Positions 1-64,000 of a stretch of 64,000 bases of DNA are shown piece by piece. The stretch covers positions 62,001-126,000 of the forward strand of contig DUMF01000027.1 in the NCBI GenBank assembly GCA_012840015.1. The letters run 5' to 3'. Origin of the DNA: Bacillota bacterium. GTDB taxonomy: Bacteria; Bacillota; Sulfobacillia; DUMF01. Positions within the stretch are counted from its first letter, which is position 1, and each line of letters begins with the position of its first letter. The notes under the pieces are model-generated. The model was given only the letters and a program-made list of their open reading frames with translations, ran no database searches and was not told the DNA's origin. The translations under genes and the position numbers were made by a program.

Positions 1-2
1 AA

Positions 3-1628
3 CCGGGGTTCACCGAGATTACAGCAAGGGGCATTTGGGGCAGGCTGACCCCTCAGACAAGGAGCGAGCTCGTGAGCGAGCTACGCCGGGTTTATAGTGA
101 ACGATTACCGGACATGGAGCAAGTGGTCAGGCTTGACGGGCTTAGGGATGAGCTCTCGGCGAGTGCCGTACGTTTGAGCCTGGAGTCCAACGGCACCTAC
201 GTCATGCTCCTTGTTATCAGCGAAGGTCACCAGCTTCCCATTTACGAAGGCCTTCTAAAGGTGATAGCGCACGCAATACACGTCGAGTCAATACTGAGAG
301 CCCAGATCCTCCAGAATCGGTACATCGAGGCCCTGGCGGAATCGATGTCGGACGGTTTCATGGTGCTGGACAAGCGTGGCGTCGTTTTGTACGTAAACGA
401 AGTTGGCCTTTCCATGTTAGGTCTCACGAAAGACGTCGTCGGCCGGAATCTCCGGGACATAACTCTTTTCGAACCCGAGATTTTCGAGGTGCTCCGAACG
501 GGCAAGGGCTGGACAGACAAGGAGTTCATAGTGGATCTTGTTTCCAAGAAGAACATACACCTGGTGAAGACCGCTATACCGATATTCGGCCGCAGCGGCG
601 AAGTTATCGCGGTAGTAGACACGTTCAAGGAGATCCAAACTGTCAAGAAGCTAGTCAACAAGATTAGCGGGGCTCAGGCCAAGTTTGCCTTCTCGGATAT
701 CGTATACAGGAATCAGGAGATGGGCCGGATCGTACAGTTCGCCAAGAAAATCGCCCAGGGCACCTCCCCGGTACTCATCTATGGAGAGAGCGGCACTGGT
801 AAAGAGCTTTTCGCCCACGCGATCCACAGGAGCGGGCCGAAGAGAGACGGGCCTTTCATCGTGGTCGATTGTTCGGCTATACCGCACGAACTTGCTGAAA
901 GCGAGCTGTTCGGCTACGTGGAAGGGGCCTTCACAGGGGCGCGGAGAGGCGGACGGCCCGGTAAGTTCGAAATGGCAAACGGAGGTACTATCTTCCTGGA
1001 TGAAATCGGGGAGCTGCCGCTTGAGATCCAGAAGAAGTTCCTGAGGGTTCTTGAGACCAAGACTATCACAAGAGTGGGTGACTATGTTCCAATTCCAGTG
1101 GACGTGCGAGTGATCGCCGCCACAAACCGTAATCTGGAAAAAGAAGTGGCAGAGAAGAACTTCAGAGAGGACCTTTTCTTCAGACTGAACGTGATAAGCT
1201 TTACGATCCCGCCACTCAGGGAACGGCCCGAGGACATCCTGCCTATAGCCGAGAGTTTCATCTCCAAATTCGAACAGTCGATGGGCAAGAGCGGGATACG
1301 GCTTTCGCCAGAAGCCGAGAGTTGCCTTCTCGGCTATGACTGGCCGGGTAACGTGCGAGAACTGAGGAACGCGATCGAGCGGGCGCTCAACCTCGTGGAA
1401 GGGGACGTGATAATGCCTGAGCACCTGCCATCTCGAGTGGTTTCCTCCAAAGTCTCGAAAACGCAACCGGCATCGGACCAAGCCACCCTCGAGGCCGTAG
1501 AGAGAAGAACCATACTCAGCGCCCTGAAAACGGCAAAGGGCAATAAGAAGGAAACAGCCCGCCTTCTCGGGATTTCGCGCAGCACGCTGTACGATAAGCT
1601 CAGAAAGTACGGCATTGACTACGTTTGA
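3..1628 (+). CDS. Sigma-54-dependent transcriptional activator with PAS domain (5' end cut by window)
   Basis: This is an enhancer-binding activator of RpoN promoters. A PAS sensor lies at about residues 80-190 (counted from the GTG at 72). The AAA+ domain has Walker A GESGTGKE at 238-245 and the sigma-54 contact loop GAFTGA at 285-290. A Fis-type HTH closes the protein (ETARLLGISRSTLYDKL). The GTG at 72 has an AAGGAG site in front, but the frame stays open to the window edge and its translation looks protein-like, so the gene probably starts outside the window. The N-terminal sensor ligand and the target promoter are unknown. No sigma-54 site was found nearby. Confidence 0.9.
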   Translation, partial: PGFTEITARGIWGRLTPQTRSELVSELRRVYSERLPDMEQVVRLDGLRDELSASAVRLSLESNGTYVMLLVISEGHQLPIYEGLLKVIAHAIHVESILRAQILQNRYIEALAESMSDGFMVLDKRGVVLYVNEVGLSMLGLTKDVVGRNLRDITLFEPEIFEVLRTGKGWTDKEFIVDLVSKKNIHLVKTAIPIFGRSGEVIAVVDTFKEIQTVKKLVNKISGAQAKFAFSDIVYRNQEMGRIVQFAKKIAQGTSPVLIYGESGTGKELFAHAIHRSGPKRDGPFIVVDCSAIPHELAESELFGYVEGAFTGARRGGRPGKFEMANGGTIFLDEIGELPLEIQKKFLRVLETKTITRVGDYVPIPVDVRVIAATNRNLEKEVAEKNFREDLFFRLNVISFTIPPLRERPEDILPIAESFISKFEQSMGKSGIRLSPEAESCLLGYDWPGNVRELRNAIERALNLVEGDVIMPEHLPSRVVSSKVSKTQPASDQATLEAVERRTILSALKTAKGNKKETARLLGISRSTLYDKLRKYGIDYV

Positions 1629-2217
1629 AGGGCTTCGATCGCCCCCTGGACCGCGATCCGCACGAGGTCGATGCAAGACTCATTGGAAGCTTTTGCTCTA
1701 TAATAGAGCCAGCGAATCAATAAGACGTCGGACTGCCGAGCACGCACGTTTTTAGGGAACGCGTGAGCCGCTCCGAGCGTACTAAGCTCAGGTAGGTCCG
1801 ACCTCGCTTCAGGGTGTTCCTGCCATGCACACTGGCGCAGAGGCCCGGCGGTGCGTAAACCCAATATAGACATTGCTTGTACAGCCGTTCTCTCTTGCAA
1901 AACTCCCTCGTAACATTGTAGTGTGGCGCTCTTTGCTCCGCGGGCGCGTGGTTCGTCGCCCGTCTAGCCCCAGTACACCACGGTAGTCTGGTACGCGGTT
2001 TCTAGCGCTTCTCCTTATCTGCTGCTATGTCATCGTGGCAGTTAGGTCGTCGTGGCATCGCCAAGTCCCCTCTGGAAATCTCGTAGCTATTTCATCTCGG
2101 CAAACTGTCCAGACACTTGAGAGACTGAATATCGTCCCTCGCCCTCGGCGAGAACTTGGTCACAAGGTTTGACACCAGCCATACCATACAGACATATTAT
2201 TATACATAGCGGGGTTA
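1629..2217. other. Gap without a supported gene; contains a perfect 15-bp palindrome
   Basis: No convincing gene is visible. At 1695-1709 there is a perfect palindrome, GCTCTATAATAGAGC (7-bp arms, 1-base centre), which could be an operator or a small hairpin. It has no following T-run, so it is not a terminator. A minus-strand open frame at 1619-1900 has a plausible helical C-terminal half but no family resemblance, no clear ribosome site, and overlaps the end of the activator gene. I do not call it. Confidence 0.4.
2169..2200 (+). promoter_or_regulatory. Possible sigma-A promoter
   Basis: TTGACA at 2169-2174 matches the -35 consensus exactly. TATTAT at 2195-2200 is a 5/6 match to the -10, but the 20-base spacer is long. 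CATATT at 2193-2198 gives 18 bases with a weaker match. It lies just before the reading frame that begins at 2218 and leads to the methyltransferase. This is a pattern match only. Confidence 0.35.
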
Positions 2218-2538
2218 GTGGAGCTGGATCTTGCGAAAGTCGCGAGGGCGCTGGCTGGAATGGATACAGGTCGTTATCGTTCAGTTCCTGAGAACCAGGA
2301 ATCCTTTCTCAGACGGGTGCAGCTTCGCAACGGCGTGTTCTTATCGCCTTTGGATCCTGAAAAAGGCAGGTTCCGCTAAGGAACAGCCTTATGGGGAGTG
2401 GGCGTTTTACAGTTTCAGGAGATTCTGCGGCTTTGCGACGAGATTCTGGCCATTTCCCGGGCGGTAGACATCGAGGTCAAAGAAAGCAATGGAGTCGAAG
2501 GGCTCAGCGGAATCAAATGTGGAACGGAGGCGGTGCAC
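2218..2538 (+). pseudogene. Leader reading frame with in-frame TAA, in phase with the downstream methyltransferase
   Basis: A GTG at 2218 opens a frame of 53 codons that ends in TAA at 2377-2379. The same frame then continues without another stop through 2380-2538 into the methyltransferase. Both parts read like protein (for example FLSPLDPEKGRFR before the stop and FQEILRLCDEILAISR after it). This suggests a gene or domain of about 107 residues broken by a nonsense mutation. The alternative is a short leader peptide followed by untranslated sequence. I do not recognise the family. Confidence 0.4.
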
Positions 2539-3285
2539 ATGGGTAATAGTGGTGAGGGTATCAGAAAGGTCGTGAGAAACTACTACGGCTACAGAGCCAG
2601 GGAAAGTTCATGTTGTTGCAGTTGCTCTTGTGGTGCCTCGGTGGACTCGATAGAAGGACTCAAGGGCCCTTCGCTTGGGTGTGGCAGACCCCTTGAAAGA
2701 ATTTCGCTTACGAGCGGCGAGGTTGTGCTTGACGTCGGGTGTGGAGCAGGCAAGGAAGTTATCGAGGCCGCGTTGAGGGTGGCTCCCGGCGGTCTCGCGC
2801 TTGGTCTCGACATGACCGATGAGATGCTTAGCCTGGCTCTCGAGAACCGAAGGATCTCTGGGGCTACGAACGCTTTCTTCCTGAAAGGCACAATGGAGAA
2901 CATTCCGCTCCCGGATAAGTCGGTCGACGTGGTCATATCGAACTGCGTCATCAACCTGGCTCAAGACAAGGGCGCCGTTCTGACGGAGATCTTCCGAGTG
3001 CTTAAGCCTGGCGGACGTTTGGCGATATACGACACAGTCGTGAATGACGAGGTGCCCTCTGCAGCCAAAGCAGATGAAGACCTGTGGTGCGCCTGCATCT
3101 CTGGTGCTCTCACCCCAGTAGAATACCGGCAGAAGCTCTCAGCCGCCGGCTTCTCTGAAATCGATGTCCAAATCGATACTTGGGCTGAACCAATGGAAGA
3201 TCTAGGCAATACCAGACTAGGAAGTGCTTTTATCACAGCGCGGCGCCCTGGCGCCAGCGACCACTTCGACCCGGTCGACGTATAG
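2539..3285 (+). CDS. SAM-dependent methyltransferase, arsenite methyltransferase (ArsM)-like
   Basis: It is predicted to transfer methyl groups from S-adenosylmethionine to arsenite, a detoxification reaction, in the cytoplasm. The start is ATG 2539, with GGAGG 8 bases upstream. The SAM-binding motif VVLDVGCGAG is at residues 62-71 and NCVINL at 135-140. A later CISGA also fits the ArsM family, in which cysteines near these positions bind As(III). The N-terminus carries an unusually dense cysteine cluster, CCCSCSCG, about 25 residues in. No arsR or ars pump gene is adjacent, so the arsenic role rests on motifs alone. Another metal or metalloid substrate is possible. Confidence 0.75.
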   Translation: MGNSGEGIRKVVRNYYGYRARESSCCCSCSCGASVDSIEGLKGPSLGCGRPLERISLTSGEVVLDVGCGAGKEVIEAALRVAPGGLALGLDMTDEMLSLALENRRISGATNAFFLKGTMENIPLPDKSVDVVISNCVINLAQDKGAVLTEIFRVLKPGGRLAIYDTVVNDEVPSAAKADEDLWCACISGALTPVEYRQKLSAAGFSEIDVQIDTWAEPMEDLGNTRLGSAFITARRPGASDHFDPVDV

Positions 3286-3670
3286 CTCTCTCCTAGGCGC
3301 CAAATCCCGACCGACTGCGCCTCCGAGAGAGTTTAAACACGTTTGTGACTCGGGGGAGGCTCGCGGAGACAAGCAACCCGGGCAGGAAGTTCCATGTTAC
3401 GCAGATGGCGGTTGTCGTTGGCCCAACTTTAGCCTATGATATGAATCTAAAAGTCGGGCTAAACTACGTAGTCGGCAAAGTCCTGAGATGTCTTCTGTTT
3501 ACATAGAAACACCAACAACCTTCCTCTCGCCGGTCCAGTAACAGCCTGGAAACAGCCTGGAAGCAGCTTTGTCCCGAGCAGCGTACACCTTTCACACTAG
3601 CTAAGCCCTCTCCCTGGATCCCAGCATCCTCAAGCACTCCTTCCCATCCTCAAGTTCAACCTTCTCTGCG
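3286..3670. other. Gap without a supported gene
   Basis: No gene, RNA or terminator is evident. A short direct repeat, AACAGCCTGGAAACAGCCTGG with a third partial copy, lies around 3540-3570. The right end runs into the decayed epimerase. Confidence 0.3.
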
Positions 3671-4364
3671 CGCTTCACGCCGAACTGGGCCCAAAACATC
3701 ACCGGTATGCTAAGGTTGCTGAAGCTTTGCGTGGCTTACTCCGTAAGAGATGTTATATTTGCGTCTTCAGGCGGGGTGCTTTACGGGGACGCTTATTCCC
3801 CAGCGCAAATGAGGAAAGCCCGCTTCGTCCTCAATTGCCTTACGGCATTGCCAAGCTTGCTGGAGAGCTCTACCTTCAGCACTATAGTGCTGAACACGGT
3901 CTCAACTCAGTGGCTTTGAGGTATGGAAACGTCTACGGCCCGAGGCAGGACCCCGCTGGTGAAGCGGGTATGGTAGCAATCTTCGCCAGCAAGATGCTGA
4001 AGGTCGAGAAAGTCACCATAAACGGCGACGGAGAGTACATACGGGACTACGTCTTCGTCAAAGACATGGTCGACACAAACCTGCGAGCCCCCGAACGGTG
4101 CAGCCACAATAGGGGTGCCCGTGCGTTCAACGTGGGTACCAGTTGTGGCACATCGGTGAACCAGTTATACAGGATGAGGGCGTCGGTCTTAGGTGTTGCA
4201 GTTGAACCAAATTACGGCCCACCCGGCCTGGTGATCTGAGGTCAAGCTTCTTGGACCCATCTAGAGCAGCAGCGGAACTGGGCTGGGAACCCCGTACAAA
4301 CCTGCGTCAGGAGCTGGAAGCGACTTTGGATTGGTTTAGAAGCCGGTACATCCATGTAACATAG
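3671..4364 (+). pseudogene. Decayed NAD-dependent sugar epimerase/dehydratase (GalE-like), at least two frameshifts
   Basis: The remains of an extended-SDR sugar-nucleotide epimerase are spread over three frames. From 3671 one frame gives the strand with FASSGGVLYGD. Near 3805-3815 the reading moves to the next frame, which gives the catalytic YGIAK, LRYGNVYGPRQDP and GDGEYIRDYVFVKDM. Near 4220-4225 it shifts again and gives RPGDLRSSFLDPSRAAAELG, ending in TAG at 4362. The N-terminal third, including the glycine-rich NAD-binding motif, is absent. The order of motifs matches UDP-glucose 4-epimerase-type proteins. It should be inactive unless the sequence has errors. Confidence 0.8.
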
Positions 4365-5556
4365 TAATGTAATTGTCGCCGAGGCCGCCATGGAGCGTCT
4401 CCTGCATGGGCTGCCCGGCCGCCAATACGTGGTGCTTGAGCCGGCAGGGTAGAACCTGGCCAAGGGCACTTCCAAAAGCACAATCAGCCCCCGCTTCTCG
4501 TAGCCAGCCAAAAGGCCTTGGTGCAATTAATGTCCAGGTCGCTAAGGGTCTTACTGCACCTACGAACCAGTACCGTCACGAACCTGGACGCCAGAAGCCA
4601 ACCAAAGCTTCCAAGCCCAGTCCTATCCGGGGCATTTCGCTCGAGCCGTAGCCCTGGTCCGTAGTCTCGGTCTTTAGCTTCGGTTCGTATCCAAGTTTGT
4701 TCTTCGCCACACATTTAAACTCCAGGCTATCAATTCGCGCGGACCCTGTTGCGCTCGTACGGGCGCACTTGCTGCAGAGTCATAGCCCCAAAGGGGTAAC
4801 GCCTAGTATGACAGGCTTGATGAACACTGTCGGTTGCATGGCAAAAGCAGGAAATTAAGGCCTCACGTCGAATCCACAGAATCAGCGGAAGCAAGGAAAC
4901 CTGCCCTGTAGAATGGTCGCTTGGGGTAGGTAGAGCTAGTAGCGAAACCGGCCGCGGCTCATCGCTGCGGAGGTGGTGGCTCGTGCCTTACTTTAGGCGG
5001 CGCAGTTACTTGTTCGGCTTGCTCAGGGTGTATGACGACCGCGAGGGCAGTTTTTACGTGAGGCTGTTTGGAGGAAGGATGTACCAGGTGCGGGGCAACA
5101 GACCGTCTGCCAGCAACAAATGTAGCCGTTCCCGTACCGTGGACGCGGATGGAAATCCCGCATTCAAGATGAAAGCCCAGAAGTAATAGATCGGATGCAA
5201 GGTAACCTCGAATTACGGCATGGGCCAACGGTTCGCCCTGCCGACGCAGTTTGTTTTTTGCCCAGACTGTTTGTTCGATCTTCTACCCGATTTTCTGTCG
5301 GATCTATTTAGTCCGAACGGAGTAAGCCGGTGCGCTCACCAGTTTGTGGATCATGGCACTCAAATTCGTAAAACCTCAATGCGGTCATCCTTGGAAAGCC
5401 AACACCGGCCAAGGCTGATAATGCTCTCTGGCTCCCCCTCGGCCGTTTCGAAACTAATTAGCCTCCGAGCTCGGCCTTGCTAGGCTGCAAGGCTGCGACC
5501 TGCAAAGAGCATTATTTCAAGCCACCGCTGATCCGATTCTTTCATAGACCTGTAAG
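4365..5556. other. Gap of about 1.2 kb without a supported gene
   Basis: Only short open frames occur, on both strands, with no family resemblance and no good ribosome sites (for example plus 4983-5186 and minus 4484-4714). No riboswitch or tRNA was recognised. Together with the broken epimerase on its left, this looks like decayed DNA. Confidence 0.4.
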
Positions 5557-6201
5557 TTACTGGTCTGGTTCGTTCCCCGCCAGTTCCAGGACGGCTTCTA
5601 CCTCGGCCGTAACCTTGATTTCATCAGGGGGCACTACATTTCCCGGACCTGGAGATGGCATATACGAGCTTTCACAAACCATCGAGTACCTGCCACCATA
5701 GGAACGACTCTTATCAAAGACGTGAATAACCGGGCCCATTTTTACTCCCAGTCCATCAGCGATAGCCCTAGCCCTCTCGATTGCGTTCACGGCTGCCTTC
5801 TTCAGCGCTTCCTGTTCCAATGCTGCCTTATCTTCGTGCTTGAAATTGATGTAGTCAATTTCCTTAACTCCCAGTTTGACGGTCACTTGAATAATCTGTT
5901 TGATCAGGGAAAAGTCGCGAACCTTAACCTTTAAAGCGTTAGAAACCTCGTACCCCCGAAAGACGCGTGAGTCGTTCTTCCACTCGTAACTGGGAGACAG
6001 TGCATAAGACCTTGTCTCAATATCCTGCTTCGGCACCCCAAGAGATTGGAGTTCAGCCAACAGCTTCCCGGTCACAGCGTCTACCAGTTCTTGAGCTTTG
6101 TACGCGTCTGGCTGGACAGATGTGATTTTGAGCCCTACTTCCGCGATATCGGGCTTGGCGAAAGCTTCGCCGTAGCCGGATACAACTATCCTCTTAATCA
6201 T
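5557..6201 (-). CDS. SIMPL domain-containing protein (DUF541)
   Basis: A 214-residue protein of the SIMPL/DUF541 family. The N-terminus is typical (IVVSGYGEAFAKPDIAEVGL), followed by the central LGVPKQDIETRSYALSPSYEW and a C-terminal half rich in helix and strand. I chose ATG 6201, five bases after an AGGAGG. A GTG two codons upstream overlaps that site and is less likely. There is no signal peptide, whereas many family members are periplasmic, so a cytoplasmic location is inferred. Its biochemical role is not established; related proteins have been tied to stress or signalling complexes. It has no co-directional neighbour. Confidence 0.85.
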   Translation of the reverse strand: MIKRIVVSGYGEAFAKPDIAEVGLKITSVQPDAYKAQELVDAVTGKLLAELQSLGVPKQDIETRSYALSPSYEWKNDSRVFRGYEVSNALKVKVRDFSLIKQIIQVTVKLGVKEIDYINFKHEDKAALEQEALKKAAVNAIERARAIADGLGVKMGPVIHVFDKSRSYGGRYSMVCESSYMPSPGPGNVVPPDEIKVTAEVEAVLELAGNEPDQ

Positions 6202-6488
6202 AAGCACCTCCTAAGCGCTCGAAACATTCTGTACTTCTCAAGTCACTTTTTCTTTGTGAAGTTCGACGTTGACCATTCTCTCCCCTTTTCTCCAGCACTG
6301 ACCCTCGTCTCTTTTGCCCGAGAGGCCTGCCCAGCTCCAGTCTTCATATTTTCGAGTCCACTTTTTTGAAGCAGCAACGGCTCAGTACCAAGCCAATTCG
6401 TGATCAGGGCTACGCCTGAGGTGAGAATCCCCGATCAGGGCTCCAGTTGACCTAAACTGAACTGCGTGCTACCCTACACTCGTAAAGT

Positions 6489-6504
6489 AACCGTCGTTAC
6501 GGTT
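6489..6504. promoter_or_regulatory. Inverted repeat just upstream of the FetA-like gene, possible operator
   Basis: AACCGT and ACGGTT form a perfect 6-bp inverted repeat around a 4-base centre. It sits 15 bases before the TTG start of the ABC ATPase gene, where a repressor dimer could block transcription or translation. The binding protein is unknown. Confidence 0.35.
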
Positions 6505-6519
6505 TTGAGGTGAGAGTGT

Positions 6520-7209
6520 TTGCCTTTGTTCGCTTTCGAAAAGATAACGTATGCCGTTGGCGATAACGGTTCTCATAAGGTCTCGGTCTCGGGTTCGGTA
6601 GACAAAGGTGGCGTCTTGGCGATTACGGGACCGTCGGGGTCTGGGAAGACAACTCTTCTTCGCATTTTGGCCCGGCTACAGCAACCAATTGCTGGCAAAG
6701 CGTGGCTCGATGGAAAGAATTGGTCAGATTTCAGCCCCAGCGAATGGAGGATTAGAATCCACTACCTTGCTCAAAAGCCAGCTTTTCTGCCCGGCACTGT
6801 CCTTGATAACCTGAAGTGGCCATTTCAGCTGGCAGCAATCAAAAAACGGGAAGGTTTCAACCGGGAAAAAGCGGCGGATCTCGCTTCAAAAATGCTTTTG
6901 CCAGGGGACATCTTCGAACGCGACGCCCAGATCATATCAGGTGGTGAAGCGGTCCGAGTTTCGCTAATCAGGTCGCTCCTCATCTCTCCCACCGTCTTAA
7001 TGGCTGATGAACCAACTGCGGCTCTCGACGCAGACGCGAGAGAAGCAGTGATCGCCGTACTCAAAAACTGGCTGAGGGATACCGGGGGAGCTCTTCTCTT
7101 GGTATCTCACCTGGAGGACGTCGAGACCTTCCCATCCGCCGCTAAGGTGGTCATCGGGTACCAAGGGAAGCAGCTTATCAACCAGGCTCACCAGAGTCTG
7201 GATCTGTAA
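6520..7209 (+). CDS. fetA: ABC transporter ATP-binding protein, FetA/YbbL-like
   Basis: This is the ATPase subunit of a two-gene exporter of the FetAB (YbbLM) type, associated in Escherichia coli with iron export and oxidative-stress resistance. The 229 residues contain Walker A GPSGSGKTT, the Q-loop around LAQKP, the ABC signature ISGGEA, Walker B VLMADEPTAALD and the H-loop LLLVSHLED. The start is a TTG at 6520 behind a GAGGTGAG site. The permease gene follows after about 100 bases. The signature reads SGGE-A rather than the commoner SGGQ/E-Q. The metal substrate is inferred from the permease family. Confidence 0.85.
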   Translation: MPLFAFEKITYAVGDNGSHKVSVSGSVDKGGVLAITGPSGSGKTTLLRILARLQQPIAGKAWLDGKNWSDFSPSEWRIRIHYLAQKPAFLPGTVLDNLKWPFQLAAIKKREGFNREKAADLASKMLLPGDIFERDAQIISGGEAVRVSLIRSLLISPTVLMADEPTAALDADAREAVIAVLKNWLRDTGGALLLVSHLEDVETFPSAAKVVIGYQGKQLINQAHQSLDL

Positions 7210-7315
7210 TCGGGGCCTTTCTCAGTATATCAAGTGGAGTCCTGATACGCTAGCGCTGTACTGAATTATTAGCTGTACTGCTTATATGCTTGTATCAGAA
7301 GGAGAAGAACTTGAG

Positions 7316-8116
7316 ATGAACGGCGGAGCCATACCCATTTCGGACGCCAAACTTTTGCTGAGCATCATCTTGGTGTGCCTGGCGGGCCTGGTGTCCACCG
7401 CCCTGAAACTGGGGCTCACCAAGTCGCTGGCAATCGGAACAGTACGAACCTTTTTGCAGCTTGGCCTAATCGGCTACGTGCTGGGCTACGTATTCCGTGT
7501 AGACAATCCCCTCTTGATGATAGCGGTCCTTACCGTAATGACGGGGATAGCGGCCCGAACCGCGGCACACCGAAGGGAAATCCCGATCCCTGGAGTAGGG
7601 CGCCACGCTTTCTTAGCTCTTTTGATCAGCTCTTTCTTCGTAGGGCTCATCGTAATTGGAGTCATAATCTCTCCAACACCCTGGTACACATCACGCATAG
7701 CCATTCCCATCTTCGGGATGATCCTGGGAAATTCCATGAACGGCGTTGCCCTCGCCCTCGATAGACTGAATACCGAAGTCCGCAGCCATGCAGGTGAAAT
7801 CGAGACCCTTCTGTCTTTCGGCGCCACTCCTTGGGAAGCTATCAGGGACCACTTAAAGCAATCCGTGCGAGCCGGAATGATCCCAACTATCAATTCCATG
7901 ATGACCGTAGGCATTGTGAGCCTTCCAGGCATGATGACCGGACAGATTCTGAGCGGCGCAGACCCAATCCAAGCTGTTCGCTATCAGATCGTGGTTCAGC
8001 TTATGATTTCCTGCGCGGCCGCGGCGGGCTGTCTGATCGCTGCATTGTTGACCTACCGGGATGTTTTTACACCCGAGTCTGCGCTAAATCCTTCCTTTCG
8101 TAAGAGTATTGACTAA
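7316..8116 (+). CDS. fetB: ABC transporter permease, FetB/UPF0014 family
   Basis: The membrane subunit partner of the preceding ATPase. It is 266 residues long with about seven hydrophobic segments. Family-typical stretches include GTVRTFLQLGLIGYVL, IPIFGMILGNSMNG (near residue 130) and the C-terminal SLPGMMTGQILSGADP. I place the start at ATG 7316, with AAGGAG 11 bases upstream. An in-frame ATG ten codons earlier (7286) lacks such a site. Together with the ATPase it should form a full exporter. Export of iron or another metal is known for the family and not shown here. Confidence 0.88.
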   Translation: MNGGAIPISDAKLLLSIILVCLAGLVSTALKLGLTKSLAIGTVRTFLQLGLIGYVLGYVFRVDNPLLMIAVLTVMTGIAARTAAHRREIPIPGVGRHAFLALLISSFFVGLIVIGVIISPTPWYTSRIAIPIFGMILGNSMNGVALALDRLNTEVRSHAGEIETLLSFGATPWEAIRDHLKQSVRAGMIPTINSMMTVGIVSLPGMMTGQILSGADPIQAVRYQIVVQLMISCAAAAGCLIAALLTYRDVFTPESALNPSFRKSID

Positions 8117-8382
8117 ACGTGTTAGAAAGTAATTGACACCCGGTTATCACACACGCCTTCTCGTCCTCGGCAGGAGTCAGCAACTAAGCCCCAATGCCCG
8201 CTGTGTTGTGCCACTGGTATACAACTTTTCGGGATAAATTCTTCCTCATCGTCATACTTTCAATCTGGGCATTTAATATGAGGTAACAGCTTTGCTAGAA
8301 AGCGATTATAAACAAGCACGAGGGCGAAGCGACCATATGGCTGCCGGAAGAACGGATCGGGTGGTGACTACTTCGTAATGGA

Positions 8383-9270
8383 ATGAGGCGTTCGCAGGTG
8401 AAGCAGAAACCCTGGCAGGGAAAACACATGTGGATATGGATTTTGGATAAGATTGGCACACCTGAGAAGGTCTTCGAAGATAGTGTGCGCTTAGGTTTGT
8501 CCGGGGTATTGATAAAGGCCTGGGATGGCTACCTGGCAGGCAGGTTTTTGGAACAGCTGCACAGTATAGTCAAACCGGTCCACGACTTTGGTCTCATTGC
8601 AGGTGCCTGGGGGTACAGTTACGGCAACAACATTTCAGGCGAAGTCCAGGTCATGAAACAAGCTCTTGATGCGGGTGCAGACTGGCTGGTCATCGATGCC
8701 GAAGCGGAATACGAAAACCCGCAAGGTCCCGAAAAGGCCATCGCTCTGGGGGAAGCCTTGAAGCAAACGCTGGAACAAGATGTTCCATTGGGTTACACCA
8801 CCTTTGCCATTCCGAGCTATCACCCTCGTTTTCCATACAGAGAATTCTCTTCGTTTTGCTCGGTTTGCCTCCCTCAAATCTATTGGGAAATGATGGGTAT
8901 GCCTTTGGACCGAGCCTTCAACTTATCTATCACAGGTTTATCAGCCTATGGACTCCCCATCGCTCCCGTGCGCCAGTCTTTCGGCCCAGTCACCCCTGCC
9001 GACATTTCTGCCTTTGCTTCGGCCTCTAAGATTCGCAACCTAGAAGGCATTAGCTACTTCAGCTGGCAGGATGCATCGGCTCCTCAGCTGGAAGCCATCG
9101 CGTTAGTGCCTTACGGCCGCTTTCAAGAAGTGAGTCCCTGGGCGAGGTTGGGTTGGTATATGGCCACAAAAAGGGCGATTATGGACGGAACTGACCCAAA
9201 GGGAGCAGTGACAAGGGAAATGCTGGCCACAGTTCTGGAGCGACTTGGGCTCCTGCGGGCCAAAGCCTAG
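8383..9270 (+). CDS. TIM-barrel, glycoside-hydrolase-like protein of unknown substrate
   Basis: A 295-residue protein. The first 220 residues look like a TIM barrel of the kind found in glycoside-hydrolase or lysozyme-like proteins: strands such as GVLIKAWDG, GLIAGAWGY, DWLVIDAEAEYEN (acidic residues at a strand end), PLGYTTFAI and CLPQIYW. The last 40 residues (KRAIMDGTDPKGAVTREMLA) resemble the tail of phage or cell-wall hydrolases and S-layer-type repeats. There is no signal peptide. The start is uncertain: ATG 8383 has a weak site and GTG 8398 is an alternative. I cannot assign the substrate; cell-wall or polysaccharide cleavage is a guess. Confidence 0.6.
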   Translation: MRRSQVKQKPWQGKHMWIWILDKIGTPEKVFEDSVRLGLSGVLIKAWDGYLAGRFLEQLHSIVKPVHDFGLIAGAWGYSYGNNISGEVQVMKQALDAGADWLVIDAEAEYENPQGPEKAIALGEALKQTLEQDVPLGYTTFAIPSYHPRFPYREFSSFCSVCLPQIYWEMMGMPLDRAFNLSITGLSAYGLPIAPVRQSFGPVTPADISAFASASKIRNLEGISYFSWQDASAPQLEAIALVPYGRFQEVSPWARLGWYMATKRAIMDGTDPKGAVTREMLATVLERLGLLRAKA

Positions 9271-9406
9271 TCAGCCAGAAAGCTAGCGAGAAGATCCCGC
9301 AGTTCCTCCATAGCCCACATTACTGCGTCAGCATCCCTCTTGAGCGCCATGATCGCCACGGTGTCATAGCCATCCGGCTTTTATGTTCAAGCGTGTCCGC
9401 CTGAAC

Positions 9407-9437
9407 GAAAAGTAATGAAAAGTGAATGAAAAGTGAT
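9407..9437 (+). repeat. Three direct copies of GAAAAGTRAT
   Basis: Three near-identical 10-11 base units, GAAAAGTAAT, GAAAAGTGAAT and GAAAAGTGAT, run head to tail directly into the start of the thioredoxin-like pseudogene (ATG 9436). Slippage is the likely origin. Confidence 0.6.
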
Positions 9438-9876
9438 GGGACCTCTTTTCATCCTGATACCGATAATAGCATCAGTCTCCTATCTTGCATTCACCGAAGG
9501 TCAAGCGTCAAAACGAGAGAAAAAAGTAGTGCTTGGCGTAGAACCCTGGGGCTTCGTCGCGCAGGTTGCTAAGGGAAAACCAGGTACGCCACAATTCTAC
9601 ACCCCCTCCTGTCCGTACTGTATAAATCCATACTGTATAAAACTGTATAAAGATTGAACCGGGACTGGGTAAAGTCAATCACACTTATGGAGACAAGGTT
9701 TTTGTGGTAAAGATGAACGTCGAAAGACACATTGGCGAATCTTAAACACCAGATTCCCGGCATGCCAGCTGTAGCCTCTTTTCGATGCCTAATGGAAGCC
9801 TCAGCTTATGACCGCAGGATACCGGGATGCCTCAGACATAGTCGAGACCATGAAAAGCCTCAAACTGGTCGAATAA
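9436..9876 (+). pseudogene. Decayed thioredoxin-like protein with signal anchor, multiple frameshifts
   Basis: The first frame gives a membrane anchor (FILIPIIASVSYLAF), then GKPGTPQFYTPSCPYC, where the final CPYC is the redox motif. A short duplication containing ACTGTATAAA (9618-9650) then breaks the frame. Another frame continues as CIKIEPGLGKVN and GDKVFVVKMNVERH. The cis-proline region (IPGMPAVASF) and the last helix (GYRDASDIVETMKSLKLVE, ending in TAA at 9874) lie in further frames. The order of pieces fits one thioredoxin-fold gene of about 145 residues. A shorter fragment of the same family occurs at 25379-25507. Confidence 0.75.
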
Positions 9877-10029
9877 TCTTCTTCCCGGCCAGCGAGGGCG
9901 ATACAATAACCAACGCCTATTCTCCGGCGGGTAGGCCCCGGAGTTCAACAAGCTACTACGTCCTCTTGGTATTACTTCGAACTCCAGCCATAATGTAAGC
10001 AGTTTCTTACATGAAAGGAGCGCAGGTTC

Positions 10030-10479
10030 GTGGAACTAACCGAAGTACGCCTCAAAAAGATAGGCGAAGGCAACATACCCGTTTTCACGAAAGGCAGCAG
10101 CTTTTTCAATCTGATTGGCTCCTTTGAGGGGCCTTGTGATCTAGTGCAGAATCACGATAGCCACCTAGCAGAAGAATCTCGATGAAACTGGTTCTTGTAA
10201 ATACTTCGGGGAGCGTAGCAGTGATGTAATGCCCTACATGAGTAGCATGTGCAAGCAAGGAAGATGTTTTGCGGCGGAGCCAAGGCGGTTATGAGCTTGT
10301 TACCGTGAATTATGTTCGTGCCGAGACTCACGCCTTATAGCTTTTTCTTGGAGGATACCTCCTGGGTTGTGGAACGGGTTTTAACGGAAGACGAGCAGAG
10401 GGCGATGGAACTTCTGCGCACCTACCGCCATAAGCACTTTTCTTTAACTTTTGTGCGTCAGGGCTCAAAGCCAGACTGA
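10030..10479 (+). pseudogene. Unrecognised decayed gene in more than one frame
   Basis: GTG 10030 follows AAAGGAG and opens a 51-codon frame (VRLKKIGEGNIPVFTKGSSF) that ends in TGA at 10183-10185. After about 90 bases coding-like text reappears: YELVTVNYVRAETHAL ends in a stop, and a shifted frame carries LEDTSWVVERVLTEDEQRA up to TGA at 10477. The strong initial ribosome site and protein-like pieces suggest a broken gene of about 145 residues. I do not recognise the family. Confidence 0.4.
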
Positions 10480-10508
10480 TAAGAACTCGGTAGCGTCCGT
10501 CCTTCTCG

Positions 10509-10552
10509 GAGGGCTGCTCTCCTCTCAAGCATCTGGAGCAGCCCTCATTTTC
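10509..10552 (+). terminator. Rho-independent terminator
   Basis: An 11-bp perfect stem, GAGGGCTGCTC (10509-10519) with GAGCAGCCCTC (10536-10546), has a 16-base loop and is followed by ATTTTCTC. It closes the decayed region before the polysaccharide cluster. Confidence 0.65.
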
Positions 10553-10802
10553 TCAATCCCCTAAATCCACCCTATTGTTTTCCTGGCTCCTTCACCTACT
10601 CAAACTTTACACTGCCCGTAACATGTAACAATGGCTGGTATTGTATCCCCAGCCCGGTTGTCGTATAATTTAGTTTCAGGTGTCTGACCATATCTTCATA
10701 CGTCCAGCTAAGTATTCCGCTAAGTGCTTTCTGAGTACCACTTTCACGCTGTCAACTGTCACGATCCAAACTTAGCAGAATTTTGTTGGGCAGGTGATGT
10801 AT

Positions 10803-12188
10803 ATGGTGCAGATAGACAGTTCCATTTTTCGAGAGTACGACATCCGAGGTATCACCGATACACAATTGACGCCGGAAGTTGTCAGGCTCATCGGGCTTGG
10901 ATACGGTACGTACTGCCTTGAAAACGGAATTGACTCAGTAGTGGTAGGCCATGACGTAAGACGCAGCTCCCAGGGACTTCACAACGCTCTGGTAGACGGC
11001 CTACTATCGACCGGTTGCCGAGTGATCGACATTGGCACAGCAGTAACTCCGCTTGTATACTTTGCATGCCGCATTTGGAGAATTGATGGCGGAGTAATGG
11101 TGACAGCGAGCCATAATCCGCCAGAATATAACGGTTTAAAACTTGTTTGGGGAAAAGGCACGCTGTACGGCGATACCCTTCAGCGTCTTCGGGAAAAGAT
11201 CATATGCGGCGATTTCGTCAGCGGCAGGGGAACATATGAGACCAGAGACGCATTTTCTGAGTATTTGCAGTGGCTTCGGGGTAACAGGTTTGACTTTTCT
11301 GGCATCCGGGTAGGGATTGATTGCGGTAACGGAGCAGCTGGCTTGTTTGCTCCAAAAGTGTTCAGCGAGCTCGGGTGCAAAGTTAGTCCGCTCTATTGCG
11401 ATCCAGACCCAGCGTTCCCCAATCATCTGCCGGACCCCGTACGCAAAGGGAACATGAGGGACCTGGCTGCGCTGGTTACTTCCTGCAGCCTGGATGTGGG
11501 CCTTGCCTTCGATGGCGACGGTGACAGGCTGGGAGTAGTGGACGATGCTGGCAGGGAGGTCTGGGGCGACAGGGTGATGATTCTGTTCTCCCGCGAGGTG
11601 CTGGCTAGACATCCCGGCGCAAAGATCCTCGTAGAGGTCAAGTGCTCTCAGGCGCTTATAGATGAGATATCCAGATTAGGCGGCCATCCCATCCTCTGGA
11701 AGACTGGTCACTCTCTCATCAAAGCGAAAATGATTGAGGAACAGGCACTCCTGGCTGGCGAAATGAGCGGGCACATGTTTTTCGCCGATGAGTACTTCGG
11801 GTTCGACGATGCTATCTACGCAGGATGCAGGTTGCTGCGCATTATGCGCGGTGCCTCTCTACCTTTGTCGCGAATGCTGGCTGATGTTCCTGTCTACTAC
11901 TCAACTCCAGAAGTCAGGGTACCCTGTCCGGAACACATCAAGCGCAGCGTTGTCGAAAGAGCGAAGGATAAGCTCCGCCGTGTGTGCCATGATCTTGTAG
12001 ACGTAGACGGAGCCCGCGCAACAAACGGAGACGGCTGGGTTCTCGTTCGTGCCTCCAATACTGAACCCTGCCTCATACTGCGGGCAGAAAGCTCCACTCA
12101 GGAAGGTCTGCGGCGCCTCTCGGCGCTCTTAACTGACGTGCTGTGCGAAGAAAGAGTAGATCTCAACGAATGGCTGACAGCCCTCTAG
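10803..12188 (+). CDS. Phosphomannomutase/phosphoglucomutase
   Basis: It interconverts hexose 6-phosphate and hexose 1-phosphate (alpha-D-phosphohexomutase family, AlgC/ManB type), supplying sugar 1-phosphate for nucleotide-sugar synthesis. The protein has about 462 residues. The phosphoserine loop TASHNP places the catalytic serine at residue 103, the metal loop is DGDGDR, the sugar-binding loop is GEMSGH, and the C-terminal phosphate site includes RASNTEP. I chose ATG 10803, five bases after AGGTGA; GTG 10794 and ATG 10797 overlap that site. It is the first gene of a co-directional mannose/polysaccharide cluster, which favours mannose as substrate. Confidence 0.92.
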   Translation: MVQIDSSIFREYDIRGITDTQLTPEVVRLIGLGYGTYCLENGIDSVVVGHDVRRSSQGLHNALVDGLLSTGCRVIDIGTAVTPLVYFACRIWRIDGGVMVTASHNPPEYNGLKLVWGKGTLYGDTLQRLREKIICGDFVSGRGTYETRDAFSEYLQWLRGNRFDFSGIRVGIDCGNGAAGLFAPKVFSELGCKVSPLYCDPDPAFPNHLPDPVRKGNMRDLAALVTSCSLDVGLAFDGDGDRLGVVDDAGREVWGDRVMILFSREVLARHPGAKILVEVKCSQALIDEISRLGGHPILWKTGHSLIKAKMIEEQALLAGEMSGHMFFADEYFGFDDAIYAGCRLLRIMRGASLPLSRMLADVPVYYSTPEVRVPCPEHIKRSVVERAKDKLRRVCHDLVDVDGARATNGDGWVLVRASNTEPCLILRAESSTQEGLRRLSALLTDVLCEERVDLNEWLTAL

Positions 12189-12422
12189 CAGCTCTAGCAT
12201 GATACTGCAGGCTGCGCGTCGAGGCGGACCTTCATTTTGCTCCTCGGATTCCACAGACTTCCGTAGGTGACTTCTGGGCTGTGCAGCAGTTACAGCCCTT
12301 TGCCGGACCAGTCTAGCTCGTCAGGCCGGTCCAACTGGACGACGCAGGCCCTGCCTCGTTCCCGGATTTCCGCCCAGGTTGTTGGTTTCAACTTTCCGAT
12401 CATACATGGGAGGTGTTTGGTC

Positions 12423-12821
12423 ATGGTTTTACCTCAAACTAGGATCAAATCATCCCATGCAGGTCTAAGGATGGAGCCTCCGACACCGATCATCGTAGAG
12501 CGCCCGTGGGGCCGGTTTATACAGTACGTCACCAACGAACCAGTCACGGTGAAGGTTCTGGAGGTGAAGGCTGGCAAAAGGCTCAGTCTCCAGGCACACC
12601 TCAAGCGTTCTGAGCTGTGGGTTCCGTTAAGCGGCAAGGTTGTCGTCCACCGGGACGACGAGGTCATCCAACCTTCAGTGATGGAGCCCGTGTTCTTACC
12701 CTCTGGGACGAGACACAGGCTCTCAGGTGCTGGCGACGATGCAAGGGTTCTCGAGATCTCATTCGGCTGGTTTGATGAGTCAGACATTATCCGGTTCGAA
12801 GACGATTTTGGACGCGCTTGA
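12423..12821 (+). CDS. Cupin, mannose-6-phosphate isomerase-like
   Basis: A single-domain cupin of 132 residues like the C-terminal isomerase half of ManC-type enzymes. Visible signatures are ERPWGRF near residue 25, VLEVKAGKRLSLQAHLKRSE (metal ligand region), ELWVPLSGKVVV and the second cupin motif at LPSGTRHRLSG. ATG 12423 lies 9 bases after GGGAGG. The later ATG 12471 has no good site. It follows the mutase and precedes a nucleotidyltransferase, so a role in fructose-6-phosphate/mannose-6-phosphate conversion is likely. Many short cupins are also binding proteins. Confidence 0.8.
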   Translation: MVLPQTRIKSSHAGLRMEPPTPIIVERPWGRFIQYVTNEPVTVKVLEVKAGKRLSLQAHLKRSELWVPLSGKVVVHRDDEVIQPSVMEPVFLPSGTRHRLSGAGDDARVLEISFGWFDESDIIRFEDDFGRA

Positions 12822-12900
12822 ATGCTGCCGCCAGCGCTCCTTACCAATCTTTAGAGGCGCGGGTTGAGTCGCCCGAATCCTGAACGGAGGTGAACATGCT

Positions 12901-13986
12901 GTGCAGGCCATTGTCCTTGTGGGAGGATTCGGAACACGCCTTCGCCCTCTCACCGAAACTATGCCAAAGGCCGTTGTACCGATTGCCAATGTTCCGTACA
13001 TAGTACGGTGTCTGAAATACCTGGAACAAAACGGCGTAGACCACGTAGTTCTTTCCATGGGCTACCTGCCGGAACCCATAGAAAAAGTGCTCAAACATAA
13101 TCCGCCTGCGGTCAAGGTGGAGTTCTGCATTGAAGATCGCCCGCTAGATACAGCAGGCGCCATAAAGTATGCGTCAGGTAAGTTTTCAGGACTCGAAGAC
13201 CGGTTCTTTGTGCTGAACGGGGATATTCTTACTGACATTCCGCTCGGCGAGCTCCTTAGTTTTCATATCTCGAGAAACGCTGCCGTGACCATCGCTGCTG
13301 TTCCTGTAGCGGACCCCGCCAGATTTGGGGTGCTGGATGTTGAGCCTGATGGGCGGATACGCAGATTTGCCGAAAAACCTCGGGTTCCACCATCGAACCT
13401 GATAAATGCAGGGATCTACGTGTATGACAGGCGAGTGTTGGACCTGATCCCTGGCAGCGTGCCCTGGTCAGTGGAGCGGCAGCTTTATCCGGAGATCCTG
13501 GAACGCGGAGAAAACTTGTATGCCAGGGCGTTTGAGCACGCTTACTGGATCGACATTGGGAGCCTTGAAGGCTACCTCAAGGCTAACTTCGATTCCGTGG
13601 CTAATTTGCATGCCGCGTCTCACTTGGGCTCAATGTACACCCAGTGGTGGCGAGACTGCGTCCCTGCGAAGCAGACCAGACCAGGAATATGGATCCACAA
13701 GAGTGCGTTAGTGTCAGAACAGGCAAGCCTGCATCCGCCCGTGCTGATTGGTCCTGAAACCAGAGTGGAGCAAGGATCTGTTGTCGGCCCTTCAGCTGTG
13801 ATAGGGGCAGGTGTGGTGGTGGACGAGGGTGCCACCGTTTCCGAGTCGGTAGTGCTTGATGATGTATTCATAGGCCGTCAGGCAACAGTCAAGAAGTGCG
13901 TACTCTCGAGCGGAGCACGGGTGGAGGAGCGAGCTACGCTTGTCGAAGGTTCGATTATCGGCCGAATGACTGTGCCTCCTGCTTGA
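12901..13986 (+). CDS. NDP-sugar pyrophosphorylase (mannose-1-phosphate guanylyltransferase-like)
   Basis: A sugar-1-phosphate nucleotidyltransferase. The N-terminal Rossmann domain opens with the signature GGFGTRLRPLT..PK at residues 8-22 and has the metal motif LNGDILTD near 105. The C-terminal 90 residues form a left-handed beta-helix of hexapeptide repeats (VLIGPETRVEQGSVVGPSAV). GTG 12901 follows GGAGGTGA. In context with a mutase and a mannose isomerase-like cupin it probably makes GDP-mannose, but GDP, dTDP and UDP enzymes share this architecture. Confidence 0.87.
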   Translation: MQAIVLVGGFGTRLRPLTETMPKAVVPIANVPYIVRCLKYLEQNGVDHVVLSMGYLPEPIEKVLKHNPPAVKVEFCIEDRPLDTAGAIKYASGKFSGLEDRFFVLNGDILTDIPLGELLSFHISRNAAVTIAAVPVADPARFGVLDVEPDGRIRRFAEKPRVPPSNLINAGIYVYDRRVLDLIPGSVPWSVERQLYPEILERGENLYARAFEHAYWIDIGSLEGYLKANFDSVANLHAASHLGSMYTQWWRDCVPAKQTRPGIWIHKSALVSEQASLHPPVLIGPETRVEQGSVVGPSAVIGAGVVVDEGATVSESVVLDDVFIGRQATVKKCVLSSGARVEERATLVEGSIIGRMTVPPA

Positions 13987-14167
13987 CTGTTCTGTTAATC
14001 TGACAGTCTTTGCTATATGTGGCAGCACGAGTGTATTCAACGGCGAAAAGACAGCTTGACCTGGTGGTCCTCTTGAGCGTTGCCATGATGCAAAGAGTGG
14101 CCATCAGTAAAAGCTCGTGCACAAGAGGTCATGCCTAAGAGTTCCTGGGAAAGAGGTGATTTGCGTC

Positions 14168-15472
14168 ATGAATAGTGCTGTGAGACATGCCATGAAAAAC
14201 GCTGCAAGAAACGAAAAACGGCTGACTGTGGGATATATATCTACTTATCTGCCGCGTAAGTGCGGCCTTGCCACGTTCACAGTCGATCTGGTTTCGGCCG
14301 TGTCGAAACTGGACGGGCTGGGAGAGCCACATGTTGTGGCCATAGCAGGGCCGGGGCAGAGTCCGCGCGATTATCTGGTCTCCGCGAGTTGTATAGACGG
14401 CGACGGTGGTTACGCTAACCCTGTTAAGCTCGTGATAAACCAGGATAGCTACGGCGATCACCTCCGTGCTGCGAGTTTCTTCAACGAATCTGCAGTGGAT
14501 GTTGTGTCTGTGCAACATGAGTTTGGGATTTACGGCGGCCACTGCGGACGCTATGTCCTCGACTTCATCGAGGCACTCAAAAAACCCTTTGTGGTGACCC
14601 TCCATACGGTTATGCCACGGCCTCATTCCAAGTACGCTGGCATAATTCGACGCATAGCTGGCGCAGCCGATGCGGTCGTTATTATGAACCCGCTGGCTGC
14701 TGAAATCCTTGAACGCGACTACTTGGTAGAGACGACGGACAATGTGAGGTTTATACACCATGGCGTGCCGGGCTCTTGCGGTTTACAGCCGCATGAAGCT
14801 AAAAAGCTTCTGGGGCTCGAGGGCAGGTTTGTCATAAGTACGTTTGGCTTAATCAACCGCGGGAAAGGGCTGGAGTATGCGATAAGAGCTGTTGCCCGTG
14901 CCAAGAAAGATATACCTAACTTGACTTACCTTATCCTGGGACAAACTCATCCCAACATAATCAAGACAGAAGGTGAATCGTACAGAGCAGAGATTCAAGC
15001 CCTTGTGAGAGAACTGGGTGTGGATGAGCACGTGATGTTCGTCGACCGGTTCCTCGACCAGCAAGAGCTAATATGTTACCTGCTAGCCTCGGACATTTAT
15101 ATGACTCCATATCTCAATCCCGACCAGGTAGTGAGCGGGACGCTAGCTTACGCGGTAGGGCTTGGCACGCCGGTTGTATCTACTCCATATTTGTACGCCA
15201 GAGCTATGGCGCAGCAAGGAGTAGCACTGATGGTTCCGTTTAGAGACAGCGATAAGCTCGCAGATGCCATAGTGCGACTTGCACTGGATGAAGACATGAG
15301 AGCTAGGATGGTCCACAGGGCGCTGCGGCTGGGTAAGGCTATGACCTGGGAGAACGTCGCTCGATCGTACGTGAGGTTGTTCGAAGAAGTGAAAGGAGGG
15401 CAGGTCGAAGCCGCTGATGAGTACGGAGACACCGGCAAGCATCGAGAAGCTGGTGAACTTGTCGCATCTTGA
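14168..15472 (+). CDS. Glycosyltransferase family 4
   Basis: A retaining GT-B glycosyltransferase of 434 residues, probably using a nucleotide-activated mannose or glucose. The N-terminus GYISTYLPRKCGLATFTVDL is typical of a GT4 subgroup found beside six-hairpin proteins. The C-terminal donor domain has LIKRGK-like text (GLINRGKGLEYAI), DIYMTPYLNPDQVVSGTLAYA and GTPVVSTPY. I chose ATG 14168, 8-9 bases after AGAGGTGAT; an in-frame GTG 17 codons upstream lacks a site. The next gene overlaps its end by 56 bases. The product is not known. In other bacteria similar pairs occur with beta-mannoside phosphorylases (GH130); none is visible here. Confidence 0.88.
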   Translation: MNSAVRHAMKNAARNEKRLTVGYISTYLPRKCGLATFTVDLVSAVSKLDGLGEPHVVAIAGPGQSPRDYLVSASCIDGDGGYANPVKLVINQDSYGDHLRAASFFNESAVDVVSVQHEFGIYGGHCGRYVLDFIEALKKPFVVTLHTVMPRPHSKYAGIIRRIAGAADAVVIMNPLAAEILERDYLVETTDNVRFIHHGVPGSCGLQPHEAKKLLGLEGRFVISTFGLINRGKGLEYAIRAVARAKKDIPNLTYLILGQTHPNIIKTEGESYRAEIQALVRELGVDEHVMFVDRFLDQQELICYLLASDIYMTPYLNPDQVVSGTLAYAVGLGTPVVSTPYLYARAMAQQGVALMVPFRDSDKLADAIVRLALDEDMRARMVHRALRLGKAMTWENVARSYVRLFEEVKGGQVEAADEYGDTGKHREAGELVAS

Positions 15473-16736
15473 GCACATCACCGATGACACCGGTATCATC
15501 CAGTTCTGCCAGGGTACACAGCCTGACGTGTCGTCTGGTTATACTGTCGACGACAATGCTCGAGCCCTGGTGGTTGCAGCGCTTGCGTATGAGCGTCCTA
15601 CGGAAGCTGAAAAAGCCGCCAGGCTCCTCCATATTTACCTGCGGTTTCTCGAGCGAGCCCGGACCCCCTCGGAAATTTTTCATAACTGGTTCGGTCCCGG
15701 CTGGACCTGGCAGGATGGGCCGTATACTGAGGACGCAGTCGGCCACGCAGTCTGGGCTCTAGGCGTTGTGACAGCCTGCAGGGTTCCTCAGTGGGTCAGC
15801 ATAAGGGCAAAGCAGCTGCTTAGGGCGTGTCTTCCAAGATTAAAGAGCCTCCGTTTTGTGAGGGCAAAGGCGTTGTGCGCTGCCGGTATAGCGATCTATC
15901 TTGGCGGGAACAGCTGCAGCCTTCCGCCCTTACAGGGAACCGGTTCTCGGAGATGCCTGCCTTATGAGACACACGCCTCTTTACCGGGTCTATCACCTGG
16001 CCTTCCGGTGTGCCACCCTGAACAGACGCCAAGCCACCTGGCGGATGGCAGTGTGCGTAACCGTACGGTGGATCACAGGAATGCGGACCTGTACGAGCTC
16101 CTCACACTGCTAGCTGATGACCTGGTGCGCACGTTCGAGGAGAATTCTTCCGATTGCAGGGAGAATCCATTCCACAGAGATTGCAGCACCCTCTGGAAGT
16201 GGTTTGAAGATAGGCTGACTTACGCTAATGGCATAATGCCATACAGCCTGTTCTGCTGTTACGCCGTTTCGGGTGACCCCAGATACTACAGGACCGCCGT
16301 TGCGTCCGTCAATTTCCTCAATTCAGTATGTGTTGATGATGGGCGGGTGACCCTCGTCGGCAACAATGGATGGTACATCCGCGGAAGGTCCCGGGCCAGA
16401 TTCGACCAGCAGCCGGTAGACGCCATGTGGCTTGCCCTGGCTAACCTGGCAGCCTGGGAAGTTGTCCGGTCAGAACGCACTATCCGGCTCGAGCGCTCTA
16501 TCCGGCCAGGACCTTCTACCCATACAGGATGCTTGGCCGGGTCAGAACGCTATGCCAGGATCGCGCGCCTGTGCCGGGAGTGGTTTCTCGGCAAGAACGA
16601 CACCGGTCTGGCTCTGTATGACCCTGCGACAGGAGCCTGCCACGATGGTCTGAAGGAAACATCAATAAACCAAAACTGCGGCGCTGAATCTACCATAGCC
16701 GGACTGATGACTCTTATGGCGACAGAGACTGTTTGA
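15417..16736 (+). CDS. Six-hairpin (alpha/alpha) glycosyltransferase-associated protein
   Basis: A 439-residue helical protein of the type encoded next to GT4 enzymes and often itself annotated as a glycosyltransferase. Family signatures include HLEHITDDTGIIQFC with GYTVDDNARAL near the N-terminus, GNNGWYIRGRSRARFDQQP near residue 320 and the C-terminal INQNCGAESTIAGLM. ATG 15417 lies 16 bases after AAAGGAGGG; the start could be slightly later. Two stretches are odd: a low-complexity segment around residues 165-220, and a serine/arginine-rich insert (RSERTIRLERSIRPGPST) around 345-375. These may be lineage-specific loops. A glycan-processing role is inferred from the neighbours. Confidence 0.75.
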   Translation: MSTETPASIEKLVNLSHLEHITDDTGIIQFCQGTQPDVSSGYTVDDNARALVVAALAYERPTEAEKAARLLHIYLRFLERARTPSEIFHNWFGPGWTWQDGPYTEDAVGHAVWALGVVTACRVPQWVSIRAKQLLRACLPRLKSLRFVRAKALCAAGIAIYLGGNSCSLPPLQGTGSRRCLPYETHASLPGLSPGLPVCHPEQTPSHLADGSVRNRTVDHRNADLYELLTLLADDLVRTFEENSSDCRENPFHRDCSTLWKWFEDRLTYANGIMPYSLFCCYAVSGDPRYYRTAVASVNFLNSVCVDDGRVTLVGNNGWYIRGRSRARFDQQPVDAMWLALANLAAWEVVRSERTIRLERSIRPGPSTHTGCLAGSERYARIARLCREWFLGKNDTGLALYDPATGACHDGLKETSINQNCGAESTIAGLMTLMATETV

Positions 16737-16854
16737 AACGAGAAGCGTTGGCCGATGGTATATAGGTCAACAAAGAAATCCTGGTTACCCTGGATTGATG
16801 CTCGTCGAAGACAGAATTCTCTCGAGACGCCCTGTGAGACCCAACCTGTGACTG

Positions 16855-17118
16855 TCACCGTTTCCTCCACTCCCTCTTTATGCTTGCAGCTGCCCACGGA
16901 TACCCTCCCTCTATACTGTCTGTCCTTTCAACAAGGTCTTCCAAGAGCGCTTCGCAGACCGTTGCGTTTTCGCCAGCACCTTCCCAAAGCCACAGGATGC
17001 GCTTATGTCCTCCACTGCCGATCCTCAACGTTTCTACCACCTTATGACCTGAAGTAACGACTGCATCTATGAACAGCACTAGCAAGTCAAGGTCGCTCAA
17101 TGGCAGACTCATGGTCAT
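16855..17118 (-). pseudogene. IS256 (Mutator-like) family transposase fragment
   Basis: A conserved block of an IS256-type DDE transposase survives: FIDAVVTSGHKVVETLRIGS, then GHKRILWLWEGAGENATVCE and ALLEDLVER. In intact elements the first block holds a catalytic aspartate and the second follows about 20 residues later. Both ends are missing and flanking frames show no more of it, so it is a remnant. Confidence 0.65.
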
Positions 17119-18395
17119 TTCAACAGCTCAGGGTGCTCTTTGATACATCAACTGCTTGTATAGAAGCCCCAACATCCTCTAAACCACAGGGGTAGGGTCG
17201 GCACGACAAACCGTGTACCACACACTCTCTTCTCCTCCCGTCATCCTCTCCAGCGAAAACATGTCCTCTAGCCCAAAAAATGGGCAGACGCATCAGGTGG
17301 GAGGTGACGTATACAATGGCCCGAGAGGCCTTTTCGCAGCTAAACGTGGCTGAAGTCTTGTCTGTACACTCGAGGAGGAGTCGGACCCCCTGGCGGAACT
17401 GCATCAGGCGGGTATAGCATGTGGGGCCTGTCCGCGTTACAATTCCGAATACTCTTCCTGTTGCGACTTTAGTCACGCCCGGTGAACATGGCCGAATATA
17501 AGTAGTGAGAGGTTGATCGATGATAGATCACGCTAATCCGCGAAACCAAGCACACTGGATCCGTCGCCGTTGAAGTCCTCCTTGGGCAAGAACCGAACGG
17601 CGCGTAAACCGCTATCCGCAGTGGGAGGTAGGGCTTCAGCGCTGCCAGGCTGCCGACAGCCTCCATGGGAGGTTCTTGTTCAGTGGTCTTATTAATCGCC
17701 CAGCCAGATCGCCTACCGTTGGGTCAGGACGCCTTCCGCTTCCAGCTGGCGAACTTATAGCGATCAGTGGCTTCACCGTTGGCGCTCCCGGCTACAAAAT
17801 CGGCCTATCCGTGCGAGCCTTTTTGCACACGGTGTTGACAACGGCGCTGGCCGAGGCGCGCGAATCTGCGCCAGCAGACGAGCGGCTTCCGAGCAAGCGT
17901 TCGATACCGCAGCAAGCGAAAGCGTTGCAAAAGCGGCAAGGAAGGCGCGGGTAATCCGCGCCGGAAAGGTGGAAGGTGATAGCTGCTAGACAACAAAGAG
18001 TACTGCGTGGAGAAGGGACTAGGCAGGGATACGAGCTGGCCCTGGCTGCAACTCCCTGCGGCCGAAACATTATCCCCGCGTCGCACTGGCAGCGGGGAAA
18101 AAGCAGAAATGAACCGTGATGGTCGCTGAACAAGTAACCCTGGAGCATTCCGCAGCAGCTGGGCCAGAGGCGCTGGCCGCCTGGTGCATGGGTTTCTGGA
18201 TACCTCTTACTTCGACAATCCGGGACACGCAGTTGTATATCTTCTGCGTTGACGATGCGACTGCCATCCGCATTGCTCCGGGGATGGTCCAGAGACAGGC
18301 TGACTATAACCGCCTGCTGGAAGCGGTCAAGAGATCCTTAAGAAGCTGAAGCCCGGGGTTAGGGCGGCCGGTCTTTGATCAGGAGGTGATACCAA
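17119..18395. other. Gap of about 1.3 kb without a supported gene
   Basis: Only unrecognised open frames occur (plus 17676-17954, plus 18116-18349, minus 17120-17476), without consistent ribosome sites. A short perfect hairpin, GGCGCGG with CCGCGCC around GTAAT, lies at 17945-17963 but has no T-run. A near-perfect AGGAGGTGAT at about 18381-18390 belongs to the next gene. The whole stretch looks like decayed mobile-element DNA. Confidence 0.4.
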
Positions 18396-18674
18396 GTGTC
18401 CTCTGTAGTCGACCTGCTCATCGACCTACCCGTCCCTCGAGAGAAGAGAGACAAAATCCGCAAGGCAATGATTGAAGCGGATGACCTGCTGTACTACGAC
18501 TCAGCAGAAAACCCTGAGCAGTACGAAAAGATGTTTGAAACCTGCAAGGCTCTTTTCGTGCTGGCCACGAAATACGGCGTGAAGCGTGCGCCACTACTGT
18601 TGGCGTTTGTCTTGAACGTGGCAATAGACGCCAGCGCGGACGGTTTGGAGGCACCCTGGGCCAACGAGAAATAA
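18396..18674 (+). CDS. Small conserved-looking hypothetical protein (92 aa)
   Basis: A GTG start lies 5 bases after a near-perfect Shine-Dalgarno AGGAGGTGAT, so expression is likely. The product is mostly helical and acidic with no membrane segment or signal peptide. The segment MFETCKALFVLATKYGVKRA could form an amphipathic pair of helices. I do not recognise the family. It stands alone, in a region rich in transposase remnants and toxin-antitoxin genes. Confidence 0.6.
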   Translation: MSSVVDLLIDLPVPREKRDKIRKAMIEADDLLYYDSAENPEQYEKMFETCKALFVLATKYGVKRAPLLLAFVLNVAIDASADGLEAPWANEK

Positions 18675-18841
18675 CTCTTTAGCAGTGCTGGTATGTCCAA
18701 ACCCGGAGATTCATTTGAGGCAGTGCAAGAGACAAGGGAATCAAAATGGCTTACCACAAACCATGTAGCAACACTCTCTGCAGCAGGGGGCATGGGGGAT
18801 CTCAACACTCCCACAGAGTAGAGTGTTGACGGCCTCCACAA

Positions 18842-19027
18842 TTAGGCGGGCAAGGCGTTGATGGTGTAGATGACGTCCACAGTGCGGCGGTTAGGGTGTT
18901 GGCTCTGGCACGTGTCGGGGTTAGCCTTGAGCCGTGCGTTGATGGCTGGACGACGCTGGACTGAGTTACGCTGTCGGATAAGGAGTGGCCCTGCCTTCGT
19001 GCAGCTTACATCCAATTGACTATGCAT
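18842..19027 (-). pseudogene. Probable DDE transposase C-terminal fragment (IS1182-like)
   Basis: The stretch RRPAINARLKANPDT followed by RRTVDVIYTINAL resembles the end of IS1182-type transposases, where a pattern like M-ARL-x-NP precedes RR-x-TVEHPFGTIK. Here the EHPF part is altered and the rest of the gene is missing. It is a remnant if the resemblance holds. The 150 bases on its left show nothing else. Confidence 0.35.
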
Positions 19028-19077
19028 TCTTTTACGTATACCATGATGTCAGTTTCAGGAAGCGAGAAGGGACTCCA

Positions 19078-19548
19078 GTGAGGACGACAAAGTATCCCCA
19101 AAATGTGAATATTGAACCCCGGATAGGGGCGCTGATTGAGTATTTGGAGTCGCAGGATGACATCTTGGCCGCTTACCTATACGGCTCATATGGAACAAGC
19201 TATCAGACGCCTCTTAGTGATATCGATATTGCCCTCCTGTTTTACAGTGGCAGCCGTCCCGATCTCCGGCGGTTGTTGGCTCTGGAGGCAGATATCTCCA
19301 GTATTTGCCATGAGGACGACGTGAACGTGTTAGTGCTCAATGATGCCGACGTAATGCTACAGCATAGAGTGCTTGAGACAGGGAGACCGCTCTTGGAGAA
19401 AGAACTCACCGCAGTGTCTGACTTTCGGGAGTACGTTTTCAGGACTTACGGTGACTTCGAGCCATTCTATCGGGCGTTCTGTCGAGAGTACGACCGAACG
19501 CTAAGGGAGGCTTCGGGGTGTGATAGACCGAGACAAGGTGAGGGATAA
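19078..19548 (+). CDS. mntA: MntA-like nucleotidyltransferase antitoxin (type VII toxin-antitoxin)
   Basis: A minimal nucleotidyltransferase. The family motif GSX10DXD is intact: Gly36-Ser37 and Asp48-x-Asp50 within YLYGSYGTSYQTPLSDID. In characterised systems MntA neutralises its partner by adding AMP to a tyrosine of HepT. I chose GTG 19078 with AGAAGGGA upstream; an earlier in-frame GTG at 18985 has no site and would add 31 unlikely residues. The hepT gene overlaps its end by 29 bases, the usual order and coupling for this module. Confidence 0.88.
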   Translation: MRTTKYPQNVNIEPRIGALIEYLESQDDILAAYLYGSYGTSYQTPLSDIDIALLFYSGSRPDLRRLLALEADISSICHEDDVNVLVLNDADVMLQHRVLETGRPLLEKELTAVSDFREYVFRTYGDFEPFYRAFCREYDRTLREASGCDRPRQGEG

Positions 19549-19939
19549 GATCAGCTTTCTTAGGCGCAACCTAGAGCTCCTTCGCGAACTGGCTAAGACT
19601 CCAGCTCAAGACTTCACGGAGAGCTCAGCGCAATTCCATGCAGCAGTCCGTCTGCTCCAGATCTCGATTGAGGCGATGATTGACATCTCAAGCCATATAG
19701 TTTCGAGGGAATGTCTAGGTGTACCCAAGAGCTATATTGAGGTATTCGACCTATTGGCGCGTTCGGGTATCATCCCCTCTGAGTTCCTGGACAGAGTCAG
19801 ACCGATGGTTAGATTCCGAAATAGGGCGGTTCACGTCTATGGAGAAATCGACCCGAACCACGTACATGAGATACTGCAGAACGATCTAGGGGACTTCGAG
19901 ACGTTCATCAGCCTTATCGTAAAGCACTGCTTCACTTAA
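19520..19939 (+). CDS. hepT: HepT-like HEPN ribonuclease toxin
   Basis: A HEPN-domain RNase toxin of 139 residues, partner of the preceding MntA. The catalytic motif RX4HXY is present as Arg100-Asn-Arg-Ala-Val-His105-Val-Tyr107, and the tyrosine is the residue AMPylated in known pairs. GTG 19520 lies about 11 bases after GGGAGG inside mntA. The gene is complete and both partners keep their key residues, so the module should be functional. Confidence 0.9.
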   Translation: MIDRDKVRDKISFLRRNLELLRELAKTPAQDFTESSAQFHAAVRLLQISIEAMIDISSHIVSRECLGVPKSYIEVFDLLARSGIIPSEFLDRVRPMVRFRNRAVHVYGEIDPNHVHEILQNDLGDFETFISLIVKHCFT

Positions 19940-20045
19940 CCGCTGAACCAGACTTCAAAGATGTACCCGCAACAAACGCCCTGATATACGCGTGCTCGCA
20001 GCCGAGAGAATTGGCGTCTCGCGGCTTATCCTTGGAGGGATAAGA

Positions 20046-20961
20046 ATGCTAATACAATGAACCAAAAAGCTGTTGGACGAGTTGAAAATCAAATCTATAG
20101 ATCACGCGGCAAATGACAACCCGCTTTTCGCATGGCACGCAAATCTGGTTACAGTAAACCGACGGAAGGCGTTGATTCTCATCAACGATGAGTACAGATA
20201 TCCAATACTCTTATACGGGCTGAAAGCGCCGAACTTCAAGGCGCTGGATACAGTTATCACAAGGGGAATAAGGGAGTTTATGTATGCTGAGGGGATTTCG
20301 CCGGAAATCGTCGATAAGTACCTGAAAGCTGCTGGGACTGTGGTGTTCACCGAGACTGCCAACAGGTCCATCGTTGGGCAAATGAATCAGGCATCCCAAG
20401 ACGTAGGCTATTACAGCGATGAGCTTGAGCTGGAGCATTTGTGTCAGCCCGATTTCAGCCTGCGCTTGGGCAGCTATCCGACGAAAGTAGGCAACGAATA
20501 TCAAAAACCAAAGGAACTCCTGTTGACGGCCTTAGAGCAATTCGCAAACAACGATGATCTGCATTCCGTGATACAGGACGCCTTTGGTTGGTTGAACTAT
20601 CATCTTTATGAATTCACGGTCTTTGAGAGCAGACGGCCCGTCGCGCTTATTGTCTGCGATGAGGAAGCGTTAGCAGGCCCGGACTACAGGGAGTGCCCCA
20701 AGTTGTTGGATAACAAAGCGAGACTTAAGGATGCACATCATTAAGCTAAGAAAAGTACTGCCCCATTACCCGATGAATTATCCGACCTGCATTGCTGCCG
20801 AGGGAAACCGCCCGCCTGAAGATGTGTGCGGCGAACCAGGCTATGACGCCTTCCTTGAATCAATATGTGACAAGTCCCATCCAGAGCACCAGGAAGCGCT
20901 GGAATGGGGCAGGAGCCAGGGCTATGAGGATTTCAGTATAGAAGGATCAACCGCAGGTTGA
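20046..20961 (+). pseudogene. DUF6933 / plasmid pRiA4b ORF-3-like gene, broken by an early TGA and an internal deletion
   Basis: ATG 20046, 7 bases after GGAGGG, reads M-L-I-Q, then TGA at 20058-20060, then TKKLLDELKIKSIDHAANDN. Related proteins start M-x-x-CTKKLL, so the stop stands where a cysteine is expected. The frame then gives the DUF6933-type domain to about residue 130 and the beginning of a pRiA4b ORF-3 domain (SVIQDAFGWLNYHLYEF). The core of that domain is missing. The tail (YPTCIAAEGNRPPEDVCGEP, PEHQEALEWG) continues in a shifted frame from 20731 to 20961. A shorter product from TTG 20073 is possible. Two independent lesions make it a pseudogene. Confidence 0.7.
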
Positions 20962-21113
20962 AAACCTCCCTGAGCAGGAGAGATAAGAACAATATCATCC
21001 GGTGTCGCGTCTGGCGGAATCCAAAAGGCGCTGACCATGTCGCCAATCAAGAAACTCACTCAAGCAAGGTGCGTTAAGAAATTCCTCTGCTAGCCTTGCC
21101 GAATTCCCTTCTT

Positions 21114-22241
21114 TCAATCAGTCCAGGCTGTAGGCTCCTCCAAGCAGGCCAGGTACGGGTGCTTTTTCACGTACCACTCCACTTGCTTATCGATATTCTG
21201 TTCATACTCCCTAACAGCATCTAGAGCACTGACGATTTTCTTCGCGTATTCCTCCGCCTTTGCCCAATTCATCCTGCCTCTGGGGGAATCTTCGGAGCAA
21301 TCCACATCGCTCTCCCAACTTAGTGAGGCCACCGTTTCCACCGCAACAAAGTCGGGAGGAATTTCGTGTCGGAATATCCTGGTTCCGCTGAAGACAAACG
21401 AGCAAACCCTCTCCGGATGGCTGGACTCAATTCTCGCTCTGTCTTCCATGAGGGTCTGAGTCTCATATCCCCAAGCCTTGACGAGGATCGGCCTTTCACC
21501 GCGAAAACCGTCATCAACATGCTTCACTGGAAGACGAAGCATATCCGCCATGGCCAGAGCGATGGGCAGACTAAACCCGTCCTTTGCTGGTACCACAGAC
21601 GTAATCGGGATTCCCATACCTTCCACGAGGCTTACGAAACGGAACAAGACATGGGCCGTATCGTATTCGTCGAAAACGTAGAAGTAATACTTCCATATAT
21701 CGATGCCGTCATCCTCGGGAGCGCCCAGGGCTGCTGCACCGTAGAGGCCGTATATCTCTTCTTTGTATGAAAAGCCCGTCTTCAGCCTGGCCCGAGAGAA
21801 ACTTCTAAAGCGTTGTACGGCTTTTTTACACCTCCGGACAGCATATCTCCCAGGCTCCCTTTCTTCCCATTCCGAAAGCCTTTGCAAGACCTCCTTATGC
21901 AGGCCGAGCCTGCATCCGATGAGGATAAAACGGTCCCAGTAGAAAGGGTCATTGGGCTGAAGAATCAGGGCATCCTCGATCTCCCTTTTGGCTTCAACTA
22001 ACTGGTTGTTGGCCATCAACAGGGTCGACGCCTCGTAGTGGAGAAGCGCCTTCTCAGAGGGAAAAACGCATACATCGAGCCCCTGATGAAGCACCTCAAT
22101 CGCCGCTGCGAGGTCGCGTGCCTCTCCTTCCAGCGCTTGAGCAAGCCTGACGCGGCTCCGGACGTCCGCGGGATTGGAGCGGAGAACCGCCTCCATCTCG
22201 GCGATGCGAGATTTCCTATCCGGAGAAAGATCATCCGCCAT
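21114..22241 (-). CDS. TPR-containing protein with unassigned C-terminal domain
   Basis: A 375-residue soluble protein. Residues 15-160 form about four tetratricopeptide-type helical repeats (LRSNPADVRSRVRLAQALEG, ALILQPNDPFYWDRFILIG). The remainder, beginning near KTGFSYKEEIYGLYGAAALG, is a distinct domain containing LVEGMGIPITSVVPAKDGF. That stretch loosely recalls the nucleotide loop of phosphoribosyltransferases, but no canonical PRPP motif is seen. The start has AGGGAGGTG about 12 bases upstream. The next gene upstream on the same strand is the HEPN-like protein, with 145 bases between. Function unknown; a role with the neighbouring HEPN gene is a guess. Confidence 0.6.
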   Translation of the reverse strand: MADDLSPDRKSRIAEMEAVLRSNPADVRSRVRLAQALEGEARDLAAAIEVLHQGLDVCVFPSEKALLHYEASTLLMANNQLVEAKREIEDALILQPNDPFYWDRFILIGCRLGLHKEVLQRLSEWEEREPGRYAVRRCKKAVQRFRSFSRARLKTGFSYKEEIYGLYGAAALGAPEDDGIDIWKYYFYVFDEYDTAHVLFRFVSLVEGMGIPITSVVPAKDGFSLPIALAMADMLRLPVKHVDDGFRGERPILVKAWGYETQTLMEDRARIESSHPERVCSFVFSGTRIFRHEIPPDFVAVETVASLSWESDVDCSEDSPRGRMNWAKAEEYAKKIVSALDAVREYEQNIDKQVEWYVKKHPYLACLEEPTAWTD

Positions 22242-22386
22242 CTCTCACCGACACCTCCCTCTGCTTAGCAAGTGATCCTCAATCGAGGGTCATGATCCCT
22301 TCTAATCGTCTTAACGAGGATGCGCACGATAGAAAAACTCTCTCTTCCCTACTTGTTCCGAAGACTTTGATGCCCACGGCGTATGT

Positions 22387-23676
22387 TCACGAAGACCATA
22401 CCCACTGGCTCCCGCCGACGGAGCTTTTCACAATCCGTCCCCAAGCAGCAAGGAATGCTACTTCCAGAAGATTGGCACACGTTTCCGGATCAGGAAGGGC
22501 TGGATTACCGGCCAACCTCCTCCGCAACTCGTCTGCACTAATCCCTTCGTGGAGCAATGGATGGCGAATGTCCCTATAGGCTCTCTGCATGAACTTACGC
22601 CATTTCCGCCGATCAACATCACTTGCCCCGATAAGATCTGCCAGATTCCGCCCCAGTTCCTGCCCACGCCCTCTCGCTCGATGGCCACCAAGCAACGCAT
22701 CGATGGCAATAAACAGCCAAACAAGGCGATCAGTGAGATCGCTACTTCGAGTGCTATTTGCATATCCCCGCAACGCCCTCTTGTACCGGTTGCTGGCTAG
22801 ATCGTCCCCACTCTCGACTAGACTCCATCCCTTCTGGAGCCAGTCCCCCCACACTTCTGGGGCAGCGAACCATTCTTTGCCGAACCAGCTTTGTCGCAAC
22901 GGCCATGCGTAGTCCAGCGTAAAGGGATTACCAGCCGGGTTAGCAGCCCACTCTTCCGTTCGGTAGAACACCAAAGGACAGTCAATTCCATACCGGTGCT
23001 CCAGCAGGTCCCACCCTATCGAGGACTGCAGTAGAGCCTCCAAGCACTGGATTTCGGCGAGTGGCAAAGCCTTTTCTTGAATTACATTCCAGCTTCCGTC
23101 CAGGGCAGTGAGGGGGACGTCCATCCTATCCAGCACAAGTCCGAAGTCTAAGACTGGAGGATTTGCACCTGAATAGGCCATCATCGCCGGAAGGAGGAAC
23201 GCATGTTTCATGCGTTCTACTCGATCTCGGTCGCAAGGCATGAACCTCCGTAATTGCCAGCGATCGAGTTTTACTTGCGATACCCTTGACAGACTGCTTA
23301 GACCCACGAGCGGAACACACAATCTGACTTTGAGCGTTCCTTTTTGCCAGACAGCCTCGCTCTCGGAGACAACTGATTCCACCAACTCAGCTGTAACTGA
23401 CTTTCCTTTCGCTTCGTACAGGCATTTCCACACGAGGGATAGCACGTAGTTAAAGACAGCCACGTCACGCATGTTGCTGAGTTCCGATGGCACAATCTCA
23501 TGGTCAGGGTAGAACGCGCAAAGTCGCTGGCTCCAAAGGTCCTGTGCAAGTTGAATGTATGAGTCCTGTCGCTCTCTACGTTCCAGTTCGACATAAGACC
23601 GTGACAACAGCTGAATCAGGTCGTTGAAAATGGCCACGAAGTTATCAGCCAGCAACAGACCAAGAAATGTGAGCAC
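22387..23676 (-). CDS. HEPN (Apea-like) domain protein, possible RNase or defence protein
   Basis: A 429-residue protein. Its C-terminal 130 residues look like an Apea-type HEPN domain: a long helix DLTDRLVWLFIAIDALLGG, then the motif RX4H in YRDIRHPLLHEG near residue 369, followed by two more helices. The N-terminal two thirds are unrecognised. HEPN domains of this motif are usually metal-independent RNases in defence or toxin systems. The GTG start at 23676 has no obvious ribosome site and ATG at MAIF (about 20 residues in) is not excluded. It lies in the same island as MntA/HepT. Confidence 0.6.
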   Translation of the reverse strand: MLTFLGLLLADNFVAIFNDLIQLLSRSYVELERRERQDSYIQLAQDLWSQRLCAFYPDHEIVPSELSNMRDVAVFNYVLSLVWKCLYEAKGKSVTAELVESVVSESEAVWQKGTLKVRLCVPLVGLSSLSRVSQVKLDRWQLRRFMPCDRDRVERMKHAFLLPAMMAYSGANPPVLDFGLVLDRMDVPLTALDGSWNVIQEKALPLAEIQCLEALLQSSIGWDLLEHRYGIDCPLVFYRTEEWAANPAGNPFTLDYAWPLRQSWFGKEWFAAPEVWGDWLQKGWSLVESGDDLASNRYKRALRGYANSTRSSDLTDRLVWLFIAIDALLGGHRARGRGQELGRNLADLIGASDVDRRKWRKFMQRAYRDIRHPLLHEGISADELRRRLAGNPALPDPETCANLLEVAFLAAWGRIVKSSVGGSQWVWSS

Positions 23677-23950
23677 CGCTTTGAACTTGGAATCCGGGAG
23701 TTGCTAGATTTCGGTCTGTGCACTAAGAATAACAGAGTTGACCAGCTCCCTCAGCTGAGCGAAAGCCATTCCCACCATGCCTTTCCAGGCCTACTTCGCC
23801 TGTTTTGCAATCATTACCATTCTCCGCGGTTTTCCTTTTTTCCTTGTGTCTCTGTGGTAGTAAGGGGCTCACTCATTGACACGTCCCTACCCGCCCGTCC
23901 GCTGAACCAATCCGATCAGATTATCTCACCACATAGTAGTCAAAGCCGAA

Positions 23951-24131
23951 CTGCCAATTTGACACACGCTGCCTGGCGAACCTGCAAGCTTGTCATCTTC
24001 CAGCCTGTGAAACTGCCGACTTGGCGCCTCTCGCCCGAGTAAAGATGCCAACCTGGCACCTTTCAGCCCACCAAGCTGTCAGCTCGTCATCCTCTACGCC
24101 GAAATGTTGTTACTCGGCATTGCCGTCATCA
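23951..24131. repeat. Left array of degenerate 31-32 bp tandem repeats (about 6 units)
   Basis: Units begin at 23951, 23982, 24013, 24045, 24076 and, less clearly, 24104. The best-conserved core approximates TGCCAACTTGGCA, a 13-bp palindrome, followed by a C/T-rich half ending in a pyrimidine-rich CCTG-like segment. Units are about 60-75% alike by eye. Spacings of 31 and 32 bases average close to three turns of B-DNA, so all cores face the same side of the helix. The array ends about 145 bases before the start of the HTH/nuclease-fold gene. Confidence 0.75.
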
Positions 24132-24274
24132 GGTATGTCCCTTCCTCCGGCAGGTTTCTTCTTTCTCCGCCATGGTTCGACAGAAGACCATACGAATCTT
24201 GGTAGAATTTGGATTAGGGCAACTTAAATTGTAGTTGTAGTAGCCGTTTGTATCCATAACCTGGAGGGATCTAT

Positions 24275-25051
24275 TTGCAGTTCTTACCATACTTGTCGCC
24301 TGATTTGGATGGATTCAGCAAGATGCCGCATGCTGCCAAACTGCTGTATCTGGTAGCCCAAATATGCGAGGTCGAATCCCTGGCAGACCTGGCCAGGCGA
24401 GCTGGCGTCAGTGAACGGACAGCGATTCGGATGAACAAGCTGCTCTGTAAGCACAAATGGTTCAGGACAGAGCGCAGGGGAAACAAGGTTGTCCCAATCC
24501 CTGTGCTCCCGCGAGCTGAAGATGAAAGACGGGCCCGTATCTTCCGGGCCTGCTACGAGGTGTCGCCATTCAAAGGCGAATTCATAATGGGCAGCTTACT
24601 CAACGCCACTTTGTTCCTTGAGGACAAGGTGGATAACGCCCGCCCCGACTTCCTGAAGAATCCCGTGACTGGAGAGAACCTCGAGTACGATGTCTTCTCC
24701 CCGACCACAAAAAGCGCCTGGGAGTTCCAGGGATTTCAACACTTTGGGCCGACGGAGGTTTTTCCATCGAAGGAGAAAGCCAAGCAGCAGCAAGCTAACG
24801 ACCTGATAAAGTTAGGTCGCAGTGTGGAAAACGGGGTGACCCTGGTGGTGATGACGTACAAGGATCTCAGCCTTGACGGGATACTGAAGAACCTTCCTGC
24901 TCACCTGCGGAAGAAGCCGATAGACAGGACCTCGAGATATATCCGTACTATCGAGAACGTCGCGGCGGACTACCGTCGGTGGGCCGCTCGCATCGAGGGG
25001 GAAATGCAGGGCAAGTCAGAAGCTCCTTCGCCGGCAGCTGGGCAGAGTTGA
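24275..25051 (+). CDS. HTH protein with PD-(D/E)XK-like nuclease fold, flanked by tandem repeats
   Basis: A 258-residue protein with a TTG start 6 bases after GGAGGG. Residues 37-62 form a helix-turn-helix (LADLARRAGVSERTAIRMNK). From about residue 130 there is a second domain: EYDVFSP, then a strand AWEFQGFQHF (from residue 148), a helix with KQQQANDLIKLG, and GVTLVVMTYKDLS. This order (acidic strand, E-x-Q-G-x-QH, Q..D..K helix, hydrophobic strand) resembles restriction-endonuclease-like folds such as Vsr or DUF2726. The usual ExK lysine is not obvious. Degenerate tandem repeats lie on both sides, the right array starting 3 bases after the stop. A DNA-binding or cleaving protein acting on those repeats is the simplest guess. 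Confidence 0.65.
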   Translation: MQFLPYLSPDLDGFSKMPHAAKLLYLVAQICEVESLADLARRAGVSERTAIRMNKLLCKHKWFRTERRGNKVVPIPVLPRAEDERRARIFRACYEVSPFKGEFIMGSLLNATLFLEDKVDNARPDFLKNPVTGENLEYDVFSPTTKSAWEFQGFQHFGPTEVFPSKEKAKQQQANDLIKLGRSVENGVTLVVMTYKDLSLDGILKNLPAHLRKKPIDRTSRYIRTIENVAADYRRWAARIEGEMQGKSEAPSPAAGQS

Positions 25052-25053
25052 AT

Positions 25054-25372
25054 CTGACAACTTGGCAGCCTGCTAAGCTGTCAAGTTGACCGTCTGTCGG
25101 CCGTCCGACCAGTCGACTTATTCCAGTTGATACCTTCCAAACACCCAGGCTGCCAAGTCAGCATCCTTCGGCCAGGCCAAACCTGTCAGGTTGACCCCTT
25201 TCGGCTGGCGACCGTGCCGGCTTGGCAGCCTCCGGACTCCCGAACCCGCCAATCTGTCACCTTCCCAGCTCCCCACCCTACCAGCCTGACACCTCCCAAG
25301 TCCTTAACCCTGCGGATTTCAATCTCCCCGGCCTGCGAACCTGGACCCGGCATCCCCTGATTAGCTATTCTA
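25054..25372. repeat. Right array of degenerate 31-32 bp tandem repeats (about 10 units)
   Basis: Unit starts by eye: 25054, 25078, 25110, 25150, 25183, 25214, 25246, 25278, 25310 and 25341. Spacings are 24, 32, 40, 33, 31, 32, 32, 32 and 31. The core matches that of the left array (examples: CTGTCAGGTTGACC, GTGCCGGCTTGGCAGCC, CTGCCAAGTCAGCATCC). Two irregular spacings near the gene suggest small deletions or insertions. The array begins 3 bases after the HTH/nuclease-fold stop codon and ends beside a thioredoxin-like gene fragment. Confidence 0.8.
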
Positions 25373-25378
25373 CGACCC

Positions 25379-25507
25379 AAGATTTTTGCCACGCTTGTTA
25401 CCCGAGTGAAACCAGGTATCCTTGAATTCTACAGCACATCCTGTCGTTACTGCGTAAAGACTGAACTGGAACTGGCCAAACTAGATGCCACTGCAGATTC
25501 CCGCTGA
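25379..25507 (+). pseudogene. Thioredoxin-like gene fragment
   Basis: One open frame of 42 codons encodes IFATLVTRVKPGILEFYS, TSCRYCVKTELELAKLD and a short tail to TGA at 25505. It carries a CxxC motif (CRYC) and parallels the pseudogene at 9436-9876 (GKPGTPQFYTPSCPYC). There is no start codon with a ribosome site, and the rest of the fold is missing. Either the right repeat array or the following IS21 remnant has cut it off. Confidence 0.6.
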
Positions 25508-25635
25508 ATTTTGAGACACCCCTGTTCCCAGAAAAGGGACCAGTTCCATCTTAGAGGATAGTTGGTCAAGTAGACGTTGGTATGAAGTTCGCCGTTCGAC
25601 TCAAGTAGTCCTCGTAAAAGGTGCGTTCCCGTGTT

Positions 25636-26010
25636 TCAGCTTGTTGCTACGGCTCCTCTGACCAGCTCGCGCCGGCTTGTTACCGCGGCAGGTGCAATGG
25701 TCTGGTTGAGCTTATCCTTTAGACGGTAGCTGGGACTGTTTATGGCAATGATATGGCTGTGGTGTAACAACCGGTCAAGGACGGCAGAAGCGATGACGTC
25801 GTCTCCGAACACCTGGCCCCACCGCTCGAAGGATTTGTTTGTGGTCAAGATTATTGACCCTTTCTCGTACCGGCAGCTCACAAACTGGAAGTACAGATGT
25901 GCCCTCTGGATGCCCACGGGCATATATCCCAACTCATCAGCGATCACCAAATCAAGGCGGCTGAGCATCTCCAGGCGTGATCCCCGGATTAACCCCCGGA
26001 TTTTGAACAT
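25636..26010 (-). pseudogene. IS21 family helper ATPase IstB, C-terminal fragment
   Basis: The C-terminal half of the IstB transposition helper is well preserved: LSRLDLVIADELGYMPVG (Walker B), YEKGSIILTTNKSFERWGQV, ASAVLDRLLHHSHIIAINS and YRLKDK. The N-terminal half with Walker A is absent, and no IstA gene is next to it. It is a truncated element. Confidence 0.8.
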
Positions 26011-26024
26011 TACACCCTGATGGG

Positions 26025-26554
26025 TAGCAATCTCGCACGGTTTGCCGGGAACGCTTTGTAGAACTCCTCGGGCGCCATATAATTGATGCTCGAGTGTATC
26101 CGCATCTTATTGTAGAATTCTGTGAACTCTGCTACAGTCCGATATGCTTCCGTGAACGTTTCGAACTCCTGCCCAGCCAGGCATTCATCCTCAAGTATTC
26201 AATGAAACGCCTCTATGTTTGTTTGGCGTCCTGCACGGTATCCTCTCATGCTCGACGCCGTAGTGCTCGCACGCAGCCTCGAATACGCCGGCTATGAACT
26301 GTGGCCCGTTATCCGTCCTCAACACCGGCTTTGACACATTCCCGCTCAATTGCCTGTTCCATAGGTGCATTATCAAATGCTCCTTCCCCCAACTCCTTGA
26401 ACTTCCGCACCCAGAGGCCTTCAACACTGTCTCTGATACTGTGCCTCCGCGCCACCATCGAAGCGCTCTCGGTCTCGAACACTTCCCTCACGATCTGCAG
26501 CTTCTGTTCCCGCGTAAACTACCTCCGTACCACCGATAGCCACCGCCCCCTCAT
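26025..26554 (-). pseudogene. IS3 family element remnant (OrfA start fused to OrfB end)
   Basis: Reading from 26554 leftward, an OrfA-like helix-turn-helix protein appears (FTREQKLQIVREVFE, MVARRHSIRDSVEG). It is interrupted by a TAG just before FTREQ. After an internal deletion the integrase core of OrfB follows: VLRTDNGPQFIAGVFEAACE and HYGVEHERIPCRTPNK. A frameshift then leads to ILEDECLAGQEFETF, a TGA-interrupted stretch, and YNKMRIHSSINYMAPEEFYK. The order is right for IS3/IS150 elements, but several lesions inactivate it. Confidence 0.8.
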
Positions 26555-26697
26555 TTCAATCTGCCAACCTTAAAGCATCTTGTCCAAATCAGTTAGGGGG
26601 CTAAAAACCACAAAAACTTTACGCTAACAATACCGTACTCCTCACCATTACTAAAATCTGCTTGGTATCGGCAACACTATCGAAGAGGTGATGGATA

Positions 26698-27123
26698 GTG
26701 CTCAAATACCTGGTAGCCGCAATAACTTTACTCGCGGTAGGAATAGTCACGGGGATCACAGCCGTCACTATAGGTGCGGATTATTTGCCGATGCCTGGCC
26801 ATTCCAGGCCCATAGTAGAGGAAGATAGAGCCAGCAGTTACCCTGATTACGACAAGATCAAACAGACATTGGAGCAGTACCTCAGGTCCGGTCAAGCCCA
26901 AACATTATTGAAATCGATCGCTCCAGATGCCAAGACTTTGCTGTCCGAAGCGTCCAGATCCCCAGAAATGAAAGAAATGGTCCGCGGCGTGCTGGAGGGG
27001 CCAGAGGGGAGGAAGCTCATTGCCTCGGCGATCCAGGAGTTGCTGGCATCACCGCAGTTTCAGGCTGAAATCAAGGCAACGCTGGAACGTATGTTTAAGC
27101 CTGACTCCACGAAGAAAAACTAG
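26698..27123 (+). CDS. Membrane-anchored hypothetical protein (141 aa)
   Basis: One N-terminal transmembrane segment (YLVAAITLLAVGIVTGITAV, residues 4-23) is followed by an extracytoplasmic or cytoplasmic helical domain with a repeated pattern of LLxxA/S helices (TLLSEASRSPEMKEMV, LIASAIQELLASPQF). GTG 26698 lies 6 bases after GAGGTGAT. The domain recalls the C-terminal parts of small spore-lineage membrane proteins, but I cannot name the family. The Nudix gene follows after about 65 bases. Confidence 0.65.
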   Translation: MLKYLVAAITLLAVGIVTGITAVTIGADYLPMPGHSRPIVEEDRASSYPDYDKIKQTLEQYLRSGQAQTLLKSIAPDAKTLLSEASRSPEMKEMVRGVLEGPEGRKLIASAIQELLASPQFQAEIKATLERMFKPDSTKKN

Positions 27124-27189
27124 CTCTTGAAACGCCCTGCCCACACAGGTACAATTCAAGCTGTCTAAGTCGTGGTCGGGGATGATAGC

Positions 27190-27618
27190 GTGAAAACGGA
27201 GATATCGGCCGGAGGAATCGTCTATAGCGGCTCGCGGATATTGATGATCTACGATGCATACGGGCACTGGACTTTTCCGAAAGGTCAAGTGGAGGAAGGG
27301 GAAAGTCTGGAGGAGGCCGCCATCCGTGAGGTGTGGGAAGAAACAGCCATTAGGTGTGAGACCGTTTCTTATCTGGGGGAAGTTCATTACGATTACTTCA
27401 TGCCAAGTCGGGGGGCTGTTGCCAAGACCGTACATTACTTCCTGCTGAGGCCCATTAGCTTTGAAGACCCCAGGCCTCTGCTGACAGAGATAAAAGCAGC
27501 TCAATGGGTAGATATCTCACGAGTCAAAGAGCTAAGCTCCTATGAGAATAATCGTGAGATAATCGAAAAGGGCCTGAAGGCAATTGCAGGACTTTCCAAC
27601 CAAGCGTCGAAACAGTAG
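27190..27618 (+). CDS. Nudix hydrolase
   Basis: It hydrolyses a nucleoside diphosphate linked to another group; the substrate is unknown. The 142-residue protein has a complete Nudix box starting at GQVEEGESLEEAAIREVWEE. It follows SAGGIVYSGSRILMI, and the strand HWTFPKG just precedes the box. I prefer GTG 27190 (GGGGATGAT upstream, and family members start K-T-E-I-S-A-G-G-V); GTG 27172 is an alternative. A good terminator follows at once, so the gene ends its transcript. Confidence 0.85.
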   Translation: MKTEISAGGIVYSGSRILMIYDAYGHWTFPKGQVEEGESLEEAAIREVWEETAIRCETVSYLGEVHYDYFMPSRGAVAKTVHYFLLRPISFEDPRPLLTEIKAAQWVDISRVKELSSYENNREIIEKGLKAIAGLSNQASKQ

Positions 27619-27635
27619 CTCTGAAGGAGTAATGG

Positions 27636-27671
27636 GGGCGCCGGTAAACCCGGCGCCCTCGTTTTGTCTTT
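27636..27671 (+). terminator. Rho-independent terminator after the Nudix gene
   Basis: A 9-bp GC-rich perfect stem, GGGCGCCGG (27636-27644) with CCGGCGCCC (27650-27658), has a 5-base loop and is followed by TCGTTTTGTCTTT. Confidence 0.85.
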
Positions 27672-27718
27672 GGCGGGCGATGAGGGTGCCGGTACCGTGG
27701 AGGTGAAATCCGGCAAAT

Positions 27719-28381
27719 ATGAGAATCCCTTCGAACAGGCCCGTTGTGGTCGCCCTATCTTTGATAGCGTTGCTAGCTTGCCTCATTTTGTCCTTTTGGT
27801 TGGGAAAAACAGTAATAACTGGGCGAACCCAGAAATGCGTGTTGCTCTCTGTCTTGGAATCGAACACCCATGGTTTGAACGCTGTACCCATAGCTGAGCA
27901 GGTGTACTCGCCTTTGGATTCGCTCGACCCGGCCGCTCCGGTGCTTAGCCTGCCTCCTGCCAAAAAAGCGGATCACGCCAAATTGATAGTGATCCACGAT
28001 ATCGACTTTTCGGGTTTTCGCGTGGAGGACCGTGTGATACCCGTATCCAAAAACAACACACTTGTAGACCTGGCTCAGCCAATCCGTTGGGGAGAGTCCG
28101 CCGGACGTAGCATAGCGGACCAATCTTGTAGGTTGGAGACCCCCGAGCTCCTGATCGAGAGATTTGACTCCGCAGGCAATGTCACGGTTCGTGTTGCAGA
28201 GAGGCGCATTACACTGCGCCCCGGCGAATGGTTCGCGGAAGCCACGATCAAGTCTCAACGGCTTGTCAGGTTGGTCGTGGGCGAAGCCGACTGGGAGAGC
28301 CAGCTCGAAGGGGCAATGCTCCGAGGTGAGACTGTCTCCCGGTTGACAATACTCAACCACGGTATGGTTCAAATTCGTTGA
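27719..28381 (+). CDS. Membrane-anchored hypothetical protein (220 aa)
   Basis: A signal anchor at residues 8-30 (VVVALSLIALLACLILSFWLG) is followed by a mostly beta-rich outer domain. Text such as LIVIHDIDFSGFRVEDRVIP and VTVRVAERRITLRPGEWF has no family I recognise. GGAGGTGA lies 13 bases before the ATG. It sits 13 bases upstream of the lipase-fold gene in the same direction and is probably co-transcribed with it, so both may act at the cell surface. Confidence 0.65.
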   Translation: MRIPSNRPVVVALSLIALLACLILSFWLGKTVITGRTQKCVLLSVLESNTHGLNAVPIAEQVYSPLDSLDPAAPVLSLPPAKKADHAKLIVIHDIDFSGFRVEDRVIPVSKNNTLVDLAQPIRWGESAGRSIADQSCRLETPELLIERFDSAGNVTVRVAERRITLRPGEWFAEATIKSQRLVRLVVGEADWESQLEGAMLRGETVSRLTILNHGMVQIR

Positions 28382-28394
28382 AAGGAGGACGTAC

Positions 28395-30833
28395 ATGGTG
28401 GTAATCTCGAGGAAAGGCCAGGTAGTAGTACTCGCCGCCCTGATCACCTGCACCTCCATCTGCAGCCCTTTCTCCAGTACTGGAAGGGCGAAAGCAGTGA
28501 ACGATACTACACCGGTGTTACTGGTGCATGGGCTTGCCTCCAGCATATCAACGTGGAAAAATGGCAACCAGGCTGGAATGTGGGCTGCTCTGGTTAGCAG
28601 CGGCTATCAGCCAGAAACCACCTTATTCACGTTGGACTACTCTCACGACCCGGACCCCGATTACGCACAGCTGTTCCGCACCACCCTCATGAGCAAGATC
28701 GAAGAGATAAAGGCCAAAACGGGGGTCACCATGGTAGACGTAATCGCTTACGGCTACGGCGGCCTTCTGGCGCGCTTTTACGTCCAGAGCCCGGGTTACC
28801 GGGGAGACATCAGGAACCTGGTGATGATAGCAACCCCTAACCACGGCTCTATGGCTGTTCAAAAGGCTAAAACCTCTTTGCTGCTGCTATCTCATGCGGC
28901 TCTCCTCCTGAGCCCGAAACCGGTCCCCAGTTCTTTTTTAGACTTGCCCCCTTTCGTCGGAGAAATCGAATATATTGCGGAACGGGCACCAGCTTATCGC
29001 GAAAAATACGCGCAGTATGTAATGGCCGAAAGAATGTTATGGGTTCCCTCTCCAAAAAGTATACGACCTAGGAGTTTTGAAGTTTGGTTCAGAGAAAGCT
29101 TCCCCGAGGAGTACGCCGCAACCATTGGTAACAACCTTCCCCCTCTCGGTAGACCTGCGAACGCTGCTGACGGCGGCTACTCAGAGCCCCCGGCTCTAGG
29201 CCAGGATATCTCACTCTCCTATTTCGAATATGTCTCGATGATTGCCGGGAAAAACGAGTACTTATCGGCACAGGCAAAGCAGAAAGTGCTCAACGACATG
29301 CTAACGCAGACTTTCAGCGCTACTTCGGTGAAGGATGCCGCGCTGAAAGCTGGCAAAGCGCTTCTAATATACTTCGCTGGGCGTCTCCTCGAACCGGGAA
29401 AGGCAGTCCTGGAACGCAAACTGCTCGAGACAGCGCTAGCGAAATCCCGGCTGAAACCGGACGGGATAGCGCTTATGCGCCTCCTCGAGGAAACGCTTCC
29501 AGCACAGCCGCTCAAAGAACTCTCCGTTAATGACTTCTTACAGCTTTGGAACAACGCCCAAAGCACCCGGAGAACCAACAGTATCGCGAGCCCGAGGTTC
29601 ATCATGATTGCCGGCGAGACATTCAACCCATGGAAGCTCGCCCTCGCTGACGTGGCACCCAACGACCTCGTTGTGGAAGTAGATAGCGCAATCCTGGAAC
29701 CGGCGCTCGATGACGCAATTTACGTGGTGTCCTCAGGACTTTCTTCCACACACATCTCGCTACAGAACAACGAACGCGTGATAAAGCTGGTTACGTCCTG
29801 CCTCCGTGAGCCTTTCCCCATAATAGAGACGTTCAGGCCTACTTTCAGACAAGGTTTTTGGAAGCGCTATAGTTGGGACCGGAAGAGCACTGTCAGCGTT
29901 TCCAACTATGCCCCGGTCTATGTGGAGGTAGACCTCTCTCATATTGAAGCTGACGCTGTCATTTCCGTTGAGCCGTCCGACCGAGAAACCCTACTATGGG
30001 CATACGGGAAAGACAAAGAGGGCCACTGTTCACCGATTCCCCTGCGAAAAGTAGAAAGCTCCTATCGCTGTGACTTGGACTGCTCTAAATCCCCGACAGT
30101 AATCCTGGGTTTCAGGGGAAACGCACCAATCCAGTCAGAAAAGCGTCATACGTGTGAGTTCAGGGTGTCCGTCTCATGCAAGGGCGTTTCGGGAGAGCCG
30201 CCCAAGGTAAATGTGACCAATAGGTCAAAGAGTACGACATCTATCAAAACAAATGCTGCGGATAACGCGCCGTTGAAGACTAGGTCTTCGCAGACACCGC
30301 CCGTAACCCAAAGCGCAGGTCGGTGGGTCTGGGATTTCGGAGATGGATCAGAAAAGGTGGAAACGCCCGGGCTAAAAGATGTCCCCGTCAGCCAGGTTCA
30401 TCGTTTTCCCAAACCGGGTAAGTACCGAGTCACAGCATCCTATATCGAGGGTAACCAAGTCCTGCAAGAGCAAGGCTGGCAACTCACCTTGGCAGGAGAA
30501 GATGCATTGGAAGTGCAGTTGAATACGGAATCGGTTCGGGCGTCCCCCATTCAGGTAAGGCTGGTCGGGCCCGAAAAATGGGTCACGGGCCGACCCGCCC
30601 AATTTACCGTCGAAGTGAAGGCGGACCTGCCGGAAGGCGCAAGCAGCGAGACAGTTAGCGTGGACCCAGGCCGGGAATTTCAGGTGCAATGGGCCAAACC
30701 GGGTACGTTCGAAGTGAAAGCCACTGCTGTAGTCAGGGTAACTTATCCCACTCGGGAGGGCTCAGTCAGCGCTACCTATACCGCCTTGGGAACTAAAAAA
30801 ATCGAAGTATTCAGCCTGGGAATAACGCAATGA
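28395..30833 (+). CDS. Secreted lipase-fold (alpha/beta hydrolase) protein with PKD domain, nucleophile serine replaced
   Basis: An 812-residue exported protein (signal peptide about residues 1-34). The N-terminal part is an alpha/beta hydrolase of the lipase type: the oxyanion region PVLLVHGLASSISTW, then VDVIAYGYGGLLARFYV where active relatives have a G/A-H-S-M-G-G nucleophile elbow, then LVMIATPNHGS. The nucleophile position is Gly120 (codon GGC), so hydrolysis by the usual triad seems lost. A long middle region follows. A PKD-like domain starts near residue 643 (WVWDFGDGS, ending HRFPKPGKYRVTASY), and a beta-rich tail follows. A strong AAAGGAGG precedes ATG 28395. A binding or structural surface role is plausible. 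Confidence 0.8.
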   Translation: MVVISRKGQVVVLAALITCTSICSPFSSTGRAKAVNDTTPVLLVHGLASSISTWKNGNQAGMWAALVSSGYQPETTLFTLDYSHDPDPDYAQLFRTTLMSKIEEIKAKTGVTMVDVIAYGYGGLLARFYVQSPGYRGDIRNLVMIATPNHGSMAVQKAKTSLLLLSHAALLLSPKPVPSSFLDLPPFVGEIEYIAERAPAYREKYAQYVMAERMLWVPSPKSIRPRSFEVWFRESFPEEYAATIGNNLPPLGRPANAADGGYSEPPALGQDISLSYFEYVSMIAGKNEYLSAQAKQKVLNDMLTQTFSATSVKDAALKAGKALLIYFAGRLLEPGKAVLERKLLETALAKSRLKPDGIALMRLLEETLPAQPLKELSVNDFLQLWNNAQSTRRTNSIASPRFIMIAGETFNPWKLALADVAPNDLVVEVDSAILEPALDDAIYVVSSGLSSTHISLQNNERVIKLVTSCLREPFPIIETFRPTFRQGFWKRYSWDRKSTVSVSNYAPVYVEVDLSHIEADAVISVEPSDRETLLWAYGKDKEGHCSPIPLRKVESSYRCDLDCSKSPTVILGFRGNAPIQSEKRHTCEFRVSVSCKGVSGEPPKVNVTNRSKSTTSIKTNAADNAPLKTRSSQTPPVTQSAGRWVWDFGDGSEKVETPGLKDVPVSQVHRFPKPGKYRVTASYIEGNQVLQEQGWQLTLAGEDALEVQLNTESVRASPIQVRLVGPEKWVTGRPAQFTVEVKADLPEGASSETVSVDPGREFQVQWAKPGTFEVKATAVVRVTYPTREGSVSATYTALGTKKIEVFSLGITQ

Positions 30834-30842
30834 AAGCAGCAA

Positions 30843-30878
30843 AGGCTGGGACCGCCTGCGCCGAGGCTGTCCCAGCCT
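30843..30878. terminator. Hairpin between converging transcripts
   Basis: A 10-bp perfect stem, AGGCTGGGAC (30843-30852) with GTCCCAGCCT (30869-30878), lies between the lipase-fold gene and livF, which converge. There is no strong T-run on either side, so it may act as a weak bidirectional terminator. Confidence 0.5.
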
Positions 30879-30886
30879 CATCCTAC

Positions 30887-31591
30887 TTATTCACCTAAGT
30901 AGGCACTCCTCACCTTTGGATCAGCTAGCAGTTTATCACACGGCCCTTCCATTGTCAGAAAGCCTGTTTCAAGTACATATGCCCTCTTCGCTGTTTGAAG
31001 AGCCATGTATGCGTTTTGTTCTACTAACAGAACCGTCGTACCGGCAGCGTTGATTGATTTGATGATGTCGAATATCTCTCGCACAAGTATGGGGGATAAT
31101 CCCATAGACGGTTCGTCCAGAAGCATGATCTTTGGGCGTGCCATCAACCCCCTACCTATGGCAAGCATCTGCTGCTCCCCACCGCTCAACGTACCCGCAA
31201 GCTGATACTTACGCTCCTCCAATCTCGGAAATCTCCGGAATACCTCACGGAGGTCTTTTTCGATGCCGCTTCTGTCGCTACGGGCGAAAGCCCCCATTTC
31301 AAGGTTTTCAAGCACTGTCATATTCGCGAAAACGCGCCGCCCTTCCGGAACATGTATCACTCCGGCCTCGGCTATCTTGTGGGCAGGAATTCCCATCAAA
31401 GCCTGCCCCTTGAGCCTTATACAACCGCTCCTCGGCTGGATCAGCCCAGAAATCGCTTTGAGGCACGTGGACTTACCCGCGCCGTTGGCGCCGATCAGTG
31501 TGACTATCTCGCCTTCTTCTACCTTGAAGGAGACTCCGCTCAGAGCATGTATGCCCCCGTAGTAAACGTGCAGGTCGTTTACCTCAAGCAC
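30887..31591 (-). CDS. livF: Branched-chain amino acid ABC transporter ATPase LivF
   Basis: The second ATPase of the branched-chain amino acid (or related) importer. The 234 residues have Walker A GANGAGKST, signature LSGGEQQM, Walker B IMLLDEPSMGLSP and the LivF-type ending LLADPKVRSAYLGE. The GTG start at 31591 overlaps the livG stop by 8 bases with GGGGGAGGAG upstream, indicating coupling. It is the last gene of the livJHMGF operon and faces a hairpin. Confidence 0.93.
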   Translation of the reverse strand: MLEVNDLHVYYGGIHALSGVSFKVEEGEIVTLIGANGAGKSTCLKAISGLIQPRSGCIRLKGQALMGIPAHKIAEAGVIHVPEGRRVFANMTVLENLEMGAFARSDRSGIEKDLREVFRRFPRLEERKYQLAGTLSGGEQQMLAIGRGLMARPKIMLLDEPSMGLSPILVREIFDIIKSINAAGTTVLLVEQNAYMALQTAKRAYVLETGFLTMEGPCDKLLADPKVRSAYLGE

Positions 31592-32357
31592 TCTTGATCT
31601 CCTCCCCCAGGTAGGCTTCGATCACTTTTGGATGCTTCTTTATTTCTTCTGGCGGCCCCTCCGCGATAGTCACGCCGTAATCCAATACCTTTATGTGTTC
31701 ACACACACCCATCACGACTTCCATGTGGTGTTCGATCAAGAGGATCGTCAGGCCGAATTCCTTCCTGATCCACCTGATGAGAGCCATGAGCTCCTTTGTC
31801 TCCTGAGGGTTCATGCCGGCCGCTGGTTCGTCCAGGAGGAGCAGTTTTGGGTCGGTGGCCAAAGCCCGCGCGATTTCCAAGCGCCTTTGTTGCCCGTATG
31901 GAAGGCTGCCCGCGGTCTTCTCGGCGAGATCTTGCAACCCAAATATCTTCAAGAGCTCCATTGCCCTCTGTTTTATCCGATGTTCTTCTCGGTAGTACTG
32001 TGGCAGACGGAACACCGCCGCAGGCACACTGCAATTCGCCCTCATATGAAGAGCTATTCTGATGTTGTCCAGGACGCTGAGCCCTTTGAACAGTCTGATG
32101 TTTTGAAACGTGCGTGCAATCCCCAATTTGGTAATCTCGTGAGGTTGCAATCCTATGATGTTGTGGTTGTCGAAGATTATCGAGCCGCTGCTGGGAAGGT
32201 AGACTCCCGTGATCATGTTGAATACGGTCGTTTTTCCTGCACCGTTCGGACCGATGAGTCCATGAAGATCACCGGTATTGAGCGCCAGGTTAAGGCCCGA
32301 TACGGCAGTCAGCCCACCGAAGTTGATCGTTAGGTCTTTAGTTTCAAGTAGCGCCAC
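31584..32357 (-). CDS. livG: Branched-chain amino acid ABC transporter ATPase LivG
   Basis: The first ATPase of the importer, 257 residues. Walker A is GPNGAGKTT, the LivG-type segment KLGIARTFQNIRLFKGLSV follows, the signature region is LPYGQQRRLEIARAL, and Walker B is LLLLDEPAAGMNPQE. The LivG-specific C-terminus (GVTIAEGPPEEIKKHPKVIEA) is present. The GTG start overlaps the end of livM by 14 bases. Confidence 0.93.
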   Translation of the reverse strand: MALLETKDLTINFGGLTAVSGLNLALNTGDLHGLIGPNGAGKTTVFNMITGVYLPSSGSIIFDNHNIIGLQPHEITKLGIARTFQNIRLFKGLSVLDNIRIALHMRANCSVPAAVFRLPQYYREEHRIKQRAMELLKIFGLQDLAEKTAGSLPYGQQRRLEIARALATDPKLLLLDEPAAGMNPQETKELMALIRWIRKEFGLTILLIEHHMEVVMGVCEHIKVLDYGVTIAEGPPEEIKKHPKVIEAYLGEEIKSA

Positions 32358-33339
32358 TTTTGTCGCCTCCCACCTGGGACACCGGTCTTCGTGGTGCCAG
32401 GAACCTTAACGCCCCGAGGCTAAACTCTCTTGTTCCGAAAAGGCCTTCCGGCCGAAAGAGCATTACGCAGATTAGCCCCACGGCGTACGCCAGCATCCTG
32501 AGCTCCAGTAGTTTTCTCAGAGCCTCCGTTATCAAGGTCACAAACAATGCCCCCAGCACCGATCCGGTTAGGTTACCCATACCGCCAACCACGATCATCA
32601 CTAGGAAGTCGCAAGATTTCAGGAAATCGTACGAAGCTGGGTGAAGCAACTGCAGGAGGTGCGCATGCAAACCTCCTGCCAAGCCGGCGAAGGAAGCACC
32701 GATCGTAAACGACATTACCTTGTAGGTCGTTGTCCCGACGCCCATTGCCTCGGCTGCTACTTCGTCTTCTTTCACGGCTCCACAAGCCCTGCCATGGGTA
32801 GACCATATATAGTTAGCGAGGATCCACACGGTCACTACCGCGAAAAAGAACGCCCATCCGAAAGTTGAGTATCGCTTTATCCCAGGTACTCCTCTCGGCC
32901 CCTCGAGGAATTTCAGTCCCAGCTTATCTGAGTTGATGATGAGCATCCTTATGATTTCGCCGAATCCGAGGGTGGCTATGGCCAAGTAGTCCCCTCGCAG
33001 CCTGAGCGTGGGCAGCCCCACAAGGAACCCCGCAACTGCCGCGCCCGCCATTCCAGCCAAAAGCGCCCCCACAAAAGGCCAGTGTCCAAACTTGGTCAGA
33101 GATCCAGCGACGTAGGCACCCACTGCCATGAATCCTGCATGCCCCAGCGAGAACTGCCCCGTAAAACCGTTTATGAGGTTTAAGCTCGTTGCACCAATGA
33201 CGTTGATGGCGCACATGGTCAAAACATACATGTAATAATCATTTCGGTAAGCTATCGAAACGAGTATCCAGTAAAGCGCCGTGCTCGCCACGGCAGGTAC
33301 GACGAATCTCCTTACAAACTCATTTTCGATTGCCCTCAT
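32344..33339 (-). CDS. livM: Branched-chain amino acid ABC transporter permease LivM
   Basis: A membrane subunit of 331 residues with about eight to ten hydrophobic segments. Family signatures are NVIGATSLNLINGFTGQFSL GHAGFMAVGAYVA (two abutting pieces), LRGDYLAIATLGFGEIIR and VVGGMGNLTGSVLGA. The stop of the upstream livH gene lies 10 bases before its ATG, which has a GGTGAGCG site. It heterodimerises with LivH. Confidence 0.92.
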   Translation of the reverse strand: MRAIENEFVRRFVVPAVASTALYWILVSIAYRNDYYMYVLTMCAINVIGATSLNLINGFTGQFSLGHAGFMAVGAYVAGSLTKFGHWPFVGALLAGMAGAAVAGFLVGLPTLRLRGDYLAIATLGFGEIIRMLIINSDKLGLKFLEGPRGVPGIKRYSTFGWAFFFAVVTVWILANYIWSTHGRACGAVKEDEVAAEAMGVGTTTYKVMSFTIGASFAGLAGGLHAHLLQLLHPASYDFLKSCDFLVMIVVGGMGNLTGSVLGALFVTLITEALRKLLELRMLAYAVGLICVMLFRPEGLFGTREFSLGALRFLAPRRPVSQVGGDKSGAT

Positions 33340-33349
33340 TGACGCTCAC

Positions 33350-34237
33350 CTACACTTTCTCGCTGGCGACTTTACCGAGTAGACCGGTGGGCTTAACGAG
33401 CAGTACTACGATCAATACCACGAAGGCAATAGCGTCTTTCAGGCTTGAAGAAAACAATTGCACCGCCATCACTTCCGCCACACCCATCATGAGGCCGCCT
33501 AAGGCCGCTCCAGGTATGATCCCAATCCCACCCAAGACCGCCGAAACGAAAGCCTTCAGGCCTGCCATGATCCCCATATATGGGTCGATCCTGGGATAGG
33601 CGATGCCAACCAGGACTCCAGCTGCCGCGGCCAGAGCCGATCCGATGGCAAACGTAATCCTTATCGTGTTGTCCACGTTCACTCCCATCAACATCGCCAC
33701 GTCGCGGTCGAATGAAACCGCTCTCATTGCTTTGCCTGCCTTCGTCTTGTGCACCACATAGTGAAGTACAAGCACCAGTAGCACTGTACATCCAGGTACG
33801 ACCACCTGGACATTGCTTATAGTGATGCCCTTTATTTCCCATGAAGTCCTAGTGATGATCTCGGGGAACCCTAGGAAATTGGGCCCGATCGCCACTCGGA
33901 CTAAATTTTCGAGGAAAATCGAAACGCCGATAGCAGTAGTAAGAGTGGCTATCCTTGGCCGGTTCCGGAGAGGCTTGTATGCCACCCTCTCTATCGCCAT
34001 GCCGAGCAACGAACAGCCGCCCATGGACGCCAGCAGTATGAGCGGAAACCGCCAGACTGTTTCCTCCGAAAACCTGTTCGCAATAAGGTAAGCAATGTAC
34101 GCGCCCGCCATATATACGTCGCCGTGGGCGAAGTTAATGAGCCTGACGATGCCGTAAACCATAGTGTAGCCGAGAGCAATTAAGGCATATATAGATCCGA
34201 GGGATATACCGTTGATTATCTGTTGCAATAACTCCAT
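33350..34237 (-). CDS. livH: Branched-chain amino acid ABC transporter permease LivH
   Basis: A membrane subunit of 295 residues with the family opening LLQQIINGISLGSIYALIAL, then LINFAHGDVYMAGAYIAY, FDRDVAMLMGVNV and the ending FVVLIVVLLVKPTGLLGK. I place the start at ATG 34237 behind GGTGGTGAA; the frame is open 8 codons further upstream but those lack a site. The gene follows the binding-protein gene livJ by about 70 bases. Confidence 0.92.
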   Translation of the reverse strand: MELLQQIINGISLGSIYALIALGYTMVYGIVRLINFAHGDVYMAGAYIAYLIANRFSEETVWRFPLILLASMGGCSLLGMAIERVAYKPLRNRPRIATLTTAIGVSIFLENLVRVAIGPNFLGFPEIITRTSWEIKGITISNVQVVVPGCTVLLVLVLHYVVHKTKAGKAMRAVSFDRDVAMLMGVNVDNTIRITFAIGSALAAAAGVLVGIAYPRIDPYMGIMAGLKAFVSAVLGGIGIIPGAALGGLMMGVAEVMAVQLFSSSLKDAIAFVVLIVVLLVKPTGLLGKVASEKV

Positions 34238-34307
34238 CACTTTCACCACCGTTCCGACCAAATGTGCAGTGAGGGGATTCTGCTCCCCTCACTGCCCCCC
34301 GAACTGC

Positions 34308-35498
34308 TTACGGTTTCACCATGGTGAACAGCTTCTGTTGCCCATCCTTTATCGTAATGATGGCCGCGTCCTTGATCGGATTGCGGTTAGCATCAAAGGT
34401 AATCGTACCGGAAACCGCTTTGAAGTCCTTCGTCGCAGCCAGCGCATCCCTGATCTTGGCCCCCTCGGTGCTGCCCGCGCGTTTGATTGCGTCGAACAAC
34501 AGGAGAGCCGCATCGTATCCTAGAGCTGCCAAAGCGTCAGGGTCCTTGTTGTATTTGGCCTTATATGCCTTCAGGAACTCGACTGCCTCTGGTGCGGTGC
34601 TTTCGGGAGAATAGTGATTGGAGAAATAGCCACCCTCAACCGCTTTGCCGCCTATCTTCACGAGGTCAGGGGAGTCCCAACCGTCGCCGCCCAAGAAGAC
34701 GGACTTGATGCCCAGCTCCCTGGCTTGCTTCGCTATGAGACCCACTGTGTTGTAATAATCGGAGAGGAACAGCACATCGGGATTCTTCGTTTTGATTTTG
34801 GTCAACTGTGGCTTAAAGTCCTGGTCGCCGTAGTTGTAAGTCTGATACTCGACCACCTTACCGCCGAGTTTCTCAAATTCCTTCTTGAATTCTTCCGCCA
34901 GGCCCTTCGGATAGTCGTTGGTTACGTCGAAGAGGCACGCAGCCGTCTTGGCTTTTAGGTTGTTGAATGCAAACCTTGCCATTACAGCGCCTTGGAATGG
35001 GTCGATGAAGCACGCCCGGAAAATATAGTCTCCAACTTGAGTTACCTTCTCATTGGTGGAGGTACCGCTTATTAGAGGAATCTTGTTCTCCTGCGCTATC
35101 GGCGCTGCGGCGAGGGTACATTTCGACGCCACGGAGCCCACTATGCCCACTACTTTATCCTGAGTAATAAGCTTCTGAGCCGCCGCCGCACTATCCTGAG
35201 GCTGGTTGCGGTCATCCTCTACTTTTACGACTATCTTCTTTCCAAGTAGCCCGCCTTTTGCATTCCACTGCTCGGCCAAAAGCAGCACTGCATTCCTCGT
35301 AGATTCACCGAATGTCGCCACATCACCCGTTATAGGAGTAATAACACCGATCACTATTTCCTTTGGTTCTTCCTTCTTTGGCTCTTCTTTTTTGGGTTCT
35401 TCTTTCTGTGCTGGCTGCTGTGGGGTAGCACAGCCCGCAATAAGGGATAAGGCAAGAGCGATGACCAGGAACGTGACAAGTCTGCGGTTGAGCTTCAT
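34308..35498 (-). CDS. livJ: Branched-chain amino acid ABC transporter substrate-binding lipoprotein
   Basis: The periplasmic-type ligand-binding protein that feeds LivHMGF, anchored as a lipoprotein. The signal peptide ends in the lipobox LIAGC (Cys about residue 22 from ATG 35498). A charged linker with three copies of EEPKK follows. The type I binding fold starts at IVIGVITPITGDVATFG and includes GIVGSVASKCTLAAAP and LISGTSTNEKVTQVGDY. ATG 35498 has AAAGGAGAG upstream; a start 6 codons earlier is less likely. The ligand could be leucine, isoleucine, valine or another amino acid. It is the first gene of the operon, after the hydrogenase terminator. Confidence 0.92.
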   Translation of the reverse strand: MKLNRRLVTFLVIALALSLIAGCATPQQPAQKEEPKKEEPKKEEPKEIVIGVITPITGDVATFGESTRNAVLLLAEQWNAKGGLLGKKIVVKVEDDRNQPQDSAAAAQKLITQDKVVGIVGSVASKCTLAAAPIAQENKIPLISGTSTNEKVTQVGDYIFRACFIDPFQGAVMARFAFNNLKAKTAACLFDVTNDYPKGLAEEFKKEFEKLGGKVVEYQTYNYGDQDFKPQLTKIKTKNPDVLFLSDYYNTVGLIAKQARELGIKSVFLGGDGWDSPDLVKIGGKAVEGGYFSNHYSPESTAPEAVEFLKAYKAKYNKDPDALAALGYDAALLLFDAIKRAGSTEGAKIRDALAATKDFKAVSGTITFDANRNPIKDAAIITIKDGQQKLFTMVKP

Positions 35499-35679
35499 GC
35501 TACACTCTCCTTTCATCCAGGGATGAATCGAACGCTAAACTTCTCCGACCCCTCTATTCTCGCAAGTACCGATAACTTCCCGCCTTGCGACCTCCTCTCT
35601 GTGAGTAGTATAGAAGCCCCGACTTGTTATTAGCTGAATGGATTCGACTTACTTTGAAGTTTTCCTGCAATCAGCGGGC

Positions 35680-35715
35680 AAAAAAAGTTGCCGGGTTCGC
35701 CAACCACCCGGCAAC
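35680..35715 (-). terminator. Strong rho-independent terminator of the hydrogenase operon
   Basis: On the minus strand the 10-bp stem GTTGCCGGGT (35715-35706) with ACCCGGCAAC (35696-35687) has a 9-base loop and is followed by seven T residues. It lies directly downstream of the hydA stop and separates that operon from livJ. Confidence 0.93.
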
Positions 35716-35738
35716 TCGTCTTCGCTTTTGGATTAGCT

Positions 35739-37463
35739 TCAATACTTCGGTCTCGGCGTGTAGTGCGTGTGCAACAGCTCATGAGACTTGTGGCTTAGCG
35801 GCTTACCCAGGAACTCTTCATACAGCATCTTTACCGCCGGGTTCTCGTGCGACTTCCTGAGCGGCATGTTCTTATCCACCTCATATATGGCAGCCATTCT
35901 CTTTTTTCTGATTTCGGTATTGGTAGGGATTGGTTGTCCGCCACCGCCGAGGCAACCGCCGGGGCAAGCCATGATCTCGATGAAGTGGTAATTGACCTCA
36001 CCGGCCTTAACCCTATCTAAGATCTTCCTGGCGTTGCTCAGTGTATGGGCCACCGCCACTTTTACCTGCAGCCCGTCGAAATCCACAGTAGCTTCTTTAA
36101 TTCCTTCAAGGCCACGCACTTCGTTGTAGTCCAACCGCTCCAGCGTCTTGCCGGTGACCAGTTCATAGGCGGTCCTCAGGGCTGCCTCCATGACACCACC
36201 GGTAGCCCCAAATATGGCTCCGGCGCCCGTGCTAACTCCAAGGGGATCGTCGTATTCCTCCTCGGGAAGGCTATTCCAGTCTATGCCCGCTTGTTTCACC
36301 ATTCTGCCGAACTCGCGGGTCGTTAACACGTAATCGACGTCCTGGAACCCCGAAGAGTTCATCTCAGGCCGCCTGCACTCGAACTTCTTGGCAGTGCATG
36401 GCATGATTGAGACCACTACGATCTTGGATGGGTCGACACCCACCTTTTGAGCATAGTATGTCTTGGCTATGGCGCCGAACATTTGTTGGGGCGATTTGCA
36501 CGTAGACAAGTGATCTAACAAGTCGGGGTAGAAATGTTCGATAAACTTAATCCAGCCCGGACTGCACGAGGTAATGAGCGGTAGCTTTCCACCATGTTCA
36601 AGCCTTTCGATGAGTTCTGAGCCTTCTTCCAATATGGTAAGGTCTGCAGCGAAGTCAGTATCGAACACCGGATTGAACCCTAACCGACGTAAAGCTGCCA
36701 CCATCTTGCCTGTACTTATCGTGCCCGGTTCCATCCCGAACATCTCGCCCACTGTCACTCTCGTGGCAGGAGCGGTCTGGACAATCACGTGCTTATCCGG
36801 ATCTGCCAAGGCTTTCCAAACTTTGTCTATATCATCATGCTCGTATAGTGCCCCAACAGGGCATACTAGCGTGCACTGTCCGCACAAAACGCAGGAGACA
36901 TCAGCCATCGGCTGTTGGAAAGCGGTGGTCACCACGCTCTTGAAACCCCGATTCATCGGAGCGACGGCTTTGATCCCCTGGATCTGCTCGCATACGGCTA
37001 CACATCTCCGGCAGAGAATGCACTTGTTCGGGTCCCTTACGATGGAGGGCGTGGAGTCATCTACCTTGAACTCTTCCCTGATGCCTGGAACCCTGACCTC
37101 TCTGATACCAAGCTTCTCAGCCAAAGCCTGAAGTTCGCAGTTGAGGTTGCGTATACAGGTCGGGCACTCGTAAGGATGGTTGGACAGGAGCAGCTCCAAA
37201 GTAAGACGTCTGGAAGCCCTAACCAGCGGGGTATTGGTGTGCACTTCCAACCCGTTTGACACCGGGTAAACGCATGCAGCCTGTAGTGCCTTCGTTCCCT
37301 TCACTTCCACGACGCACATTCGGCATGCACCGATCTCGTTAATGTCTTCGAGGAAGCACAGCGTAGGAATGTCGATTCCCGCCTTGCGAGCCGCTTCCAG
37401 AACCGTAGCTCCCTCTTCTATCTCCACTTTCTTGCCGTCTATGGTCAAAGTGACAAGCGCCAT
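35739..37463 (-). CDS. hydA: [FeFe] hydrogenase catalytic subunit of NAD(P)-linked multimeric hydrogenase
   Basis: The catalytic subunit that makes or consumes H2, probably electron-bifurcating with reduced ferredoxin and NADH. The 574 residues show, in order: an N-terminal [2Fe-2S] domain (C-x-E-V with NEIGACRMCVVEV), a His-rich [4Fe-4S] region (HPYECPTCIRNLNCELQ), two [4Fe-4S] clusters (CILCRRCVAVC and CVLCGQCTLVCPVGAL), and the H-cluster domain. L1 is TSCSPGW at about 297, L2 MPCTAKKFE at about 353, and L3 ACPGGCLGGGGQP at about 497. TSCSP is a known L1 variant of the more common TSCCP. The gene is the last of the operon. Confidence 0.95.
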   Translation of the reverse strand: MALVTLTIDGKKVEIEEGATVLEAARKAGIDIPTLCFLEDINEIGACRMCVVEVKGTKALQAACVYPVSNGLEVHTNTPLVRASRRLTLELLLSNHPYECPTCIRNLNCELQALAEKLGIREVRVPGIREEFKVDDSTPSIVRDPNKCILCRRCVAVCEQIQGIKAVAPMNRGFKSVVTTAFQQPMADVSCVLCGQCTLVCPVGALYEHDDIDKVWKALADPDKHVIVQTAPATRVTVGEMFGMEPGTISTGKMVAALRRLGFNPVFDTDFAADLTILEEGSELIERLEHGGKLPLITSCSPGWIKFIEHFYPDLLDHLSTCKSPQQMFGAIAKTYYAQKVGVDPSKIVVVSIMPCTAKKFECRRPEMNSSGFQDVDYVLTTREFGRMVKQAGIDWNSLPEEEYDDPLGVSTGAGAIFGATGGVMEAALRTAYELVTGKTLERLDYNEVRGLEGIKEATVDFDGLQVKVAVAHTLSNARKILDRVKAGEVNYHFIEIMACPGGCLGGGGQPIPTNTEIRKKRMAAIYEVDKNMPLRKSHENPAVKMLYEEFLGKPLSHKSHELLHTHYTPRPKY

Positions 37464-37504
37464 TTCAATACCTCCATCCTGGTGTATCTGCTAACGCCAC
37501 GGTT

Positions 37505-40500
37505 TCATTCCCGGACATCGCACCGCAGGCACCTCGAAGCCTCTGCCACCGCCGATTCCTCGTCGAAGGTCTCTTCGACTTCAGAGAAGTCTCGGACCCG
37601 TTGTTCCACGGACAGCTTCCGAGTCGTTACCCGCGGGCACGCTTCCTCGATGAGGGTACCTGTTACCTTGCGTTCCACTGGCGCCTTTTCTATCAAGACG
37701 CCAGTACCGCCCAGATATTTGTCTATCTCAGACGCAGCTTTCTTGGCATGGGCTATTGCCTCTATAACCGTTGCAGGCCCAGAAACACAGTCTCCGGCAG
37801 CGAACACGCCCGGTATCGAAGTAGCGGTGGAGCGATTCTGCACGCTCACGAGGCCACCTTTTCCACTCAGCCCATCGGCGAAGCCCGTATCGGGGGCCTG
37901 ACCTATCGCTTCGATGAATACGTCTGCCTCGATGACTGACGTGGGACCATTGTCAGGGACAGCACGCCTCCTGCCTGACTTATCGAATTCAGCCAGTTTC
38001 ATGTGAGCGAGCTCTATCCCCGTTACGTGTCCTTCTCCAATTATCCTGACAGGGTTCACGAGCTGGGTAATCTTGATCCCCTCGCGAACCGCCTCTGCCA
38101 CCTCTTCTTCCAGAGCTGGCATATCCTGAGTCCTACGCCTGTACACGATTTCTACCGAGCTTGCGCCAAGCCTTAGCGCGGACCTGGCGGCGTCCATTGC
38201 CACGTTGCCACCGCCCACTACGACTACTCTCTTGCCTTTCACGTCTATCGGCTTCCCTAGGTTAAGATCCCTGAGGAACTCAACGCCGGAAACAACTCCC
38301 TCAAGGTCTTCACCTGGAATGCCCAGCTTCATGTCCTTGTGCGCTCCCACAGCCACGAATACCGCATCATACTCTTTACGCAATTGCTCGAAGCTGATAT
38401 CTTTTCCTACCTTCGTGTTTGTTTTGAGTTCCACGCCCAGCTCGAGTATGGTGTTTATTTCGGCGTTCAACGCCTTCTTTGGCAACCTGTACTCGGGAAT
38501 GCCTACGGCCATCATGCCACCCGGGACGGGCAAGGCCTCAAAAACGGTCACCCTGTAGCCGAGACGCCCGAGGTAGTAGGCTGCAGTTAAACCTGCAGGA
38601 CCCGAGCCGATAATTGCAATCTTCTTGTCCTTCAGAGCCACCGGCTTTTGGACGGGCCTCTTGCCGTTCAAGCTGATCGCGTAGTCACCGACAAATCGCT
38701 TGAGCTCCCTGATAGCGAGCGGCGCGTCAAGCTGGTTCCTGCGGCATTTTCTCTCGCAAGGATGGTGGCAGACACGCCCGCACACTACTGGGAACGGGTT
38801 TTCTTCCCTGATAGTCTCGTAGGCTTCCAAGTAACGGCGATTCTTGATATGGTCCAGGTATACTGGCACATCTACGCCTGCAGGGCAAGTATTTTGACAT
38901 GGCGAGAGGAACAGCGAAGCGCATACGGAAGCGGGGCACTTCTTATCCCTTATGTGAGCCTCGTACTCCTCCCTAAAGTACTTGATCGTACTGAGCACAG
39001 GGTTAGGTGCGGTCTGGCCCAAGCCGCACAGTGCCGACTGCTTTATCGTGTTGCCAAGTTCGAGAAGGAGCTCGATATCTCCCTCCCGGCCTTCGCCGTG
39101 CGTGATCCTTTTTAGAATGTCAAGCATACGGCGAGTGCCGATCCTGCATGGGGTACACTTTCCACAAGATTCATCCTGTACGAACTCGAGGAAGAACTTG
39201 GCCAGGTCCACCATGCAGGTGTCCTCGTCCATCACTATCAAACCGCCAGACCCCATTATGGTTCCCAACGCCGTCAATGACTCGTAATCGATCGGAGTGT
39301 TGAGGTGCTCCACCGGTATACAGCCACCAGACGGGCCGCCGGTCTGTGCAGCCTTGAACTTCTTTCCGTCTGGAATCCCTCCACCGATGTCGAATACGAT
39401 CTCCCCTAGAGTTGTCCCCATCGGCACCTCGACCAAACCGTTGTTGATGATCTTACCTGCAAGAGCGAACACTTTGGTGCCTTTGCTGCCCGAGGTACCG
39501 ATCGAAGCGAACCATTCCCACCCGTTACGAATGATCGTGGGTACGTTGGCCAGAGTCTCCACGTTGTTAATTATGGTGGGTTTGCCCCACAAGCCGGAAT
39601 TCGCGGGGAAAGGCGGCCTTGGCCTGGGCTCACCCCTCTTGCCTTCGATGGACTGGAGAAGGGCGGTTTCTTCGCCACACACGAACGCTCCTGAACCCAA
39701 TCGTAGGTCTATATCAAAATCGAAACCAGTGCCAAATATGTTTTTCCCTAGCAAGCCCATCTCTCTGGCTTGAGCGATAGCTATTTGCAGACGCTCCACG
39801 GCAATTGGGTATTCCGCACGTACGTATACGAATCCCTGGTTAGCTCCTATGGCGTAGCCCGCAATCGCCATACCCTCGAGCACAGAGTGCGGATCGCCTT
39901 CAAGCGTGCTCCTGTCCATAAAGGCTCCCGGGTCACCTTCATCGGCATTGCACACGACGTATTTGGGGGAACCCTTAGCCTTGTAAGCGAACTCCCATTT
40001 CAAACCAGTCGGGAATCCGCCGCCTCCACGGCCTCTTAATCCCGATTTTTTTATGGTATCGATAACCTCCAGTGGGGTCATCGTAGTGAGCACTTTGTGT
40101 AGAGCGAAGTATCCGTCGCGCGCAATGTACTCTTCGATTTTTTCCGGGTTGATCAAACCACAGTTTCTCAAGACTATCCTGTGCTGCTTCTTGAAGAACT
40201 CGATATCCTGGAAATCCACCACCGCCTGCTCAGTCTCAGGCTCCTTGTATAGCAAGCGCTTGAGGACACGACCCTTGAGGAAGTGCTCTTCAACGAGTTC
40301 TTTTACGTCCTCAGGTTGAACCTGGCAGTAGAAAACCCCTTCCGGGTACACCATCATATTGGGACCGAAACGGCAAAAACCAAAGCAACCGGTTTCTATA
40401 ACCTGTATTTCCTTATCTAGCCCCCTGGCCTTTATCTCCTCCCTGAGGGCCGTCCTTAAGGCTTCGCTACCAGACGCAGTGCATCCGGTACCAGCACAAA

Positions 40501-40528
40501 CTAGCACGTGTGAACGGTAGAACGGCAT
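37505..40528 (-). CDS. hydB: Hydrogenase flavoprotein subunit HydB (NuoF-like) fused to a GltD-like NAD(P)H:FAD domain
   Basis: A 1007-residue fusion. Residues 1-110 form a [2Fe-2S] thioredoxin-like domain ([11 protein letters not shown] and CFGFC). The NuoF-like FMN/NADH domain has [10 protein letters not shown] near 166 and [11 protein letters not shown], then an SLBB region, then the [4Fe-4S] motif [10 protein letters not shown] near 454. From about 545 a GltD-type unit follows: cluster cysteines ([25 protein letters not shown]), the FAD motif [16 protein letters not shown] near 638 and the NAD(P) motif [17 protein letters not shown] near 771. Stand-alone HydB ends near 600. The added flavoprotein resembles the large subunit of NfnAB, so NADPH may enter the reaction. 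Stop-to-start gap to hydA is 41 bases. Confidence 0.93.
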
Positions 40529-40571
40529 GTTTCTATATTCCTCCTTCGACTCCGTGACTTGGTCGCGACCC

Positions 40572-40937
40572 TTACTTCTTTACATTGATCACCCATTCGA
40601 GCACGGGCTGCCCGTTGACGACGTGTTGTGCGACGATTTGCCGTGCTTTCATTGGGGTCACTAACCCGTATGTCACCGGCTTCTTGCCAGGTACGATCAC
40701 GTCCACCAGCGGCTCCTTCGCGCAAAGTCCGATGCACCCTGTCTGTGACACAGTGACATCGGTCAAGTGTCGCTTGTCCAGCTCATCCAATATGGCTTCC
40801 ATCACTTCGCGGGCCCCGGCGGCTATTCCGCAGGTTCCCATCCCGACGACTATCTGAACCCCTTCAGTGAGTTGACGTAGTTTCATCTTCTCGAGTGCCT
40901 GTTCTTTAACCCGCTTCAGGTCCTCTATGGTCTTCAT
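40572..40937 (-). CDS. [2Fe-2S] thioredoxin-like ferredoxin, HndB-like hydrogenase subunit
   Basis: A 121-residue protein of the thioredoxin-like [2Fe-2S] ferredoxin family, as HndB of NADP-reducing hydrogenases. The four cluster cysteines lie in [11 protein letters not shown] and [12 protein letters not shown] plus a nearby residue; by eye only three cysteines are seen in the protein (Cys-Gly-Ile, Cys-Ile, Cys-Ala), one short of the usual four, so cluster binding is uncertain. It sits between HydB and the histidine-kinase-like ATPase with short gaps and overlaps, as part of the hydrogenase operon. An electron-transfer or assembly role is inferred. Confidence 0.75.
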
Positions 40938-41481
40938 AGTTTACACCTCCGCGAAGTTCCTCGAGGCCGCTTTCCACATACTGTTTGATCCATTTAAGTA
41001 CCCCAGGTGCGTTGACCGGCACTTCACCAAGGATGCGCCTAATCTCCCTGGTGTCGAGCTTAAATGTCTTTCCATTTAGCTCGTGCTCGTAGAGCAGCTC
41101 CAGCTCCGGATTGCACGCCAGGATGACCTGCAGGGTCGCCGCAACATCTCCCAAAGGCATACAGTCAATGCTCTGCTTGTTGAAGCGAACATATACCACA
41201 GTCCCCTCCCCAGGTTTGCTCTTTATCTCTACGGTACCCCCGGTGAGCTCAGCTGCCTGTTTGAGCATCGGCAAACCCAAACCTATCCGTCGCGTCCTCC
41301 TGGTCGTGAAGAAAGGGTCGAAAACGCATCCAGCTGTGCGGGCGTCCATGCCCCTTCCGTTGTCTTTGATTTCTAACGCAAGCCACTCTTCGGTCTCTCG
41401 CAAACTTATCTCCACTCTGGTTGCCCCGGCCTCCAGTGAGTTTTCCACTATATCAAGCAAATGTAGAGACAGCTCCACCAT
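40906..41481 (-). CDS. GHKL-type ATP-binding protein (histidine kinase-like, no kinase core)
   Basis: A 191-residue protein with only the ATP-binding half of a histidine kinase: DIVENSLEAGATRVEIS (N box), EIKDNGRGMDARTAG (G1), FDPFFTTRRTRRIGLGLPML (F and G2 boxes) and GGTVEIKSKPGEG. There is no dimerisation or phosphorylatable histidine domain. Similar ATPases occur in hydrogenase operons of Clostridia, beside HydABC; the exact role is unknown. Its start overlaps nothing, but no clear ribosome site precedes ATG 41481. Its end overlaps the start of the HndB-like gene by 32 bases. Confidence 0.8.
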   Translation of the reverse strand: MVELSLHLLDIVENSLEAGATRVEISLRETEEWLALEIKDNGRGMDARTAGCVFDPFFTTRRTRRIGLGLPMLKQAAELTGGTVEIKSKPGEGTVVYVRFNKQSIDCMPLGDVAATLQVILACNPELELLYEHELNGKTFKLDTREIRRILGEVPVNAPGVLKWIKQYVESGLEELRGGVNYEDHRGPEAG

Positions 41482-41497
41482 CTGTACGTACTACGTA

Positions 41498-41977
41498 CTA
41501 CACGTACTTCTTCAACACTTCTGGTACCTTATCGGGTTTCATCCTCGCGTGGGTGTCCTGGTTGACCATAATCGTGGGAGAAAGACCGCATGCCCCGAGA
41601 CACCTCACCACTTGCAGAGAATACTTGCCATCGTCGGTGGTGTCTCCCGCCTTGATCCCCAACTCCTTTTCGAACCGTTCGATCACCTTCGGCGCCCCAC
41701 GCACGTAACACGCCGTTCCGTTACAACACTGGATGTTGTACTTCCCCTTGGGCTTTAGTGAAAAGAAGCTATAGAAGGTCACCGTGCCATACACATCTGT
41801 GAGGGGTATACCGAGCTCCTCCGCGATTTTCACCTGAACTGCCCTGGGAACGTAACCAAACAGCCGCTGTGTTTTCTGCAGCAATGGAATCAGTGCGCTT
41901 CTGTCTCCTTTATACTCTCCGATCGCCTCTTCAATCTCTTTGTACTTCTCTTCACAAGCGCATGCCTGCTCTCCCAT
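41498..41977 (-). CDS. hydC: NADH dehydrogenase/hydrogenase subunit HydC (NuoE-like)
   Basis: The [2Fe-2S] subunit that carries electrons between HydB and the catalytic subunit. The 159 residues end with the thioredoxin-like NuoE domain, with cluster cysteines in YNIQCCNGTACYVRG and VVRCLGACGLSP. The helical N-terminal region (LIPLLQKTQRLFGYVPRAVQ) is typical. I chose ATG 41977 after AAGGAGG, 10 bases away; an upstream in-frame GTG is less likely. Its stop lies 16 bases before the GHKL gene. Confidence 0.92.
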   Translation of the reverse strand: MGEQACACEEKYKEIEEAIGEYKGDRSALIPLLQKTQRLFGYVPRAVQVKIAEELGIPLTDVYGTVTFYSFFSLKPKGKYNIQCCNGTACYVRGAPKVIERFEKELGIKAGDTTDDGKYSLQVVRCLGACGLSPTIMVNQDTHARMKPDKVPEVLKKYV

Positions 41978-42039
41978 GTCCCGAATTCCTCCTTCCGCTT
42001 TAGCTGCCACAACCACTGCCTATTCGCTTGAAAAAAGCT

Positions 42040-42780
42040 TTATAGAAATACCACCTCCCTACCCGCCACCCCATTCAGTGCCATGAGGATCTCCTCAATG
42101 GTCGGCGCTTCCATCAGGAACGCCATCCTGACCGGACGAATCTCGTCCAGGCTATGAGCGTCAGACGAAAGCACGTACGGACCAGCCGCACCGAGTGAGG
42201 CAAAATGCTGCATTTCTTCAACCGAATGGGCGTGAACGAGCTCAAAACAATCAAAATGAAGCCCCTTCGGCACGATCCCGAGTTGCGTCAGGACGCTGTT
42301 TCGCGGCCTATCTATGTGTGCAGCACAACACACTCCGCCCATTTCCTTCACCACCGGCAAGACCTCGGAAATGCTGCGCCCGCACGAGGTCCCCAGAAAG
42401 CGCTGGATCGAGCCCACCTGGCTCCCGTCCGGAGCGAACTTGATCTGCTGGCCGAGTCTTTTTTCGTCCAACGCAATCCAAGGCAAAGCAGCGTGTACCC
42501 ATTCCTGCAAACGCTTCGCTTTTTGACTTTCTTCAAAGACACACAACACGTGAACTTCTTCTTCGGTCTCGACTTCCATACCAGGCATGACCGTTACTCC
42601 GAACTCACGCCCAGCTTGAATCACTGCCTCTGCGTTCTCGCACGAGTTGTGATCCGTAATTGCTATTAGTGAAAGCCCCATTTCTGCGGCGCGCTCGCAA
42701 ATCGCTATGGGGGTCATTTCATTTGCCCCACACGCGGATAACGCAGTATGAATGTGCAAATCAGCCCCGTAATACCTCAT
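42040..42780 (-). CDS. PHP domain phosphoesterase-like protein
   Basis: A 246-residue PHP protein. Metal-binding motifs appear in order: ADLHIHTALSACG at the N-terminus, AITDHNSCENA (residues 40-50), PGMEVETEEEVHVLC, CCAAHIDRPRNS and YVLSSDAHSLDEI near the end. This is the complete pattern of a metal-dependent phosphoesterase. The substrate is unknown. It lies inside the hydrogenase operon, overlapping the DRTGG gene by 20 bases; such PHP genes recur in clostridial hyd operons. Confidence 0.88.
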   Translation of the reverse strand: MRYYGADLHIHTALSACGANEMTPIAICERAAEMGLSLIAITDHNSCENAEAVIQAGREFGVTVMPGMEVETEEEVHVLCVFEESQKAKRLQEWVHAALPWIALDEKRLGQQIKFAPDGSQVGSIQRFLGTSCGRSISEVLPVVKEMGGVCCAAHIDRPRNSVLTQLGIVPKGLHFDCFELVHAHSVEEMQHFASLGAAGPYVLSSDAHSLDEIRPVRMAFLMEAPTIEEILMALNGVAGREVVFL

Positions 42781-43123
42781 CGGCCTCTCGAAGCAACTCG
42801 TAGAGTCTTCCCGCGGTTTCGAAGGACCGGGCTTCAGAAACCATAAGCGGTACCCCTTCCTGCTCGGCTTTCGTCACAGTGGCAGCTTCCGGCTTCTTGC
42901 CACCCGTGATTATCACTCCCGCTACGCCAATCAGGCTTGCCACAGCCACTACGTTGACGTGGGTCTGGATCGTTATCCATAAGTCGCCGGGCTTGGCGTT
43001 GGCCAACACGTCACTCAGCAGGTCTGAACAATAACCTCCAGAAACAGGACGTTCGCCACCACCTTTCGTACACATTGACAGTCGGAGCTTTTCACATACA
43101 TCGTTAACCGTCACGGCGTTCAC
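42761..43123 (-). CDS. DRTGG domain-containing protein
   Basis: A 120-residue protein with the DRTGG fold, seen in SDLLSDVLANAKPGDLWITIQ, VNVVAVASLIGVAGVIITGG and EGVPLMVSEARSFETAGRLYELL. DRTGG domains bind nucleotides or regulatory ligands in other proteins. Stand-alone copies are found in hydrogenase operons of Clostridia. Its start overlaps the end of the hydrogenase-like gene by 20 bases. Confidence 0.82.
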   Translation of the reverse strand: MNAVTVNDVCEKLRLSMCTKGGGERPVSGGYCSDLLSDVLANAKPGDLWITIQTHVNVVAVASLIGVAGVIITGGKKPEAATVTKAEQEGVPLMVSEARSFETAGRLYELLREADEVLRG

Positions 43124-44435
43124 CCTTTTCGGTCTCGGCCCGGCTCGCCACGGGCGGTGGTAGTTGTCTAGCCACTTCCACCATTGCTTCCGCGAGGCCC
43201 TGAACCTTTTCTCTCAATTTGAATATGCAATCCAGCTCGCTGGCCCTTCCCTGAACGATGTCCTCAGCCAAGGCTTTACAGTTAGGCGACCCGCACGCCC
43301 CGCAATCGAGGCCTGGCAGCTCCTTGGCTACCTGCTCCATTTGGTTGACTTTTGCGAGTGCCACTTTTATGTCCGTATCGAGCCTCATTACCGGCCTTGG
43401 GGTGATTTTCACGGACATATCGAAGAAACTGGTGCGGTACATGTCCGCAAGGGCTTCGCTAGATAGCAAAGCTTTTCTCCCGCTGGCCTCGGAGGCCTTA
43501 TGTTTGAGAATAGTCCGCCCTACGAAAGGATTCTGCACGGTCAGGCAACCGCCCACACAACCGCCGGTGCACGCCTGAGCTTCGATATAGTCCACTCCAC
43601 TCAAGCGACCTCTCTCCACTTCCTCTAAAACAGCGATGACATTATGGATTCCGTCCACGGACAGCACAGAACTCCCCTGAATGGCCAGCCCCTCACCCCC
43701 GGATCTTCCCCACCCTATGCCACGGCTCGTAGCACGAGGGGTAAAAGGCCGGGCGGAGTTCAATCGTTTCATCATCTCGCCGTAAATAGCTGAAATCGGT
43801 ATAGCACCATCTAATAACAAGGGCCCCTTATAAGACACAGGTTGCTTAACCGCAGTGATCTTCGCCGGACAAGGAGTTATAAAATGCACACCGACCTCTC
43901 CGAAGCCGAAACTCTCTCTGGCCAATCGTGCGGCAATCTCCATTGGGGGTTCGAATGGCACTATGTTATCTAGAAGGCTAGGAAACCTAACCTGCATCAA
44001 ACGGACTACTGCCGGACAGGCTGAGGATATGGCAGGACGAGGTCCCTTCCCAGACTGTAAGTACTGGGAGATGACTTCTGAGACCATATCGGCCGCTACA
44101 GCGACCTCAACTACGTCGTCGAAACCAAGCTCTAGAAGCGCTCCGAGGATGTGAGCTTCATCGGTAGAACGGCCGAACTGCCCTAGGAGCGCCGGTGCCG
44201 GAAGGGCGATGTTCTTGGGGAAGGACTTGAGCACTGTGAGGTCGTCGGCTACCGCCACCTTGGCGTGGTTTGGACATACACGTATGCACTCTCCACAGTC
44301 CACGCAACGTTCCTCGATAATGACCGCTTTACCTTGCCTCACCCGGATGGCCTCGGTAGGGCAACGCTTTATGCAGTTTGTGCAACCCTTGCACTTCTCT
44401 TCTAGCAGCCTGACGGAGTGGTAGTAAGCGCCCAT
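43104..44435 (-). CDS. Sensory-type [FeFe] hydrogenase-like iron-sulfur protein
   Basis: A 443-residue protein with two N-terminal [4Fe-4S] clusters (CKGCTNCIKRCP and CVDCGECIRVCP), an H-cluster-like domain, and a C-terminal cluster domain (LDCGACGSPNCKALAEDIVQG). The H-cluster loops are degenerate: L1 reads SSACPAVV instead of TSCxPxW, L2 is TPCPAKITA, and L3 is ACTGGCVGGC without the GGGQP. Such proteins accompany HydABC and are thought to sense H2 or redox state rather than turn it over at speed. It lacks the PAS domain of HydS. The operon around it encodes the PHP, DRTGG, RsbW-like and GHKL proteins, which may form a signalling set. Confidence 0.85.
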   Translation of the reverse strand: MGAYYHSVRLLEEKCKGCTNCIKRCPTEAIRVRQGKAVIIEERCVDCGECIRVCPNHAKVAVADDLTVLKSFPKNIALPAPALLGQFGRSTDEAHILGALLELGFDDVVEVAVAADMVSEVISQYLQSGKGPRPAISSACPAVVRLMQVRFPSLLDNIVPFEPPMEIAARLARESFGFGEVGVHFITPCPAKITAVKQPVSYKGPLLLDGAIPISAIYGEMMKRLNSARPFTPRATSRGIGWGRSGGEGLAIQGSSVLSVDGIHNVIAVLEEVERGRLSGVDYIEAQACTGGCVGGCLTVQNPFVGRTILKHKASEASGRKALLSSEALADMYRTSFFDMSVKITPRPVMRLDTDIKVALAKVNQMEQVAKELPGLDCGACGSPNCKALAEDIVQGRASELDCIFKLREKVQGLAEAMVEVARQLPPPVASRAETEKGERRDG

Positions 44436-44452
44436 TCGCAGACCTCACTTGC

Positions 44453-44863
44453 TCATCTTTTGAGAAGGCTGTAAACGAATGTCCCGGCCCCGCACCGAGA
44501 CCTGACCACCAGTATATCCGAGTTCTTCTTGATATTCGGTAAGCCCATTCCGGCTCCAAACCCCATTTCCTTCACGAAAGGCGGTGCCGTGGAATAGCCC
44601 TCTTGCATAGCAAGTTCTATGTCGGGTATCCCGGGCCCTCTATCCTTGGCCGCTATTTCAAGACAATTCTCCTTAATAACGGCCCTGAGCCGACCGAAAT
44701 ACGCGTGAATGATGATATTGAGTTCCAGTTCGAAAGATACGATAGTCGCTCTTCTAACCAGCGTAGGCTCCATGCCGCTCTTCTGAAGCACTTCCTTGAT
44801 TTTCGAAGCGGCATCTCCTGCGGTGTTGAATTCCATGCCCCTAATGCGAAACTCAAGAGTCAT
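44453..44863 (-). CDS. Anti-sigma-factor-like serine/threonine kinase ATPase (RsbW family)
   Basis: A 136-residue HATPase of the RsbW/SpoIIAB kind with AAKDRGPGIPDIELAMQEG (G1), FGAGMGLPNIKKNS (G2) and the C-terminal GTFVYSLL. The N box is in SFELELNIIIHAYFG. It could phosphorylate or bind a partner protein, but no antagonist or sigma factor gene is nearby. It heads the regulatory part of the hydrogenase operon, with its start overlapping the ECF gene by 11 bases. Confidence 0.82.
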   Translation of the reverse strand: MTLEFRIRGMEFNTAGDAASKIKEVLQKSGMEPTLVRRATIVSFELELNIIIHAYFGRLRAVIKENCLEIAAKDRGPGIPDIELAMQEGYSTAPPFVKEMGFGAGMGLPNIKKNSDILVVRSRCGAGTFVYSLLKR

Positions 44864-45368
44864 GCGACTTTTTGGAGCCCAAGAAACCTGCCCTCTCGAG
44901 GGACGCCAACACCAGCAACGCTACGGCTGAACCTATCAACGCGGTATACAGTTGGGTCACGGTCAAAGACGCCATCACGGGCGCGGGTACCTTGGCATTC
45001 TTTGCCACAATGAACTTCATACCTGCCGTCATTACGGCGAACTTCGCCACTGCCGCGGCTGCTCCGGCGAAAAACTTGTTGAATCTATATGGAAGCGAGA
45101 ATACCAGGCTATAGATGATATTTCCTGCTATGATCACCGGTACGGCTGGAGCGAACTTCATTATCCCCATCGTAAGCGCTACCCATGGTGTGAAAAGGCC
45201 GACCAGAACCCCTGAGGTCCATCCCGTGCTTATGGATGCTACGCCCAGAATCGCGTTCACCACTGGACCCGTTACCCACTGGTTAAGTCCCAAAGACTGA
45301 AACGCAACCGCCAAAGCGAGAAGCACTGCTGTTCTAATTAGAAAGGTAAGTCCGGATTTGGTATTCAT
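44853..45368 (-). CDS. ECF transporter S-component-like membrane protein
   Basis: A 171-residue integral membrane protein with about five or six hydrophobic segments. Strand or helix text such as RTAVLLALAVAFQSLGLNQW, GPVVNAILGVASISTG and VPVIIAGNIIYSLVF is typical of ECF-type substrate-specificity subunits. GGAGGTCACC lies before ATG 45368. No ECF ATPase or T component is present, so it would depend on shared ones. It heads the hydrogenase operon; the substrate (a metal, cofactor precursor or other) is unknown. Confidence 0.75.
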   Translation of the reverse strand: MNTKSGLTFLIRTAVLLALAVAFQSLGLNQWVTGPVVNAILGVASISTGWTSGVLVGLFTPWVALTMGIMKFAPAVPVIIAGNIIYSLVFSLPYRFNKFFAGAAAAVAKFAVMTAGMKFIVAKNAKVPAPVMASLTVTQLYTALIGSAVALLVLASLERAGFLGSKKSHDS

Positions 45369-45423
45369 GAAGGTGACCTCCAGATGAGTATTTTACACCT
45401 TGCCTTCAGATCTGTGAACCAGT

Positions 45424-46494
45424 TCACTTTTCGAGAAACGTAACAGTTGCGCTCTCTGCGGGCACGATTTGAACCCACGTGCCGCCTGGCGTAAGCCTAA
45501 TGGGATTACCTCTATCGTCGAAAAACTGGGTCGGTTCAACGGAACTCTTCTTCTTCCACGAACCTGTAACCGCCCGCCCGCCCAACAGGTACCAGGCCTT
45601 CCCCTCTCCTATGAGACGCATTTCCACACCCCCGTCTGCGTAAACCACCTTTGTGGGAACCGCCTGTACCAGCACGTTAGATACTTCCACGGGAGTCCCG
45701 TCTTCGTCTATACTCTCACGTCCATCCGCCATTCTGCGATAACAGTTGCGACCATCGGCTGCCTCGTACAAATAATACCTGACGGCGTACTTTTTGCTGT
45801 ACCTCACTTCCATTCCCTTGACCGGAGACGGGCTCCATGGTGAGAACTCCCAACGCTTCTTGAGGTCGGCAACCGCTTTCTGGAGGCCGAGGCGCTTCCG
45901 GAGGGCCTCTACGCTGGTGAATAGATTATGTGGGGCAGAGCGAGCCTTGTCGCGCCAGAATCCTTCCGGATTCAAAAGCTCGTTGGCGTCTATAACTTTC
46001 AATTGCTCAATTGGCGCAACGTCTTTCTCGAGCCCTCCGCAGTGTGCGAAAATCGCGCCCCACTCTTTCGCGATATAGGCGAAATAAGGCCTGGCACTCC
46101 TGACCGGCCCAATCCTGCTCGCAGGCGTACAATGAAATACAGCAAGAAGCCTCGTTATCCCGCCCTCTGTCACCGCTTCATATACGATTTCCGCAGAGGC
46201 CACCCCGGCTTGAGGCATGGCGTTCCGGTGGTTATCGATGACTACCGCCACGGGCACTCCACCTTTATCTTCTGGCAAGCCCGTTATCGGACAGAGCTGC
46301 CTCGGCTGGTTTGCCTGGGGCTGTCCAGGTTGAACTGGAACAGATTGAGCCGGATTAGGGCCCCGGCAACCTGCGATCAAGCTGACTCCCAGCAGAACCA
46401 GCGAGAATACAGCACGAGCGGTTTTACCACCAACATAGTCGCTCGCGTTTGGGTGGTGGCGAGCTCGAAACCATCTTGACGAATCTGTCACCAC
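45424..46494 (-). CDS. DUF3048 domain lipoprotein (YerB-like)
   Basis: An outer-surface lipoprotein of 356 residues. A long basic stretch of about 27 residues precedes the hydrophobic segment and lipobox LIAGC. The DUF3048 domain then begins with CPITGLPED and PVAVVIDNHRNAMPQAGVA, and includes RIGPVRSARPYFAYIAKEW and APHNLFTSVEALRK. Function is unknown in the family. The only good start, GTG 46494 behind GGGAGCG, lies 71 bases inside the end of the deacetylase gene, an unusually long overlap. Confidence 0.85.
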   Translation of the reverse strand: MVTDSSRWFRARHHPNASDYVGGKTARAVFSLVLLGVSLIAGCRGPNPAQSVPVQPGQPQANQPRQLCPITGLPEDKGGVPVAVVIDNHRNAMPQAGVASAEIVYEAVTEGGITRLLAVFHCTPASRIGPVRSARPYFAYIAKEWGAIFAHCGGLEKDVAPIEQLKVIDANELLNPEGFWRDKARSAPHNLFTSVEALRKRLGLQKAVADLKKRWEFSPWSPSPVKGMEVRYSKKYAVRYYLYEAADGRNCYRRMADGRESIDEDGTPVEVSNVLVQAVPTKVVYADGGVEMRLIGEGKAWYLLGGRAVTGSWKKKSSVEPTQFFDDRGNPIRLTPGGTWVQIVPAESATVTFLEK

Positions 46495-47266
46495 TATCGC
46501 TCCCGTTCACCCTTAATCTCGGCAGCTCGAATGCACCATGTGCAGGCCCTATCCACTGCGGATTCACGGTAAACGCCATACTGAAACCTGCTTCCCTTAC
46601 CGCTCTCACCACACGGGAATTATACCGGCCTGAAGGATAGCAAAAACTCTGCACTTTAATGCCCAACCTGCGCTCGATTTCCGCTTTTGACCCTCTTATT
46701 TCAGCGTGCAGCCTTTCGTCCTCCAGCTTGGTTAGGTCGGGATGCGTAGCCGTGTGGCATCCTATTTCCCACCCGCTGGCCTCCATCTCCTTGAGCTGTT
46801 CCCAGGTCACATGACCCCGCGTGCCCACGGTGCTGGAACAGACGAAAGCTACCCCGATGAACCCATGCTTCTTCATCACCGGGAAAGCCCTGGAGTACAG
46901 GTCCGCGTAGCCGTCGTCAAAAGTAATGATAATGCTCCTCCGAGGCAAATTCTTCTTTTTTTTCAGCGCTTCAGCGTATTGGGTAGCAGTGATGGAGCGG
47001 TAGCCGTTTCGCGCCAAGTATTCCATCTGCCAAGCAAACTTCTTCTCGTCGACATACAGGTCGTTAGGCCCCTCCCCAATCACGTGGTACATTAACACCC
47101 CTACCGGGTAATCCACTCTTGACATGAATTCCGGACGAGGTCGTACAATCGGGCCCTCTACGTGGGCAGAATAGGCTGCACCCGGCCATGCCAGGGCAAG
47201 TACAACACCCACCAGGAACAGCCAAAAAGCCTGCAAGCTAGTGATCCTTGCCTTGTGCCCAACCAT
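46424..47266 (-). CDS. Polysaccharide deacetylase (NodB domain)
   Basis: A secreted or membrane-anchored de-N-acetylase acting on peptidoglycan or another polysaccharide. A hydrophobic N-terminal segment (LQAFWLFLVGVVLALAWPG) is followed by the NodB domain: VLMYHVIGEGPND, IIITFDDGYAD (catalytic Asp-Asp), EIGCHTATHPDLTKL (metal His) and FCYPSGRYNSRVVRAV. I chose ATG 47266, at codon 23 of the open frame; it overlaps the Lon-like gene by 28 bases. The end overlaps the DUF3048 gene. Confidence 0.85.
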   Translation of the reverse strand: MVGHKARITSLQAFWLFLVGVVLALAWPGAAYSAHVEGPIVRPRPEFMSRVDYPVGVLMYHVIGEGPNDLYVDEKKFAWQMEYLARNGYRSITATQYAEALKKKKNLPRRSIIITFDDGYADLYSRAFPVMKKHGFIGVAFVCSSTVGTRGHVTWEQLKEMEASGWEIGCHTATHPDLTKLEDERLHAEIRGSKAEIERRLGIKVQSFCYPSGRYNSRVVRAVREAGFSMAFTVNPQWIGPAHGAFELPRLRVNGSDSGDRFVKMVSSSPPPKRERLCWW

Positions 47267-49595
47267 GTTGTTTGACCCGTTCTCCCATGTCTTTAAGAGC
47301 CCTGAGTGCTCGTGCATGAACTTCGTCGGCACTTATACCAGTAAGAAGCTCGAGAGCCTGATCCACGGTATCTACTGCCCATACGTTGAAAGCTCCTTCC
47401 TTCACCGCCTGAACCACCTCGTCCTTCAACATGAGGTTTGAAACATTTGAACTCGGGATCACCACGCCCTGGTTGCCGTCCAGTCCCTTGAGCTTGCAAA
47501 CCTGGTAGAAACCTTCCACTTTGTAAGTAACTCCGCCTACGGGCTGAATCTCCCCGAACTGATTGACGGAGCCTGTAACTGCAACGCTCTGTTTGAGTGG
47601 GACGCCAGCGATCGCAGAAATCAAAGCGTATAATTCAGCGCTCGAGGCGCTGTCTCCTTCAATCTCCTCGTAAAGCTGCTCGAAGCAAAGGCTGGCGGCA
47701 AGTCCGAGAGGGGCCGCCTCCGCATATCGTCCTCCCAGGTAGCCAGAGAGGATCATTACCCCCTTGGAATGAATCCTTCCACTCATTTCTGTCTCGCGCT
47801 CGATGTTTACCACGCCACTCCTACCTGGAAAAACCCGGGCCGTTATTTTCGAGGGCTTCCCGAAGACGTAGTCCCCCAAATTTAAGACGGCCAAACCGTT
47901 TACCTGCCCCACTTTCTCACCACTCACGTCTATAAGGATTTGCCCTCGCGCGACCATATCCAGCAAACGTTTTTCAACCAGGTTTGATCGATAAACTTTC
48001 TCTTCTAGCGCCTTCTTTACTTCCGCAATAGTCACGAGGGACTTCCCTTCCAGGTCGGCCCAAGCTGAGGCTTCCCTGATCACTTCCACAATCTCGTTGA
48101 AGCGTGTAGAAAGCCTCTCTTGATCCTCGACCAAGCGCGAGGAGTATTCAACTATGCCTGCTAGGGCGTCACGCGTGAACGGTTTGAGGCTCTCCCTCTC
48201 GCTGATGGATCGTACAAAGGATGCATACTTCCTTATGTTCTCCGGGGTACGCTCCATGGAAACATCGAACTCTGCCTTGATCTTGAAGAGTTTCTGGAAA
48301 TCTTCATCGTATGTGTATAGCAATTGGTATACATGAGGGCTCCCGATCAAGATCACTTTAACGTCTACTGGAATGGGCTCCGGATGCAGGGTAGCGATGG
48401 CTTCCGTTCGGAGTTGCTCTGCCATGCTTTCAATCCGCACTTCACCGTTATTGAGCACCCTCTTCAGTCCGTCCCAGGCAAATGGGTTCTTCAAAACATC
48501 TCCCGCCTGGATTATCAGGTAGCCACCATTGGCGCGATGGATTGCGCCCGGTTTGATCATAGTGAAATCGGTTGCCAAAGCACCCATGACGCTCCGGTAC
48601 TCGAGCCGACCGAACAAGTTAAAATAGGTCGGGTTGGTCTCAAATACCACCGGCGCACCCTGCGTGTTCAAATTGTTCACCAGCACATTGACCTTATACC
48701 TGGTAAGAGAAATCTTCTTGCGATCCCCATCTTGATCGTTCTCGTCCTCCAGGAACAAGCTCAGGTTTTCGACAATGTCCTGCTCCAGCCCATTCAAGTA
48801 ATCGACGATTTCAGCATTGTCCGCGTACTTCTTAGCGAGTTCTTTAACCAAAGCCCCAGCCAGGGCATGACCCAGCCCCTGATCCAGCTGCTTCAGCCTG
48901 CTTTTCAGCTCTTTTTCAAGTTCCCTCGAACGTCTCAAGAAATCAGCCAGCCTTTGCTGCACTTCTCTCGCATTGGCCGTGAAGGCTTCCTTCGTTCTGG
49001 CGTCCAGTTTTTCGAATTCCTCTGGAGGAACTGGTTTTCCGCCGAGCACGGGTAGGGTGGCGAAACCGGTGGGAGTGCGGGTAATGGCCACATCTTTGCT
49101 CGCGGCGAACTGCTGCAGTTCCTCGAGTATACTCTGAGATGCCTGCTGGTAAGCCTGGACTAAGGCATCACGACGCCTCTCATAATCTTCGCTTTCGAAA
49201 CGCTTGGGGACTTCCCTTCGGAGTTCTTCCACCAGTTCGTCCATATCCGCCGCGAATTCGACCGCTTTCCCTGGCGGTAACGGTATCGACACGGGCCTAT
49301 CTGGATCTTTGAAGTTATATACATACACCCAGTCTCCTGGGGTCGGTTGAAGTGCGGCCACCCGGGTTACAGCCTTCCTCGCATATGTAGTCCTGCCGCT
49401 ACCGGTTATGCCGGAAATGAATATGTTGTATCCCTTGCCTTTGCAGGAAAGGCCAAACTCCATCGCTCTGACTGCCCGCTCTTGGCCGATTATCTCGGCA
49501 AGGGGTTCCACTCCGTCAGTCGTATCGCATGGAAAGAGATTGGGGTCGCATACCGCTTTCAGTTTTTCTGGAGCAACGCGCCGCCATCCGCTCAA
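47238..49595 (-). CDS. Lon-like AAA+ ATP-dependent protease
   Basis: A 785-residue AAA+ protease of the Lon/LonB-like family without the classical Lon N-domain. Walker A reads GITGSGRTT near residue 64, with Arg in place of the usual Lys, and Walker B is near GGYLIIQAGD. The S16 peptidase domain has the serine in EGDSASSAELYALISAIAG and the lysine in PVGGVTYKVEGFYQV. The gene starts one base after the Rad50 C-terminal-half stop, so it shares that operon. It probably degrades specific proteins. A link with DNA repair is inferred only from position. Confidence 0.88.
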   Translation of the reverse strand: MSGWRRVAPEKLKAVCDPNLFPCDTTDGVEPLAEIIGQERAVRAMEFGLSCKGKGYNIFISGITGSGRTTYARKAVTRVAALQPTPGDWVYVYNFKDPDRPVSIPLPPGKAVEFAADMDELVEELRREVPKRFESEDYERRRDALVQAYQQASQSILEELQQFAASKDVAITRTPTGFATLPVLGGKPVPPEEFEKLDARTKEAFTANAREVQQRLADFLRRSRELEKELKSRLKQLDQGLGHALAGALVKELAKKYADNAEIVDYLNGLEQDIVENLSLFLEDENDQDGDRKKISLTRYKVNVLVNNLNTQGAPVVFETNPTYFNLFGRLEYRSVMGALATDFTMIKPGAIHRANGGYLIIQAGDVLKNPFAWDGLKRVLNNGEVRIESMAEQLRTEAIATLHPEPIPVDVKVILIGSPHVYQLLYTYDEDFQKLFKIKAEFDVSMERTPENIRKYASFVRSISERESLKPFTRDALAGIVEYSSRLVEDQERLSTRFNEIVEVIREASAWADLEGKSLVTIAEVKKALEEKVYRSNLVEKRLLDMVARGQILIDVSGEKVGQVNGLAVLNLGDYVFGKPSKITARVFPGRSGVVNIERETEMSGRIHSKGVMILSGYLGGRYAEAAPLGLAASLCFEQLYEEIEGDSASSAELYALISAIAGVPLKQSVAVTGSVNQFGEIQPVGGVTYKVEGFYQVCKLKGLDGNQGVVIPSSNVSNLMLKDEVVQAVKEGAFNVWAVDTVDQALELLTGISADEVHARALRALKDMGERVKQHGWAQGKDH

Positions 49596-50252
49596 TCAAA
49601 TCACCCCTCCGTCTCTCTTCTGCCTAACATGGCTCTTCCCGTCTTTCAGCTCCACCAGGAAGCTGGCGTCCCCTGCTTCAGCCAACTGCGTGTTATGCGT
49701 CACCATTATCACCTGTCTGTCGAAACTCCTGCTCACACCCTTTAGAAACTCCACTACGCTAGGAGAGTACTCGTCGCTCACGTGTTTCGCGGGTTCGTCC
49801 AGTATCACCGGCCCTTGAATGGCAGGCCGCGATGCTTCGAGTAGGGCAAGTCTCAAAGCAAGGCATACCACGTCTACGACACCACCGCCCCTTGCATCTT
49901 GAGGACGGTTCTCGATGCGCTCGCTTCCTTCGTAACTGGACGAAACTAAGTATTCAGCCTCAACTCTTCCGTGCGATTCCTCCATCTTTATATGGAACTC
50001 CATGTCCGGCCCGAATACCATTTGCAGAGCGTTAGTGACCATACCTTCCACCTGCTGCCTCGCCTGCTCCCGAGCGTAGGCAGACGCTTCCAAAAGTAGT
50101 ACCTTCATTTTATCCAACAGCTCCCTGCGCTCCTGCAACTCCGTCAGCTTCTTTTCAAGTTCGCTTTTCCTGGCCTCTAACTGCTGAAAAACACCTTTTC
50201 GCATGTTGTGCCGGGTTTTGAGGCGCTCCAGTGCAGTCTCCAGTTCGTCCAA
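49596..50252 (-). CDS. Rad50/SbcC-like ATPase, C-terminal half (split Rad50)
   Basis: A 218-residue protein equal to the C-terminal lobe of a Rad50/SMC ATPase: a coiled-coil start (residues 1-60), then a signature region with ARGGGVVDVVCLALRLALLEA (about 120-140), Walker B GPVILDEPAKHV (about 144-156) and D-loop/switch VIMVTHNTQLAE. It has no Walker A. Walker A sits in the separate gene at 50512-51705. The two proteins should assemble into one ATPase head with the small coiled-coil protein between them. Confidence 0.85.
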   Translation of the reverse strand: MDELETALERLKTRHNMRKGVFQQLEARKSELEKKLTELQERRELLDKMKVLLLEASAYAREQARQQVEGMVTNALQMVFGPDMEFHIKMEESHGRVEAEYLVSSSYEGSERIENRPQDARGGGVVDVVCLALRLALLEASRPAIQGPVILDEPAKHVSDEYSPSVVEFLKGVSRSFDRQVIMVTHNTQLAEAGDASFLVELKDGKSHVRQKRDGGVI

Positions 50253-50258
50253 GCTAGA

Positions 50259-50510
50259 TCATGCTCCTTTTTTGACCAGGTCCCAAGGGATCAGTTTTTC
50301 CGCCTCGGTCGTGAGTTCTTCGACTTGCTTTTGAAGTCTCGCAATCTCTTCATCGATTTTCTCAGGGTCAACACCGAGATCTTTGATCCGTTGAATGATC
50401 TCTTCGCGTCTTTCCTCCAGGTTCTTGAGCCTCTCTTCCGCCCGGATGCGCTGGCGTTTTGCAGCCTCCAATGCGTCATTGAGTTGCTTTACGCGCGTTT
50501 CGATATCCAT
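50259..50510 (-). CDS. Small coiled-coil protein within the split rad50 set
   Basis: A protein of 83 residues (ATG 50510 after GGGGAGTGAG) that is almost entirely coiled coil: VKQLNDALEAAKRQRIRAEE, RLKNLEERREEIIQRIKDLG and ARLQKQVEELTTEAEKL. It ends with LIPWDLVKKGA, and the next gene starts 6 bases after its stop. It could be the other part of the Rad50 hinge or an adaptor between the two ATPase halves. Confidence 0.75.
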   Translation of the reverse strand: MDIETRVKQLNDALEAAKRQRIRAEERLKNLEERREEIIQRIKDLGVDPEKIDEEIARLQKQVEELTTEAEKLIPWDLVKKGA

Positions 50511-50511
50511 A

Positions 50512-51705
50512 TTACTCACTCCCCTCGAGGCGCAACTCATTTATTATGTGCTCTATGGTAGTGGAGGTAATATCGCTCATGCAAACAGGGCATTTCCCCG
50601 CAGCCCTTAACGCCTCCGCGTACTCATTTACCAACCTCTTGGCTTCCTGATTGGCCTTTCTCTTTTCGGCCTCAACATAGGTCCTCTCCGATTCATTTTT
50701 CTGTAGCTCAGCCCTAAGCCTCTTCAGCTCGGACAACCGTTTGGGAGCATCGCCTATTCGGTTGGCCAATTCCTGCGCGCTTTCCAGAGTACTAAACCGC
50801 TTCATATAATCGTGACCCGCTTCGATGCTTTTCTCTATGGCCCGTAGTTCATCTACGAGCGCCTTCAGCGCCTTCAGACCTTTCAGCCGGGAGAGCACAG
50901 ATCCGATTTCCAATAAGATCGAGGAGCAGTCCTTCACTCGCGCCGTAGCAGCTATAACGGCCGCCGACTGGCTCATTTGCTCCGTGACTTCCGCAAGCTC
51001 CCTTTTGCTTTGGATTATCGTATTTACGTTTGCTCTTAAATCCTTGAGCCGTTTCAACAGATCGTTCAACCGCTCTATCCGCGCTTCTTCTTCGGGCAAG
51101 TCCCTGTAATTCTCCATTTCAAGGCGGATCTTTTCGAGATCGCTCTCGATTTGGGCCGAAGCGTCCTCCACTGAGCTCTGTTCCCGAGCAGCCAACTTAA
51201 TCGCTAGATCCAGCACGTGGACTCCTGAGATGCGGCCGATTGCCTTTGCCCTTACGCTTCCAGGTTGGGTGAGCAAGAAAGGTGCTTCCAGTTGACTGGA
51301 TAGACTTAATGCGACTTCAAGCTGGTCGTCAAGGGACACTTTGCGGATCCCGTGAGCTTTCAGTATTTCTACCGGGATTTCCGTGCCAAACCCCTCGAAA
51401 TGGCGCTTTTCACCCGTCGGTAAGTAAAGCTCGTAAACGTTACGGGTGCCCGAACGCTCTCGAACTATCATGGTGCCGTCATCCAGTTCCGCCTCGACTC
51501 GGCATGGGCCGGTGGAACCAACCCTGACGAAGTCTGACCCTCGTGGCTCATTGAAGAATAGCCAGCGAATCGCCCTGACTATCGCGGATTTACCTTGATC
51601 AGAAGCACCCACGATGACGTTAACCCCGGGCGAAAAATCCAATACGCTGTCCTCATGGGACTGAAAGTTTTGGAGTCGAAGTCTAACCAGTTTGCTCAGG
51701 GTCAA
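50512..51705 (-). CDS. Rad50/SbcC-like ATPase, N-terminal half with zinc-hook motif (split Rad50)
   Basis: A 397-residue protein starting with the Rad50 opening VRLRLQNFQSHEDSVLDFSPG and Walker A GASDQGKS (33-40), followed by a Q-loop region and a long coiled coil (residues about 160-360). It ends in KCPVCMSDI near 372, a CxxC that matches the Rad50 zinc hook. The Walker B lobe is missing and occurs in the gene two places downstream. The apparent TTG start at 51705 sits very close to GAGGGGA; a CTG two codons in (51699) would give better spacing. Confidence 0.85.
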   Translation of the reverse strand: MTLSKLVRLRLQNFQSHEDSVLDFSPGVNVIVGASDQGKSAIVRAIRWLFFNEPRGSDFVRVGSTGPCRVEAELDDGTMIVRERSGTRNVYELYLPTGEKRHFEGFGTEIPVEILKAHGIRKVSLDDQLEVALSLSSQLEAPFLLTQPGSVRAKAIGRISGVHVLDLAIKLAAREQSSVEDASAQIESDLEKIRLEMENYRDLPEEEARIERLNDLLKRLKDLRANVNTIIQSKRELAEVTEQMSQSAAVIAATARVKDCSSILLEIGSVLSRLKGLKALKALVDELRAIEKSIEAGHDYMKRFSTLESAQELANRIGDAPKRLSELKRLRAELQKNESERTYVEAEKRKANQEAKRLVNEYAEALRAAGKCPVCMSDITSTTIEHIINELRLEGSE

Positions 51706-52678
51706 TCCCCTCTTTCATGCTCTCTTCAGCTTTGGCCAACAGCTCTAATGCTTTTCGTGCCACCTCAGATGATACGCCATGTAGTTCGGCTATCTGCTGT
51801 ACGATACCTTGTAAGTCCACGGTTTCGAAGGAGCTTGTCTGTCTTACCAGCTGTAGGAAACCCGCGAGCTTTTCTGCCCTGTATTGTTCCGCCTCGAGCT
51901 TAGACCTGTCCAAGACCTGCTCGCCCGGTCTAGCACTCTTCAACTGTATAGTCCTGAGGCGTATCTCTCCATCGATCTCTATGAGCAACACTGAAGGCAT
52001 CCTGCTCATTTCTGCAGTGTGATTCTCCAGGCGCACCAGCGCTCCCGGGTTGGAAAACCACTTGCCTTCGATGCACAGGGTAGGGAATCCCAGATGGTTA
52101 TGCCCCGCCAGAGTGACGTCCGCCTCGGTGGTAAGGATCTTCTCGATCAGAGTATAGGCCGCCCCAGCAAACAGCGGGCGTTGTACGAGCATGCCATGTA
52201 CCACGTGGATCGCTACATCGCAGTCTTTTTTCTTGACGCAGTAGTCCAGCTGAGGTTCTCTACGATCCAGCTCGTAGTGAAACGGGCAGGCTGAAAGGTG
52301 GAGCTTCAAACCGTCCTTGGCGATTTCGTACACCTGCCCCGCCTGCATCAATGTGAACAAGCCGAGGTCCGCCGCCAGGCCAACGATGGATCTATTCAGG
52401 GTCTCGGCGTTGTAGCCGAACATGTCGTGGTTCCCGGGAACTAGATAAAGTGGCGTTTCCAGCTCCCTCAGTATCTTCAAAAACTCCCTCGCCGTACCCA
52501 AAGCGGGGTTTGGTAAGTCAAACAAGTCGCCACCGTGAATGGCAAGGTCCACGTTTCGTTCATGTACGATGTGGATCACTTCTCTCAGTTTAGCCGCCAC
52601 GGTCTCAGGGAAATCGTCCAAGCGGTTCCTCGGCGTATTACCCCTGATGTGCGTATCAGTGAAGAATAGTATTCTCAT
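51683..52678 (-). CDS. Mre11/SbcD-like metallophosphoesterase nuclease
   Basis: A DNA nuclease of the calcineurin-like family, partner of Rad50. Metal motifs in order: FTDTHIRGNTP, IHGGDLFDLP, VPGNHDMFGYN, HVVHGMLVQ and LAGHNHLGFP. This is complete for Mre11. After about residue 250 the C-terminal part is helical and unlike SbcD. I chose ATG 52678, one base after the herA stop; the open frame is 6 codons longer. The end overlaps rad50-N by 23 bases. Confidence 0.88.
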   Translation of the reverse strand: MRILFFTDTHIRGNTPRNRLDDFPETVAAKLREVIHIVHERNVDLAIHGGDLFDLPNPALGTAREFLKILRELETPLYLVPGNHDMFGYNAETLNRSIVGLAADLGLFTLMQAGQVYEIAKDGLKLHLSACPFHYELDRREPQLDYCVKKKDCDVAIHVVHGMLVQRPLFAGAAYTLIEKILTTEADVTLAGHNHLGFPTLCIEGKWFSNPGALVRLENHTAEMSRMPSVLLIEIDGEIRLRTIQLKSARPGEQVLDRSKLEAEQYRAEKLAGFLQLVRQTSSFETVDLQGIVQQIAELHGVSSEVARKALELLAKAEESMKEGIDPEQTG

Positions 52679-52679
52679 C

Positions 52680-54548
52680 CTACCGGTTGCCTCCATCGCG
52701 TAAGACGTATTTATATCCGAACGGGTGACGGACCCTTTCGATTCTCCCGGCCTCGCTCAGGCTCAGCAACAGGGACCGAAGCTCCTCGACTCCGATACTC
52801 CTTCCAAGCTCTTGGGATACCTGTTTCAAATAGTAAGTGAGGTTCGCATCGTCAACTGGCAGTAGCTTGCTGATGCACCTCCAGGCTTGCTCGAGCTCCA
52901 TCGCAGAGCGCTCCTCTAGCTCGCTGAACGGATTTTCGGAGTGTGGGCTTTCTGTCCTCGCGGATCTAATTCTAACGGGAACGGTCCTGCCCACAACGGC
53001 TGAGCTGACGTAGGCGCACCCTGACGGCAGGTAGGGCAGGTTCGCCGCCTCCTCCCGAGTGATATCCGTCTCCTCTTTTATCACCTCGATGTCGGTGGCT
53101 CTCACCGTCCTGAATATGATTTTAGTATTCAGCTGGGCTGTGACCGTATCATCCAGTAACGCCGGCCGCTGAGTAGCCAAAACGAGAAAAACGCCATATT
53201 TTCTTCCTTCCTGGGCAATCTCGCGGAACACCCATCTGGCGGGCGCTTCAACCATCTTCGGTGCAAAGCCGTGACACTCGTCGGTAACGATGAAAAACGG
53301 CGGAAAAGGTGGGACCGATTTGTCATTGTCTCTTAGCGCATCCCTGTATGCTCTTCTCTTCTGGTACAATTTACGGCACACGAACGCGGCAAGTACCTGG
53401 AGAAACCAGGTGCTTCCTCTAATTACGGCTACGCGCCTGCTGAGCAGCGTTTGCTCTACTCCAGTAATATCGCAGCTGAAGAGGCCTTCCCTGAAAAGCC
53501 TGTTGAGCCTCCAGGCGATCCCTTTGAGAGGTGCGGAGCCGCCCACTTTTCCACCATACTGGTCGAGTAGTTCCACCAGACGCCGAGCCCTGTCGTAATC
53601 TTCGGAGTAAGGGTCAGCCGCTTTCTTCCGTACTTCTCTTTCATTATCGAGCGCGAATATTAAGTCTTCCAGCCTAGAAGAGAAAGACAGGTAGCTGTCC
53701 TTATTCTTGTGCAGTGTCTTGATCGCGTTCTCCATCGCTTCTGTCAGCTCTCTGGAAGCCCTAAGCAGGCCGGACAGGTCCTCGGAGCTTAATTCTTCGA
53801 AGTTCACGCCGACGTCACGCCCTGCTTCGAAGCAGCGGTACCGGTCACGGTAGTCGCGCTTGAACTGCTCTGGGATATCGGCTGCAGCTTTGTCGAAACT
53901 CATCTCGTAGTGGGGATCAAACACTACGGCCGGTATGCGTCTGTCCATGATTTCTTCTAGGATAACCCTCAAACCGTACGATTTCCCGGAACCTGAGCCA
54001 CCGAAAATGCCTACGTGGGGATACTGGTCCATCTTCCTATACGGGAAGAGAAAAGGCACGCCGTTCTGTTGAATGAACCCTTTCCCTTTCTCCCAAAGAG
54101 GCGCTACGCCGCTCAAATCCTGAGGAAGTCCGAACTTCGCTATCTCCTCTGTGCCCCTTATCACTCCGAGGATGAATCCCTCCTGCGCTTTGCATGGCAT
54201 GAGCAACTCGGCCACTTCCTGGAACGCCGGCACCCGCACCGGCGCACCGATCTTCGGAGGGACCTGAGTCTCTGTCAGGAGACGGATCGTCGCTAGGTGC
54301 ACCTCCTGATCCTCGAGGCGGTATCCTAATCGTCGTAGATTTTCCAGCACTTCAGGATCCACGAGGGAGGTATGCTCCGAGACGAGAGGAATGTACCTAT
54401 TCAAGCTGGAAGTCTCAACCACCTGCCCCGTGAGAGGACCAGCGGAGTCATCTGCGATGACCAGCACCTCGTTCAGCCGGAATTTCCGCCGTCTCGATGC
54501 GGCGTAAACCTCCAGATGCGTGGCTCTTCCTACCACCTGCATGCTCAT
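52680..54548 (-). CDS. herA: HerA-type hexameric DNA translocase ATPase
   Basis: A 622-residue FtsK/HerA-class ATPase. An N-terminal HAS-barrel-like region precedes Walker A FGGSGSGKSYGL (183-193). Further motifs are VVFDPHYEMSF, Walker B with PFFIVTDECHGFAP, and VLATQRPALLDDTV (sensor-like). HerA moves DNA and works with the nuclease NurA on broken ends. A tight cluster with nurA, mre11 and rad50 matches the archaeal end-resection operon. The stop is shared with the start region of mre11. Confidence 0.87.
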   Translation of the reverse strand: MSMQVVGRATHLEVYAASRRRKFRLNEVLVIADDSAGPLTGQVVETSSLNRYIPLVSEHTSLVDPEVLENLRRLGYRLEDQEVHLATIRLLTETQVPPKIGAPVRVPAFQEVAELLMPCKAQEGFILGVIRGTEEIAKFGLPQDLSGVAPLWEKGKGFIQQNGVPFLFPYRKMDQYPHVGIFGGSGSGKSYGLRVILEEIMDRRIPAVVFDPHYEMSFDKAAADIPEQFKRDYRDRYRCFEAGRDVGVNFEELSSEDLSGLLRASRELTEAMENAIKTLHKNKDSYLSFSSRLEDLIFALDNEREVRKKAADPYSEDYDRARRLVELLDQYGGKVGGSAPLKGIAWRLNRLFREGLFSCDITGVEQTLLSRRVAVIRGSTWFLQVLAAFVCRKLYQKRRAYRDALRDNDKSVPPFPPFFIVTDECHGFAPKMVEAPARWVFREIAQEGRKYGVFLVLATQRPALLDDTVTAQLNTKIIFRTVRATDIEVIKEETDITREEAANLPYLPSGCAYVSSAVVGRTVPVRIRSARTESPHSENPFSELEERSAMELEQAWRCISKLLPVDDANLTYYLKQVSQELGRSIGVEELRSLLLSLSEAGRIERVRHPFGYKYVLRDGGNR

Positions 54549-54556
54549 CCCTCCGA

Positions 54557-55624
54557 CTAAAACGCTTCTCGTCTTTTCCTCTGGGGCATAAGTAACTTTT
54601 CTACGACGTCATCGCCCAGTGAATGCCTCGCCAAGTCTTCTACATCGCTTTCTGTAAGGCGTGCCTCGGCATCGACGATGTCCAGCCAAAGGGGAAAACC
54701 TCTCGAGGCTCGGGGGGTAGTCCCCAAGATAATCCGCAGCGCCGTTTTTACGTTACGCAAGCTGGAGTCCACCTGACTCCTCAAAAAGTCGACGGCCACT
54801 GGCTGGGGATGATCGGAGAGTCTCGCGAAAACGGTGTAGTAGTCTCCTTTAAACCGCAGATCGGGGCAAACCAGAATGCATTCTCCCGGGTCCAGAAGTC
54901 CGAAAAGAAGGTCTCTATCATTACGGGGCCATTCCAAATCCAGGGCAGAGCGCACCAGACCCGCCACATAAAAGGTACCTATTTCTTCTATGACTCCCGC
55001 CAGAACGGTACCCGTCTCCTCAGCAGTATCCGTAAGGAGGCACCAATCATCTCTGCTCATCGTCTCGTATCGTAGAAAACCGCCGTCCATCAACGCGAGT
55101 GCCTTACGCCCTGCCTGCCGGTGCCTCAATAACTCCCGGCAGGCCTGACACTCCAGTGCGGCCAACCGGCACTTCGCAAGCATATCCTGCGCCGCTTCGA
55201 ATGGCAGGCTCTTCTCTGCTGCCATCTGTTCTATGGAAGCCCGGCTTTCGGTATCCAGCGAGTGGACCAGATCGAACTTCGTAACCCTTGCCCCACAGGC
55301 AGAAAGCGCTACCGCCGCCAGCGCGTCCAAGCGGCATGATTCTCCTCCGAATCCCGCGGCGGAACCATCGACGCCAATAAGTTCGATGTCAGCTTCTTGA
55401 GGAAAATCTTCGATGGGACATATCGGGCCCACCTTCTCCATTATCAGTTGCCTGAGTAAAGCCCTGTCAGGAATTGCGGAGGTTTCGGTCCTCAGAGCCG
55501 CCGACATTTGCGCCAGCCTGGGGCCAAGTCCTTCGACCAGCCTGGCTCCATGCAATACTACCACCCTCTTGCCTATTTTGTTCTCCAAATGCCTTTCGCG
55601 ATCCTTCCCAAAAACCCTTGCCAT
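54557..55624 (-). CDS. nurA: NurA domain nuclease
   Basis: A 5'-3' exonuclease or endonuclease of the NurA family, partner of HerA, about 355 residues. Metal residues are suggested by ELIGVDGSAAGF near residue 90 and by LALMDGGFLRYET. Later segments (LRFKGDYYTVFA and PLWLDIVDAEARLTESDV) fit the C-terminal part. I chose ATG 55624 with AAGGAAA upstream; TTG 55672 is possible. It is the first gene of the operon and diverges from the secreted-protein gene at 55712. Confidence 0.85.
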   Translation of the reverse strand: MARVFGKDRERHLENKIGKRVVVLHGARLVEGLGPRLAQMSAALRTETSAIPDRALLRQLIMEKVGPICPIEDFPQEADIELIGVDGSAAGFGGESCRLDALAAVALSACGARVTKFDLVHSLDTESRASIEQMAAEKSLPFEAAQDMLAKCRLAALECQACRELLRHRQAGRKALALMDGGFLRYETMSRDDWCLLTDTAEETGTVLAGVIEEIGTFYVAGLVRSALDLEWPRNDRDLLFGLLDPGECILVCPDLRFKGDYYTVFARLSDHPQPVAVDFLRSQVDSSLRNVKTALRIILGTTPRASRGFPLWLDIVDAEARLTESDVEDLARHSLGDDVVEKLLMPQRKRREAF

Positions 55625-55711
55625 AGTTTCCTTAGCGTGCCATAAAGTCACCTTTGGCCATTCTGAGTTCAACTGTTATTATGTTAACAACACTTACTGT
55701 CAGAGGTGACT

Positions 55712-56572
55712 ATGATGAGAAAGATACTGTCCACTGGCATGATAACGCTGTTCGTAGCGATCGTCTGCCTGACAGGAATCGGCTCTGCGAAGGCTCAGAC
55801 TGTCGGCTTCAGCACCTCTATGAACTGGTATCCATCATATCCGGTCTACCCGTGGTATCGACAGTCCATAGCGGGAAAGATTCTGTGCCGGCTTGACTAT
55901 GATTGGAACATACCTGGCAAGCTTACCCTGTCCGTTACGAACGTATCGGGGAAAGAATTGAATCTCCATTTCCCCACCTCGAAGACCCACGACTTCGTGG
56001 TGTATTCGGGCGGTGTGCCAATCTGGCGCGCGTCGGACGGGAAGGCGTACTCACAGGTAGCACAGGACATCAAGCTTGCAGCTGGCGAAACGCGTTCCTT
56101 CACTACAGAGTTGCCGTGGTTGGCACCGGGCATGTATTGGGTAGAAGCTTACCTGGCCGCGGACGGCTATAATGAGTGGCCCGTGGCCCAAGAGTACCTG
56201 GATCTGGGCTGGCTCCCGTATTACTACTGTGTGGACCCGCTCCAGTACTCGATCAGCTTCCAGTACAGGTCGTGGCCGTACGGTGCTAGAAGGATATTGT
56301 TGACCGTTAGAAATCCGCTGAGTTACGACGTGTTCTTCCCGCAGCCTCACAGCTACGAAGTGATATTCAGGGCAGCAGACGGGACTGTAGTAAGGAAATC
56401 TATCATGAGCATGAGCCAGTCCTACTATTACGAAAAGATCGGCGCAGGGCATACCCAGTACTACTTCGTTGACGTACCCGAGATTGCCAGCAGCTTTTAT
56501 CAGGTGGAAGTATGGCTCAAGGTAGGCAACGCGTACCTCAGGCAACTCGGCACCATGTGGATCACACCATAG
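55712..56572 (+). CDS. Secreted protein with two BsuPI/CARDB-like beta repeats
   Basis: An exported 286-residue protein (signal peptide to about AKA, residue 27). The rest is two similar beta-sandwich units. The first includes LTLSVTNVSGKELNLHFP and HDFVVYSGGVPIWRASD, ending GMYWVEAYLA. The second includes ILLTVRNPLSYDVFFP, SYEVIFRAADGT and SFYQVEVWLK. This pattern is seen in BsuPI-type intracellular proteinase inhibitor domains. ATG 55712 follows AGAGGTGA. It diverges from nurA across about 90 bases. Confidence 0.7.
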   Translation: MMRKILSTGMITLFVAIVCLTGIGSAKAQTVGFSTSMNWYPSYPVYPWYRQSIAGKILCRLDYDWNIPGKLTLSVTNVSGKELNLHFPTSKTHDFVVYSGGVPIWRASDGKAYSQVAQDIKLAAGETRSFTTELPWLAPGMYWVEAYLAADGYNEWPVAQEYLDLGWLPYYYCVDPLQYSISFQYRSWPYGARRILLTVRNPLSYDVFFPQPHSYEVIFRAADGTVVRKSIMSMSQSYYYEKIGAGHTQYYFVDVPEIASSFYQVEVWLKVGNAYLRQLGTMWITP

Positions 56573-56608
56573 TCTCGCTGACCAGCCGCTGACCAGCGTA
56601 GATGAAAA

Positions 56609-56660
56609 GGCAGAGGCGTTACCACTTAGGCTGTCGTGGCACCGGCCTCTGCCATTTATT
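56609..56660 (+). terminator. Rho-independent terminator, possibly bidirectional
   Basis: A perfect 9-bp stem, GGCAGAGGC (56609-56617) with GCCTCTGCC (56645-56653), has a 27-base loop and is followed by ATTTATTCT; AAAA lies before the stem, so it may also stop the converging radical SAM transcript. Confidence 0.65.
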
Positions 56661-56714
56661 CTGCCACGAAAGGACAACCGAGCGAATCTCTGTTGGAGTG
56701 CCCTGCCACGCTTA

Positions 56715-57521
56715 CTAAGCCAGCCGCAAGTCATAGCCAAACCTGTGCGAGAGGACCTCTAGGTGCACGGCCAGTTCATCCAGGTATGCACGCTGGTTGC
56801 GAAGGTAGCCATCCAGGCTCCGCTCCGCCCACGGAAACTCAGTCCGATAGAGCGCCTTGAGACGTCGCACGGCCGTCGGATAGGGGTTTAGTGGGTCAAC
56901 GTGCACCTCTGCTACGCCCGCCGCTCTTATCGCAGCCAGCAACTGTTCTAAGGCGCGCGGTGCATCCCCTATGCCCGGAAGCAGCGGAGCGATGAAAACC
57001 CAGACCGGGATGCCCTCTGCCAGCAGCTCCCGCGCCGTCTCGAGGCGTATGGAGGGCGGCGGGGCACCGGGCTCAAATAGAGCGGCCGCCGCATCGTCTA
57101 CAAGCGTAATCGTGAAGCCTACCGAACACCCTTTCAGACGCTTTATCACGTCTACGTCCCGTCGCACGAGGCCGGATTTGGTGAGTATGCATACTTCGGC
57201 CTCTGGCCATAGGTCTGCCAGAGCTTCGAGAGATGAGCGCGTCAAACCAAAATCCTTTTCAGCCCGCTGGTACGCGTCCGTCACTGTACCGAAGAGGACT
57301 CGTCTCACCGGGGCAGGCCCGCCAGGGTTGCGCCGCCGACGCCGCAGTTCGCGACGCAAGACCTCGGGGAAGTTGACCTTTGCGGCGACGTACTCGCCCC
57401 ACCTATCGGCCTCCCGCCGGAAGCGCAGAACTGTCTCAGCGTAGCAGTAGCGGCACCCATGGGAACAACCGCTGTAAGGATTCAGACAATAGTCATACCC
57501 CGGGATGCCCGTCTTCACCAA
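56715..57521 (-). CDS. Radical SAM protein, SPL family-like (spore photoproduct lyase-related)
   Basis: A radical S-adenosylmethionine enzyme of at least 268 residues. The cluster motif CSHGCRYCYA (C-x3-C-x2-C) is near residue 19, preceded by GIPGYDYCLNPYSG. Later comes LFGTVTDAYQRAE, VCILTKSG, IPVWVFIAPLLPGIGD and VDPLNPYP. This matches Rv2578c-like proteins related to spore photoproduct lyase; substrate unknown. The open frame continues upstream to TGA 57576, and EVEVTCKSALVKTG in that extension is typical of relatives. An AGGAGG sits 9 bases before a CTG at 57551, so translation may begin there rather than at TTG 57521. Confidence 0.85.
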   Translation of the reverse strand: MVKTGIPGYDYCLNPYSGCSHGCRYCYAETVLRFRREADRWGEYVAAKVNFPEVLRRELRRRRRNPGGPAPVRRVLFGTVTDAYQRAEKDFGLTRSSLEALADLWPEAEVCILTKSGLVRRDVDVIKRLKGCSVGFTITLVDDAAAALFEPGAPPPSIRLETARELLAEGIPVWVFIAPLLPGIGDAPRALEQLLAAIRAAGVAEVHVDPLNPYPTAVRRLKALYRTEFPWAERSLDGYLRNQRAYLDELAVHLEVLSHRFGYDLRLA

Positions 57522-57551
57522 GGCGCTCTTACATGTTACCTCGACTTCCAG

Positions 57552-58895
57552 CCTTCCAACCCTCCTGTTCAGGATTCAGCGGATTGCCGTCAGCACAGGC
57601 TTAGCGCACCCGGCTTCATGATATCACGAGGAGCCCAGCTATGGAGTACATCTGGCAGGCTGCGTGGCAGCTGTCCGGCACCGACTTGGCTGCAGCCCCT
57701 TTTCTGGGAAATGGATGGCCTCGCAGGCGCAGTCTCACAGTGGGTAGTTATCTACGGGGAGGCGTAGCCCTTGTTACTTCAAAGCCTGCTGTAGCTCCTT
57801 CTTACCACGTGATCCTGTTAAACGGTGGATTAGCCATGCTAATCCTAGCAACTCTTTGGCGGACATGAGTTCAATGCTGACTTGGGGGATTGAAACGGGT
57901 GCTGTACTTGAGCAACGCCCGAACTTGCCGTTGCTGGGGACAGGGCACTCAGACCTCGGAACGGAAGTCTGCAACCAACAAGTGGACAAGTACTTCTGCA
58001 GGTGTGGTGGAACACGATAACTTCGTGTACGCGTGGGCCGATAAATAGCCTTGGGTCCATGATATTCCCTCTCATGGTTTCGTTCTGAATGGAGAGAATT
58101 ACCGCCCATTGGATCATTGGATCTTATTAAAGCCTACGGGAACCTTTAGCCCCTTTGCACTTCATGTGCCAACGGTGAACGCGTTGAGGGCAGTCACCGG
58201 CAAATGGAGCAATACATAGGTTGGATCTAAACACAGCCCGATAGGTCAACGTATGCCACGAATCTGGGCTACGATGATCGCGGGGTTAGAGCGGAATACC
58301 CATGACGGATCCGAGGTTCGCTTCGGGAAGGGGTGTCAACCTTAAGCCGCATAGCCAACCCTCCTCCGGTAAAACGTCTATTGGCTGAATCAGATTCTCA
58401 TTACTCCCCCATGAAAATCGCCTATTCCGAAGAACTTCTCGCAACAAGGTCTATTCGTGGCGGTATTTGGTGACAGTCAACCATTAACACAGGACTTGAA
58501 AGAACAGGTGCCTGCGGGGGTCTTACTAGTCGACCCGGCTGACAGTAAATACTCCTGGTTTGTGAAGAACCGGCTGCAGCCTAGAGCAGGCAGACGGGGT
58601 AACGGTCTAAAAAGGGTTATACGATGTTAAATTCATCAACGATGATAAGCCCTCTTGTACATCCTCGATTCTGGAGTGATGGAGTTTACCGGCCTGGCCG
58701 CCAAAGGTGTCCTGTGGAACCTGCTTGGTCACGGCGCGTGATCCATAGGCCCTGGACCATAGCCGACCGGACATGCGCATACGCTATCTCCAGCAGCGCT
58801 ACGTTCCTTCCAGTATTCCTGGCGAGAAGCCAATCCCCCGGTCGGATTATAGTGAGTTTTCCCGAAGTTGAGGGCGCTGGCATATTGCACCCCCA
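57552..58895. other. Gap of about 1.3 kb without a supported gene
   Basis: Small open frames exist, such as plus 58457-58630 (57 codons, GTG start, VAVFGDSQPLTQDLKEQ) and minus 57774-58109. None has a good ribosome site or a recognised family. No terminator, tRNA or riboswitch is clear. This may be another stretch of decayed mobile DNA. Confidence 0.35.
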
Positions 58896-59456
58896 TCATT
58901 CGAGAAGAAGCAGCCCCACCCACTCCACAGTGGCAGTAGCCGGGAACACTGGTTTCTTCAACCCAAGCGATTCCAGAGTGCCCACCACATCGATCCCCAT
59001 GGCTTCCATAGAAGGCCGGGCTTCAAACGGGTGCCGGCAGTGAGTGCTCCCTGATTCAGCCGCGCACCTGGCACAAAGCCTGCACGTTCCGCCTATCAAG
59101 CCGGCAGCAAAGCGATAGTTCTTCTGGAAGGCGAGCTTCTCCAATGAGTTGACTAACCGATGCAGAGAAATCGCCCCTTCATAAGCGACATCCCTGTCAG
59201 GTCCGTCTCCCATGTTGACTTCAAGCTTGAGGAGGAGTGCGTAGCTATATTTTCGGACCATCGTTTCCGCTTCTGCATAGGATGGCAAGAAAGGTGGGCA
59301 CATCAGATTTCGTCCATAACTGGGACATAGGGGGACACGGCACTTCAGGCGAGTGCGAGGATCCATGAGAATTTGATCCACCCGAATCACCCGGGCGAGG
59401 CTCGCCCCGAGCGATGTAGCCTCTTTACGCCAAAAGATAGCCTCCTCATCAGTCAT
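58896..59456 (-). CDS. DUF2284 metal-binding protein
   Basis: A 186-residue cysteine-rich protein. The N-terminal half has CRVPLCPSYGRNLMCPPFLP, the classical DUF2284 pattern. A second set, GTCRLCARCAAE followed by CRHPFEARPS, resembles a cluster-binding end. It probably carries an iron-sulfur or other metal centre; function unknown. I chose ATG 59456 behind GGGGTGAT, 8 codons into the open frame. Confidence 0.85.
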   Translation of the reverse strand: MTDEEAIFWRKEATSLGASLARVIRVDQILMDPRTRLKCRVPLCPSYGRNLMCPPFLPSYAEAETMVRKYSYALLLKLEVNMGDGPDRDVAYEGAISLHRLVNSLEKLAFQKNYRFAAGLIGGTCRLCARCAAESGSTHCRHPFEARPSMEAMGIDVVGTLESLGLKKPVFPATATVEWVGLLLLE

Positions 59457-59582
59457 GTCGATCACCCCTGCTATCGCCACTATAAGTAGATTTCAGCGTC
59501 AGTGGGCCTTTTCCTCCCAACGGCGCCGTAACACGCTAGACTGATCAACATATTATGTATTGACCTAACCTCGCTGGGGGGG

Positions 59583-59957
59583 ATGGAACCTGTGGAGACT
59601 ACCGCCAGGGACCTCGCTCTTTTCACAGCCCTAAAGCCTTTCCTAAGGCCAAAAGCACAAGCGCTCGTAGAAGCGTTGGTCCAGACGGCTTCCAAGCAAG
59701 CGGAGTTTCAGACATCCGGGCCTTTACAGACCTCCTTCCTGATCGAAGACATCCAGGAGGAAATAGCACAGGCCAAAGATAGGTTGACCACACTAGTTCT
59801 ACTATGGTTTCCGCTCTGGATTACGTCTGGAACCGCCACCGGAGGCAGTGCCCCAATCGCAGAGCTCAAACAGACGACAGAAAGAAACCAGCTTCTGACC
59901 AACGATTTCCTAACATGGTTCACACTAACAGTCGCTTTCGCCAACATGCTGCCTTGA
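59583..59957 (+). CDS. Hypothetical 124-residue protein upstream of the small membrane peptide
   Basis: A mostly helical protein with weakly hydrophobic stretches (LVLLWFPLWI and FLTWFTLTVAFANML). There is no clear signal peptide. I do not recognise the family. A run of G before ATG 59583 is a poor ribosome site. The 36-residue Phe-rich peptide starts 35 bases downstream on the same strand, and the protease follows, so these may form one transcript. Confidence 0.55.
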   Translation: MEPVETTARDLALFTALKPFLRPKAQALVEALVQTASKQAEFQTSGPLQTSFLIEDIQEEIAQAKDRLTTLVLLWFPLWITSGTATGGSAPIAELKQTTERNQLLTNDFLTWFTLTVAFANMLP

Positions 59958-59992
59958 CACTTAGTTCATTCTCTTGAAAGGAGGGATATAAG

Positions 59993-60103
59993 GTGGAAGC
60001 CCAGAAGAGTCAGTTCTGTTTTGGTGGTTGGTGGTGGATCTTTATCATTTTCTTCTTCCTCTTCTTCTTTTTCTTCCTTTTCCCGAACAAGGCATCTGAG
60101 TGA
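59993..60103 (+). CDS. 36-residue Phe-rich single-span membrane peptide
   Basis: GTG 59993 follows AAAGGAGGG at 8 bases. The product begins MEAQKSQFCFGGWWW, then has a run of about 15 Phe, Leu and Ile residues and ends FPNKASE. It is therefore a single transmembrane segment of unusual Phe content. The last codons share four bases with the start of the protease gene (GTGA), which is a typical coupling signal. It could be a small sporulation-type membrane peptide, but the family is unknown. Confidence 0.7.
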   Translation: MEAQKSQFCFGGWWWIFIIFFFLFFFFFLFPNKASE

Positions 60104-61143
60104 CACGGCTCGTGGAGGAGGGTATACCTCCTCCAGACCACCCGGAGGGAAGAGCGGTGAATCAACAGTTGAGGGAACTACTTGACCTTCCAAATGTGAA
60201 CGCAGTGGGATTCGGCTACAAAAGAAGGCGCGGGAAAACCACAGGCGAGCCTGCAGTGGTAGTTTTCGTCGAACATAAGAAACCACTACAGTCTCTCTCT
60301 GCCCTCGAGGTTATCCCACAGCAGGTTGGCAATTTACAAACCGACGTCGAAGAAATCGGAGAACTCCGACTTCTCTCCAACAGGCTGCAACGGGTTAGAC
60401 CAGCCGTACCTGGGGTGAGTATCGGTCATAAATCTGTTACAGCTGGGACACTCGGAGCGATAGTTTACGACGAATCCACCGGGGAACCGCTCATACTTTC
60501 TAACAACCACGTGCTGGCCAACCGGACGGACGGGCGAGACAGGCGGTCGAGGTTAGGAGACCCCATCCTACAGCCTGGAGCGTACGACGGTGGTAGCCTT
60601 CCCAAGGACGTAATAGGCACGCTGTATAAATTCATACCTCTTAAGCTCGAGGTGGAAGAATCTGCGTGCCCAATCGCCAGTATAGCTTCTCTTTATATTA
60701 ACAGGTTCATGAGACTCTACCGACCTCACTATCGAATGAAGTTCCTCAAGAAGACAGATTCATCGAACCTAGTAGATTGTGCTCTAGCCAAGCCGATTAC
60801 GAAGGAAGACATCTCCGCAGAGATACTCGAAATCGGAGCAGTAAAAGGTGTAGCCGAACCGGTGGTAGGCATGCAGGTGAAAAAGAGCGGCAGGACCTCT
60901 GGAGTTACTACCGGTACTGTCAGGGCAGTCTCGGTCATGGCAAGAGTAAACATGGGGGACAACAGCACTGCTCTATTCGAAGACCAATTCATGACTACCC
61001 CTATGAGCAAGGGAGGAGACAGCGGCTCCCTCGTGCTCGACGCTGAAAATAGAGCTGTGGGCTTACTTTTCGCCGGTTCCGACTTATCTACGATTTGCAA
61101 TCGCATAACTAACGTACTGCGGGCACTCAAGGTTCGTTTCTGA
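60100..61143 (+). CDS. Trypsin-like serine protease
   Basis: A soluble 347-residue chymotrypsin-fold protease. The triad is His137 in LSNNHVLAN, Asp226 in NLVDCALA, and Ser308 in KGGDSGSLVLD. An N-terminal region with NAVGFGYKRRRGKTTGEPAV resembles other bacterial proteins of this kind. There is no signal peptide. GTG 60100 overlaps the peptide stop by four bases, so its translation depends on the peptide. Substrate unknown. Confidence 0.85.
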   Translation: MTRLVEEGIPPPDHPEGRAVNQQLRELLDLPNVNAVGFGYKRRRGKTTGEPAVVVFVEHKKPLQSLSALEVIPQQVGNLQTDVEEIGELRLLSNRLQRVRPAVPGVSIGHKSVTAGTLGAIVYDESTGEPLILSNNHVLANRTDGRDRRSRLGDPILQPGAYDGGSLPKDVIGTLYKFIPLKLEVEESACPIASIASLYINRFMRLYRPHYRMKFLKKTDSSNLVDCALAKPITKEDISAEILEIGAVKGVAEPVVGMQVKKSGRTSGVTTGTVRAVSVMARVNMGDNSTALFEDQFMTTPMSKGGDSGSLVLDAENRAVGLLFAGSDLSTICNRITNVLRALKVRF

Positions 61144-61231
61144 GTTATCTAAAGTAACAACTAAAAAGGCACTCCAATAATATGTAAAGGGCACGAGCCC
61201 TATACACTACCTAAAGTAGGAGGGAAGAATC

Positions 61232-61336
61232 GTGAAGACCCAAGAGTGGGACAGCAGCTTCCTTATCTTTATAATCGTCTTGTTCCTGATCGTATTCTGT
61301 TTCCCGTTTTTCCCGTTTAGCGTAAAAAGCTCGTAA
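61232..61336 (+). CDS. 34-residue small membrane protein
   Basis: GTG 61232 is preceded by AGGAGGG. The product is KTQEWDSS, then a hydrophobic span (FLIFIIVLFLIVFCFPFF), then PFSVKSS. It resembles the 36-residue peptide upstream in length and layout, though the sequence differs. No family is recognised. Confidence 0.6.
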   Translation: MKTQEWDSSFLIFIIVLFLIVFCFPFFPFSVKSS

Positions 61337-61398
61337 GACCAAAGGGTAGCCGGCTTCGAGCTGGCTACCCGTCCCATCCAGTTTGAGGAGGTTTCGAC

Positions 61399-61557
61399 AT
61401 GTCCGGGAAGAACGAGTTCGCAAACGACTTTCTGCTTTTCGTGATCGCCCTTTTCTTAATCGCGGCGCCGAGCGCTTCTTTGCTCGTTTCTCTGCTCCTT
61501 AGGACGCTCCGCAGGTCACCTGTTGGTCAGTCGCTTCCCCACCCAACTACTCCATAA
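61399..61557 (+). CDS. 52-residue small membrane protein
   Basis: ATG 61399 follows GAGGAGG at 7 bases. The product has a short polar start (SGKNEFANDF), two hydrophobic stretches (LLFVIALFLIAAPS and SLLVSLLL) and a basic, proline-rich tail. Its last 42 bases overlap the converging DUF2892 gene. It may belong with the two small peptides before it. Confidence 0.55.
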   Translation: MSGKNEFANDFLLFVIALFLIAAPSASLLVSLLLRTLRRSPVGQSLPHPTTP

Positions 61558-61812
61558 GGACTCCACAGATGACTTTATCGATGACTGTATTTGTATCAGA
61601 TAAGGCATATACTTGTCCAAAGGCAAGCTCGTGAACCCAAATAACGAAAAAACCGGACATGTCCTGGCTGCAGCGGTAATGGCAAGCGATGCGGCAATAG
61701 CCGTAAACAGCCCGGCCGTGAAATCTATAACCACACCGAACAGAACCAGCCCGAGAAGGACTGCGGATACGGTGAGCCGGAGTATCTGATCTATTCTTCC
61801 CACGTTTTTCAT
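61516..61812 (-). CDS. DUF2892 (YgaP-like) inner membrane protein
   Basis: A 98-residue membrane protein with two transmembrane spans. It has the family opening NVGRIDQILRLTVSAVLLGL and the motif ARTCPVFSLFGFTSLPLDKY. I chose ATG 61812 behind AAAAGGA; TTG three codons earlier is possible. The family is often found with rhodanese or sulfur-handling proteins; here it stands alone. Confidence 0.82.
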   Translation of the reverse strand: MKNVGRIDQILRLTVSAVLLGLVLFGVVIDFTAGLFTAIAASLAITAAARTCPVFSLFGFTSLPLDKYMPYLIQIQSSIKSSVESLWSSWVGKRLTNR

Positions 61813-62052
61813 CCCGTTCAATCCTTTTCAGATCCTATTATTACCGGATTTCGAGAGGCCCAAAACGTGCAGTTGTTTTCGCACCATGCGCAAACCGTTT
61901 CGCCTTTCGGCTACTGATCTCTTACCAGGAACCGACTGAAATCCTTACTCCTCCTTTAGTTCATTGACCCACTACCAGCTCACCCGAATTGGCATGGTTT
62001 TTGCGGTTGTTCAATGAGCGAAGACGCAAACGGTTCACCGGGAGGTGTGAAT

Positions 62053-62706
62053 ATGGCCAAGATAACCACTCTGGAAGAAGCTGTCTGCAATATTAAAGAC
62101 GGAATGACCATCATGGTTGGCGGTTTTCTCGGAGTTGGCTCCCCGCTTGGGCTCATAGATGCACTGGTCAAGAAGGGCACGAAAGACCTCACTCTCATCT
62201 GCAACGATACTGCTTTTCCAGACAGGGCCGTGGGCAAAATGGTTGTGAACAAGCAGTTCAAGAAAATTATCGTGACTCATATTGGGACTAACCCTGAAAC
62301 CGGCCGACAGATGAAAGCAGGAGAACTGGAAGTAGAGCTGGTGCCGCAGGGAACCCTCGCAGAAAGAATAAGGGCAGGAGGGGCCGGACTAGGTGGTTTC
62401 CTCACACCGACCGGACTAGGAACGCTCGCCGAAAATGGGAAGAAGAAAATCGAAGTCAACGGCAAGACCTATCTTCTGGAGCTTCCAATAAGAGCGGATG
62501 TCGCACTCCTTAGAGCCGCCATCGCAGACAAGAAAGGCAACCTTACTTATCGAAGGGCTGCCCGGAACTTTAACCCCTTGATGGCGATGGCTGCCGACCT
62601 CGTGATAGTAGAAGCAGATAAAATCGTCGAGATCGGCGATCTGGATCCAGACCAGGTCATGACCCCTGGTGTAGTTGTGGACCTCATCGTCCCCCGCGCC
62701 ATGTGA
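62053..62706 (+). CDS. atoD: Acetate/acetoacetate CoA-transferase subunit A
   Basis: The alpha subunit of a two-subunit CoA-transferase, which moves CoA between acetyl-CoA and short-chain acids such as acetoacetate or butyrate. The 217 residues include IMVGGFLGVGSPLGLIDAL, ELEVELVPQGTLAERIRAGG and GLGGFLTPTG, all family motifs. ATG 62053 follows GGGAGGTG; a start 13 codons earlier is less likely. The beta subunit starts 16 bases after the stop. Confidence 0.92.
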   Translation: MAKITTLEEAVCNIKDGMTIMVGGFLGVGSPLGLIDALVKKGTKDLTLICNDTAFPDRAVGKMVVNKQFKKIIVTHIGTNPETGRQMKAGELEVELVPQGTLAERIRAGGAGLGGFLTPTGLGTLAENGKKKIEVNGKTYLLELPIRADVALLRAAIADKKGNLTYRRAARNFNPLMAMAADLVIVEADKIVEIGDLDPDQVMTPGVVVDLIVPRAM

Positions 62707-62721
62707 GAGGAGGGAGATACG

Positions 62722-63375
62722 ATGGATAAGAAAGAAGTCATTGCACGCAGGATCGCCCGGATTTTGAAGGATGGAGACGTTGTCAACCTAGGGATCGGGC
62801 TACCTACCATGGTGGCCAACTACATCCCCGAAGGGGTGGAAGTAAAGCTTCAATCTGAGAACGGTTTCGTAGGCCTCGGGCCAGCTCCCGCCCCCGATGC
62901 CATCGATCCGGATATCGTGAATGCCGGAGGCAGCCCTGTGACCGTGCTACCAGGGGGAGCATTCTTCGATAGCGCTACCTCCTTCGCCTTGATAAGGGGT
63001 GGCCACGTGGACGTAACGGTCCTAGGTGCACTTGAAGTGGATGGTCACGGTAACCTGGCAAACTGGATGATCCCCGGTAAGTTAATACCTGGTATGGGCG
63101 GCGCGATGGACCTCGTGACCGGTGCCAAGAAAGTCATAGTGGCTACCGAACACACCACCAAAGACGGTGCCTCAAAGATCCTGAAACAATGTAGGCTTCC
63201 GCTAACTGGGGCAGGCGTTGTTGACCTGATCGTAACAGAAATGGCAGTAATGGAAGTCACACCGGACGGGCTAGTACTGCGAGAAGTAGCTCCAGGAGTC
63301 ACGGTAGAACAAGTCAAAGCAGCTACTGAAGCGGATCTCATCATCCCACCTGATGTTAAAGTGATGGAAGTTTGA
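62722..63375 (+). CDS. atoA: Acetate/acetoacetate CoA-transferase subunit B
   Basis: The beta subunit carrying the catalytic glutamate in the motif QSENGFVGLGP (Glu near residue 46). Further family text includes NLGIGLPTMVANYIP, NAGGSPVTVLPGGAFFDSA and GGHVDVTVLGALEVD. The ATG at 62722 is behind GAGGAGGGAG. With the preceding subunit it forms the full enzyme, and a hairpin closes the pair. Confidence 0.92.
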   Translation: MDKKEVIARRIARILKDGDVVNLGIGLPTMVANYIPEGVEVKLQSENGFVGLGPAPAPDAIDPDIVNAGGSPVTVLPGGAFFDSATSFALIRGGHVDVTVLGALEVDGHGNLANWMIPGKLIPGMGGAMDLVTGAKKVIVATEHTTKDGASKILKQCRLPLTGAGVVDLIVTEMAVMEVTPDGLVLREVAPGVTVEQVKAATEADLIIPPDVKVMEV

Positions 63376-63402
63376 GAAACGCCTGCCACAACCTCAAGAT
63401 AG

Positions 63403-63440
63403 GCCGGAGGGGCATATCCCTCCGGCTACATTATGGTTTT
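63403..63440 (+). terminator. Terminator between the CoA-transferase pair and leuD
   Basis: A 9-bp stem, GCCGGAGGG (63403-63411) with CCCTCCGGC (63418-63426), has a 6-base loop and is followed, 8 bases later, by GTTTTTG on the plus strand. The leuD transcript converges here. Confidence 0.75.
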
Positions 63441-63928
63441 TGAAGCTGTTTTCTCACATATTGCACTAGGCCGCCTGCCTCCATGATGCCCTGCACGATC
63501 GGCGGGAAAGGAGCCGACTTGAATCGCTTACCAGTGTTCAAATCAGTAATGATTCCCGTGTCGGTATCGATCAGTACCTCATGGCCTTCTTCTATAGACG
63601 AGGCAGCTTCCGGGCTTTCCAATACTGGCAATCCAATGTTTATTGCGTTCCTGTAAAATATCCTTGCAAAGGAAGAGGCAATTATGGCTCCCACACCAAC
63701 TGCTTTTATGGAAATCGGCGCATGTTCTCGAGAGCTCCCGCAGCCGAAATTCCTACCGGCTACAATTACGTCCCCTTGAGAAACCTTCTTGACGAACTCC
63801 TTATCAGCACCCTCCAGACAATGCTTCGAAAGTTCCTTCGGATCTGCTGTGTTCAGATACTGACCGGGGATGATCATATCAGTGTCTATGTTATCCCCAA
63901 ATTTCCAGCACTTACCGCGAATGTTCAT
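63431..63928 (-). CDS. leuD: 3-isopropylmalate dehydratase small subunit
   Basis: The swivelling domain of isopropylmalate isomerase (leucine biosynthesis), or a closely related homoaconitase-type enzyme. The 165 residues have [16 protein letters not shown] near the N-terminus, [18 protein letters not shown] (GSSREH substrate motif) and [21 protein letters not shown] 63928 overlaps the leuC stop by four bases (ATGA), indicating coupling. The short size and motifs fit the LeuD/DmdB type. Confidence 0.93.
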
Positions 63929-64000
63929 TCCTCGACGACCTCCCTGGGATGAACGATTCTGCCAGCCACGGCGGACGCTGCAGCCACCGCAGGATTCGCC
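63925..64000 (-). CDS. leuC: 3-isopropylmalate dehydratase large subunit, C-terminal end (cut by window)
   Basis: Only the last 24 codons are in the window: [23 protein letters not shown] then TGA. This ending is typical of LeuC/aconitase-type large subunits. Its stop overlaps the leuD ATG. Confidence 0.85.
   Translation of the reverse strand, partial: ANPAVAAASAVAGRIVHPREVVEE

Follow-up and report, generated by a model that had tools for sequence, protein, structure and literature searches.

We observed that the Rad50 homologue in the window (the whole stretch of DNA analysed, 64,000 nucleotides) is encoded by three separate genes beside Mre11, here termed Rad50N, M and Rad50C, and very probably these specify a natural three-chain Rad50-like ATPase that works with Mre11, and here with HerA-NurA as well, in DNA-end processing. 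The split is an old and conserved design and not a broken gene. The evidence points to a protein that works like Rad50, but head and arm were not found on one polypeptide, the only scored loci without three genes being those of a single arm-less fusion family, and two canonical motifs are altered; the system is therefore classed as a Rad50-like variant family and not as canonical Rad50/SbcC. On the minus strand the genes follow the order NurA, HerA, Mre11, Rad50N, M and Rad50C, and then a LonB-like protease gene. The features concerned are as follows.

54557-55672, minus strand: NurA-like nuclease, 371 aa, first gene of the cluster (NurA, 1e-8)
52680-54548, minus strand: HerA-like DNA translocase, 622 aa (DUF87, 1.2e-16)
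51683-52696, minus strand: Mre11/SbcD-like nuclease, 337 aa (Metallophos 6.3e-13, Mre11_Halo 1.4e-10)
50512-51705, minus strand: Rad50N gene, 397 aa, with ABC N-lobe, arm and zinc-hook CxxC (AAA_23)
51586-51609, minus strand: Walker A GASDQGKS, Rad50N residues 33-40, read from the sequence; G33, G38 and K39 invariant in 26 homologues
50671-51081, minus strand: arm region, Rad50N residues 209-238, 254-287 and 306-345, three matches to a repeat of about 47 residues
50581-50592, minus strand: zinc-hook CPVC, Rad50N residues 372-375; C, P and C invariant in 26/26
50259-50510, minus strand: middle gene M, ATG start, 83 aa coiled coil, homologue of phrog_18563
49596-50252, minus strand: Rad50C gene, TTG start, 218 aa, head-proximal helix and ABC C-lobe, homologue of phrog_15167
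49878-49892, minus strand: altered signature RGGGV in Rad50C (canonical LSGGE), Gly at the Ser position in 81/83
49776-49802, minus strand: Walker B and D-loop LDEPAKHVS in Rad50C (canonical LDEPTPYLD), with near-invariant Lys156, from the C-lobe alignment

The three genes are tightly packed, with M starting 1 base past the Rad50N stop and Rad50C starting 6 bases past the M stop, while the Mre11 and Rad50N genes overlap by 23 bases, and purine stretches resembling Shine-Dalgarno (SD) sites lie upstream of the M and Rad50C starts (GAGGGGAG, AGGAG). The sequence-only reading had described a Rad50 in three pieces beside Mre11, having their own ribosome sites, intact frames and junctions of 1-6 bases, and the gene calls, the motifs and the same split in relatives agree with that description. 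Rad50N is recognised by the Pfam family AAA_23 (3.9e-17), its match to the Pfam zinc-hook family (Rad50) is weak and under the cut-off (3.6e-4), and Rad50C is only weakly recognised by Pfam; the motifs of Mre11 (DxH, GGDLFD, GNHD, HGM and GHxH) are readable in the sequence. Since the frames are intact and the motifs are conserved in relatives, the split lies far beyond chance.

For the distribution analysis, 398 genomes drawn across the phylum were searched with Rad50C, and 65 of them, belonging to about 25 taxonomic families, were found to carry the family. HMMs for N, M and C together with gene calling were then applied to many carriers, class relatives, plasmids and phages, giving 74 scored locus records, with some genomes entering twice through records that overlap. 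Each of the 74, whether bacterial, plasmid or phage, has N, M and C as separate genes, and the split recurred on phage contigs, which answers positively the conservation check that had been proposed from the sequence. Frame offsets in these records amounted to 27/26/21 from N to M and 37/24/13 from M to C, so that all three frames are used at random, AGGAGG-type sites were present at many starts, and the junctions ranged from 44-base overlaps to an 845-base gap, with 4-base overlaps being frequent. A scan of viral contigs with the Rad50C alignment disclosed 62 phage loci, of which 53 harbor N, M and C all as separate ORFs; in six, N and C were detected but no M passed the HMM threshold, and three lack a detectable N; among these 62 contigs neither a fusion of M nor an ORF joining N and C was found. 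The distance from N to M extends to 1.8-4.4 kb in seven phages, with the Mre11 gene intervening in six of the seven, and whenever M and C are near each other, M is the gene that immediately precedes C.

Some phage loci display peculiarities of their own. Of the six loci in which no M was scored, the three inspected (L171, L173 and L180) have a diverged ORF of 87-89 codons between N and C which is not scored by the M HMM, and in Bacillus phage vB_BboS-125 a gene with an AP2 domain, possibly a homing endonuclease, lies between N and M (L045:4119-4691). Microbacterium phage Magritte, which has an actinobacterial host, carries Rad50C at its genome start (L046:284-934), with neither M nor N turning up in the 4.9 kb examined there. 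M alone gave no tblastn match against phage records, although the HMMs and PHROGs detect it.

The suspicion that an assembly error, a frameshift or a recent pseudogene is involved, and that the true genome or its relatives would have rad50 intact, arises from the window itself, where M and Rad50C share one reading frame with a single TGA between them, so that one substitution could fuse both. However, the three genes recur in genomes, plasmids and phages that are independent of one another and number in the dozens, with random junction frames, SDs of their own, invariant motifs and intervening genes, including Mre11 between N and M, and the gene structure of the relatives excludes the single TGA as the explanation of the split. 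A single intact rad50 was looked for in relatives and did not appear, the sole deviation being an arm-less Mre11-N-C fusion. Programmed frameshifting or stop read-through, which would join the pieces into one Rad50 chain, could be read into the tight junctions and the frequent 4-base overlaps, but junction frames, stops and distances vary freely, and in phages the pieces are parted by hundreds to thousands of bases and by intervening genes. With separate genes in relatives, random frames and intervening genes, we consider both explanations excluded for practical purposes: the first is refuted by the same split in relatives, and the chance of the second is negligible to the same degree. The earlier judgement that this is not a simple frameshift thus holds, on the strength of the random junction frames and the intervening genes.

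With respect to the head, Rad50N matches the N-lobes and Rad50C the C-lobes of archaeal Rad50 and SMC, and the tail of N matches the P. furiosus zinc hook 1l8d. Structures were predicted by AF2 on a phage homologue (L120), as N-M and N-M-C read-throughs with stops read as residues; in the N-M-C model, M and C are set apart by about 200 residues of translated intervening region, a linker without meaning. A full N-M-C alignment with N-only rows was dropped, as MAFFT put N arms on M and C, and the alignments therefore used N-lobe rows or N-M only. Mean pLDDT was 67.9 for N-M and 62.1 for N-M-C, with about 80-93 in the lobes, the head-proximal N helix and the C helix, about 70-93 in the M helices, and often below 50 in the mid-arm, and we make no claim on arm helix topology from these models. 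In Foldseek, the C model was similar to P. furiosus Rad50 1f2u_B (TMt 0.67) and the N model to 1f2u_C and 1f2u_A (TMt 0.58 and 0.53), so that the modelled N and C lobes match separate chains, and a head made from two chains, as had been foreseen, appears to be right. The P. furiosus Rad50 crystal structures hold the N and C segments as separate chains, and a two-chain head is therefore known to assemble. The NCBIfam cut-offs for Rad50/SbcC were not reached, the best score of N being 71 bits against a cut-off of 700, which is expected of a fragment and hence weak evidence.

The ATP-site motifs were counted in 83 C-lobes aligned with P. furiosus Rad50. Walker B D152 and E153 and the H-switch His were present in 83/83, and the signature reads RGGG[VI] and not LSGGE: the Ser position is occupied by Gly in 81 C-lobes, by Ala in two and by Ser in none, and the Glu is replaced by Val/Ile in 79. 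A one-residue shift of the alignment would put mostly Arg, and never Ser, at the Ser position. The D-loop Asp is replaced by Ser in 82/83, and a new Lys, Lys156 in the window, stands two residues past DEP in 81/83. In ABC proteins it is in trans that the signature Ser and the D-loop Asp reach across the ATP sandwich, which implies that both in-trans contacts are replaced and the in-cis ones kept. Judging from these sequences, the loss of the two residues could mean weak or altered ATP hydrolysis, and we infer that the near-invariant DEPxK Lys compensates for it.

Turning to the hook, the CPxC motif is invariant in 26/26 homologues. Two phages (L129 and L171) have the variants CRFC and CATC, in which the Pro is gone and both Cys are retained. 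Rad50N has just 22 further residues past CPVC, so the split is not at the hook, as had been supposed at first, given that both cysteines belong to N and the break falls about 20 residues past them. The accompanying idea of a hinge of unusual composition gives way likewise, because M is most likely the hook-side descending strand instead.

The arm of Rad50N is built in steps. From the N start to CPxC, 80 non-redundant proteins cluster near 363, 413, 458 and 509 residues, with a single outlier of 584, and in 68 proteins the distance from a PFLL-type anchor to CPxC is 222-230, 267-282, 318-324 or 367-373 residues. The periodicity of the latter reaches a Rayleigh R of 0.954 at 48 aa against a 99.9% maximum of 0.405 under a uniform null that ignores shared ancestry. 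In profile autocorrelation, a lag of 47 aa ranks first or second in each of the four arm-length classes, with lag 94 second in three classes and 98 first in the shortest, and the N-M model shows pLDDT dips near residues 258, 305 and 351, a spacing of about 47 residues. With an HMM of the repeat, for which only the 458 class served as input, five units in a row were detected in L116, and three of lower strength in the window's Rad50N (7.1, 3.5 and 15.7 bits). Parsimony on the C tree, which is weakly supported in parts, counts 24 changes of arm-length class among 79 tips, so that the arm lengths appear to shift repeatedly and to land on the same values.

The window belongs to the shortest class, with about 200 residues going up against about 165-180 coming down (hook tail, M and C), and such near-matched strands make a twice-cut classical arm plausible there. 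The N arms of the longer classes exceed the pairing capacity of M and C, and a simple nicked coiled coil suits the window better; in these classes the extra N units would have to pair with each other or with a second N chain. The lengths of M (77-103 aa) and C (about 215 aa) are independent of arm length (Spearman 0.05 and -0.05).

Mre11 adjoins or lies near the three-gene Rad50 in nearly all examined loci, and it is fused to N in at least six of them. In L121, L122, L124, L159, L047 and L048 the fusion of Mre11 extends to Rad50N alone; C is a gene of its own there, and so is M where it was detected. In one taxonomic family (f91), three genomes encode a single chain of about 690 aa composed of Mre11, N-lobe and C-lobe, without arm, hook and M:

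L080, minus strand; L081, plus strand; L082, minus strand: arm-less Mre11-Rad50 chain of family f91

In the C tree this group is nested, with low support, among the three-gene forms. The natural Mre11-N-C fusion is evidence for a single head that N and C form with Mre11, and the disappearance of M together with the arm and the hook favours its being part of the arm.

M consists of two predicted helices, broken at LGVDPE, and it is weakly conserved, with a mean column identity of 37%. Such weak conservation, the very small size of M, the fact that it is never fused to N or C and that its length does not track arm length would also suit an accessory or regulatory subunit, Nbs1- or kleisin-like, attached to a head made of N and C and forming no part of the arm. 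We consider this unlikely, because M is missing where arm and hook are missing, is a predicted two-helix coiled coil beside C, and without it the hook-near descending strand would be lacking. The site where M binds is presumed accordingly to be the hook-side arm, with the models qualifying this through their low arm confidence.

Two chromosomal settings recur, namely [NurA-]HerA-Mre11-N-M-C in the window and 12 others, and RecA[-RecX]-Mre11-N-M-C[-Rny] in 13 loci, and the usual order in phages is N-M-C-Mre11 (42/62). SbcC was matched at 1e-40 in 125 of the 398 genomes and the three-gene family in 65, while only one genome had both against 20.4 expected, a count not corrected for phylogeny. With this near-exclusion, the three-gene system appears to substitute for SbcCD. 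Carriage by phages and plasmids, together with weak PADLOC matches of N to LmuB, GajA and PtuA and of HerA to mad8/HerA models, might suggest an ATPase of defence or signalling assembled with Rad50 parts, as opposed to a repair Mre11-Rad50, but the matches to Rad50 and to the phage exonuclease family are far stronger: the best PADLOC match of N is LmuB at 7.6e-16 (residues 6-82), compared with 5.1e-71 (4-333) for phrog_16465. The stable chromosomal context with RecA...Rny or HerA-Mre11 and the near-exclusion with SbcC also contradict it, making this reading highly improbable.

Under the preferred reading of a three-chain Rad50-like ATPase, Rad50N would give the lobe bearing Walker A, the ascending arm and the cysteine pair of the hook, Rad50C the second ABC lobe and a leading helix that pairs with the head-proximal N arm, and M the hook-proximal descending strand, paired with the last part of the N arm, so that the descending strand would be cut twice. 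N and C would form one ABC head per assembly; two assemblies would bind ATP between their heads and be joined through the zinc hook. Together with Mre11 they would process DNA ends, and resection would then pass to HerA-NurA, as it does in archaea. That N, M and C assemble with Mre11 is what we infer from the loci, and the stoichiometry, activity and nuclease function given here are those presumed for such an assembly. More tentatively, and as a possibility that we would neither favour nor dismiss, this could be a distinct class of Mre11-Rad50 machine, in which the descending strand always exists as two pieces, M and C, the N arm is composed of 47-residue helical repeats that vary in number and lack a partner strand, and the ATP sandwich does without signature Ser and D-loop Asp, probably using the DEPxK Lys. 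If so, the arm breaks could allow opening or part exchange that is impossible for a one-chain Rad50.

Compared with known systems, archaeal Rad50 (P. furiosus, M. jannaschii) shares the two-lobe ABC head, Walker A/B, H-switch and CxxC hook as well as the neighbours Mre11 and HerA-NurA, but it is one polypeptide where three are found here, and the present family differs from it in the replaced signature Ser and D-loop Asp, the new near-invariant Lys and the 47-aa repeat arm carried by N only. Bacterial SbcC/SbcD (TIGR00618) has the same presumed role and an Mre11/SbcD partner, whereas SbcC is one chain of about 1040 aa and nearly mutually exclusive with the three-gene family. Fusions of Mre11 to the N-terminus of Rad50 have been described in plasmids and phages (Yoshida et al. 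2011, PMC3175470), and the Mre11-N fusions found here have the same direction. The Mimivirus Mre11-Rad50 fusion contains a Rad50 with both Walker A and Walker B (PMC3175470), unlike the Mre11-N chains here, which end past the hook and leave C as a separate gene. The word 'split' is absent from that paper (Yoshida et al. 2011, PMC3175470), and no report of a split, bipartite or tripartite Rad50/SbcC was found in the open-access literature, where absence is no proof. SMC arm lengths, averaged over two similar strands, prefer discrete values in steps of about 100 aa (Burmann et al. 2017, PMC5344682); here the N strand alone changes, by 47-aa repeats. The phage homologues of the three pieces are PHROG 16465 (N, 'exonuclease'), 18563 (M, function unassigned in PHROGs) and 15167 (C, 'ATPase'), which are filed as separate families and not linked by the returned annotations.

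The Rad50 arm is thought to relay signals between hook and head, and here a chain cut twice on its return path has nevertheless persisted in many families and phages. An arm with quantised lengths makes the role of arm length in SMC/Rad50 proteins experimentally approachable, and the substitutions in the signature and the D-loop are relevant to the question of which contacts in trans an ABC head truly requires. A joint function is also proposed for three widespread 'hypothetical/AAA ATPase' families, PHROGs 16465, 18563 and 15167 included. Three features go further than the plain split, namely the altered ATP motifs, an arm quantised in repeats and the near-exclusion with SbcC; none of them had been part of the sequence-only reading, which also lacked the conservation throughout the family and the reading frame shared by M and Rad50C.

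As for the surroundings in the window, the LonB-like AAA protease gene (47238-49595) lies immediately 3' of Rad50C on the same strand, and it was not seen adjoining the three-gene Rad50 in the other loci examined. Within the window's 2.04-Mb genome, a second copy of the three-gene Rad50 was not found and SbcC gave no match at 1e-40. The only other Rad50-like match in that genome is a YhaO/YhaN-like nuclease-ATPase pair (L002; G000:C5, about 5541-9518).
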